A stretch of DNA of 40,393 nt, from positions 1-40,393 of the forward strand of contig JABIEF010000069.1 in the NCBI GenBank assembly GCA_018651345.1, written 5' to 3'. The position numbers and the translations under genes were made by a program. This DNA is from Rhodobiaceae bacterium. Its GTDB lineage: Bacteria > Pseudomonadota > Alphaproteobacteria > Rhizobiales > TMED25. This document shows positions 1 through 40,393 of the stretch, in pieces (the stretch's first letter is position 1; each line of letters starts with the position of its first letter). The notes under the pieces are model-generated. The model was not told the DNA's origin. It made no database searches and saw only the letters and a program-made list of their open reading frames with translations.

Positions 1-73
1 ATATGCTCAAGAATTGGGTGCCGGAACAGTAACAGCTTGGAGAACAGCTGTTGTTATAACAGTTGGATTCTAA
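1..73 (+). CDS. C-terminal end of a probable outer-membrane beta-barrel protein (partial)
   Basis: The frame is open from the left edge to a TAA at 71-73. It encodes about 23 residues that alternate small, polar and hydrophobic side chains and end in Val-Gly-Phe. A terminal aromatic residue after an alternating strand is the usual last beta-strand signature of bacterial outer-membrane porins. A strong intrinsic terminator follows at 104-131, so this is a genuine gene end. Nothing upstream is visible, so the family (porin or another barrel) cannot be fixed. Confidence 0.5.
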   Translation, partial: YAQELGAGTVTAWRTAVVITVGF

Positions 74-103
74 TTTAGAAGCTTAATTGTTTAAAGAATA
101 GAA

Positions 104-131
104 AGGGGTGGCTTAGGCTACCCCTTTTTTT
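104..131 (+). terminator. Rho-independent terminator after the partial barrel gene
   Basis: The 9-bp stem AGGGGTGGC / GCTACCCCT (one G-T pair) has a TTAG loop and runs straight into a seven-T tract. It lies 30 bases after the upstream stop and ends 28 bases before yggS, so it separates the two transcription units. Confidence 0.88.
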
Positions 132-159
132 ATATAAGAATGAAATATAATAAAATAAA

Positions 160-849
160 ATGAATGAAGAATATCAAATTAACCACCAAGAGATTATTAA
201 GAATTTTACTTGCATCAAAGAAAAAATAAGTATTGCTGCAGATAAAGCTGATAGAGATCCAGGTACGATTAAGTTAATTGTGGTCACAAAAAAATTCAAT
301 GAAGATATGATAAGGCCTATTTTAGATTTAGGTCATCTTGATTTTGGTGAAAATCGTATTCAAGAATCCATAAACAAATGGCCAAGAATATTAGCAGATT
401 ATCAAGACATTAGTTTGCATTTAATAGGCCCCTTACAAACAAATAAAACCAAAGAATGTCTTAGTCTATTTGATACCATACATACTCTTGATAGATTAAA
501 GCTTGCATCAGCACTAGATAAAGAAATAATTAGAAATAATATTCCTAAAAAGATTTTTATGCAAATAAACACAGGATTAGAAGAACAAAAATCAGGTATT
601 TTACCGATTGAAATTGATAGGTTTTTGCAAGATATGGAAACTATTAATTCATTTAATATTACTGGTTTAATGTGTATACCTCCTATTGATGAAGAGCCTT
701 CTATTCACTTCTCATTCCTGAAGAAATTATCAGATAAATTTAATTTAAAAGATTTATCTATGGGAATGAGTAATGATTTTGAAAAGGCAATCTTATTTGG
801 ATCCACGTGCATAAGAATAGGAACAGGTATATTTGGAGCAAGAAGTTAG
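160..849 (+). CDS. yggS: YggS/PROSC-family pyridoxal-phosphate homeostasis protein
   Basis: This is a 229-residue protein of the usual length for the YggS/PLPBP family, a PLP-carrying fold type III barrel involved in vitamin B6 and amino-acid homeostasis, with no proven catalysis. Visible family motifs are the VVTKK segment carrying the PLP lysine (about Lys44), FGENR at 62-66, HLIGPLQTNK near 87-96 (the GPLQTNK form is common in alphaproteobacteria), the EEQKSGI segment, GLMCIPP, SMGMSNDFEKAI and the C-terminal RIGTGIFGAR. It is cytoplasmic. The ATG at 160 fits the family N-terminus, although no strong ribosome-binding site is seen. The gene is convergent with the L,D-transpeptidase gene, leaving only 5 bp between stops. 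Confidence 0.95.
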   Translation: MNEEYQINHQEIIKNFTCIKEKISIAADKADRDPGTIKLIVVTKKFNEDMIRPILDLGHLDFGENRIQESINKWPRILADYQDISLHLIGPLQTNKTKECLSLFDTIHTLDRLKLASALDKEIIRNNIPKKIFMQINTGLEEQKSGILPIEIDRFLQDMETINSFNITGLMCIPPIDEEPSIHFSFLKKLSDKFNLKDLSMGMSNDFEKAILFGSTCIRIGTGIFGARS

Positions 850-854
850 TTACT

Positions 855-1430
855 TTATTTGATATGAATTATAGTTTTACAGTTAAGGTTTGTAAGAAGT
901 CTTCTAAGGTGACTGTCTTTAAATGTTATACAACCTAGACTTCCTCTTTTTTCATCGTTATTTACATGTAGGAATATTGCGCTTCCGTTTCCTTTAACAA
1001 TTGGAGATTCGTTATGCGTTGTTGTGATTACAAGATCATATAAATTATCATTACGCCATAATGTTTCGTATTTTTTATTAATATAATTTTTTATAATTTT
1101 ATTATAGTTATAGCTACTTACATCAGTACACCATTTATAATTTCTTTTGATAATTTCTTTTTTAATGTGTGTTTGAATTGCTTGTATTTTATCTGCTCTG
1201 TAATATAATTTAGTGGCATAGAAAATACCTTTTGGGGTCTTCTTGTCACCTTCTTTTTTATTAGAAATGGACCCGCTTATTCCGATATTACAGTTTATGA
1301 TTGTATTGTGAAAATGAGCCGTCGCCTTATAGGATTTTGATCCGATATTAATTATTCTAAGAATATTATTATTCTTTGTATTAATATCTTTATGTTTAAG
1401 TATTTTATATTTATTTGAGCAATTGAACAT
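855..1430 (-). CDS. YkuD-type L,D-transpeptidase family protein without signal peptide
   Basis: This is a YkuD-fold protein that resembles the alphaproteobacterial L,D-transpeptidase-like family. It has the EGDKKTPKGIF segment, a WCTD segment, an LYDLVI strand, then GSAIFLHV and a SLGC motif giving the expected catalytic His and Cys 12 residues apart. YkuD enzymes make or anchor 3-3 peptidoglycan cross-links in the periplasm, yet no signal peptide or transmembrane segment is visible, so localisation is uncertain. The frame can start at a TTG (1481), but the ATG at 1430 has a weak AGAAG upstream and leaves all recognisable domain sequence intact, so I chose it. The next gene starts divergently at 1487. 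The usual T/S-x-G-C motif reads Ser-Leu-Gly-Cys. Substrate is unknown. Confidence 0.8.
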   Translation of the reverse strand: MFNCSNKYKILKHKDINTKNNNILRIINIGSKSYKATAHFHNTIINCNIGISGSISNKKEGDKKTPKGIFYATKLYYRADKIQAIQTHIKKEIIKRNYKWCTDVSSYNYNKIIKNYINKKYETLWRNDNLYDLVITTTHNESPIVKGNGSAIFLHVNNDEKRGSLGCITFKDSHLRRLLTNLNCKTIIHIK

Positions 1431-1486
1431 ATGTAAATTTTCTTCTATTCTAATAAAAACACTATGTTTATGAATGATCAATATTA

Positions 1487-1930
1487 ATGAGTATTAAAAA
1501 AACAGTAGAAATATTACAAAATACACAAACATTTGGTTCGTTTGCTCCAAATGTATTAAATATTATAGCATTTAGTGGAGAAAAAATAAATTTTTCAACA
1601 GGAGATCTTTTAACAACTTCTAATGAAAAAATATCCCAGTGTATTATTATAGTTCAAGGTAGGGTTTTTATCCAAAATGAAGATCGTGATAATATAGAAA
1701 TAACAGAAGGCTCAGTAATTGGAGAAAGAGCTTTATTATCAGATACGGTTATTAAAAAATCAATTATTGCAGGATCTAAAGGTCAGGCACTACTGATATC
1801 AAAATCCTTATTTGATGAATTGGCTATACAATTTCCTGAAATGTTAGAATATTTTAAAAATAAAATTAAGAATGAGCTAAATAATAATATTGAAGAACTA
1901 AAACAGTTTGAAAAAATACTTAAAAATTAG
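1487..1930 (+). CDS. Cyclic-nucleotide-binding-domain protein (no DNA-binding domain)
   Basis: This 147-residue protein consists almost entirely of one cNMP-binding (CRP/FNR sensor-type) beta-roll. The roll runs from about residue 30 to 115, with the strand IIIVQGRVFI, the phosphate-binding-cassette-like GSVIGERALLSD, and a C-terminal helix (about 115-147) rich in Lys, Glu and Asn. The canonical cassette arginine that contacts the cyclic phosphate is not obvious, so ligand binding is unproven. There is no helix-turn-helix after the roll, so it is unlikely to be a CRP-type transcription factor; it could be a stand-alone sensor or protein-interaction module. It is convergent with xthA, with an 8-bp gap. 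Confidence 0.78.
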   Translation: MSIKKTVEILQNTQTFGSFAPNVLNIIAFSGEKINFSTGDLLTTSNEKISQCIIIVQGRVFIQNEDRDNIEITEGSVIGERALLSDTVIKKSIIAGSKGQALLISKSLFDELAIQFPEMLEYFKNKIKNELNNNIEELKQFEKILKN

Positions 1931-1938
1931 ACAAAGAT

Positions 1939-2739
1939 TTAAATTGTAATCATCACAGGAACATGATCAGAAGGCCTATCCCAATTTCTAGTATTTTTAT
2001 AAATTAAAATATCTTTTTTCAACTCTTCTATATTTTTTGTTATCCATATGTGATCTAATCTTCTTCCTCTATTTGATTTTTCCCAGTCTTTGTTTCTATA
2101 ACTCCACCACGTATAGATTTTTTCAGAGTCCAATATTTCATGCCGTAGGGCATCACACCATTTCTCAGGATTACAAATAGTATTTAATTTATTTATTTCA
2201 ATTTCTGTGTGGCTTATAATATTTTTTAATGCCTTATGTGACCAGACATCATTTTCATGAGGCGCTATATTTAGATCGCCAGTTACTATTTGGCCTATTG
2301 GTTTTTTTATACTTTCAGATAAATAATCTTTCATTTCATCTAAAAATAATAGTTTATGTTGGAACTTTTCATTTATTTCTGGGTTAGGCTCATCTCCACC
2401 CGCAGGAACATAGAAATTATGAATTATTAACGGTCCAATATTTTTTGTCTTGGCTGTTTCAATTCCAATATATCTAGAATCTTTTTTATTACAAAAGTCA
2501 TGATGTAATATACTTTTGATTTTTACCTTAGAAAGGATAGCTACACCATTATAGCTGGGTTGTCCTTTTATTGCTATATGCTGAAATCCTATTTTAATCA
2601 ATTCATCGTATGGAAATTTATCATCAGGGCATTTAGTCTCTTGAAGGCATATGATATCTGGATTTAATGTACTTATTAAGTTTAATAATGATGGTAACCT
2701 AAGTCTTATACTATTTATATTCCATGTAACTATTTTCAA
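1939..2739 (-). CDS. xthA: Exodeoxyribonuclease III (AP endonuclease)
   Basis: This is a 266-residue endonuclease/exonuclease/phosphatase-fold enzyme that cleaves DNA 5' of abasic sites and has 3'-5' exonuclease activity in base-excision repair. The N-terminus MKIVTWNINSIRLR, LQETK (metal-binding Glu34), the SYNGVAILSK segment, GDLNIAP, the LDHIWIT segment and the C-terminal RPSDHVPV (catalytic Asp-His) are all present, so it looks intact. Length is normal. It lies downstream of lolA on the same strand with a 27-bp gap, probably in a run with aminotransferase, ftsK and lolA. Confidence 0.96.
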   Translation of the reverse strand: MKIVTWNINSIRLRLPSLLNLISTLNPDIICLQETKCPDDKFPYDELIKIGFQHIAIKGQPSYNGVAILSKVKIKSILHHDFCNKKDSRYIGIETAKTKNIGPLIIHNFYVPAGGDEPNPEINEKFQHKLLFLDEMKDYLSESIKKPIGQIVTGDLNIAPHENDVWSHKALKNIISHTEIEINKLNTICNPEKWCDALRHEILDSEKIYTWWSYRNKDWEKSNRGRRLDHIWITKNIEELKKDILIYKNTRNWDRPSDHVPVMITI

Positions 2740-2766
2740 TTCAACAACCTTTTTAATTTGATATTT

Positions 2767-3426
2767 TTATTCTGGTTTTCTGACAACGAAATATTCATGC
2801 TTAGTTTCGATACCATAAGCAATATTTGATAACTTAACATTTGTTTCGGTTCCCTGAGCATCAACTATAAACCATTGTTCAAGATCTAAATTTAGTAAAT
2901 CTGTTTTTTCGTCGCTTTCATTAATTTTAAAATGAAGTGTTATTTCTCCTATTTCTTCACCAGTATTTCCTTCAATTGATAATATTAATAATTTAGGAAA
3001 TAATTCTAATGAAAGAATACGTGCATCATTTATTAAATCAACATCTTCTTTGAACAAAGCATAATGAGGCGAGTATCTTATAGGGTATCGGTTGAATGTT
3101 TTTAGATCTCTTTCTGTAACACCTAACCAGACACTATCGGACACCACTAACAAACTACTAGGACTTTTATAATCGAAACGGAATTTCCCAGGTCTTCTTA
3201 TATAAAATTTTCCAAAGTGAGAAGAGTTGTCAGGGTTTATCTGATAAAAATCTCCTTCCATGTGACTAAGATTATTAAGATAATTATTTACAGAATTTAT
3301 TATTAGTTCTTGTTGGGGATCTAGGAATGATGATTTTGCATACTCAATAAATATAAATGAAAAAAATATAATTAAAAAAATTAAACGATAAAATGAATTG
3401 GTTGTATTATTTTTAAGATATACCAT
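2767..3426 (-). CDS. lolA: Outer-membrane lipoprotein carrier protein LolA family
   Basis: The 219-residue precursor has an N-terminal hydrophobic segment (about residues 12-29) fitting a Sec signal peptide or anchor. A LolA-like half-barrel follows, with YLNNLSHMEGDFYQ, the GKFYIRRPGKFRFDY segment and a SDSVWLGVTERDLKTFNRYPI stretch. LolA carries lipoproteins across the periplasm from LolCDE to the outer membrane. The RPGKFRFDY motif is diagnostic of the family. Its place between ftsK and xthA is a common alphaproteobacterial arrangement. No unusual features are seen. Confidence 0.9.
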   Translation of the reverse strand: MVYLKNNTTNSFYRLIFLIIFFSFIFIEYAKSSFLDPQQELIINSVNNYLNNLSHMEGDFYQINPDNSSHFGKFYIRRPGKFRFDYKSPSSLLVVSDSVWLGVTERDLKTFNRYPIRYSPHYALFKEDVDLINDARILSLELFPKLLILSIEGNTGEEIGEITLHFKINESDEKTDLLNLDLEQWFIVDAQGTETNVKLSNIAYGIETKHEYFVVRKPE

Positions 3427-3462
3427 TAATAAGTGTCCAGATTTCTTTAAGAGTTTATATTA

Positions 3463-5955
3463 TTATATTTTGTCATAATTATGTTCGGGTAGCAATATTT
3501 CACGTTTACCAGAGTGATCAGCTGGACCAACTATTCCATCTTCTTCCATTCTTTCTATTATAGTGGCTGCTCTATTATATCCAATACTTAATTTTCTCTG
3601 AATGTAACTTGTTGAAGCCCTTCTATCCGTTGCAACTACCTCTATTGCCCTATCGTATAACTGATTTTCTTCCGCTCCCTTATCACCCCTGTGATTTTCT
3701 CCATTATACATTGAATCATTTATTGATGGGTCAATTGTAATTTCTTCAACATACTCTGGTTTGGCTTGTTTCTTTAAGAAACTTACAACATTCTCTACTT
3801 CATGATCTTCTACAAAGGCTCCGTGTACACGGCTTATTCTTCCGCCATTAGCCGCATATAACATATCACCCTTACCTAGTAACTGCTCGGCTCCGCTTTC
3901 TCCAATAACAACACGACTATCAATTTTAGATGACACTTGGAAGCTAATACGTGTGGGTAAGTTAGATTTTATTACACCTGTTATAACATCTGTAGAAGGT
4001 CGTTGCGTAGCCATTATTATATGAATACCAGCTGCTCTGGCCATTGCAGCTAAGCGACTAATAGTCATATCAACTTCTTTTCCTGCAACAGCCATCAAAT
4101 CAGCCATTTCATCAACAATAACTACAATATAAGGCATGGTTTCTAATTTCATCTCCTCAGTTACATAATTAGGCTTTCCTGTTTCAAGATCATACCCTAG
4201 CTGAACTGTATTTTTAATTACTTCACCATTTATACTAGATCTTTTTATTTTCTCATTAAATCCAATAATACTGCGAACACCTAATTTAGCCATATTTTTG
4301 TAACGTCTTTCCATTTCCTTGAGAGTCCATTTCAATGCAACAACAGCTTTTTTAGGCTCGGTAACAACGGGTGATAATAAATGGGGGATTCCATCGTACA
4401 CAGAAAGCTCTAACATTTTCGGATCAATCATGATTAATTTGCATTCGTCTGGTGTATATCGATATAACAAAGATAAGATTATTGTGTTAATTCCGACTGA
4501 TTTGCCGGACCCTGTTGTACCAGCAACTAGTAAATGAGGCATACTTGGAAGATCTACAATAACTGGTTCTCCACCAATATTTTTCCCTAATGCCAGAGCA
4601 AGAGTATGTTCGGATTGAATAAATTCTTTTGTATTTAAGATTTCATTTAGATAAACAATATTGCGGTTTTCGTTAGGTAATTCAATTCCTATAATATTTC
4701 TTCCTGGAACTATTGCTACACGAGCAGACACGACACTCATTGATCTTGCAATATCTTCTGCTAAACTTATAACACGCGTTGCCCTTATACCAGGGGCTGG
4801 TTCTAATTCATATAATGTGATGACAGGACCTGGCCTTACATCAACAATATTCCCTTGAACCCCATACTCTTCTAAAACTTTCTTTAATAGTTCGGCACTC
4901 TCAGAGAGTTGTTCTTTTGTTATAATTTCATAGGATGAATGGTTAGTTGGTTTCTGAAGAAGTGAAATACTTGGTAATTGGTATGTTGTTTTATTAAAAA
5001 GATCTAATTCCCCTTCGTCTTTTGGATTAACTCTTGGTGTTTTTATTCTTGGTTTTTTAGAAGAAATAATTTCTTCATTAGTATTTCTGATATTGTTAAA
5101 CATCGGATCAGAATTATTGTATGTACCATTAGATGAATCGTTGTTAAGGGTGTCGTTATTACTGAAAGAATTTTGATATTCTGTATCAATTTGATTAGAT
5201 TCTCTATTTTCTGTATTATTTCTCCTTTTCAAGCGCATAATCAAAGTATTTTTTAAGTAGTTCACTAAAATTGTAAATAGTTTAAATAGAGAAAATGACT
5301 TTTGTTCTTTGCTTATTGTGTTATATAAATTATCTTCTTTGATTTTTGATTTTTTAAATCTAATTCTATTGATAAAGTATAGGAATAGAATTGTTAATAT
5401 GCATATTAACGAAACTAAATATTTATGAAAATATGTATCTACAAACCCCACATGCCTTTCAATAGGCATAACAATTATATTATATGATAAATCTCCAATT
5501 AACCCTCCAAATCCGATTAAATAAGGCCAAGGAATATTAGTTATATTAAAAAATATGCTGAATATAGATGTACTTGAAAATAAAGCACTTACAAAAAATA
5601 TTATTAATAATGTGTATAATATACGAGGAATTATTCCTTTATATTGTTTATTTATTGTTAGGTAAGCGCCATATTTAAATAAATAATAAACAATAATTAC
5701 TGAAGCAAAGCCAAAGAATTGTAACATTATATCAGATATTATAGCCCCAGAATTGCCAAGTAAATTTGTAGGTATATTTGCATTGATATGAGAAAAGCTA
5801 GGGTCATTCGAATTATGAGAAAATACTGAAACTGTAATATAAAATGATAATAAAACCATTATTAGGCCAATAAACTTAGAAAATTGATTACGGATTATAG
5901 ACCTTAACCATTTTGGAAAAGTATTTTCAATTAGATTTAAGTTAGAAAGTTTCAT
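3463..5955 (-). CDS. ftsK: DNA translocase FtsK
   Basis: This is an 830-residue FtsK/SpoIIIE protein that pumps DNA through the closing septum and activates XerCD recombination at dif. The N-terminal about 200 residues hold several hydrophobic membrane segments. A short, Asn/Ser-rich linker follows (about 200-330), much shorter than in E. coli. The alpha/beta motor has Walker A GTTGSGKSVGIN near residue 482 and Walker B VIVDEMADLM near 617. The C-terminal gamma winged helix (about 765-825) carries RRASTSYIQRKLSIGYNRAA, the KOPS-reading module. The gene starts 4 bp after the aminotransferase stop on the same strand, so they are probably co-transcribed. All catalytic parts are present. Confidence 0.97.
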   Translation of the reverse strand: MKLSNLNLIENTFPKWLRSIIRNQFSKFIGLIMVLLSFYITVSVFSHNSNDPSFSHINANIPTNLLGNSGAIISDIMLQFFGFASVIIVYYLFKYGAYLTINKQYKGIIPRILYTLLIIFFVSALFSSTSIFSIFFNITNIPWPYLIGFGGLIGDLSYNIIVMPIERHVGFVDTYFHKYLVSLICILTILFLYFINRIRFKKSKIKEDNLYNTISKEQKSFSLFKLFTILVNYLKNTLIMRLKRRNNTENRESNQIDTEYQNSFSNNDTLNNDSSNGTYNNSDPMFNNIRNTNEEIISSKKPRIKTPRVNPKDEGELDLFNKTTYQLPSISLLQKPTNHSSYEIITKEQLSESAELLKKVLEEYGVQGNIVDVRPGPVITLYELEPAPGIRATRVISLAEDIARSMSVVSARVAIVPGRNIIGIELPNENRNIVYLNEILNTKEFIQSEHTLALALGKNIGGEPVIVDLPSMPHLLVAGTTGSGKSVGINTIILSLLYRYTPDECKLIMIDPKMLELSVYDGIPHLLSPVVTEPKKAVVALKWTLKEMERRYKNMAKLGVRSIIGFNEKIKRSSINGEVIKNTVQLGYDLETGKPNYVTEEMKLETMPYIVVIVDEMADLMAVAGKEVDMTISRLAAMARAAGIHIIMATQRPSTDVITGVIKSNLPTRISFQVSSKIDSRVVIGESGAEQLLGKGDMLYAANGGRISRVHGAFVEDHEVENVVSFLKKQAKPEYVEEITIDPSINDSMYNGENHRGDKGAEENQLYDRAIEVVATDRRASTSYIQRKLSIGYNRAATIIERMEEDGIVGPADHSGKREILLPEHNYDKI

Positions 5956-5959
5956 TGAT

Positions 5960-7141
5960 TTATTTTAATACTTGTTTTATGCGTTCAAGGGCAATCTTAA
6001 GCTCATTATATTCACCAACCAACGCAATACGGATATATTCTTCAGAAGTATGTTTTTTATTATCTTTTTTCATTGCTAAATAAGAACCAGGTATGACTTT
6101 AATGGAAGCATGCTCCCATAATTTTTTTGTTACTTCTTCGTCGGTTCCAAAATCTTTAATTTTAAGCCAAATAAAGAATCCACCAGGAGGTGTTTTATAA
6201 TCATAGAGATTCCCAAAAGAACTTTCAGTGAGTATAAATTTTTCATTATAAAGTTTTCTATTTAAAATTACATGATCTTCGTCTGACCAGAGTGCCTCAG
6301 ATGCTATCTGTAGAGGAATTGGAATAGTGGCTGCAGCTATATTTCTGAGGTTATAAAAGCTATCAATAATATTAGGATCTCCAGCAGCTATTCCAGACCT
6401 TAGCCCGGGAACGTTTGATCTTTTTGATAGAGAATTAAATGTTATAATTTTTTCAAAATTATTTGTTTCTGCGACCTCTAGAATGCTTGGTGGAGCTAAA
6501 TCTCTGTATATTTCAGAATAGCACTCATCAGATATAATAATAAAATTCCATTTTAATGCTAGTGCGTAGAGTTTTTTAAAGTATTTTATATCTGCAATTG
6601 ATCCTTGAGGATTTGAGGGTGAGCATATATAAAAAGCGGCTGTATCAGCAAGGATTTTATCAGGTATTTTTTCAAGATCAGGCAAGTAGTTTGTTGATTC
6701 ATCAACATCAATTGCTAAAGGGGTATGATTAGAACAAACTGCTGCTGCCGCATACACAGGATAAAATGGGTTTGGCATTAAAAAAATATTTTTATTAATG
6801 TTATTTATTGTATTTAAATTTTTGATTATAAAAGCGATTGTAAAGAGGCCTTCTCGTGACCCTGAGACTGGCAGAATATTATTTCTCTGTATATTTTCAG
6901 GGTTAATATTATACCTTTTGACTAACCATTTTAATGCATTTTCTCCAAAGTTTATATTTGTATTGCTTGATGGATATGAGCCAAGTTGTTCAAAGTTATC
7001 GTTTATAATAGGTTTTATAAAAGCGGGTATTGGATGACGTGGAGAGCCAATTGATAGATCAATTATATCGTCTTTTGGAGTAATTCCGGAAAGCAGATTA
7101 CGTGTTTTTTGAAAGGGTGAATCTGGTATTAAGTTAATCAT
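5960..7141 (-). CDS. Class I/II aminotransferase, probable DapC-like (succinyldiaminopimelate/LL-DAP type)
   Basis: This is a 393-residue fold type I PLP aminotransferase. Visible motifs are the DLSIGSPRHPIP substrate-loop region, the CSPSNPQGS segment (NPxG), the SDECYSEIY motif, the PLP-lysine motif FNSLSKRSNVPGLRSG, and the C-terminal PGGFFIWLKI. The nearest functional group is the N-succinyl-diaminopimelate aminotransferase-type family used in lysine and cell-wall biosynthesis; that assignment is an inference from family resemblance. It lies immediately upstream of ftsK (4-bp gap) on the minus strand, a familiar alphaproteobacterial neighbourhood. The ATG at 7141 fits the expected N-terminus. 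Confidence 0.85.
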   Translation of the reverse strand: MINLIPDSPFQKTRNLLSGITPKDDIIDLSIGSPRHPIPAFIKPIINDNFEQLGSYPSSNTNINFGENALKWLVKRYNINPENIQRNNILPVSGSREGLFTIAFIIKNLNTINNINKNIFLMPNPFYPVYAAAAVCSNHTPLAIDVDESTNYLPDLEKIPDKILADTAAFYICSPSNPQGSIADIKYFKKLYALALKWNFIIISDECYSEIYRDLAPPSILEVAETNNFEKIITFNSLSKRSNVPGLRSGIAAGDPNIIDSFYNLRNIAAATIPIPLQIASEALWSDEDHVILNRKLYNEKFILTESSFGNLYDYKTPPGGFFIWLKIKDFGTDEEVTKKLWEHASIKVIPGSYLAMKKDNKKHTSEEYIRIALVGEYNELKIALERIKQVLK

Positions 7142-7241
7142 AATTTATATTTAACCGACTATTAAAATTTATATTATCTATTTTGCTTTATTATAAAGTT
7201 AATGTAGTTAAATCAGTGTTAATTATTAGAAGTTTTAACAT

Positions 7242-7271
7242 AAAAAAAGGGCCGCTAAGCAACCCTTTTTC
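7242..7271 (-). terminator. Rho-independent terminator after amtB
   Basis: Read on the minus strand, the stem GGGTTGC / GCGGCCC (two G-T pairs) has a TTA loop, is flanked by A5 and T7, and lies 20 bases after the amtB stop. On the plus strand the two inner pairs become C-A mismatches, so the element is oriented for amtB. Confidence 0.85.
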
Positions 7272-7290
7272 TAATAATAAACAAAGCTTA

Positions 7291-8577
7291 CTATTGTTTT
7301 GTAAATTCTGGATATGCGTCCATTCCAAGTTCAGATCTATCTAAACCCATAAGTTCTGCTTCTGGGGTAACGCGAATACCAATTGTCATTTTCATCACAT
7401 ACCAAAGAATAGCACTTACTGCTGAAACAAATACACCAACAGATACAATGCCTAATATTTGGCTTCCGAAAGTGATATCAGGATTTGTTAACGGGACAGC
7501 TAGTGTTCCCCATATTCCAGCTAATAGATGAACTGGGATTGCGCCAACAACATCATCTATCTTTAGCTTATCAAGTAATGGAACTGCAAAAACTACAATT
7601 ATACCGCCAATTGAGCCAATTATAATAGCCATTATTGGGCTTGGCATAAGAGGTTCTGCGGTTATTGAAACTAAACCGGCAAGTGCACCATTTAGACACA
7701 TTGTTAAGTCTACTTTTTTGTAGAGTATCTGTGTTAAAATTAGCGCTGTTACAACACCACCTGCAGCTGCAAGATTTGTATTCATAAATATTACTGATAT
7801 TGATGATGCATCTTCTAGCGAACCTAGCGCTAATTGAGATCCGCCATTAAATCCAAACCATCCTAGCCATAATATAAATGTGCCAAGTGTTGCAAGTGGC
7901 ATGGATGATCCAGGCATAGCATTTATAGACCCATTTTCACCATATTTCCCTGCTCTGGCTCCAAGAATCAATGCGCCCATTAATGCAGCCCATCCACCGG
8001 TTGAATGTACAATTGTTGAGCCAGCAAAATCACTAAACCCTGCTTCACTTAACCAACCACCACCCCATTGCCAAGCACCTTGTATTGGATAGATAACCCC
8101 ACAAAGAAGTGCGACAAAAATTAAGAAAGGCCATAGTTTAATTCTTTCAGCCAATGTTCCTGATACAATTGATGCGGCTGTTGCACAGAATACCATTTGA
8201 AAGAACCAATCAGATGCAGCAGAATAATCTCCCGTATCCGCTGAAGGATCGGGAACTGCAAAGGCTGTAAAGCTTCCTATAAATCCACCATCAACGCCGT
8301 CATACATTAAATTATAACCAAGTAGCCAAAACATTAGCCCGCCAATAGCATATAAAGCAATATTTTTTGTACATTGCATTGCAACATTTTTTGATCTAAC
8401 CATACCTGCTTCAAGCATTGCGAAACCAGCTGCCATCCACATTACTAAAAACCCACCTATTAAAAATAATAGTGTATTAAATACATAAGCTGTTTCTTCT
8501 GCAGCAAAAGCTGGTTCAGAAGATACAGTAACAAAGCCAGCAATAGCTAGAATTGGATAAATAAACTTACGATACAT
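7291..8577 (-). CDS. amtB: Ammonium transporter AmtB
   Basis: This is an Amt/Rh-family inner-membrane ammonium channel with about 11 membrane helices. An N-terminal signal peptide ends near AFAAEE and is followed by WMAAGFAMLEAGMVRSKN. Signature segments include the FQMVFCATAASIVSG segment, the STIVHSTGGWAALMG segment (pore histidine region), a WFGFNGGS motif and the HLLAGIWGTLAVP segment (second conserved His). It balances NH4+ uptake under GlnK control. The frame opens at 8592, but the second ATG (8577) has GGAG 9 bases upstream, whereas the first has none, so 8577 is preferred. glnK ends 23 bp upstream on the same strand, and a terminator follows, giving a glnK-amtB unit. Confidence 0.97.
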   Translation of the reverse strand: MYRKFIYPILAIAGFVTVSSEPAFAAEETAYVFNTLLFLIGGFLVMWMAAGFAMLEAGMVRSKNVAMQCTKNIALYAIGGLMFWLLGYNLMYDGVDGGFIGSFTAFAVPDPSADTGDYSAASDWFFQMVFCATAASIVSGTLAERIKLWPFLIFVALLCGVIYPIQGAWQWGGGWLSEAGFSDFAGSTIVHSTGGWAALMGALILGARAGKYGENGSINAMPGSSMPLATLGTFILWLGWFGFNGGSQLALGSLEDASSISVIFMNTNLAAAGGVVTALILTQILYKKVDLTMCLNGALAGLVSITAEPLMPSPIMAIIIGSIGGIIVVFAVPLLDKLKIDDVVGAIPVHLLAGIWGTLAVPLTNPDITFGSQILGIVSVGVFVSAVSAILWYVMKMTIGIRVTPEAELMGLDRSELGMDAYPEFTKQ

Positions 8578-8600
8578 TCTTTTATACTCCATAGTAAGGA

Positions 8601-9032
<432 letters not shown>

Positions 9033-9101
9033 TTATATATAGATAATTTATTTTTAATTAGATAATATTTGGGTGGGAAGAAGATAAATTATTTAATATA
9101 A

Positions 9102-9118
9102 TGCCTAATTAATAGGCA
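9102..9118. promoter_or_regulatory. NtrC-like palindrome 1 upstream of glnK
   Basis: TGCCTAATTAATAGGCA is a palindrome with 6-bp arms (7 with the flanking A/T). It has the 17-bp length and the outer TGC-N11-GCA of the NtrC site, though the inner bases differ from the enterobacterial consensus. Its centre is about 133 bp before the predicted sigma-54 start, in the normal enhancer range. It could instead be a weak tesB terminator, but no T-tract follows it on the minus strand. Confidence 0.5.
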
Positions 9119-9130
9119 TAATATTATAAC

Positions 9131-9147
9131 TGTTTAATTTTTAGGCA
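9131..9147. promoter_or_regulatory. NtrC-like site 2 upstream of glnK
   Basis: TGTTTAATTTTTAGGCA matches palindrome 1 at 13 of 17 positions in the same register and lies 29 bp (about three helical turns) further upstream. Its left half is degenerate. Paired sites on one DNA face are typical of activators of sigma-54 promoters. Confidence 0.4.
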
Positions 9148-9154
9148 ATTTGTA

Positions 9155-10009
9155 TTATCTAATGATACCTTCTTGCGCAACAGAAGCTACCAAAAGTCCG
9201 TTTCTTGTATATATTGAACCTTTTGCAATTGCACGACCACCGAATGCTAGAGGGCTATTTTGAACGTATAACAACCAATCGTCAGCTTTGAAATCTCTAT
9301 GTATCCAAAGTGAGTGATCAAGACTTGCAACCATCACATCCTTATTAAATACTGATAATTTATGCGGCATAAGAGCTGTATCGAGCAATGTATAATCGCT
9401 CGCATAAGAAAGAATCGCATGATGTAATGCAATTGATATTGGAAGTTTTTCTTTAAATTTCATCCAAGTATATTGTTTTGGTTTTTTTGCCTTTAAGTTA
9501 TATAAGTTTCTTGGTCTTACAGGCCTATATTCTATGGGCCTACCCCTATCCCAAATTGTTTTTAAATTTTCAGGAAGACCTTTTTTAATCATTATTTCTA
9601 TTATTTGATCTTCATTTAATAAATTATCTGGTCCTTTAATATTTTTAGGCATGGGGTCTTGATATGAATATCCATTTTCTTTTTTATGAAAAGAAGCGCT
9701 CATGAAAAAAATTATTTTATTATTTTGAAATGCAGATATATTTCTTGTACTAAAACTTTTACCATCTTTAAGATTTTCAACTTTAAATATTATTGGAACC
9801 AAGGGATTTCCTGGTTGTATAAAATACGAGTGTAATGAATGTAGAGTTAAATTATTTATTGTCTTATAGGCGGCTACAACGCCCTGTGCCACGATGAGCC
9901 CTCCAAAAATTCTTTTCCAACCTGGCTCCAATGAGTCTGCTTTATATAGATTATTATCTATTTCTATTAATTTTAAATTAGAGAGTAGTTTGTTTTTTGA
10001 ACTTTGCAT
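9155..10009 (-). CDS. tesB: Acyl-CoA thioesterase II (TesB)
   Basis: This is a 284-residue double-hotdog thioesterase, the normal TesB length, hydrolysing acyl-CoA to free acid and CoA. Visible segments are GGLIVAQGVVAA, LHSLHSYFIQPGNP, the KSFSTRNISAFQ segment, MVASLDHSLWIHR and the C-terminal ASVAQEGIIR containing the conserved Gln. The protein is cytoplasmic. It is divergent from the UbiH-family gene and ends just upstream of the glnK regulatory region. Physiological substrate cannot be deduced. Confidence 0.94.
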   Translation of the reverse strand: MQSSKNKLLSNLKLIEIDNNLYKADSLEPGWKRIFGGLIVAQGVVAAYKTINNLTLHSLHSYFIQPGNPLVPIIFKVENLKDGKSFSTRNISAFQNNKIIFFMSASFHKKENGYSYQDPMPKNIKGPDNLLNEDQIIEIMIKKGLPENLKTIWDRGRPIEYRPVRPRNLYNLKAKKPKQYTWMKFKEKLPISIALHHAILSYASDYTLLDTALMPHKLSVFNKDVMVASLDHSLWIHRDFKADDWLLYVQNSPLAFGGRAIAKGSIYTRNGLLVASVAQEGIIR

Positions 10010-10087
10010 AAAAATCTCTAGGTATTGTTATTCAGATTGAACTATAATAAAAATGAAAAAAAATTATTTAATAACATACTAAATTAT

Positions 10088-11323
10088 ATGAATAAAAATA
10101 CAATAGATATGCCAGATGTTGTTGTAAAAGGTGATGGTATTGTATCTTTAGTATTTGCTTTATCACTTCAAATTGCATTAGGCGATAATTTTACTATTTT
10201 AATTATTAGAAATAAAGAATTCTCTAAATCTAATATTAAAAGAAATGTCAGAACAATTTCAATATCTTTATCTACGGTTAATATACTGCGTGCTTTGGGA
10301 TTATGGAAAACATTATCGAGTTACACGCAGTCGATAAGTAAAATTGTAATATCAAGTATTAATAGAGATAATATCAATGGCGGATATCTAAAATTTAATT
10401 CAAATATTAGTGGTGAAGCTGCCTCATATACCATAGAAGAACATATTTTCCGGGATGAATTGCTAAAAATAATTGGCACTAGAAAAAATATTAGTTTTAT
10501 TAATGCTGATGTAGGTTCGGTTTTACATAAGAGAAATACTATTCAGATGATAACGGAGGACGGTTCTATTTATGAAACAAAGTTATTAGTTGCTGCTGAT
10601 GGTAGAAAATCAAAAATGCGTAAGTTATTCAAAATAAAGGATGTTGGATGGGATTACAATCAAGCGTCATTATCAGCGGTTGTAGAACATTCTAAAAGAC
10701 ATGACGGCGTAGCGATAGAAAAATTTTACTCAAAAGGACCTTTTGCAATTTTACCGATGAAAGGCAATAGATCTTCAATTATTTGGACTATGCCAAAAGA
10801 TGAAATACATGCTTATAAAGATTTTGATGATCTTTATTTAAAAGATAAAATAAAAGATTACTTTGGACGTGATAGAGGAGAAATATTACGTATTAATAAT
10901 ATTGGTATATTTGAATTATATTTTCAAATCTCAAGAAAATTGGTTGGAACAAGATTTGCTTTAATAGGTGATGCCGCTCATACCGTTCATCCTTTGGCAG
11001 GACAGGGACTTAATATAGGTTTACGCGATGCTGCAACATTAGCGGAAAAAATTGTTGATGCCGTTAGATATGGATTTGATTTTGGTTCTAGTTCTATTAT
11101 TGAGGACTATGAAAAAGATAGACGTTTTGATATTGTGTCCTCGGCCTTAGCATACGATAGTATAAACAAATTTTTTACAAACAAAGATAAAAATTTATAC
11201 CAATTTGGCAAAATAGGATTAAGTGTTATAGAGAAAATGCCTTGGATAAAAAATATTTTTGTTCACGAGGCATCAGGGTTAAATAGTTCAGGGTCAAGAT
11301 TAACAAGGGGTAAAAGCCTATAA
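10088..11323 (+). CDS. UbiH/UbiF/VisC-family FAD-dependent hydroxylase (ubiquinone biosynthesis)
   Basis: This is a class A flavin monooxygenase of about 411 residues. It shows the N-terminal dinucleotide strand VVVKGDGIVSL, the ATAARTISISL-like region as RTISISLSTVNILRALGLW, the ADGRKSKMRK segment, and the second FAD motif GDAAHTVHPLAGQGLNIGLRD. Homologues hydroxylate the ubiquinone ring; which ring position is not predictable. The N-terminal GxGxxG appears as GDGIVS, with Ser replacing the last Gly, a deviation that may weaken or simply vary FAD binding. The frame opens at a TTG (10025), but the extra 21 residues are Lys/Asn-rich and not domain-like, so the ATG at 10088 is preferred. It is convergent with the Trm112-like gene (2-bp gap). 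Confidence 0.88.
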   Translation: MNKNTIDMPDVVVKGDGIVSLVFALSLQIALGDNFTILIIRNKEFSKSNIKRNVRTISISLSTVNILRALGLWKTLSSYTQSISKIVISSINRDNINGGYLKFNSNISGEAASYTIEEHIFRDELLKIIGTRKNISFINADVGSVLHKRNTIQMITEDGSIYETKLLVAADGRKSKMRKLFKIKDVGWDYNQASLSAVVEHSKRHDGVAIEKFYSKGPFAILPMKGNRSSIIWTMPKDEIHAYKDFDDLYLKDKIKDYFGRDRGEILRINNIGIFELYFQISRKLVGTRFALIGDAAHTVHPLAGQGLNIGLRDAATLAEKIVDAVRYGFDFGSSSIIEDYEKDRRFDIVSSALAYDSINKFFTNKDKNLYQFGKIGLSVIEKMPWIKNIFVHEASGLNSSGSRLTRGKSL

Positions 11324-11325
11324 TA

Positions 11326-11505
11326 TTAATCTTTAATTTTTCTTGCTTCTTCAGCTAGCATTATTGGTACGCCATCTCTAATAGGATATGCTAATTTTGA
11401 ATCCTTTGAAATCAATTCTTGATTTTCTTCGTCGTAAAACAAAGCTCCTTTTGATAAAGGGCATATAAGGATTTCAAGTAGTTTAGGATTTATTTTATGT
11501 TTCAT
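11326..11505 (-). CDS. Trm112/UPF0434 (YcaR)-like small protein
   Basis: This short gene of 59 residues begins [20 protein letters not shown] and continues with a [16 protein letters not shown] segment, the hallmark of the Trm112/UPF0434 family. In eukaryotes and archaea Trm112 is an activating partner of methyltransferases; the bacterial role is less clear. The usual CPxCK is CPLSK here, so only one cysteine remains, as in many alphaproteobacterial members (CPLTK). It lies 10 bp after the LON-domain gene on the same strand and is probably co-transcribed with it and the thioredoxin gene. Confidence 0.9.
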
Positions 11506-11515
11506 AATTTATTTT

Positions 11516-12229
11516 TCATTGCATAAAAGTTGTTTTGTTATCGTTTCGTGAAGCTATAGCTAGCTCACTAAGAGCTATTAAAACTTCTGATCTTTTTTTA
11601 ATAGTGATTGCCTCTAATAAAGCTTGTTTTTCGCTTGCGTTAAATGGACTTAGCATTGAAAATATGTTGATAAGTATTTCTGTTTTTGTATCAGAAATAG
11701 CTTCCCAATCTGTTGTAAGATCGTTTACATTTAAATACTCAGCAATAATTTTTAATAATGTTTTTCTCTCTTTATCACTTATTGTATTGGTTTCGGATAA
11801 ATCATTTAAAAAATTATTATAATTAACTTCAAATTTTCTATACTTAAAGTCAGTTTTAGTCTCATTTATGAGGTTAAACCTACATATTCCAGTTAATTTT
11901 ACTATATATGTGTTGTCGTCATTTTCAATATAGGTTGAAATCTTACCAAGACATCCCACCGACTCAAGCTTTTGTTCTTTTTTATTTTTAGTTTTAATCA
12001 ATGGTTGAATTATTCCAATAAATCTATCTCCTGCGAGAGCATCATCAATCATAGAAATATATTTGGGTTCAAAAATATTTAGAGGTAAAGTTGCTTTTGG
12101 CAGTAAAAGACATTTTTCTAATGGAAAAACAGGTATTTTGCATGGGAATATATTAGGGTCTATATTTTTATTAGTCACAGAATCTTCCTTTTTACGAAAA
12201 TAGTATTGCAGATAATTTTCTTCTGCCAC
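11516..12229 (-). CDS. LON substrate-binding-domain protein (no protease domain)
   Basis: This is a 237-residue protein made of the Lon N-terminal (PUA-like) substrate-binding domain. Motifs are IPVFPLEKCLLLPKATLPLNIFEPKYISMIDDAL-type sequence (residues about 33-67) and ESVGCLGKIS. No AAA+ or Ser-Lys protease part follows, so it is a stand-alone LON protein of unknown function, common in alphaproteobacteria. The start is a GTG at 12229 that lies inside the 3' end of the thioredoxin gene (38-bp overlap). A GTG 17 codons later would avoid the overlap, and neither has a strong ribosome-binding site. Coupled translation with the thioredoxin gene is likely. Confidence 0.9.
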   Translation of the reverse strand: MAEENYLQYYFRKKEDSVTNKNIDPNIFPCKIPVFPLEKCLLLPKATLPLNIFEPKYISMIDDALAGDRFIGIIQPLIKTKNKKEQKLESVGCLGKISTYIENDDNTYIVKLTGICRFNLINETKTDFKYRKFEVNYNNFLNDLSETNTISDKERKTLLKIIAEYLNVNDLTTDWEAISDTKTEILINIFSMLSPFNASEKQALLEAITIKKRSEVLIALSELAIASRNDNKTTFMQ

Positions 12230-13109
12230 TTAGGCTTACCTTTGAACCAATTCCCCAAGCATCAAAAAATTTTAAAAGTTGTTTTTGTGCAAATTTATCA
12301 TTCCACTCTTTATCAACTTTAATTGATTTTAATATAATATCAATTGCGTCATCAAATTGTTCTATTGCATTTAATGCTAAAGATAAATCAATCATCGATT
12401 GATGGTCTGTAGGATTTTTTTCTATTTTAGTTTTTAAAATGTTTATATCTTCATTTGATATAGTCATTTGAGATTGATTCCCAATTTCTATTAGAGCACG
12501 TATTCTTATAACATCAATATTGTTGTCTTTATTTTTTGGAACAGTATTAATTATCTTTTCTGCCTCAAGTATATTCTTTTCTTTTAAATAACATTCAGCA
12601 AGACCGCAGATAATTATAATATTTTCAGTTTCTAATTCTAATGCTTCTTTAAAAAAATTAATTGCCTCGACTATATTTCCATTAGTTTGACACTCTTGTG
12701 CCATGGATAGAATTTGATCAAGTGTATTATCTTTTTTACCTGCTATCTTTTCTACAAAACCTAAGATTTCATTTTCTGTAATACTACCCATGAAGCCATC
12801 TATAGGTTTTCCATCCTTAAAAGCGAATACTGCCGGTATAGATTGAACGCCCATTTGGCTGGCTATAGCTTGATTTTCATCAATATTTATTTTCACTAAT
12901 TTAATTTTGCCATTATATTGATGTGTTATTTTTTCTAACAATGGTGTGAGTTGCTTACACGGTTGGCACCAAGGAGCCCAAAAATCAACCAGCACAATAG
13001 AAGTTTTAGAGGATTCAATAACATCATCGGAAAAATTATTAATATTTGAATCTTTTATTGTATCCAATGATTTATTGTCATTTACATCTAAGTTAGTTTC
13101 TTCGGCCAT
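12192..13109 (-). CDS. Thioredoxin-TPR co-chaperone (YbbN/CnoX-like)
   Basis: The 305-residue protein has an N-terminal thioredoxin domain (about 25-130) with VDFWAPWCQPCKQ, Cys48 and Cys51, followed by VQSIPAVFAFKDGK (cis-Pro). A C-terminal helical half (about 140-300) contains TPR-like repeats such as NIVEAINFFKEALELE. This architecture matches YbbN/CnoX, a holdase/co-chaperone that protects proteins from oxidative damage. Unlike E. coli YbbN, which has SQHC, the active site here is WCQPC and may be redox-competent. It heads the trx-LON-Trm112 unit and is preceded by 122 bp of AT-rich DNA before tRNA-Gly on the other strand. Confidence 0.9.
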   Translation of the reverse strand: MAEETNLDVNDNKSLDTIKDSNINNFSDDVIESSKTSIVLVDFWAPWCQPCKQLTPLLEKITHQYNGKIKLVKINIDENQAIASQMGVQSIPAVFAFKDGKPIDGFMGSITENEILGFVEKIAGKKDNTLDQILSMAQECQTNGNIVEAINFFKEALELETENIIIICGLAECYLKEKNILEAEKIINTVPKNKDNNIDVIRIRALIEIGNQSQMTISNEDINILKTKIEKNPTDHQSMIDLSLALNAIEQFDDAIDIILKSIKVDKEWNDKFAQKQLLKFFDAWGIGSKVSLSGRRKLSAILFS

Positions 13110-13231
13110 CTTTATTGCCTTTATTTATAATACAGTATTAAATATAATTAGTAATGCTACAAAATCAATCTAATTTCTTTATTATTTTTCTAGCAAAAAA
13201 AAATAAATACATATATATTGTTCGTAATTAT

Positions 13232-13306
13232 GCGGGCGTAGCTCAGTGGTAGAGCACAACCTTGCCAAGGTTGGGGTCGTGAGTTCGAATCTCATCGCCC
13301 GCTCCA
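13232..13306 (+). tRNA. tRNA-Gly (anticodon GCC)
   Basis: A full cloverleaf is present. The acceptor GCGGGCG pairs with CGCCCGC, the D-arm is GCTC...GAGC, and the anticodon stem-loop CAACCTTGCCAAGGTTG carries GCC. The T-arm loop is TTCGAAT, and the CCA end is encoded at 13304-13306. All stems pair well. It stands alone between the divergent thioredoxin gene and the dihydropyrimidinase gene. Confidence 0.97.
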
Positions 13307-13397
13307 ATTCTAAAAGCTGTATAATAAGCAAAATATAAAGTTTAGATTTTTTATTAAATCATATACAATTAAATAAAGATATTGGGATATTCATTAA

Positions 13398-14870
13398 ATG
13401 CAATCATATGATTTAATCATCAAAAATGCACAGGTTGTAACATCTATAGAAACTAAATATGCAGATATTGGTATAAAAGATCAAAAAATAATTGCTATTG
13501 GAAATAATTTAATAAATTCAAAAGAAACTATAGATGCAACTGGCAAATACATATTGCCTGGTGGTATTGATAGCCATTGTCATATCGAACAAAAGTCTGC
13601 ATCTGGTTTAATTAATTCTGATACATTCGAAAGTGCTACTAAAGCTGCTGCGCTTGGAGGAAACACCTCAATAATTCCGTTTGCCGCACAATATGAAGGT
13701 TTTACTTTAACGGAAACACTCGAAGATTATCATAAATTGGCTAAAAAGGGTTCAATAATAGATTATGCAATGCATATGATTATAGCTGGACCAAATAATG
13801 ATTTATTGAACTTAGAATTACCAGAGCAAATTAGATTAGGGCATTCTTCTATTAAAATTTTTATGACATATGACCGTCTAAAAATTGAAGATATAGATAT
13901 ATTAAATATTTTTGAAAAAGCTAGAGATATGGAGGCTTTTATATCTGTTCATGCTGAAAATCACGGTATGATTACATGGATGGTAAGTAAATTGCTAGAA
14001 AAAGGTTACACACATCCAAAGTTTCATTCGGTAAGTCATCCTGTGGCTGGCGAAGTAGAAGCTATAAACAGAATTATAGGTATCTCTGAATTGATGGATC
14101 AGCCAGTAATGATTTTTCATGTTTCTTCTGAAAAAGGAGTTGAAGTAATTCGTAATGCACAAGCTAGAGGGGTTAAGATATTTGCAGAAACTTGTGTTCA
14201 ATACCTAACTCTAACATCGGATGAAATGGATAAACCGGGTGTTGAAGGAGGTAAATGGATTTGCAGTCCTCCATTAAGGAAAACTCGAGATCAAAATGCA
14301 TTGTGGGATGCAGTAAAGGATAACACTTTATGTTTAATTTCATCTGACCATGCTCCATATAGCTTTGACAGTAATGGTAAGCTATTTAAAGGAGAAAACC
14401 CTAATTTTAAAGAAATACCAAATGGTATGCCTGGTCTAAATTGGAGGTTACCGATCTTGTTTGATGAAATTGTAAATAAACGTAGAAAAAATTTAAGTAT
14501 CAATGATTTTGTAAGATTGACATCAACATCCCCAGCTAAGATATATGGTTTGTACCCTCAAAAAGGAGATATTGAAATAGGTTGTGATGCAGACTTAGTG
14601 ATATGGGATCCAGAGGCGATAACAGAATTATCAGACGATATGGTAGTTGATGGTTCTGGATATAACCCATATTCAGGTAGAATAATAAAAGGCTGGCCTG
14701 AAACAGTCATTTTAAGGGGTTATATGATTGTTTTTAATAATAAGGTTATTGCGGATCCTGGAAATGGAAATTTTTTACCAACTAAATTAAGCGCTAATGT
14801 AAAACCAAAAGGTATTATTGCACACGATCTATTAAAAGAGAATAATTATGGAGCAAATTTACAAAGCTAA
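13398..14870 (+). CDS. Dihydropyrimidinase / D-hydantoinase
   Basis: This is a 490-residue cyclic amidohydrolase of the dihydropyrimidinase family, cleaving the ring amide of dihydrouracil, dihydrothymine or hydantoins. Metal ligands fit the family: HCH at His60/His62, the carboxylated Lys153 in SIKIFMTYD, His185 (VHAEN), His241 (FHVSSEKG) and Asp317 (SSDHAPYSF). Tyr158 matches the substrate-binding tyrosine. It lies alone, without a visible dihydropyrimidine dehydrogenase or beta-ureidopropionase gene, so the pathway cannot be completed here. Allantoinase or a related amidohydrolase is less likely because the GGIDSH and IKIFMTY contexts favour dihydropyrimidinase. It overlaps the purH stop by 4 bp in convergent orientation. 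Confidence 0.9.
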   Translation: MQSYDLIIKNAQVVTSIETKYADIGIKDQKIIAIGNNLINSKETIDATGKYILPGGIDSHCHIEQKSASGLINSDTFESATKAAALGGNTSIIPFAAQYEGFTLTETLEDYHKLAKKGSIIDYAMHMIIAGPNNDLLNLELPEQIRLGHSSIKIFMTYDRLKIEDIDILNIFEKARDMEAFISVHAENHGMITWMVSKLLEKGYTHPKFHSVSHPVAGEVEAINRIIGISELMDQPVMIFHVSSEKGVEVIRNAQARGVKIFAETCVQYLTLTSDEMDKPGVEGGKWICSPPLRKTRDQNALWDAVKDNTLCLISSDHAPYSFDSNGKLFKGENPNFKEIPNGMPGLNWRLPILFDEIVNKRRKNLSINDFVRLTSTSPAKIYGLYPQKGDIEIGCDADLVIWDPEAITELSDDMVVDGSGYNPYSGRIIKGWPETVILRGYMIVFNNKVIADPGNGNFLPTKLSANVKPKGIIAHDLLKENNYGANLQS

Positions 14871-16450
14871 TGTCTGAAATGTCTTATTCCAGTAAATACC
14901 ATCGAAACATTAGCGTCATCAGCTGCCTTAATCACCTCGTTATCTCTCATTGATCCTCCAGGTTGAATAACTGCTGTTGCCCCAACTTCTATAGCCGCCT
15001 CTAACCCATCAGAAAAAGGGAAAAAAGCATCTGAAGCAATAACACATCCGTTAGCGAGTGATTTGTCCATATTTAATAATTTTGATGCATAATCTGCTTT
15101 ATAAGCAGCTATTCTAGAAGAGTCTACCCTACTCATTTGACCAGCACCAATACCAACAGTAGATTGATTTTTTGCATAAATAATTGCATTTGATTTAACA
15201 TGTTTTGCAATTTTGAAAGCAAAAATTAAATCAGATATTTCTTCATCTGATGGTATTTTTTTGGTAACAACTTTCAGATTTTCTTTGGTTATAATTAAAT
15301 CATCACGATCTTGAATTAAGAAACCTCCAAAAACTGATTTTATAATTTTATTATCTACCTCTGAATTATATATATTATTTAATAAAAGTAATCTTAGGTT
15401 TTTCTTCTCTTTAACTATATCAATGGCTTCTTCTGTTGCGCTTGGAGCAATTATCACTTCTGAAAAAACTTTAATGATATTCTTAGCAGTTGAAGCATCT
15501 AACTCTTTATTAGAAACAATAATACCACCAAAAGCACTAACTGGATCACAGCGAAGAGCTAGCCTGTATGCCTCGTTTAGATTTTTTGCAGATGCAACAC
15601 CACATGGATTTGCATGTTTTATAATGGCTATAGTCGGTTGGGAGTTTTTAAAATCTAATATTAGTTGTAGAGCGGCATCGGTATCATTGATATTATTATA
15701 AGATAGCTCTTTTCCTTGTATCTGTTTCATCTGGCCTATCCCAGAATTGTTATTTATAGAGTAGAAATCAGCAGTTTGATGTGGATTTTCTCCATATCTT
15801 AATTTCTTATTCAACTGACCAGAGAGATTATAGGAATCTACATCAGAAGAATCAATTTGTTTGGAAAACCAGTTAGATATTATAGAATCATACTTTGCTG
15901 TATGAGAAAAAGCCTTGTAAGCTAATTTTAATCTTAAGCTATTGCTTGTACCTCCAAACTTATTTATGTGATCGCTTATTTCTTGGTATGAATTTGAATC
16001 AGTAGCAATTGTTACCCTGCTATGATTTTTCGCGGATGCTCTGATGATAGTTGGTCCACCAATATCAATATTTTCAATAATCTTTTCGAAATCAGTAGTT
16101 GAATTAATTGTTTCTTCAAATGGATATAGATTTACAATAGCTAAATCAATGTTTGATATATTTAATTCATCCATTGTTTTTTTGTCTTCTCCATTATCAG
16201 CTCTTGATAATAATCCTGCATGAATAATTGGATGTAGTGTTTTTACTCTTCCTCCTAATATTTCAGGATATTTTGTAATATCAGAAACTTTTGTTACCTT
16301 AATACCATTGTCGGTAAGTAATTTAGCGGTACCCCCGGTAGATATAATTTCAACATTTTGCTGAATTAAAAATTTGGCAAATGGCAATAAACCACTTTTA
16401 TCGTAGACGCTGATTAGAGCTTTTCTAATTTTTATATATTCTTTATCCAT
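14867..16450 (-). CDS. purH: Bifunctional AICAR transformylase / IMP cyclohydrolase
   Basis: This is a 527-residue PurH that catalyses the last two steps of IMP synthesis: formylation of AICAR and ring closure of FAICAR. The N-terminal MGS-like domain (about 1-150) has KALISVYDKSGL, ISTGGTAKLL and GRVKTLHPIIHAGLL. The AICARFT part has LRYGENPHQ, KHANPCGVA (catalytic Lys-His) and the C-terminal QPGGSMRD and VFTGIRHF. It is complete and of normal length. GAAGAA precedes the ATG. It follows rsmB on the same strand with a 36-bp gap, an arrangement seen in other alphaproteobacteria. Confidence 0.98.
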   Translation of the reverse strand: MDKEYIKIRKALISVYDKSGLLPFAKFLIQQNVEIISTGGTAKLLTDNGIKVTKVSDITKYPEILGGRVKTLHPIIHAGLLSRADNGEDKKTMDELNISNIDLAIVNLYPFEETINSTTDFEKIIENIDIGGPTIIRASAKNHSRVTIATDSNSYQEISDHINKFGGTSNSLRLKLAYKAFSHTAKYDSIISNWFSKQIDSSDVDSYNLSGQLNKKLRYGENPHQTADFYSINNNSGIGQMKQIQGKELSYNNINDTDAALQLILDFKNSQPTIAIIKHANPCGVASAKNLNEAYRLALRCDPVSAFGGIIVSNKELDASTAKNIIKVFSEVIIAPSATEEAIDIVKEKKNLRLLLLNNIYNSEVDNKIIKSVFGGFLIQDRDDLIITKENLKVVTKKIPSDEEISDLIFAFKIAKHVKSNAIIYAKNQSTVGIGAGQMSRVDSSRIAAYKADYASKLLNMDKSLANGCVIASDAFFPFSDGLEAAIEVGATAVIQPGGSMRDNEVIKAADDANVSMVFTGIRHFRH

Positions 16451-16486
16451 AAATTTCTTCTTTTTATAATGCTATTATGACATATA

Positions 16487-17809
16487 CTATGCATCTATTT
16501 TCTCGATCATAGAAATAAAGAATCCATCATTTCCACCATTTTCTAACATATTAGGTAATATTCTTATATCACCTTTTGGTGTAAGGGATGTATTAAATCC
16601 ATCTAAATGCATCGGATCAATTTTTCTTCTTCGTACATTTTTATTTTTTGATATAAATTTATCAATTTGCTCTTCCCCTTCTTCGGTCTCCAAAGAACAG
16701 GTACAGTAGATAATGATACCGCCATCTTTAAGCATTTTTATAGAAGATTTTAATAAGTTTTTTTGAACATTCATACAATATTCAAGGTTTTTAATATTAA
16801 CTCTATGTAAGATATCTGGATGCCTTCTTATAACACCGGTTGAGGTGCATGGCGGATCTAGTAATATTACATCAGCTAAATTTTTAGGTTTAAAAGTTAA
16901 CCCGTCATTACAAATTATTGTTGCAGTGAATTTTAATCTTTTAAGATTTTCATCTAGTATTTTAATTCTATCTTTGTTTATGTCTAGAGCTGTTACAATA
17001 GCTCCATTATTGATTAGTCCAGCAGTTTTACCTCCAGGAGCCGAGCACATATCTATAATATTTTTATTTTTTATATCTCCCAGAATTTTTACCGGGATAG
17101 TTGCTGCCGCATCCTGAACCCACCAATCACCGGTGTCATAACCCTCAATATCTGGTATATAGGAAAAATTTTGTAGACGGACAGACCCAGATTTTGTCAC
17201 AGTACCGTTTAGTTTTTTTGCCCATTCTATAGGATTTTCTTTTACGGTTAGATCTAATGGTGGTTCTATGATTTGTGCAGAACATATTTGTTTTAATAAA
17301 ACTTCCCCATACTGTAATAACCATCTTTTTTTTATCCACTTAGGTAAAATAAGGACAGGGTTATTATACTCTTTAATAAGTAATTCTTTCTCCAAACTTA
17401 TCCTTCTAAGGATTGCATTTACGAGATTCTTTAAAAATTTACCTTTATTTTGATTTTTGGTTAATCCTATAGCAATATTAACAACCGCATATGCAGGCGT
17501 ATTTAAATAAAGTATTTGGCAGAGACTAATGCAAAGAATATTATGCACAGAATGAGAATGGGTTTTTATTGATTTTTTAATATATTTTTCTAGGATCAGT
17601 TCAATAACATTGTATCTTCTTAATGTTGTTAAGGCAATCAATCTTCCAAGTGAAATATCTCTCTTGTCTGCAGACGAAAATGGTTTTTTCTTTATAATAT
17701 TTTCTATTGATTCTTGAAAATTTTTATTATCTATAGTTATGTCATTTATTATTTCGAGAGCAAAAGCTCTTGATATAGAACCATTCTCTTCTTTTTTATT
17801 GTAAGTCAG
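16487..17809 (-). CDS. rsmB: 16S rRNA (cytosine-967-C5) methyltransferase RsmB, apparent CTG start
   Basis: The C-terminal methyltransferase has the SAM site DMCSAPGGKTAGL, DPPCTSTGVIRRHPDI, and the catalytic-cysteine motif YCTCSLETEEGEEQ. The N-terminal NusB-like RNA-binding part extends well upstream of the first usual start (TTG at 17641). The same frame continues through SISRAFALEIIND and KPFSSADKRDISLGRLI, which match RsmB N-termini, back to a TAA at 17858-17860. It contains no ATG, GTG or TTG. A CTG at 17809 lies 8 bases after GGAG (17818-17821) and would give a normal length of 440 residues, so I chose it. ATC at 17812 is an alternative. It is divergent from the DUF1674 gene and upstream of purH. 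Confidence 0.88.
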   Translation of the reverse strand: MTYNKKEENGSISRAFALEIINDITIDNKNFQESIENIIKKKPFSSADKRDISLGRLIALTTLRRYNVIELILEKYIKKSIKTHSHSVHNILCISLCQILYLNTPAYAVVNIAIGLTKNQNKGKFLKNLVNAILRRISLEKELLIKEYNNPVLILPKWIKKRWLLQYGEVLLKQICSAQIIEPPLDLTVKENPIEWAKKLNGTVTKSGSVRLQNFSYIPDIEGYDTGDWWVQDAAATIPVKILGDIKNKNIIDMCSAPGGKTAGLINNGAIVTALDINKDRIKILDENLKRLKFTATIICNDGLTFKPKNLADVILLDPPCTSTGVIRRHPDILHRVNIKNLEYCMNVQKNLLKSSIKMLKDGGIIIYCTCSLETEEGEEQIDKFISKNKNVRRRKIDPMHLDGFNTSLTPKGDIRILPNMLENGGNDGFFISMIEKIDA

Positions 17810-17859
17810 GATATAATCTCCATATTGTAATATATTATTATAGATTATATATAAACCTT

Positions 17860-18048
17860 ATGAGTAAATATATGAATAAAGAAATAAATACATCTTCTTC
17901 GGCGGCACAAAGAGCTTTGAAGGAAGCTGAAGAAAGAAAGAAAAATGAAGAGAAAAATTCACGACCAAAAGAAGTTAATGGTCCTAAAGGTTTAGAGCCC
18001 ACAAGATACGGAGATTGGGAGAGAAAAGGAATAGCTTCAGATTTCTAA
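17860..18048 (+). CDS. DUF1674 / SDHAF4-family protein
   Basis: This is a 62-residue protein with a charged, Lys/Glu-rich helix (about 20-45) and the invariant C-terminal block GPKGLEPTRYGDWERKGIAS ending in Asp-Phe, the signature of DUF1674. Mitochondrial SDHAF4 binds the flavinylated SdhA subunit during complex II assembly; a similar role in alphaproteobacteria is an inference. No sdh genes are nearby. Translation may start at 17860 or at an in-frame ATG 4 codons later. It is convergent with acs (18-bp gap) and divergent from rsmB. Confidence 0.9.
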   Translation: MSKYMNKEINTSSSAAQRALKEAEERKKNEEKNSRPKEVNGPKGLEPTRYGDWERKGIASDF

Positions 18049-18066
18049 TTACAAGTAGTTTGTATG

Positions 18067-20019
18067 CTATATATTTTTTCTGTTGTTAATCAGATGGTCT
18101 ACAACGCTTGGATCTGCAAGTGTTGATATGTCACCAAGGTTATTAAAATCATTCTCAGCAATTTTACGTAGTATTCTCCTCATAATTTTACCAGAGCGTG
18201 TCTTTGGTAGTCCTGGTGCAAATTGTATATAGTCAGGAGTAGCAATTGGTCCAATAACTTTTCTAACCCATTTAATTAATTCATTGGTAAGATTCTCATT
18301 GGGTTTTAGATTATGCATCAATGTAACATAGGCATAAATTCCTTGGCCTTTCAGTGAATGAGCGTATCCTACAACCGCAGCTTCAGTAACAGATTGATGT
18401 GAGACTAGTGCAGATTCTATTTCTGCCGTTCCTAGCCTATGGCCAGAAACATTAATTACATCATCTACTCGACCGGTAATCCAATAATATCCATCCTTAT
18501 CTCTTTTACAACCATCACCTGTAAAATACATATTTTTATAAGTTGAGAAATAAGTTTCTTCAAATCTTTTATGGTCTCCATAAACTGTTCTCATTTGTCC
18601 TGGCCATGAGTCGGTAATAACAAGATTGCCCTCGCATTCTCCTTTTTGTATGTTGCCATTTGAATCCATAATTTCTGGATTAATTCCAAAAAAAGGGTAT
18701 GTTGCTGAGCCAGCTTTTTGACTGATTGCGCCAGGTAAGGGGCTTATCATTATTCCACCTGTTTCGGTTTGCCACCAAGTATCGACGATAGGACACTTTC
18801 CCCCCCCAACAACATTATAGTACCATTGCCAAGCTTCTGGATTAATAGGCTCTCCAACTGTGCCTAGTAATTTTAAGGAAGATCTGTCAGTTGATGTAAC
18901 AAATTGATCACCTGCTCCCATTAAGGCTCTAATAGCAGTTGGTGCAGTGTAAAATATATTAATTTTATGTTTATCAATAATATTCCAAAAACGTGAGGCA
19001 TCTGGATAGTTGGGAATTCCTTCAAACATCATTGTTGTAGCACAATTTGATAATGGACCATATATCATATAACTATGCCCAGTAATCCAGCCAACATCTG
19101 CTCCACACCAATATATATCATCAGGTTTATAATCAAAAATATATTGATGGGTTATTGAGGTATAAACAATATATCCTCCAGTTGTATGCAGAACACCTTT
19201 TGGTTTTCCAGTTGACCCAGATGTATATAGAATGAAAAGAGGATCTTCAGCATTCATTTCTTCTGGAGGGCAATGATCACTAACTTCTTTTTCTTCTTCA
19301 TGTAACCAAAGATCTTTTTTTGAATTCCAGTTTATCTTATTCCCTGTTCTTTTGATGACCAAATTTTTTTCTACGATAGTGCCTAGATCCTTAGCAAGTC
19401 TTATTGCCTCGTCTACATTGTCTTTTAAAGGTATAGTCTTTCCACCCCTAATAGCCTCATCAGCAGTAATAACAATATACGACTTACAGTCATGTATTCT
19501 TCCAGCTAAGGCTTCAGGAGAGAATCCTCCAAATACAACAGAGTGAATAGCACCTATTCTTGCGCAAGCCAGCATTGCAAAGGCTGCTTCAGGAATCATA
19601 GGCATGTATATTGTTATTCTATCACCTTTTTTTGCGCCAAGTTTTTTTAATACATTTGAGAATCTACATACAGCTTCGTATAGTTCTCTATAGGTGTATG
19701 ATTTGGATTCATTAATTTCATCACCTTCCCAGATGATGGCAACTTTATTCGCATTTTTTTCTAAGTGTCTATCAATACAATTTTCACAAACATTTAAAGT
19801 GCCATCTTCATACCATTTTATGTTAATATTATTTTTCTTATAGGATGTATTTTTTACTTTGGAATAGGGTTTTATCCATTTTATTCTTTTACCTTGTTCC
19901 CCCCAAAACCTATCTGGATTCTCAATACTTTGTTTATATAATGTATTATACTTTTCTTCGTTGATATACGCGTTTTTTGCCCAATCATCCGTGACTTCAT
20001 TTGATAAAGATATTTTCAT
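18067..20019 (-). CDS. acs: Acetyl-CoA synthetase
   Basis: This 650-residue adenylate-forming enzyme turns acetate, ATP and CoA into acetyl-CoA, AMP and PPi. It is complete: an N-terminal ACAS domain, the P-loop-like [19 protein letters not shown], a [10 protein letters not shown] motif, [21 protein letters not shown], and the C-terminal SGKIMRR with the acetylatable lysine (Lys611). AGGAG 7 bases before the ATG supports the start. It follows gpsA on the same strand after an 18-bp gap and may be read from the tsaD-gpsA transcript. It gives the cell an acetate-scavenging route and could be regulated by lysine acetylation. Confidence 0.98.
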
Positions 20020-20037
20020 AAATAACTCCTATTTTTT

Positions 20038-21018
20038 TTATAATTCATCCCTTAAGGGTCTTTTTAAAAGAGATGATATTGCTTCTTTTGCTGTATATTT
20101 ATTATTTATTATTTGATAAACAGCCTCAGTAATGGGCATTCCGATATTAAGGGACTTAGAAATATGTATAACTGCATTTGTAGTATGAACACCTTCGCTT
20201 AGTAGAGAGTAGTCTGCTATTGATTTTGATGACCCAATTAGAATCCCTAATTTTGTATTTCGAGATTTTCTATTTGTTGCTGTTAATACTAAATCGCCAA
20301 TACCAGATAGACCATTGAAAGTCTCGTGTTTTGCACCTAATTCTATACCGAACTTAGTCATTTCTGATAATCCTCGTGTAATTATAGATGCAACGGCACC
20401 ATCTCCTAAATTATTACCAATAGCTATTCCAGAGGCAATTGCTATTATATTTTTTAGGGCTCCACCTATTTGCACACCAATTAGGTCTGTGCTAAAGTAA
20501 GGGCGAAAATATTCATTAGCAAAAATGTTACCAACCATATTAGCTAATTTTAAATCATGAGCTGCAATTGTCAGAGCTGTAGGGAGTTCTTTAACAATAT
20601 CTTCAGCAAACCCAGGGCCCGATAGTATAACTGGATTGCTATTTGGAAGATTGTGCTTACAAATACTGTCTAACAACTTATTAATTTTATTATCTATTCC
20701 TTTCGAGGCTATTATAACTGGGTTATTAAATGCAGAATTAGATTCTGATATTTTCATAGTTAAAGAGTTGAATTCTTGTGCTGGTGCTGCATATATTAAT
20801 ATATCTGAGTCTAAGATATCATTTAATTTATCTGTGATGATAATACTATCGTTAATTTTTACGTTCAATAAATAAGGACAATCTCTTGTTTCTTTCATCA
20901 ATAAAGCTTTTTGATAATCGTAGTGCCAAAGTGAAACATTATGACCATTTTTATGAGCTAATATACCAATAGCTGTTCCCCAAGCACCAGCTCCTATAAT
21001 ACCTATTTTTTTTTTCAT
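20038..21018 (-). CDS. gpsA: NAD(P)-dependent glycerol-3-phosphate dehydrogenase
   Basis: This 326-residue enzyme reduces dihydroxyacetone phosphate to sn-glycerol-3-phosphate for phospholipid synthesis. Motifs are the Rossmann GIIGAGAWGTAIGILAHKNG, IASKGID, SGPGFAEDI, the catalytic-Lys segment GGALKNIIAIASGIA, and the ATNRKSRNTKLG segment. It abuts tsaD with no intergenic base (TAA immediately followed by ATG), so the two are translationally linked. This tsaD-gpsA pairing is common in alphaproteobacteria. Cytoplasmic and intact. Confidence 0.97.
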   Translation of the reverse strand: MKKKIGIIGAGAWGTAIGILAHKNGHNVSLWHYDYQKALLMKETRDCPYLLNVKINDSIIITDKLNDILDSDILIYAAPAQEFNSLTMKISESNSAFNNPVIIASKGIDNKINKLLDSICKHNLPNSNPVILSGPGFAEDIVKELPTALTIAAHDLKLANMVGNIFANEYFRPYFSTDLIGVQIGGALKNIIAIASGIAIGNNLGDGAVASIITRGLSEMTKFGIELGAKHETFNGLSGIGDLVLTATNRKSRNTKLGILIGSSKSIADYSLLSEGVHTTNAVIHISKSLNIGMPITEAVYQIINNKYTAKEAISSLLKRPLRDEL

Positions 21019-22104
21019 TTAAGCTTTTACTCCTGCGCCTATTGCCGCTTTAGCCTCTGGATCTAATGGCCATCGGGGCTTAACTTCAATCGATAAATTG
21101 TCTATATGGTTTTTTGAGAATCTTTCTGCACCTGCCCAGGCAACCATTGCTCCATTATCAGTGCATAAACCTTGGGGGGGGACGTGTAATGTAACTCCAA
21201 ATTTTGTTGAAAGATTATTTATTGAATTATATATTGTTTTATTAGATGCTACTCCTCCTGCAATAACTACATCAGGTTTAGTAATTTTAGGGTTCTTTAT
21301 TTTAAACAATTTGATGCTGCCTTCAAGTTTATTTATTATAACACTAATTACAGCATCTTGGAAAGATGAGCATATATTTTCAGCATCATGTTTAGTTAAA
21401 GGGATAGATTTTTCTATTTCTCTTCTAACTGCTGTTTTTAGTCCAGAAAAGGAGAAATTTAAGTCTCCCGAATATATCAAAGGTCTTGGAAATTTTATTT
21501 TCTTAGAATCTCCTTTCTTTGCTTGCTCTTCTACTATTGGTCCGCCAGGATAACCTAAGTTTAGTAATTTTGCTACTTTATCATAAGCTTCGCCAACCGC
21601 ATCATCTATTGTTGTACCTAGGCGTTCATATTTTCCAACATCATTTACTATTAATATTTGGGTGTGACCTCCAGAAACGAGCAACAGTAGATATGGAAAT
21701 TCAATTTTTTTTATTAATCTAATAGTGAGTGCATGAGCTTCAAGATGGTTCACACCTATTAAGGGTATGCCTCTAGCCATTGATAAAGCTTTTGCTGTTG
21801 TCAGTCCAACAAGTAGACCGCCCTTTAATCCAGGTCCAGCAGTCACGGCGATGGCATTAATATCATTAAAACTTAATTTTGCATCATTTAAGCTCGATTT
21901 AATAACATTTTCAATTACACTTATATGAGATCTTGCTGCTATTTCAGGTACAACCCCACCATATTTCTTATGTTTTTCTATTTGTGAGTTAATTATATTC
22001 GATAGAATAGTGCCTTGGCCATCACTTGTTCTTCGCACAATAGCTGCAGCTGTTTCATCACAACTTGTTTCTATTCCTAAGACTGTTAAAGTATTATTGT
22101 TCAT
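21019..22104 (-). CDS. tsaD: tRNA N6-threonylcarbamoyladenosine transferase subunit TsaD
   Basis: This 361-residue Kae1/TsaD ASKHA-fold protein transfers the threonylcarbamoyl group to A37 of ANN-decoding tRNAs with TsaB and TsaE. Seen are LGIETSCDETAAAIV, the metal-binding GVNHLEAHAL (two His), the LLLLVSGGHTQI segment, the TIDDAVGEAYDKVAKLL segment and GGVASNKT near the C-terminus. Length is typical. It is the first gene of the tsaD-gpsA(-acs) unit and is divergent from hemC across 132 bp that contain the Irr-box-like palindrome, 26 bp before this start. Confidence 0.97.
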   Translation of the reverse strand: MNNNTLTVLGIETSCDETAAAIVRRTSDGQGTILSNIINSQIEKHKKYGGVVPEIAARSHISVIENVIKSSLNDAKLSFNDINAIAVTAGPGLKGGLLVGLTTAKALSMARGIPLIGVNHLEAHALTIRLIKKIEFPYLLLLVSGGHTQILIVNDVGKYERLGTTIDDAVGEAYDKVAKLLNLGYPGGPIVEEQAKKGDSKKIKFPRPLIYSGDLNFSFSGLKTAVRREIEKSIPLTKHDAENICSSFQDAVISVIINKLEGSIKLFKIKNPKITKPDVVIAGGVASNKTIYNSINNLSTKFGVTLHVPPQGLCTDNGAMVAWAGAERFSKNHIDNLSIEVKPRWPLDPEAKAAIGAGVKA

Positions 22105-22129
22105 ATATTTCTTTTATGATTGTTATTAG

Positions 22130-22146
22130 TTTAGAATTGTTATAAA
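22130..22146. promoter_or_regulatory. Irr-box (iron control element)-like palindrome between tsaD and hemC
   Basis: TTTAGAATTGTTATAAA matches the published alphaproteobacterial Irr iron-control element TTTAGAA-N3-TTCTAAA at 13 of 14 specified bases. It lies upstream of a heme-biosynthesis gene, the expected target class. AT-rich DNA yields such matches by chance at times, so this is tentative. Confidence 0.45.
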
Positions 22147-22175
22147 TCAATATCTTTATATGTAATAATATTTTT

Positions 22176-22193
22176 CGTTATGATCGTTATGAT
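22176..22193. repeat. Perfect tandem 9-bp repeat upstream of hemC
   Basis: CGTTATGAT occurs twice back to back, 43 bases before the hemC ATG. It may be a binding site for a regulator, or only a short slippage product. Confidence 0.6.
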
Positions 22194-22236
22194 AAATATT
22201 ATTAATTTTTTTTAAAAATAAAATTGATGACCCCTT

Positions 22237-23178
22237 ATGAAAAATCAAAAATCTAAGCATGATAAAATTATAATAGGAACTCGTGCATCTCCATTAGCAT
22301 TAAAACAAGCAAAATTAGTTTCTTCTCAACTTATTATGAATAATAAAATAAATAAAGAAGATATTATAATAAAAATTATTAATACTTCGGGAGATTTTAT
22401 TGATAAAAATAGTTTAAATAAATTTGATGGAAAGGGACTGTTTACTAAAGAGATCGATAGAGCTCTAGTTAATGGAGAAATAGATATCGCGGCCCACTCT
22501 GTTAAAGACATAGAGAGTGATTTAATTGAAGGGATTCAAATTTCAGGCGTTTTGGTTAGAGATGATCCGAGAGATGCACTTGTTTCTGTAGGTAAGGTAG
22601 AATCTATAGAAGATTTAAAAATAAATGCATTGGTAGGAACCTCATCTCCACGCCGTGCTGCTATAGTAAAATCCATGAGACCTGATATAATAATAAAAAA
22701 TTTTCGGGGTAATTTTGATACAAGAATAAAAAAATTAGAAGATAATGAGGTTGATGCAACATTTCTCGCAATGGCAGGGATTAATAGATTAAATTTTAAT
22801 AAGAACTATATTTCTCCGATTAGTATTAATAAAATGATACCTGCTGCTGGACAAGGTATTATAGGACTTACAACTAGAATAAATGACGATAGGATTAATA
22901 AAATAGTTGATGGAATAAATGACGAAATTACATTTCTATTAGCCAAAGCTGAACGATGTGCTGTTTCTGTTTTTGGAGGATCATGTATGCAACCTATTGG
23001 TATTAATGCAATTATTGAGGATGAAAACCTTATTAATATTAGAGCGATGATAGCAAGTGAAGATGGATCTAATGTTTTCAATATAAACAAGAAAGATTCT
23101 ATTCAGAATTATGAAGAATTAAGTTATGATATAGGAAGATCTTTATTAGATTATTATAATAAACACTTAATTAAATAG
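22237..23178 (+). CDS. hemC: Porphobilinogen deaminase (hydroxymethylbilane synthase)
   Basis: This 313-residue enzyme joins four porphobilinogens into hydroxymethylbilane in heme synthesis. Family landmarks are IGTRASPLALKQAKLVSSQL, HSVKDIE with the SGDF... region upstream, GTSSPRRAAIVKSMRPDI, the IKNFRGNFDTRIKKL segment, PAAGQGIIGL, and GGSCMQPIG, whose Cys anchors the dipyrromethane cofactor. The protein is cytoplasmic. It is followed by hemD after 9 bp and heads the hemC-hemD-mitofilin-hemY run. An Irr-like box lies 90 bp upstream. No strong ribosome-binding site is seen before the ATG. Confidence 0.97.
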   Translation: MKNQKSKHDKIIIGTRASPLALKQAKLVSSQLIMNNKINKEDIIIKIINTSGDFIDKNSLNKFDGKGLFTKEIDRALVNGEIDIAAHSVKDIESDLIEGIQISGVLVRDDPRDALVSVGKVESIEDLKINALVGTSSPRRAAIVKSMRPDIIIKNFRGNFDTRIKKLEDNEVDATFLAMAGINRLNFNKNYISPISINKMIPAAGQGIIGLTTRINDDRINKIVDGINDEITFLLAKAERCAVSVFGGSCMQPIGINAIIEDENLINIRAMIASEDGSNVFNINKKDSIQNYEELSYDIGRSLLDYYNKHLIK

Positions 23179-23187
23179 GTATTCTCT

Positions 23188-23889
23188 ATGAGATTTATCT
23201 TAACAAGGCCCATGGAGGATTCTTTGCACCTTGGTAGCTTAATGGAAAATTTGCACCACGATGTTTTAATTGATCCTATGCTAGAGATTGAATTTATAAA
23301 GAACGATTTTGATATAAAAGAAATAAACTGTTTTATTATTACAAGCAGATATGCTGCCCATTCATTATTAAAAATACATAATATTAATAAACTAAAAAAT
23401 AAAATATTTTTTTGTATTGGCATAGCAACAAGAAATATTTTAATAAATTATGGTTTTAAAAACATACATCATGCTAATGGTACTTCAGAAGATTTACTAG
23501 AAATAATTACTAGTCATTCAATAAAGAATAATAAGTTTCTTTATATAAGGGGTGCAGATATAAATTGTGATATATGTAAAATACTAAATAATTTTGGAAT
23601 ATCTACTAGTGAAGAGATTGTCTATAAGGCTAATTCTGCAACGGCGTTATTAATGGAAACAGTCACTGCAATTAATAATAATACTATAGACGGAATAATT
23701 TTTTATTCGAAAAGAACTGCAGAAATATTTATAAATTTAATTAAAATAAATAAATTAAGTAATAAAACGTCAATAATTTGTGCGTATTGTTTATCTGAGG
23801 AAATAGCAGACATATTGAGAGCATTCAATATGAAAGTAAAAGTAGCCAAATATCCGATGAATGATGATATTATTAACCTAATAAACTAA
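23188..23889 (+). CDS. hemD: Uroporphyrinogen-III synthase
   Basis: This 233-residue protein of HemD length closes hydroxymethylbilane to uroporphyrinogen III with inversion of ring D. HemD is one of the most divergent enzymes, and assignment rests on RFILTRPMEDS at the N-terminus, ITSRYAAHSLL, the YIRGADINCDI segment, EIVYKA, DGIIFYSKRTAEIF, and position directly after hemC and before mitofilin. The gap to the next gene is short. Confidence comes mostly from motif order plus synteny. Confidence 0.9.
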   Translation: MRFILTRPMEDSLHLGSLMENLHHDVLIDPMLEIEFIKNDFDIKEINCFIITSRYAAHSLLKIHNINKLKNKIFFCIGIATRNILINYGFKNIHHANGTSEDLLEIITSHSIKNNKFLYIRGADINCDICKILNNFGISTSEEIVYKANSATALLMETVTAINNNTIDGIIFYSKRTAEIFINLIKINKLSNKTSIICAYCLSEEIADILRAFNMKVKVAKYPMNDDIINLIN

Positions 23890-23904
23890 GTTGATGTGTG
23901 TTAT

Positions 23905-25110
23905 ATGCAAGAGAACCATAGCGATAATATTGGTAATAAAAAACCTAATGTGACAATTGACACTATAATAGAAGATGACGAAGGCAGCTCTATTAATAAA
24001 AAAGGTACAAATAATCAATTCAATAAAGGATCCTTTAAAAAAATTTTTATAAGTTTTATAAAAATTATTATAATAGCAACTTTCTCTCTTATTCTTTTAT
24101 CATTAATCTATTCTTTTATTATTAAAGGCAGCTCTTTTGATGTTTTTGTTATTGATAAGAAAATTGATTCAAATTTAGATAATATAGATCGCATAGAAAA
24201 AAAATTATCTACTTTAGGTAGCTTAGAAATAAGTTTATCTGGTTTAGAATCACTTAAAAATGAAATTATTGAACTTGATGGTAAAATAAATCTTTTTATA
24301 GATGATTATAATACCAATCCTCCCAGAAATAATTTAGAAAAATTTAATTTAATAGATAATAGAATTAATAATATCTCATTAAAAATAGTGTCATTAGAAA
24401 ACAAGATTCAAGCGCAAGAAGATTTATCTATCGATACAAGCAAATCTAAGAAATCAAATATTAAAGAGTTAAATGAATTAGAGAAACCATTACTTTCTTC
24501 AAATGTTTTACTAGATAAGTCAGATAATTATAATCAAGATCTAGTATTATTGAAAAAAGAGATCTATCAATTGACTAGGGATTTAAATACAAGAAACATA
24601 CTCACAGCAGAACTGCTATATAAAGATATACTCAGCAATGTAAATTTGAATAAATTTTTTACAAACGAAGTAATTGAATTAAGGAAATTATTTCCAGAGA
24701 TTTCAAATATTAAGAAAATTGAAACTCTGTCTTATAAAATGATTCCAACAAAAGATAGTTTACTTAAAGATTTAGATAGTTTGCAATTAATTGATATTCC
24801 CAAAACAAATGGTAATTACGATGTAATGTCAAAGTTTTTAAGTAAAGTATCAAAAGAGATAACTATACGTCGGGTCGATAATAATATTGAAAATATTAGT
24901 CTTAGCGAAGTTAAAGATTATATTGTTACTGATAATTTGTACGAAGCAATTAGTTTGATTAAAAAACTACCGTCAAATAATGTAACCAAAAATTTGATAA
25001 TAAAAGCTAATTCTAGGCTAGATTTCCTAAGAGAAATAAAAATTTTAAATGATTACATATTAGAACAAAAAAATAAGAAATTTATCTTAGAGGAAAATCC
25101 ATATGAGTAA
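23905..25110 (+). CDS. Mitofilin/Mic60-family inner-membrane protein
   Basis: This protein of about 401 residues has a hydrophilic N-terminal tail (1-45), one transmembrane helix (about 46-70), a long charged coiled-coil-rich region (about 80-250) and a C-terminal helical part. This matches the alphaproteobacterial mitofilin (COG4223) layout. In mitochondria Mic60 shapes cristae junctions, and bacterial homologues are linked to intracytoplasmic membranes and outer-membrane contact; no such membranes can be inferred here. Sequence similarity is weak by eye, so the call leans on topology and on its place between hemD and hemY. The frame also has a GTG at 23896, but the ATG at 23905 is preferred. 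It overlaps hemY by 8 bp. Confidence 0.8.
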   Translation: MQENHSDNIGNKKPNVTIDTIIEDDEGSSINKKGTNNQFNKGSFKKIFISFIKIIIIATFSLILLSLIYSFIIKGSSFDVFVIDKKIDSNLDNIDRIEKKLSTLGSLEISLSGLESLKNEIIELDGKINLFIDDYNTNPPRNNLEKFNLIDNRINNISLKIVSLENKIQAQEDLSIDTSKSKKSNIKELNELEKPLLSSNVLLDKSDNYNQDLVLLKKEIYQLTRDLNTRNILTAELLYKDILSNVNLNKFFTNEVIELRKLFPEISNIKKIETLSYKMIPTKDSLLKDLDSLQLIDIPKTNGNYDVMSKFLSKVSKEITIRRVDNNIENISLSEVKDYIVTDNLYEAISLIKKLPSNNVTKNLIIKANSRLDFLREIKILNDYILEQKNKKFILEENPYE

Positions 25111-26659
25111 AATAATTAGTTTTTTACTTATTGTATTATTTGGGGCATTTTTAATCTCTTGGTTATCGGATCATCCTGGCTTTGTTCTGCTTAACTGGGG
25201 TAGTTATGAAATAACAATTAGTTTATTAATTCTATTCATTGGTCTCTTTGTATTTGCAATATTTATAATATTTGCATGGGTAGGTGTTAATTGGGTTTTT
25301 AATATACCCAGTTACGTTAAGGATTACTATTTAAAGAAAAATCATAAAAAGGGTACGGATGCGCTATCAAGAGGTATGGTATCTGTTGCAGCAGGAAATT
25401 TTATTGATACGGATGAACAAATTAGAAAAGTAGATAAATATATTAAAGATAAAGAAAATCCATTCGTACTTATATTAAAAGCACAAAATGCTAACTTAAA
25501 AGAAGATCGTGTAAGTCTAAAAAATATTTTCGAAAATATGATTAAATACGAAGATACTAAGATTCTAGGAATGAGAGGGTTATTTACACTTTTGAAAAGC
25601 GAAGAGAGTGTTGAAAAAACGAGAAATTTATTGACGAGTGCTATTGAGTATAAAAAAGATGAGCCATGGGTTCTTGAAGCAATGTTAGATTTTCAAATAT
25701 TGGATAGGAATTGGAATGGTGCTCAAAAAACTATAGAAATGCAACTAAAAAATAAGATAATAAATAAACAAGTTGCAAATAGAAAAAAAGCAGTCCTGAT
25801 GACTGCCGAAGCACAAGCTCTAGAAGAAAACGATGTTGAAAATAGTTTAAAAATAGCAATTGAAGCAAATAAATTAGAACCAGATTTAATTGCTTCCTCT
25901 TCCATAGCCGCAAGAATTTACTCAGATAAAGGTCAGTATTCGAAAGCAGACAGGATAATTGAAAAGTCATGGAAAATTAATCCCCACCCAGATCTTTCAA
26001 TCATATATAGCTATATTATACCGGGAATTCCACCAAAAGAAAGACTTTCGAGAATTGAAAATTTAATAAAAAAAGGTCCTAAAGATAATATAGAAGCTGC
26101 TATTTCACTGGCAACTGCAGCTATTCAGAGTCTTGATGTTGAAAAAGCAAGAAAAGCACTTAACCCATATATTAATAATAACGTTCAAAAAAGAGTTTGT
26201 ATCTTGATGTCTGAGATAGAAACAATAGATAATGGAGACCAAGGAAAAATTAGAGAATGGCTCGTAAAAGGACTAAATGCAAAAAGTGATCCAGTTTGGT
26301 ATGCTAATAACTATATTTCACCAATGTGGCTTCCAGCATCTCCAGTTACAGGTGAATTAGACGTGTTTAGATGGGGAAATATAGAAGATCTAACATGTAT
26401 TTCTAATGAAGATAAAATTACAATAAGTAATAATAGAGAAGAAATTAATAAAACGAGAGAGACATTAGAATTCACTGAAGAAAATAATCCCGATCTCAAG
26501 CAAAGTAATTTAAATCCTTACATAAAGACAACTTTAATGCGGGCAGAAGATAAGCCTAAAGAAAAAAATATTATTTCAGATAAAAAATCTTTAAATCAAG
26601 ATTCTATACATTCTCCTGATGATCCTGGAGTTGAGCATCTTAGTGATAAAATCGATTAA
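25103..26659 (+). CDS. hemY: HemY-like TPR membrane protein
   Basis: This 518-residue protein has two N-terminal transmembrane segments (about 5-22 and 38-64) around the conserved GFVLLNWGSYEITIS stretch of the HemY N-terminal domain. A KGTDALSRGMVSVAAGN motif and about 250 residues of TPR-like helices follow. The last about 90 residues, after WLPASPVTGELDVFRW, are a charged, disordered tail. HemY is tied to heme genes by synteny but its biochemical role is unknown; it is not the Bacillus protoporphyrinogen oxidase of the same name. It overlaps the mitofilin gene by 8 bp, indicating coupling, and ends the hem run. Confidence 0.88.
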   Translation: MSKIISFLLIVLFGAFLISWLSDHPGFVLLNWGSYEITISLLILFIGLFVFAIFIIFAWVGVNWVFNIPSYVKDYYLKKNHKKGTDALSRGMVSVAAGNFIDTDEQIRKVDKYIKDKENPFVLILKAQNANLKEDRVSLKNIFENMIKYEDTKILGMRGLFTLLKSEESVEKTRNLLTSAIEYKKDEPWVLEAMLDFQILDRNWNGAQKTIEMQLKNKIINKQVANRKKAVLMTAEAQALEENDVENSLKIAIEANKLEPDLIASSSIAARIYSDKGQYSKADRIIEKSWKINPHPDLSIIYSYIIPGIPPKERLSRIENLIKKGPKDNIEAAISLATAAIQSLDVEKARKALNPYINNNVQKRVCILMSEIETIDNGDQGKIREWLVKGLNAKSDPVWYANNYISPMWLPASPVTGELDVFRWGNIEDLTCISNEDKITISNNREEINKTRETLEFTEENNPDLKQSNLNPYIKTTLMRAEDKPKEKNIISDKKSLNQDSIHSPDDPGVEHLSDKID

Positions 26660-26729
26660 TAGTATAGATTATATTCTATAAATAGTTTAAAATAAAACAT
26701 ATATAATACTTTGAACATCTTAGTTTAAG

Positions 26730-26801
26730 GTCGTTGTAGCTTAGATGGTATAGAAACGTATCATAATGCGTGGATCAGCAGTTTAATTTTGCTCGGCGGC
26801 A
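26730..26801 (+). tRNA. Degenerate tRNA-like element with CAT anticodon (Met/Ile2 type)
   Basis: The layout is tRNA-like and 72 bases long without CCA. A 7-bp acceptor GTCGTTG / CGGCGGC holds with three G-T pairs, and T8-A9 is followed by the D-region GCTTAGATGGTATAGA. A CAT anticodon sits at 26762-26764, with a 5-base variable loop. The T-arm is AGCAG / TTGCT with loop TTTAATT (C56 replaced by T). In the standard register the anticodon stem does not pair; shifting by one gives ACGTA / TGCGT but a 6-base loop, and the D-stem has two mismatches. No CCA is encoded. It may be a decaying tRNA-Met/Ile copy or an unusual tRNA. Confidence 0.5.
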
Positions 26802-26825
26802 CAATTTAAATTTATAGGGGATAAT

Positions 26826-27884
26826 ATGAAATATAATCTACTGGGCAGATCAGGCTTAAAGGTATCTAACCTTGCTATTGGAACAATGAATTACGGTAAT
26901 GCAGATCCATCGCAAGCATTATTCTCATTAGGGGTAAAAGAGGCTAAAAAAAATATAGATTTGTGTATCGATGGGGGTATAAATTTAGTGGACACATCTG
27001 ATGGCTATGCGAAGGGAGCATCGGAAGAGGTACTAGGAGAAGCTATAAAAGGCAAAAGAAATGATCTTTTAATTGCTTCTAAAGTATGGAATCCAATGGG
27101 TGATGGCCCTAATGATATAGGTTTATCACGGTATCATATTATTTCAGCATGTGAGGCAAGCTTAAAAAGATTAAAAATAGACCACATAGATATTTATTTA
27201 GCTCATAAATGGGACGGCATGACACCTCTTGAGGAGATTATGGAAGCATTTGATAGTCTGGTAAGAACTGGTAAGGTTAGATATATCGGTTGTTCAAATT
27301 TTTCTGGGTGGCATCTGATGAAATCATTAGCTGTTGCAGACAAAGATTCAAGACAGAGGTTTATTTGCCAGCAGATTCATTACACATTACAGTCTCGAGA
27401 AGCAGAAAATGAGTTGATTCCTATTGCTATTTCCGAAGAATTAGGAACATTAGTATGGAGTCCCTTGGCAGGCGGTCTACTAACTGGAAAATATAAAAGA
27501 GGAGAATCTGGTCCAAAAGGTTCTCGTCATTTTGAAAGAAAATGGAAAAATCCTCCTATTCATGATGAAGATAAACTATATAATATAATTGATACAATTA
27601 TAGAAATTGCCAATAATAGATCTGTTCCCCCCTCACAAATATCTCTTGCGTGGTTGCTTAGTAGACCGACTGTGACCTCGTTAATTATTGGAGGAAGAAG
27701 TGAGAAACAATTTAGTGAAAACCTTCCAGCAGCAGATTTAATTCTCAGTGATGAGGAGTTAGAAAAGTTAAATAAGGTTAGTAAGCCTAAGCTATTGTAT
27801 CCATATTGGCATCAACAATTTATGGGAAAAGAGAGATTTTCTGAAGCAGATTTAGGTTTGCATAAATGGCACATGGGTTATTAA
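26826..27884 (+). CDS. Aldo/keto reductase
   Basis: This 352-residue (alpha/beta)8-barrel NADPH oxidoreductase has the usual tetrad contexts. These are TSDGYAKGASEEVLGEAI (Asp/Tyr), ASKVW (Lys), the IDIYLAHKWDG segment (His), GCSNFSGWHLMK, WSPLAGGLLTGKYKRGE and the cofactor-binding LIIGGRSEKQFSEN. Such enzymes reduce aldehydes or ketones; the substrate cannot be read. It sits 26 bp upstream of tupB on the same strand and is likely in the same transcript. A GGGATA ribosome-binding-like motif precedes the ATG. The link with tungstate uptake may be incidental. Confidence 0.93.
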   Translation: MKYNLLGRSGLKVSNLAIGTMNYGNADPSQALFSLGVKEAKKNIDLCIDGGINLVDTSDGYAKGASEEVLGEAIKGKRNDLLIASKVWNPMGDGPNDIGLSRYHIISACEASLKRLKIDHIDIYLAHKWDGMTPLEEIMEAFDSLVRTGKVRYIGCSNFSGWHLMKSLAVADKDSRQRFICQQIHYTLQSREAENELIPIAISEELGTLVWSPLAGGLLTGKYKRGESGPKGSRHFERKWKNPPIHDEDKLYNIIDTIIEIANNRSVPPSQISLAWLLSRPTVTSLIIGGRSEKQFSENLPAADLILSDEELEKLNKVSKPKLLYPYWHQQFMGKERFSEADLGLHKWHMGY

Positions 27885-27910
27885 CTCAATGCTAGGTATT
27901 TATATTTGAT

Positions 27911-28615
27911 ATGCAGAGTTTTACTGAAGCTTTTAATTTAGCGGCAACCTTACTTTTAGAAGGAAATAAGGAACTATTAGAAATAGTTTTTCTTTCTTTA
28001 AAAATATCAACCTTATCAACTGTTATAGGTTGTATAATAGGTTTTCCTCTTGGAGCTATAATTGTTATTTATAGATTTCCTGGTCGTAGATTCACAATAT
28101 TAATGATTAATACTTTAATGGGGCTGCCTCCAGTTGTAGTTGGTTTGGTTGTATATCTTTTGTTATCAAATGCAGGTCCAATGGGTACTTTTAAACTTTT
28201 GTATACACAGATAGCCATGATAATTGCTCAAACAATACTTATTACGCCAATAGTTGCTGCTTTGAGTAGACAAGTGGTAGAGAGTCTTTATGAAGAGTAT
28301 GAGGAGTTATTTACTTCCTTATTAATAACGAAAGCTTCAGCTATTTTTGCATTATTATGGGATGCTAGATATAGCTTATTAACAATTGGATTGGCTGGTT
28401 TTGGTAGGGCTATATCTGAAGTTGGGGCTGTTATGATCGTAGGAGGAAATATAGCGCATGTAACTAGAGTTATGACTACTGCCATTGCCTCAGAAACAGC
28501 AAAAGGAGATTTAGCATTAGCCTTAGCTTTAGGAATGATTTTGATATCAATAACCTTTCTTGTAAATGGTTGCGCCATGTTGCTCAGAGGTTCAAAATAT
28601 TTTTCAAACAAATGA
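27911..28615 (+). CDS. tupB: Tungstate ABC transporter permease
   Basis: This 234-residue inner-membrane permease has about five membrane segments. The coupling EAA-type loop is visible as GFGRAISEVGAVMIVGGNI, characteristic of tungstate/molybdate permeases of the TupB type. It forms the channel of a TupABC importer with TupC and TupA. It directly precedes tupC, whose frame opens at the adjacent base. The gene order permease-ATPase-binding protein is a rearranged version of the common tupA-B-C. The assignment to tungstate rather than molybdate comes mainly from TupA and family resemblance. Confidence 0.88.
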   Translation: MQSFTEAFNLAATLLLEGNKELLEIVFLSLKISTLSTVIGCIIGFPLGAIIVIYRFPGRRFTILMINTLMGLPPVVVGLVVYLLLSNAGPMGTFKLLYTQIAMIIAQTILITPIVAALSRQVVESLYEEYEELFTSLLITKASAIFALLWDARYSLLTIGLAGFGRAISEVGAVMIVGGNIAHVTRVMTTAIASETAKGDLALALALGMILISITFLVNGCAMLLRGSKYFSNK

Positions 28616-28627
28616 TTGTGTAATTTA

Positions 28628-29371
28628 ATGAATAGAAATGATGAAAATAAATTTTTAACTGCTTCTCAGGATATTTTCCCTATATCTATGGTTAATGTAA
28701 CGCTTAATATTGACAACAAGCAATTGATTTGTAATACGAATATGAGTATTAATAACGACGGTCTGACTGTTCTTATGGGTTCAAATGGTTCTGGTAAGAC
28801 GTTAATGTTAAAATTATTACACGGACTTATTATTCCAAGTACGGGATATATTTTATGGAATAATCAAAAGCTTAATCATCAAATAAAGTTACAACAGAGC
28901 ATGGTTTTTCAAACTCCAGTTTTGTTGAAAAGATCCGTTGGTGACAATATAAGTTTTGTCTTAAATAGGAAAATGAGATCCAATTACCAAATAGATGATA
29001 TATTAGAGAAAGTCCATTTGTTAGAGTTTAAAAATCGTGCGGCAAGATTATTATCAGCAGGTGAAAAACAGAGATTAGCTTTAGGAAGGGCGTTGGCAAT
29101 TAAACCAAAATTATTATTTTTAGATGAGCCCACCTCTAATTTAGATCCATCTACAACTAAGTTCGTTGAAGATATCATAAAAGAGGTTAGCAAAAATAAG
29201 ACAAAAGTGATTTTTGTTACCCATGATATGCATCAAGCAAAAAGAATAGCAGATGATATAATTTTTATTGACAAAGGAATGGTGATAGAACACACGGATT
29301 CAAGTGACTTCTTTAACTTAAAGAATTCAGTAAAGGCAAAATCATATCTTGCAGGAAAAATATTCTTATAG
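28628..29371 (+). CDS. tupC: Tungstate ABC transporter ATP-binding protein
   Basis: This is an ATPase of about 247 residues that energises tungstate import. It has Walker A GSNGSGKT, the Q-loop MVFQTP, a signature motif LLSAGEKQRLALGRAL (LSAGE in place of LSGGQ, often seen in Tup/Mod-type ATPases), Walker B LLFLDEPTSNLD and the H-loop VTHD. The frame opens at a TTG (28616) adjacent to the tupB stop, but the ATG at 28628 is the likelier start. The membrane partner is the upstream permease. Confidence 0.9.
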   Translation: MNRNDENKFLTASQDIFPISMVNVTLNIDNKQLICNTNMSINNDGLTVLMGSNGSGKTLMLKLLHGLIIPSTGYILWNNQKLNHQIKLQQSMVFQTPVLLKRSVGDNISFVLNRKMRSNYQIDDILEKVHLLEFKNRAARLLSAGEKQRLALGRALAIKPKLLFLDEPTSNLDPSTTKFVEDIIKEVSKNKTKVIFVTHDMHQAKRIADDIIFIDKGMVIEHTDSSDFFNLKNSVKAKSYLAGKIFL

Positions 29372-29401
29372 ATAATTATTTATTTTTAAAATGAGGTACG
29401 C

Positions 29402-30217
29402 ATGAAGAAATATTTATATTTTGTGTTTTTTATGGCTACCCTACTTTATATTATTTTTACCAGTACGGATGATGAGCAAGATAATATAATTTTACAAGCG
29501 ACAACATCAACAGATAATTCAGGGTTTTTTAGTTACATACTTCCTTTATTTGAACAAGACACATCAATAAGGGTAGATGTAGTTGCTGTCGGAACTGGTC
29601 AGGCTATTAAAAATGCTAAAAATGGTGATGGTGACTTACTATTAGTTCATGAGAAAGAGTTAGAAGAACAATTTGTTGCAGATGGTTATGGAAGTAAAAG
29701 ATTTGATTTGATGTTCAATGATTTTATATTAATTGGACCTGTTGATGATCCTGCAAACGTTGGAGATGCAGATAATATATATAAGGCTTTTGAAAAAATA
29801 TATGAAAAAAGAGCAAGGTTTCTATCACGAGGGGATAATTCAGGTACGCATATTAAAGAGTTAAAGATTTGGAATGAAGTTGAGGTATATAATCCTAGCA
29901 TAGATCAAGAATGGTATTTTGAGAGTGGAAGTGGTATGGGCGCAACTCTTAATATGTCTGTTCAAGATTCGGCCTATACTTTATGTGACAGATCAACTTG
30001 GATATCGTTTAAAAATAAAAGTAATCACACTATACTTTTGGCAGATAGAATAAATTTAATCAATAACTATGGTATTGTATTATTAAACGAAGAAAAATAT
30101 CCTAAATTGAATCATAATGGAGCAAAAAAATTAGCAGAATGGCTATTGTCCAAAAAAGGGCAAAAAGCTATTGAGGGATTTAAAGTTAATAATCAGCAGA
30201 TGTTTTTTACTCAATAA
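29402..30217 (+). CDS. tupA: Tungstate-binding periplasmic protein
   Basis: This 271-residue precursor has an N-terminal hydrophobic signal (about 4-20) without a lipobox cysteine. The mature protein starts with ILQATTSTDNSGFFSYILP, where TTST is the oxyanion-binding motif of TupA. VAVGTGQAIKNAKNGDGDLL, the FILIGPVDDPANV segment and SRGDNSGTH follow, all in the order seen in TupA proteins. It would capture WO4(2-) with high affinity for TupBC. No tungsten-enzyme gene (such as formate dehydrogenase) is in the window. It is convergent with the zinc-ribbon gene, with a 16-bp gap. Confidence 0.9.
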   Translation: MKKYLYFVFFMATLLYIIFTSTDDEQDNIILQATTSTDNSGFFSYILPLFEQDTSIRVDVVAVGTGQAIKNAKNGDGDLLLVHEKELEEQFVADGYGSKRFDLMFNDFILIGPVDDPANVGDADNIYKAFEKIYEKRARFLSRGDNSGTHIKELKIWNEVEVYNPSIDQEWYFESGSGMGATLNMSVQDSAYTLCDRSTWISFKNKSNHTILLADRINLINNYGIVLLNEEKYPKLNHNGAKKLAEWLLSKKGQKAIEGFKVNNQQMFFTQ

Positions 30218-30233
30218 ATTATTGTAATTTTAA

Positions 30234-30431
30234 TTAAGCTATTTCACAACTCATGTCTTGGCCACAACACATCGGTGATTTTACTTTTCCGTGTCCATTT
30301 CGGCACTCGCTTATGTGCACACTTGATCCGTCAGGTTTTGTAATAGTACTATGAGAAAGTTCAGTTTCACATTTTCCACAAGTCATTACGCCTATGCTCA
30401 TTCCACATTTTTCACATTCATATTTTGCCAT
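30234..30431 (-). CDS. Small eight-cysteine zinc-ribbon-like protein
   Basis: This is a 65-residue protein with Cys at positions 6, 9, 18, 21, 43, 55, 56 and 62. It contains two CxxC knuckles, YECEKCG and MTCGKCE, then HISECRNGHGK and MCCGQDM. The spacing predicts a metal-binding (zinc or iron) ribbon. I do not recognise a characterised family. Both neighbours are distinct genes (TupA on the opposite strand, glutamine amidotransferase upstream on the same strand, 26-bp gap). The ATG at 30431 has AAGGTATTTTTAAG upstream, a plausible ribosome-binding site. Confidence 0.78.
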   Translation of the reverse strand: MAKYECEKCGMSIGVMTCGKCETELSHSTITKPDGSSVHISECRNGHGKVKSPMCCGQDMSCEIA

Positions 30432-30457
30432 CTTAAAAATACCTTTTAATAATAAAA

Positions 30458-31147
30458 TTATTTAAATAATAAATTAAAAAAATCAATTAGCCAAGTTTTT
30501 ACATGCATATCATACAATAATCTGCCTTCAAAATGTTTTTTTCTTTCTTGAGCACCGGGTAATTGTAATTTATTTTCAGCTTTTACTAGCCATCTGTGTA
30601 TCATTGCTAATGTTAATTCTGTATGGAATTGGATTCCATAAATATTATCTTCTAACCGAAATGCCTGCGCCTCGCCCGTTTCTCCTACAGCTAATAAATC
30701 ACAGCATTTCGGAGGTTCCATCCATTCTTTGTGCCATTGATGAACATGCGTAGGCCAGTTAATAATTTTCATTCCTGAGTCTGTTGGATATATTGGATAA
30801 TGGCCTATCTCAACAAGACCACTTTTATTTTTACGAACACTTCCACCAAGAGTACACGTTAATAATTGTGCACCTAAGCAAATTCCAAGAAATGGTTTTT
30901 TTTCTTTTATTGGAATATTAATCCAATCTTTCTCATAATTGATAAAATCATTATTATCATTAGCACTCATTGGTCCACCAAACATGATAGCACCAATATG
31001 GTTTTCAAGTGTATTAGGCAATTGGTCACCTAAAGCAGGTCTTCGTATATCTAATCTAAGACCACGTGACTGTAACAATAATCCAATCCTTCCGGGGGTA
31101 GACCTCTCTTGGTGTAAGATTATAAGTACTTTTTTTTCAGTTAACAT
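30458..31147 (-). CDS. Class I glutamine amidotransferase (GMP-synthase-like, stand-alone)
   Basis: This 229-residue GATase1 domain protein has the nucleophile elbow FLGICLGAQLL with Cys90 and the His175/Glu177 pair in IYGIQFHTELT, so the triad is complete. The oxyanion-region MFGGPMSAND is also present. It lacks an ATP-pyrophosphatase partner, so it belongs to the broad stand-alone GATase group (glutamine- or gamma-glutamyl-directed) whose substrates are often unknown. It starts 2 bp after the TerB-like gene on the same strand, so they are probably co-transcribed. Confidence 0.9.
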   Translation of the reverse strand: MLTEKKVLIILHQERSTPGRIGLLLQSRGLRLDIRRPALGDQLPNTLENHIGAIMFGGPMSANDNNDFINYEKDWINIPIKEKKPFLGICLGAQLLTCTLGGSVRKNKSGLVEIGHYPIYPTDSGMKIINWPTHVHQWHKEWMEPPKCCDLLAVGETGEAQAFRLEDNIYGIQFHTELTLAMIHRWLVKAENKLQLPGAQERKKHFEGRLLYDMHVKTWLIDFFNLLFK

Positions 31148-31149
31148 AA

Positions 31150-31602
31150 CTAAAGATTTTTAATTACCTTTGATTTGAGATTCATTCTATCTCTTGTTGA
31201 AATTCCAATTAATTCTGCAGTACGCCAAACTAAATTATTTTCATACGGATCAAAATTTTTATCTACTGCAACAATTTCCCACATCATTTCAATAATAATT
31301 TTTCTTTCTTCTTGATTAAGGTTTTCTTTTATTACCTTTGTAAATGAATAAAGATCAACTGCATTGGACTCCCTTACTTTTGCTTCTTGTAATACATTCA
31401 ACATATCATCATCATCTATATTAAAATATTTTTTAACTAACTCTTCTATTTTTTTCTCTTCCAAAATTGCGAAATCATCATCAATTGAAGCGGCTCTTAT
31501 TAATAAGCTGGTAATTGATATTTGTAATTCTGTTGGTTTAGCTATATCTTCAACTTTTTCTGAATTTTTACTGCTAAAAATTTTATTTAAAAATTTAATC
31601 AT
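31150..31602 (-). CDS. TerB-like (tellurite-resistance-type) helical protein
   Basis: This 150-residue all-helical protein has the TerB/DjlA-N pattern. Two internal pseudo-repeats carry acidic motifs: ITSLLIRAASIDDDFAILEE (residues about 29-48) and EMMWEIVAVDKNFDPYENNL (about 105-124). TerB domains bind divalent metals through such acidic clusters. No other ter genes are present, so tellurite resistance is not implied. It is cytoplasmic and lies 2 bp from the amidotransferase gene. It is divergent from aroE across 132 bp in which I see no distinct element. Confidence 0.85.
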   Translation of the reverse strand: MIKFLNKIFSSKNSEKVEDIAKPTELQISITSLLIRAASIDDDFAILEEKKIEELVKKYFNIDDDDMLNVLQEAKVRESNAVDLYSFTKVIKENLNQEERKIIIEMMWEIVAVDKNFDPYENNLVWRTAELIGISTRDRMNLKSKVIKNL

Positions 31603-31734
31603 GAATTTCCTACGATCTGTAAAGCTATAATTGTTCGTTAAACTATAGAGTATAAATTATAATTGTAATGTCAATAAATTGATTGTTATTATAATATATA
31701 AATATCTATAAAATTTTGATGGGAAGTTGGTTCT

Positions 31735-32580
31735 TTGAAAATTTCTAAGAAAATTTCTAAAATAGGAATTATTGGTTATCCTATTGCCCATTCTTTATCA
31801 CCACTGATTCATCAATACTGGTTTGAGAAATACAATGTAGATGCAGAATATTTATCGTTAGAGATTGCACCAGATTCTTTGAAATCTTTTTTTGAAGATA
31901 TTGATCAATATAATTTACGCGGGTTTAATATTACAATACCACATAAAGTTAATGCATTAAATTACGTTGATGAAATAGATCAAAGCGCCAAGACTATAGG
32001 TGCAATTAATTGTATAACTATTAATAATAATAAGAGTCTTTTGGGTGCTAACTATGATGCAAAGGGTTTTATGGATAGTTTGATAAGCAATTATTCAGAA
32101 AATATCTTTAACAAAAAACCTGTTATTGTAATTGGTGCTGGTGGAGCTTCAAGAGCTATTCTATATTCTCTTATAAATTATGGAATAAAAGAGATAAGGT
32201 TATCCAATAGAACTTATGAAAAGTCTAAAATTTTAAAAAAATATTTTGGAAATGTAATTAAGATAATACCATGGGATGAAAAGGAAAATTCTTTAAATGA
32301 TTGTGGCCTTTTCATTAATACAACAAGCCAAGGAATGATAGGAAAAGATCCTTTAGATATGGATATTTCAGGCCTGCCAAGAGAAGCTATTGTTATTGAT
32401 TTAATATACAATCCAATTGATACAGATTTAATTAAAAGAGCAAGCTTGAGAGGAAACAAAACATTAAATGGTCTGCCAATGTTGGTATATCAAGCTGTTC
32501 CAGCCTGGGAAGCGTGGTTTGGAATAAAGCCCGATGTAACAAAAGAGTTGTTAGATCTTTTAGAGAAAGCCCTCCAGTAA
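31735..32580 (+). CDS. aroE: Shikimate dehydrogenase
   Basis: This 281-residue NADPH enzyme reduces 3-dehydroshikimate to shikimate in aromatic amino-acid synthesis. Motifs are GIIGYPIAHSLSPLIHQ, FNITIPHKV (catalytic Lys), GANYDAKGFM (Asp), VIVIGAGGASRAIL, RLSNRTYEK, and NGLPMLVYQAVPAWEAWFG (shikimate contact Gln). The only start that fits is TTG at 31735; the nearby ATG at 31719 is in another frame. It is convergent with the amidase gene (13-bp gap). Confidence 0.96.
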   Translation: MKISKKISKIGIIGYPIAHSLSPLIHQYWFEKYNVDAEYLSLEIAPDSLKSFFEDIDQYNLRGFNITIPHKVNALNYVDEIDQSAKTIGAINCITINNNKSLLGANYDAKGFMDSLISNYSENIFNKKPVIVIGAGGASRAILYSLINYGIKEIRLSNRTYEKSKILKKYFGNVIKIIPWDEKENSLNDCGLFINTTSQGMIGKDPLDMDISGLPREAIVIDLIYNPIDTDLIKRASLRGNKTLNGLPMLVYQAVPAWEAWFGIKPDVTKELLDLLEKALQ

Positions 32581-32593
32581 AGGGTAAATTATT

Positions 32594-34003
32594 TTATAAA
32601 ATATCTTTGTTTAAAGATTGATATTTGTTGCCAATAATATTTTCTATAGACCTCGCTGCTATCATTACTTCTTCTTCTTTATTTTTTGCTCCTATTATTT
32701 GTAATCCTATAGGTATTTGATTATTATCAAGAGCAACAGGAATTGTGACCGCACAAAGACCTAGCAGATTAATTGGAGAAGTGTTCCTTAAAAATGCTGA
32801 GTTAGCTTTTGAGTATGCATCAACCTCAACTAAATCAGAAACTTTTGGCGCTGATATAATAATGGTTGGTGATAATAAGAAATCTATTTCATTAAATAAT
32901 AAATGTATTTTATTACTTAATACTTTCAATTCTTTTACTCTTTGTATGTATTCAATTGCAGGAAAATCACTTATGTCTTTGATTCTATATGCGACATTAG
33001 GATCAAGTGTTTTTTTAAACTCTATCATTTCATTATTTATAAAAGATCCAAATTCTGAAGCTGCAAGCCCTCCTTTTAAAAAAAGAGCGTGGGACTCTTT
33101 AATTTCACTCGATTGAATAGCCGTAATTTTATTTTGATTTCTGGATGATATTTTATCAAATACTTTTAATATTTCTCTGTTAATATAGGGGTCACATTCT
33201 TCGAAGAACCAATCAACAAGTCCGTATTTATAAGAATTATTAACATAGTTATTAATTTCATTAATATTTATTTTAGATTTTATCTTTGAATGCTTATTTA
33301 TTTCTAAGAATGAGAAAAATAAATCCTCTATAGTATTTGTCATTATTCCAGCTGTATCAAGGCTAGTGCTTAGTGGCACTATTCCATCAGTAGACCATCT
33401 TCCTACGGTTGTTTTGAGACCAACATTACCTGTTATTGAAGCTGGAATTCTTACTGAACCTGCGGTATCACTTCCTAATGCAATCATTGCTGTCCCAGTT
33501 TCTATGCTAACACCAGCTCCCGCACTAGAACCACCAGGAACACGATGATTTTTTGAGTCCCATGGGTTTATTGGAGTTCCCCAGTGAGGATTAATTCCAA
33601 GTCCCCCGAAAGCAAATTCAACTGTATGGGTTTTTCCTGTGATAAGAGCACATTGCTTTTGAGTATTTTTTACTATAGGACCCTCTACTTCCCATTTTAT
33701 AGGTAAAGCTGATGGCGTACCGGCGTATGTCTTGTAGCCACTTACCCCATATAGATCTTTAATAGATATTGGAATACCCATTAATTTTCCAGAATCAATA
33801 CTCTTATTGATTTTTTTGTTTACTACTTTTGCTCGATTTAAGATTTTATCAGGATCAAATTCTCTATAGGCATTAAGACTTGATTTAGTATTAGAGTAAT
33901 TTTCTATTACTTTTTCTGCTATATCAATTGGAGAAAGACTCTTATCTCTGATACTTTTATAAAGATCTAGTAAATTATATTTTTTTTTATTAATTTTTAG
34001 CAT
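32594..34003 (-). CDS. Amidase-signature family hydrolase
   Basis: This 469-residue AS-family enzyme has the Ser-cisSer-Lys triad: Lys in GIPISIKDLYGV, the cis-Ser in GGSSAGAGVSIETGTA, and the nucleophile in GSDTAGSVRIPASITG. It hydrolyses an amide to acid and ammonia; the natural amide is unknown. It is not clearly GatA, because no gatB/gatC flank it and the C-terminal region is generic. It is divergent from the amidohydrolase gene over a 96-bp gap, which hints at a shared catabolic theme. Confidence 0.92.
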   Translation of the reverse strand: MLKINKKKYNLLDLYKSIRDKSLSPIDIAEKVIENYSNTKSSLNAYREFDPDKILNRAKVVNKKINKSIDSGKLMGIPISIKDLYGVSGYKTYAGTPSALPIKWEVEGPIVKNTQKQCALITGKTHTVEFAFGGLGINPHWGTPINPWDSKNHRVPGGSSAGAGVSIETGTAMIALGSDTAGSVRIPASITGNVGLKTTVGRWSTDGIVPLSTSLDTAGIMTNTIEDLFFSFLEINKHSKIKSKININEINNYVNNSYKYGLVDWFFEECDPYINREILKVFDKISSRNQNKITAIQSSEIKESHALFLKGGLAASEFGSFINNEMIEFKKTLDPNVAYRIKDISDFPAIEYIQRVKELKVLSNKIHLLFNEIDFLLSPTIIISAPKVSDLVEVDAYSKANSAFLRNTSPINLLGLCAVTIPVALDNNQIPIGLQIIGAKNKEEEVMIAARSIENIIGNKYQSLNKDIL

Positions 34004-34099
34004 TTTAATCTATACATTGAGTTAAAAGAATGAATTATAGTTTAGTAAATAATAATATCATTATAATATAATAAAATTAAAAGAATAGGATAATAAAAA

Positions 34100-35191
34100 A
34101 TGTCACACAGTGTTATCGATACAAAAGACAGAGGTAGTCAGTTAAATAGATACGGACCTACTTCAGGTAGAGTTGTTTCAACTGATCCAATTAGGTTAAA
34201 AACAAGAACTATAGACACGCATGCCCATATACTCATACAAGAAGCCCATGATTATATTGCACCATTGTATAATTTAGGAGATATCCCATTTGTGCATAAT
34301 TCAAGTGAAGAAACTTTAAAGATACAAAAAATTCAAGATGAAGAAAGAACAATTGCTTTAACTTCTATCGAGGACAGAATTAATGTTTTGGATACTCAAT
34401 GTATTGATATGCAGGTTTTAGCTTCAGTGCCAAATCAGTGCTATTATATGGCAAAAGGCGAGGATGCTGCTAAGGTTTCACGTTTAGTTAATGATGGAAT
34501 TGCAAAATGGGTTGAAGAAAAACCAGATAGATTTGTTGGTTTAGGAACAGTTCCTTTGCAGGAAATGGATATTTGTCTTAGTGAGCTAGACTATATAAAG
34601 AACGAATTAAATTTTAAAGGCGTTCAAATTTTAACTAACGTTAACGGTAAGGAAATATCGGATCCGATATTTGATCCATTTTGGGAAAAAGCTGAAAAAT
34701 TAGGCTTAGTTGTTATGCTTCATCCTTTAGGATTCTCGCATGGAGAAAGATTTTCTGGATATTATTTTACTAATGTAATCGGAAACCCATTAGATACATC
34801 GGTTGCTTTGCATTATATAATATTTAACGGTTTATTAGAAAAATTTCCTAATTTGAAGATTTTCGCAGTACATGGAGGTGGATTTTTACCAGCATACTCA
34901 GGTAGAATTGATCACGCATGGGGTGCAAGAAAAGATGCAAAGGGTAATCTTAATAAATTACCCTCTGAATATCTTTCAATGATTTATTTTGATACTACTG
35001 TATTTACAAGGCATCAGTTAGAATACCTGATAAAAATATATGGAGATAAGCATATTGTTCTAGGAACTGATTATCCTTACGATATGGCAGAATATTATCC
35101 AATTGAACATATTGCTACAAGCGAGCTAACAGATGATCAAATATCAAATGTAGCTGGCAAGTCTGCCTTGGAATTATTCAGTATTAAATAA
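34100..35191 (+). CDS. Amidohydrolase family 2 (ACMSD-like decarboxylase/hydrolase)
   Basis: This 363-residue metal-dependent TIM-barrel protein resembles the ACMSD/gamma-resorcylate-decarboxylase branch of amidohydrolases. It has His41-x-His43 (TIDTHAHI), VVMLHPLGFSHGERF (metal/active-site His), IFAVHGGGFLPAYSGRIDH and GTDYPYD (catalytic Asp). Members decarboxylate aromatic or muconate-type acids without oxygen or hydrolyse related bonds; the exact substrate is unknown. ATAGGATAATAAAAA precedes the ATG. It is convergent with the FAH-family gene, with only 1 bp between stops. Confidence 0.9.
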   Translation: MSHSVIDTKDRGSQLNRYGPTSGRVVSTDPIRLKTRTIDTHAHILIQEAHDYIAPLYNLGDIPFVHNSSEETLKIQKIQDEERTIALTSIEDRINVLDTQCIDMQVLASVPNQCYYMAKGEDAAKVSRLVNDGIAKWVEEKPDRFVGLGTVPLQEMDICLSELDYIKNELNFKGVQILTNVNGKEISDPIFDPFWEKAEKLGLVVMLHPLGFSHGERFSGYYFTNVIGNPLDTSVALHYIIFNGLLEKFPNLKIFAVHGGGFLPAYSGRIDHAWGARKDAKGNLNKLPSEYLSMIYFDTTVFTRHQLEYLIKIYGDKHIVLGTDYPYDMAEYYPIEHIATSELTDDQISNVAGKSALELFSIK

Positions 35192-35192
35192 A

Positions 35193-36176
35193 TTAGATGC
35201 TTGTTAGTAGGCGTGATTTACTATCATCTTTTTTATTGTTAACATTATCAGGCGCATATTTCCCGCTAATTTGGGGGGTATGCGCTCCTTGAAGCTTTAG
35301 TTCTTCAACGTGTTCTCTTCTTGTTATCCTTGCCCATTTTCTATTTAATGGATCTGTAATATTAATTGTAAGCTTTCCAATTTTTTCAACTTCCAATTCT
35401 ATTTTATCACCATCCATAAATGGATTTAAGCCCCTGTGATTAGTCCCGGTTGCAATAATGTCTCCTGGTTGCAATACGTGAATTGAGCTGAGCCATTCGA
35501 TACATCTTGGTATATTATGAGCCATATCATCGGTATTAAAGTTTTGCATAACCTGCCCATTATTTTTTAGAGTAATTTGCAGATTTTGAGGATTTTCTAT
35601 TTCATCTTTTGTTACTAGGTAAGGTCCTATTGGAGTGTAGCTAGCTCTTGATTTCATTGAAAAGAAGAAATTTGAAGCAAGTAGACCTCTCGCAGACCCA
35701 TCGATAAAGTTTGTATAACCAAACACATAATCCATAGCATCTGAAGCCTTTATATTGTGAGCTTTTTTACCTATAACAAGTGCTAATTCAGCTTCGCCTT
35801 CAAATACTGTTGCGGGTATATCGGTAAGTTCCATAGCCTCACCGTCTCCAATTATTGTACTTACTGCTTTATGGAATGCATTTATTGGAGCTGGTTCTGC
35901 TCTAGTCCCATCTTCCATATAATTTACAGCCATACAATCTATATTTGATGGTCTAGGTGTTGGAGCTCTTAATGTAACTTTGTCTACATTAATACCACTA
36001 GAACTTTTTATGAAATTTTCTATCTTGACTTTATAAGCATCAAAATTTTCAATTAAACCATTCATTAAGTCGAGTGTATCTCGATGAGGGATGTCTAATA
36101 AAATATCTGTAATATCAATTACAGTATCATCTCTCAATACGCCTAATCTGTAGTCATTAAAATATAATAATTTCAT
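35193..36176 (-). CDS. Fumarylacetoacetate-hydrolase-family protein
   Basis: This 327-residue protein has a C-terminal FAH barrel that cleaves C-C bonds of diketo acids or decarboxylates/hydrates oxalocrotonate-like acids. Metal-binding acids fit the family: Glu126/128 in VFEGEAELALVIG, and Asp159 in TNFIDGSARG (in place of the more common NDVTARD). GDIIATGTNHRGLNPFMDGD closes the active site. The last about 45 residues are hydrophilic and may be disordered. It is 13 bp downstream of the bicupin gene on the same strand, so probably co-transcribed. Confidence 0.92.
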   Translation of the reverse strand: MKLLYFNDYRLGVLRDDTVIDITDILLDIPHRDTLDLMNGLIENFDAYKVKIENFIKSSSGINVDKVTLRAPTPRPSNIDCMAVNYMEDGTRAEPAPINAFHKAVSTIIGDGEAMELTDIPATVFEGEAELALVIGKKAHNIKASDAMDYVFGYTNFIDGSARGLLASNFFFSMKSRASYTPIGPYLVTKDEIENPQNLQITLKNNGQVMQNFNTDDMAHNIPRCIEWLSSIHVLQPGDIIATGTNHRGLNPFMDGDKIELEVEKIGKLTINITDPLNRKWARITRREHVEELKLQGAHTPQISGKYAPDNVNNKKDDSKSRLLTSI

Positions 36177-36189
36177 TTAGTTGCTCCTT

Positions 36190-37035
36190 TTAAATCTTTA
36201 TATCATCTTCTGTTACATCACCTAGGTATACATAACCAGTTTCTTCGACGCTGCCAGCACCAATATATAATCCTACAGCCACTATAGGTTCGCTGTCACT
36301 TAGATTATATAGCCAATGCTTTACTCCTTTTGGGATATAATGGAAATGCCCGCCTCTAACTTCTGCTTTTTCATCGCCAGCCCCAGCTAAGCCGTGACCT
36401 GAGATTATATAATATATTTCTTCACAATTTTCATGCATATGTTTTTTATGTACTGCTCCGGGCATAAATGTAGCATGAAAAACAGTTGTAGAAGATCCAT
36501 TTTTTTTGCTTATAGGTAGTTTGAAATCGGTTATTGACCAACCTTCGTCTTTATTCATTTTTTCTGATTCTACGTCATCTAAATGAACAAGTATCCCTTC
36601 ATGAAATCCATTTCTTGGCATTTCTAGATCTTCTTTGGTTACTGGTCCACAGAATTCATATCCAGAATCAGCAACATCTTTTGCGCCTATATAGAATCCA
36701 ATTACTTCTGCATCATCATCTTGAGTTTCATTGTGAAAGAAGTGTTCAGAATTCGCTGGCATTACTCTACAATGCCCTGCTCTAATATTTGCTCTCCCGG
36801 TTCCTTGGCCAACAACACCGTTTCCTTTTAGATATATTGCTACTTCTTCACTTTTAGAGTGTAAGTGTTTACTGTGAGTAGAACCTGATTTAAAGATGGA
36901 ATGAAATACAGTAGTAGAACTTCCAGATTCTCCTGTAATTGGTAATCTGAATTCAGATATATGCCACCCATTTTTTTCTTCCATATTTGTAATTGGTACA
37001 TCATCAATATGGATTGGCGGATATTTTAATGCCAT
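36190..37035 (-). CDS. Bicupin with two complete metal sites
   Basis: This 281-residue protein consists of two similar cupin domains (about 1-138 and 143-281). Each keeps the cupin metal ligands: His57, His59, Glu63 or Glu64 and His98 in the first; His199, His201, Glu205 or Glu206 and His240 in the second. Shared blocks are GSSTTVFH, the HxH motif, and YIGA-x-x-V. Function is unknown; cupins of this size include dioxygenases, isomerases and sugar-binding sensors. Its position with FAH and ACMSD-like genes makes a catabolic enzyme plausible, but this is inference. Confidence 0.9.
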   Translation of the reverse strand: MALKYPPIHIDDVPITNMEEKNGWHISEFRLPITGESGSSTTVFHSIFKSGSTHSKHLHSKSEEVAIYLKGNGVVGQGTGRANIRAGHCRVMPANSEHFFHNETQDDDAEVIGFYIGAKDVADSGYEFCGPVTKEDLEMPRNGFHEGILVHLDDVESEKMNKDEGWSITDFKLPISKKNGSSTTVFHATFMPGAVHKKHMHENCEEIYYIISGHGLAGAGDEKAEVRGGHFHYIPKGVKHWLYNLSDSEPIVAVGLYIGAGSVEETGYVYLGDVTEDDIKI

Positions 37036-37081
37036 TATTCTCTCCCTAATTTAAGATCTTATTTTCATAATAATACTATAT

Positions 37082-37270
37082 TTATAATATATATTTATCA
37101 ACAAGAGTTATTATATTGCCATAGAATACCGATCCAATAATAGCTCCAAATATTAAAAATAAAAAAGGTCCTTTAACTACTCTTTTTCCTCTAATAATTG
37201 TAATAGAAAGTTGCAATACTCCTAGAATTGCTCCAACTATAAACCATTTATACTGTACTATGAAATTCAC
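37082..37270 (-). CDS. Small two-helix membrane protein
   Basis: This 62-residue protein has two hydrophobic segments (about 8-25 and 35-53) joined by a basic loop (IIRGKRVVKGPF), suggesting a loop on the cytoplasmic side. It follows the large permease by 11 bp on the same strand, so it may be a small accessory subunit, much as TRAP-type and other ion transporters carry one. No family is recognised. It has no assignable catalytic residues. Confidence 0.6.
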   Translation of the reverse strand: MNFIVQYKWFIVGAILGVLQLSITIIRGKRVVKGPFLFLIFGAIIGSVFYGNIITLVDKYIL

Positions 37271-37281
37271 TGTTACCTCAT

Positions 37282-38712
37282 TTAAAGAAATTGGCTAATA
37301 AATATAACCCAACAAGATAATAACAAACCTCCCGTTAATGTAAATAGTCCGTTCCACTTTAATCCTGCTTGGATAGGTGTAATTTTAGCGAGGTCGGCAA
37401 TTAATAATGTAGAGGCGGTATAAGGCGAGCTAATTCCCGATAAGGCCCACCCAGAAGTTAGGGCTAATATTATTGCATTCGGCGAGACACCTAAGTTAGC
37501 TGCTTGCGGAAGTAGTGGGGCTATCAGATAAACTGCTAAAATAGGATTCATACCTATTTGGCCAGTTATTGGCATTAGCCATAATATTCCTACTAGCACC
37601 AACCAGGAGGGAATAGAGGAGAAATTAATTACATCACCATTAATATAGGGAGCTATAATACTAGATGCCATGGTGCCGATAAATGCTGCCATAATTAATA
37701 ATATTAACTCTGATTTATAGTTTACTATATCTTTAAATATGTATCCAGAAACCCTCTCTTTAGTTCTTATATATAAAATATTTAAGTTTTTGCTATTATA
37801 GTTCTGATAGATAATCCAGAATAAACTAAATATTGGAACTATAAGCATTACAACAGCAACCGCTCTTAGATCTGTGATATATTGTATTGATCCTATTAAG
37901 CTTAGTAAAAAAATAAATAAGAATAAAAGCGGCATTACAGTATTCCAAGAACCTGTTTTTCTGATTAAGTTATTTGAATCTATATTAATTTTAGATTTAT
38001 AGAAAAAATCAAGTAATAACCCTAGTGCCATCAGGATTAACGCACTTATAAAACAAGGGATAGCAGCTCCAGACCAAGATGATCCATCAATTAATGAAGT
38101 TGTTATTGCAATAGAAAAAGTGAGAGGTGACCAACATGTCATTGCTATAAAACCTCTTTGTACAGCCAATAACATTCTTTTTGTTCTAATCTTTCTAATC
38201 TCAATATTTGCTTCTTTTCTAGCTCCTCTTTCTGCTAAACTGCCAAGTAATGAAATTGCTCCATAACTTAGTATCACGCCGTATATATGCCCCCCTAGTA
38301 CCAATGCTAAGCATCTTTTACTTGGATTTTGATTAGCTAAGAATTCACCGCATTTTTCTATAGCATGAGAGGAAGATGCTGCATTTCTTAGGCAAGATAA
38401 AGATAGAAAGAAGGCGGCTACGAAAGCAGAACTTTGAAGTGAAGTTTGAATTAAACTCGGCCATGTAGGTATTTTTATTATTGCTAATATTATTAAGATG
38501 AACCCAGTAAATACAAAAATTTTTCTTGAAAGCTGAAGATTATTTAATGAAATTAAGACAAATATTCCAATTATTATACTAGCTATTAAATAGAAAAAAT
38601 TTCCAACTCCCCACTCTGCAAGTACTACAAAAGCAATACAGGAAAATAGTAAAATAGAAGAAAGGTAATTTCTATATTTCTCATATCTTTCAAAATATTG
38701 AATATTTATAAT
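37282..38712 (-). CDS. Putative permease of the ion-transporter type; apparent non-ATG start
   Basis: This highly hydrophobic protein has about 10-12 predicted membrane helices. Segments GQIGMNPILAVYLIAPLLP and SGWALSGISSPYTASTLLIA resemble the hairpin/proline-rich motifs of ion-transporter-superfamily secondary carriers, but I do not recognise the exact family. A shorter frame would start at a TTG (38304). The same frame is open another 136 codons with protein-like sequence (residues FERYEKYRNYLSSILL, then membrane helices) back to a TAG at 38713-38715, without any ATG, GTG or TTG. AGGA at 38717-38720 precedes ATT (38712) by 4 and ATA (38709) by 7 bases, so one of these is the likely start, giving about 476 residues. 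It is followed by a 62-residue membrane protein gene. Confidence 0.75.
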   Translation of the reverse strand: MINIQYFERYEKYRNYLSSILLFSCIAFVVLAEWGVGNFFYLIASIIIGIFVLISLNNLQLSRKIFVFTGFILIILAIIKIPTWPSLIQTSLQSSAFVAAFFLSLSCLRNAASSSHAIEKCGEFLANQNPSKRCLALVLGGHIYGVILSYGAISLLGSLAERGARKEANIEIRKIRTKRMLLAVQRGFIAMTCWSPLTFSIAITTSLIDGSSWSGAAIPCFISALILMALGLLLDFFYKSKINIDSNNLIRKTGSWNTVMPLLFLFIFLLSLIGSIQYITDLRAVAVVMLIVPIFSLFWIIYQNYNSKNLNILYIRTKERVSGYIFKDIVNYKSELILLIMAAFIGTMASSIIAPYINGDVINFSSIPSWLVLVGILWLMPITGQIGMNPILAVYLIAPLLPQAANLGVSPNAIILALTSGWALSGISSPYTASTLLIADLAKITPIQAGLKWNGLFTLTGGLLLSCWVIFISQFL

Positions 38713-38722
38713 CTATTCCTTT

Positions 38723-39922
38723 TTAATTTTTAGCTTTAACAACAAAGATTAATATAATTATTGTTGTTATAGCGAATGTCGTAGTAGTGAGTTGGGCAAC
38801 GCTAAATACAAAAGAGGATGTTTGCTCGATATTTGCAAGTATAAAAGTAATGATTGCTCCATAACCAAAATGAAGACAACCTCCTAAAGCAGATGCGGAA
38901 CCTGCAATTTCAGGTTTTACAGAATTAAGTGCCTGTGCATAACAATTAGCAAGCAAAAGACCTGTACCAAAATTTGAAATTGCAAAGGCTATTAAAACTG
39001 GTAATGGAGATTCTACCAACATTAAACCAAAAAATAATTGTAGAATTCCTCCACCAAAGCTAAATAAGCCTCCGATAATTATTATTTTATCTATTGTAAT
39101 ATACTCACTTAGGCGTCTTGAAATATAAGTTGCTAAAACGAAAAGAGATGGCATTACCATAATATAAAATCCAAATACTTCTGGCTTAACTCCCATTACA
39201 ACGATAAATATTATTGGAGATGAGACTATATATGCTTGCATTGCTCCGCTTGCAAAAGCCACTATTATGCTATAACAAGCAAATTGTTTATTTCTTAATA
39301 ACGATCTATATGTTTCGAATAATTGTGTTACTTTGGGAGGATTTCGTTTTTCTGGAGGTAGTGTTTCCTTTAACATTAAGAACACAGAAGTAAAGACTAT
39401 TATACCAATACTGGACGTAAAGATGAATGTTGCCCTCCACCCAAACCATGCGGTTAGAAATCCACCTACAAAAGGAGCCATTATTGGTCCTACTGCCATA
39501 GCAATTGCCACATAAGACATTGCACGAGCAGCAGCAACACCTTCTGATGTATCTCTTATTATAGCCCTACTAATTACGAGAGTTGAACACGCTCCCGTTG
39601 CCTGAGCTAATCTTGAAATAAGTAGCACAGAGATATCATTTGAAAAGGCACATAATAAGCTTGCTATTATAAAGATTATTATTCCACATAAAACAATTAT
39701 TCGCCTTCCAAATCTATCAGAAAGAGGTCCAATAATAAGCTGAGCAATTGCGAAAGCTGCAAGATACGTTGGAACCATTTTTTGAACCATTGCAATACTG
39801 ACATCAAGGTCAAGAGCAATATTAGGTAGTCCTGGAATAAATATTGTGGATGCAATTTGTCCAGCAAATAACATTATAAATAATAAAGCAATTGGAGGTG
39901 GTTTACTAAGTCCGTTTTTCAT
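38723..39922 (-). CDS. Bcr/CflA-type MFS efflux transporter
   Basis: This 399-residue major-facilitator protein has 12 predicted helices, with motif A as GPLSDRFGRRIIVL after helix 2, the RAIIRDTSEGVAAARAMSY segment typical of Bcr/CflA drug-export proteins, and GPIMAPFVGGFLTAWFGWR. Members export small drugs or metabolites by proton antiport; substrate is unknown. Its stop lies 10 bp before the ATT of the permease, so the two are probably on one transcript, with the catabolic genes downstream. Confidence 0.92.
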   Translation of the reverse strand: MKNGLSKPPPIALLFIMLFAGQIASTIFIPGLPNIALDLDVSIAMVQKMVPTYLAAFAIAQLIIGPLSDRFGRRIIVLCGIIIFIIASLLCAFSNDISVLLISRLAQATGACSTLVISRAIIRDTSEGVAAARAMSYVAIAMAVGPIMAPFVGGFLTAWFGWRATFIFTSSIGIIVFTSVFLMLKETLPPEKRNPPKVTQLFETYRSLLRNKQFACYSIIVAFASGAMQAYIVSSPIIFIVVMGVKPEVFGFYIMVMPSLFVLATYISRRLSEYITIDKIIIIGGLFSFGGGILQLFFGLMLVESPLPVLIAFAISNFGTGLLLANCYAQALNSVKPEIAGSASALGGCLHFGYGAIITFILANIEQTSSFVFSVAQLTTTTFAITTIIILIFVVKAKN

Positions 39923-39974
39923 ATTTTTTCTTATAATTTATTCAATAACTGAATCAGTGATGATATAAACATAT

Positions 39975-40393
39975 TTAACGTATATATTTATCTGCTAATT
40001 TTATAGTACTTACAATTAAAATACCAATTAGACCAGCAAAAAATAATGTGGATGATATGTCAAATGCATCAGACAATAAACCAAGAAAAATAGAACCAAT
40101 TGCACTGCCACCAATTGCCACAACTAACCAGAGACTCCCAACTCGCCCTCTAATAGAATCTGTTACTTGCATCTGTACTGTAGATTGATTGTCTATAGCA
40201 ACAATTGTAACGAAGAATCCTATTATGGATACCATTATAATTGCAAGCACCCAATTATCTATAATACCAAGCAATGATATTCCTGCAAGACCACAAATTA
40301 GTGACAGCCTAGAAATCGAGGTCACTCCGTCTGTCGTTATAACTTTTTTTCTTGAGGCAACAAGGATCGATGACAACAGTGCTCCCCCGCCTG
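39975..40393 (-). CDS. MFS transporter, partial (runs off the right edge)
   Basis: The frame remains open to the window edge, so the 5' end is missing; the TTG at 40376 is only an internal codon. About 139 C-terminal residues are visible, with four to five hydrophobic helices and the segment MQVTDSIRGRVGSLWLVVAIGG, which fits enterobactin-exporter-like (MFS_3) proteins. Substrate unknown. It lies 52 bp upstream of the Bcr/CflA-type gene on the same strand. Confidence 0.8.
   Translation of the reverse strand, partial: GGGALLSSILVASRKKVITTDGVTSISRLSLICGLAGISLLGIIDNWVLAIIMVSIIGFFVTIVAIDNQSTVQMQVTDSIRGRVGSLWLVVAIGGSAIGSIFLGLLSDAFDISSTLFFAGLIGILIVSTIKLADKYIR

Follow-up and report, generated by a model that had tools for sequence, protein, structure and literature searches.

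How does translation of rsmB begin in a genome whose rsmB frame offers no ATG, GTG or TTG across its N-terminal block? We examined this question in a window of 40,393 nucleotides, the whole stretch of DNA analysed here, from a small-genome marine bacterium (Rhodobiaceae bacterium, contig JABIEF010000069.1). The original prediction held that rsmB starts at a CTG, behind a GGAG and overlapping the stop of a five-codon open reading frame, and left a mutation or sequencing error as the alternative. For comparison within the genus there was one other genome, an independently assembled uncultured Rhizobiales MAG (G001, contig CAJIYR010000007.1).

The rsmB frame and its N-terminal block

The rsmB frame is open on the minus strand from 17857 to its stop at 16487 and encodes a NusB-like domain (PF01029, residues 13-137, 68.6 bits against a cut-off of 23.1) followed by an RsmB/F methyltransferase domain (PF01189, residues 246-434, 154.6 bits against a cut-off of 27), which is the architecture of RsmB. 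RsmB models are also the best-matching NCBIfam families, with scores below the equivalog cut-offs (256.3 versus 375, 255.4 versus 319 and 224.1 versus 269.05 bits), and the translation contains, by eye, two cysteine motifs that we take to be the PC and TC motifs. By architecture and best match, we assign the protein as an RsmB homologue of a divergent lineage, for which C967 methylation is a prediction. A protein search returned matches in 60 of 61 genomes; the window protein and that of G001 are 95% identical. Downstream and in the same direction lies an open reading frame (14867-16450) whose translation reads as purH. Upstream, rsmB and the divergent DUF1674 gene have about 50 bases of invariant DNA in common, in which both promoters must sit. 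A promoter scan returned zero sites on the rsmB strand, and predicted RNA folding of the start region was ordinary (z 0.60).

Table 1 Positions of the features discussed, numbered along the window.
Feature	Position	Strand	Remarks
rsmB, NusB-like domain and m5C methyltransferase domain	16487..17812	-	PF01029 and PF01189 above cut-off; open frame kept in G001
rsmB stop codon	16489-16487	-	End of the open frame
TTG, first canonical start in the rsmB frame	17639..17641	-	TTA in G001; rejected as start
CTG, candidate start	17807..17809	-	In frame, 8 bases after GGAG; identical in G001
ATC, equally plausible candidate start	17810..17812	-	In frame, 5 bases after GGAG; identical in G001
GGAG, Shine-Dalgarno-like motif	17818..17821	-	5 bases before ATC, 8 before CTG
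Five-codon mini-ORF MEIIS, ATG 17823 to TGA 17808-17806	17806..17823	-	Overlaps CTG as CTGA; probably incidental
Block identical in both genus genomes (95 bases)	17797..17891		Spans the rsmB start region and the beginning of the divergent DUF1674 gene
DUF1674 gene	17860-18048	+	Divergent from rsmB
Membrane protein, second window gene without a usable canonical start	37282..38709	-	Frame opens (38712) with ATT ATA behind AAGGA

As originally described, the frame continues for at least 56 codons above TTG 17641 without a standard start: 72 codons contain zero in-frame ATG, GTG or TTG, and 56 of these lie at or below CTG 17809. The accompanying claim that this stretch encodes family-like residues was borne out by comparison with nine proteins from a sister genus of the same family. 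Residues 14-56 share 106 identities with these proteins, against a maximum of 81 in 2,000 shuffles, and residues 1-13 share 35, a value reached in 2 of 2,000 shuffles (mean about 11). With the upstream codons included, the protein covers positions 3-131 of the 133-position NusB profile; from TTG 17641, it covers positions 53-131. Moreover, a glycine four residues before Arg14 (Gly-x-x-x-Arg) is kept in all 30 loci examined. NusB coverage, glycine conservation and N-terminal homology beyond shuffles therefore place the start above Gly10, and no canonical start is compatible with the conserved RsmB N-terminus.

Starts further down the frame fared poorly. TTG 17641, the first normal start in the original prediction, is TTA in G001, its use would cost about 50 positions of the NusB profile, and the homologous block reaches above it. 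Starting at ATA 17776 would leave out Gly10, part of the Gly-x-x-x-Arg motif. The first canonical start in G001 is a GTG at codon 88.

The N-terminal block has itself diverged. Over residues 14-56, identity to the sister genus is 27%, against 44-54% among the subgroups of that genus. Between the window and G001, codons 1-56 carry 4 nonsynonymous and 1 synonymous differences, compared with 18 and 37 in codons 57-440 (Fisher p 0.056, on small counts), and codons 1-56 show no third-position excess of changes. Constraint on the N-terminal block may thus be relaxed in this genus.

Candidate start codons and rival explanations

Above Gly10, we identify two near-cognate codons, ATC 17812 and CTG 17809, as the only ones with a suitably spaced Shine-Dalgarno (SD)-like motif. 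The GGAG 8 bases before CTG and the short open reading frame ending in CTGA are both present as predicted; the ATC, in frame and directly upstream of CTG, was absent from the original account. SD-like motifs precede 32 of 134 first canonical starts versus 66 of 815 internal ATGs (window plus G001 C7), and the motif stands at a working distance from ATC and CTG alike. Four of the 32 SD-bearing starts have a spacing of 5 and four a spacing of 8, so that spacing does not decide between the two codons. The GGAG is called SD-like by motif rather than against the host anti-SD, a search with RF00177 (16S rRNA) having given no match in the G000 or G001 genome. Both ATC and CTG are kept in the two genus members, but so is everything around them: the invariant 95-base block ranks eighth in length among the identical runs of a 40-kb alignment whose overall identity is 88.5%. 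Comparison with orthologues cut both ways for the proposed CTG, which is retained in the genus mate, whereas all ten cleanly readable sister-genus loci carry an in-frame ATG nearby.

We weighed four other accounts of this region. RsmB could begin at the GTG of codon 88 in this genus, leaving the N-terminal part untranslated and most of the NusB-like domain lost. This GTG is kept in both genus genomes, and the excess of nonsynonymous differences in codons 1-56, together with their more-than-expected divergence from the sister genus, would fit such a loss. The GTG has no SD, however, and in both genomes the 87 codons above it form an uninterrupted frame. Codons 57-160, nearly a third of which lie above codon 88, differ by 10 synonymous and 3 nonsynonymous changes, and the matches of residues 1-13 and 14-56 to the family exceed shuffles, so that we regard a start at codon 88 as improbable. 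Slightly less credit goes to translational coupling, the role originally suggested for the CTGA, in which the mini-ORF would be translated from ATG 17823 to its TGA and ribosomes would re-initiate at the overlapping CTG. The junction is real and occurs in both genus genomes, and re-initiation is reported to depend on SD and IF3 (PMC2268962). Yet a mini-ORF stop overlaps the first canonical start in 26 of 465 G001 cases and a random internal codon in 461 of 9,500; because overlap at starts is about as frequent as at random codons, the junction carries no weight alone. ATG 17823 moreover has no SD and itself overlaps the GGAG. By eye, in an unscored inspection, none of the near-cognate start regions of other family genes that we viewed has a CTGA-like junction. 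Since the whole block is invariant, conservation of the mini-ORF in G001 is uninformative.

Initiation at ATG 17823 followed by a -1 shift into the rsmB frame before the TGA is highly unlikely. Sister-genus rsmB does start at an in-frame ATG in a similar AATATG context, and ATG 17823 may be ancestral; but the shift would have to fall within five codons of the start, and by eye the stretch from ATG to TGA contains no slippery heptamer, with ATA and TCC unable to re-pair one base back. That the start region carries an assembly or sequencing error, or was recently inactivated by mutation, deserves equally little credence. The window does come from a draft assembly of 79 contigs, but the same 95 bases recur in the independent G001 MAG and the remainder of rsmB is intact in both genus genomes, which, barring an artefact shared by both assemblies, removes the alternative that the original prediction had left standing.

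On these grounds, we consider it likely that translation of rsmB in this genus begins at a near-cognate codon, ATC 17812 or CTG 17809. The proposal of a near-cognate start is thereby supported, while CTG as the exact codon is undecided, given that ATC fits equally well. The choice between the two is roughly even, with CTG weakened relative to ATC because none of the other near-cognate cases that we found in the host family uses CTG.

Apparent near-cognate starts elsewhere in the host family

Several other genes in this bacterial family appear to begin at near-cognate codons, chiefly isoleucine codons. infC has an ATA start with a GGAG 7 bases upstream in six of six family genomes (L040, L041 and L042-L045). 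The conserved block of an MFS transporter (L036:19905 onward; G001 C7 59905-61140) opens with ATT in 13 of 13 family genomes, although in G004 an upstream TTG could serve too. An M20 peptidase (L049:4554-5756) has GGAG followed 7-8 bases on by ATT, ATC or ATA in 11 of 12 genomes, all that are readable in that frame; in several genomes, a TTG or GTG is also present 16-25 codons into the frame. A gene named polA from its sequence has AGGA and then ATA in both genus members; a GTG five codons further on could serve too in G001.

A contrast between families came from an NAD-epimerase-like protein (L051:16530-17501), compared across 30 loci out of the 60 genomes with a match. No canonical start lies within 20 codons above the GGxGF motif in any of 13 readable loci of the host family, a count that sets aside a GTG two codons before GGxGF in G007 and a fourteenth, unreadable locus. 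In other families, a canonical start lies 7-15 codons above the motif in 15 of 15 readable loci, the sixteenth being unreadable (Fisher 2.7e-8). The window itself holds a second such gene, encoding a membrane protein, which probably starts at ATA 38709 after AAGGA. Its first canonical start, TTG 38304, lies 136 codons into the conserved frame; in the region upstream of that TTG, 30 of 37 base changes relative to G001 fall at third codon positions, and the homologous start place is occupied by ATG in 11 sister-genus loci. A stealth-type protein (L064:6952-7992; G001 C5) likewise has a conserved N-terminus above its first canonical start and looks near-cognate. In this protein, the M20 peptidase and the epimerase, the near-cognate isoleucine codons stand behind SD-like motifs.

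A survey of 213 ortholog pairs between G001 and G010 gave 16 flagged rows, from which five G001 genes, rsmB included, were judged near-cognate; the 11 rows dropped comprised extensions that were short or of low identity, leaders with an SD, one apparent frameshift in G001 and one unresolved sister-genus gene. Genome-wide motif counts were less telling. ATA behind SD motifs was observed 8 times versus 2.8 expected in G000, 10 versus 5.3 in G001 and 3 versus 3.4 in G010, several of these ATA codons directly preceding an ATG, and ATT was near expectation in all three genomes. Near-cognate codons behind SD motifs are thus weakly enriched overall, and it is gene-by-gene conservation, not SD-motif statistics, that carries the case for a family habit. 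This family-wide use of isoleucine start codons is, in our view, a more interesting matter than rsmB itself.

Origin, initiation machinery and known systems

The near-cognate rsmB start would be particular to this genus. In the sister genus, an in-frame ATG lies a few codons above the block in 10 of 10 loci read (nine intact sequences in the alignment plus L027, which has many N), with no GGAG before it, whereas in the window genus a similar AATATG context holds an ATG that is out of frame. A small indel close to the 5' end probably shifted an ancestral ATG out of frame, and the GGAG would have rescued initiation. The GGAG at 17821-17818 would place ATC 17812 or CTG 17809 in the P site, where the ordinary initiator tRNA would read the near-cognate codon as formyl-Met; such a start would be expected to initiate at low efficiency and to be sensitive to IF3. 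Peculiarities of the machinery do not appear to account for it. In the anticodon stem of the initiator tRNA, A29-U41 replaces the first of three G-C pairs at all 30 loci (L204, L206-L235), a feature shared by the host family and others that leaves a special initiator tRNA unsupported as the cause. An altered IF3 is equally unsupported: IF3 of the host family is ordinary in alignment, matching solved IF3 chains normally. Taken together, the comparisons favour a tolerated family habit over a special device of rsmB.

Gene callers limited to ATG, GTG and TTG would cut 56 to 87 residues off RsmB here and would remove comparable pieces from other proteins of the host family. If the starts are real, this family offers a natural test bed for bacterial tolerance of weak start codons. 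We also considered whether the genes with AUU, AUC, AUA or CUG starts (infC, rsmB, polA and others) form an initiation-stringency group with shared feedback on ribosome fidelity. RsmB would methylate the P-site base C967 and IF3 would police start codons; low RsmB or IF3 would then loosen start selection and yield more translation of rsmB, infC and the others. Such a loop is thinkable because m5C967, the RsmB product, is described as abutting the P-site initiator tRNA and affecting initiation (PMC7949028). The near-cognate set in the host family includes genes unrelated to translation, which counts against this reading, and we hold shared feedback to be a long shot.

Near-cognate starts are already known in bacteria, and rsmB would join them as a new member. 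Five of the 213 genes compared appear near-cognate in G001, against the few per genome usually cited for E. coli. In E. coli, infC has a near-cognate start and is autoregulated by IF3, and pcnB is said to be a second chromosomal AUU example, comparable to rsmB as a weak start in an RNA-processing gene but differing in gene and codon. A literature search by title found nothing on rsmB with a CTG start and no report of start codons in the host family. In S. aureus, infC, cvfC1, ccpN and citZ are reported to initiate at near-cognate codons behind a strong SD; for cvfC1 (AUU), ccpN and citZ (AUA), measured by ribosome profiling and reporters, initiation is put at about 10% of the AUG level (PMC13009471). 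Excess IF3 is reported to lower initiation at non-canonical starts (PMC2268962), and in Streptomyces IF3 is described as repressing sigR, which has a weak GTC start (PMC5472188). Like infC of E. coli and S. aureus (AUU/AUA, IF3-autoregulated), rsmB would place a near-cognate start behind an SD in a translation gene; infC combines a strong SD with autoregulation, whereas rsmB would have ATC or CTG behind a plain GGAG and is known here from its sequence. As described in these reports, the starts of cvfC1, ccpN and citZ were measured experimentally and have a strong SD, and sigR combines proven repression by IF3 with a regulatory role; rsmB, with an SD that is not extended, stands beside them on sequence evidence. 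With cvfC1, ccpN and citZ it would share an SD-guided near-cognate start in an ordinary gene, and with sigR a weak start in a cellular gene.
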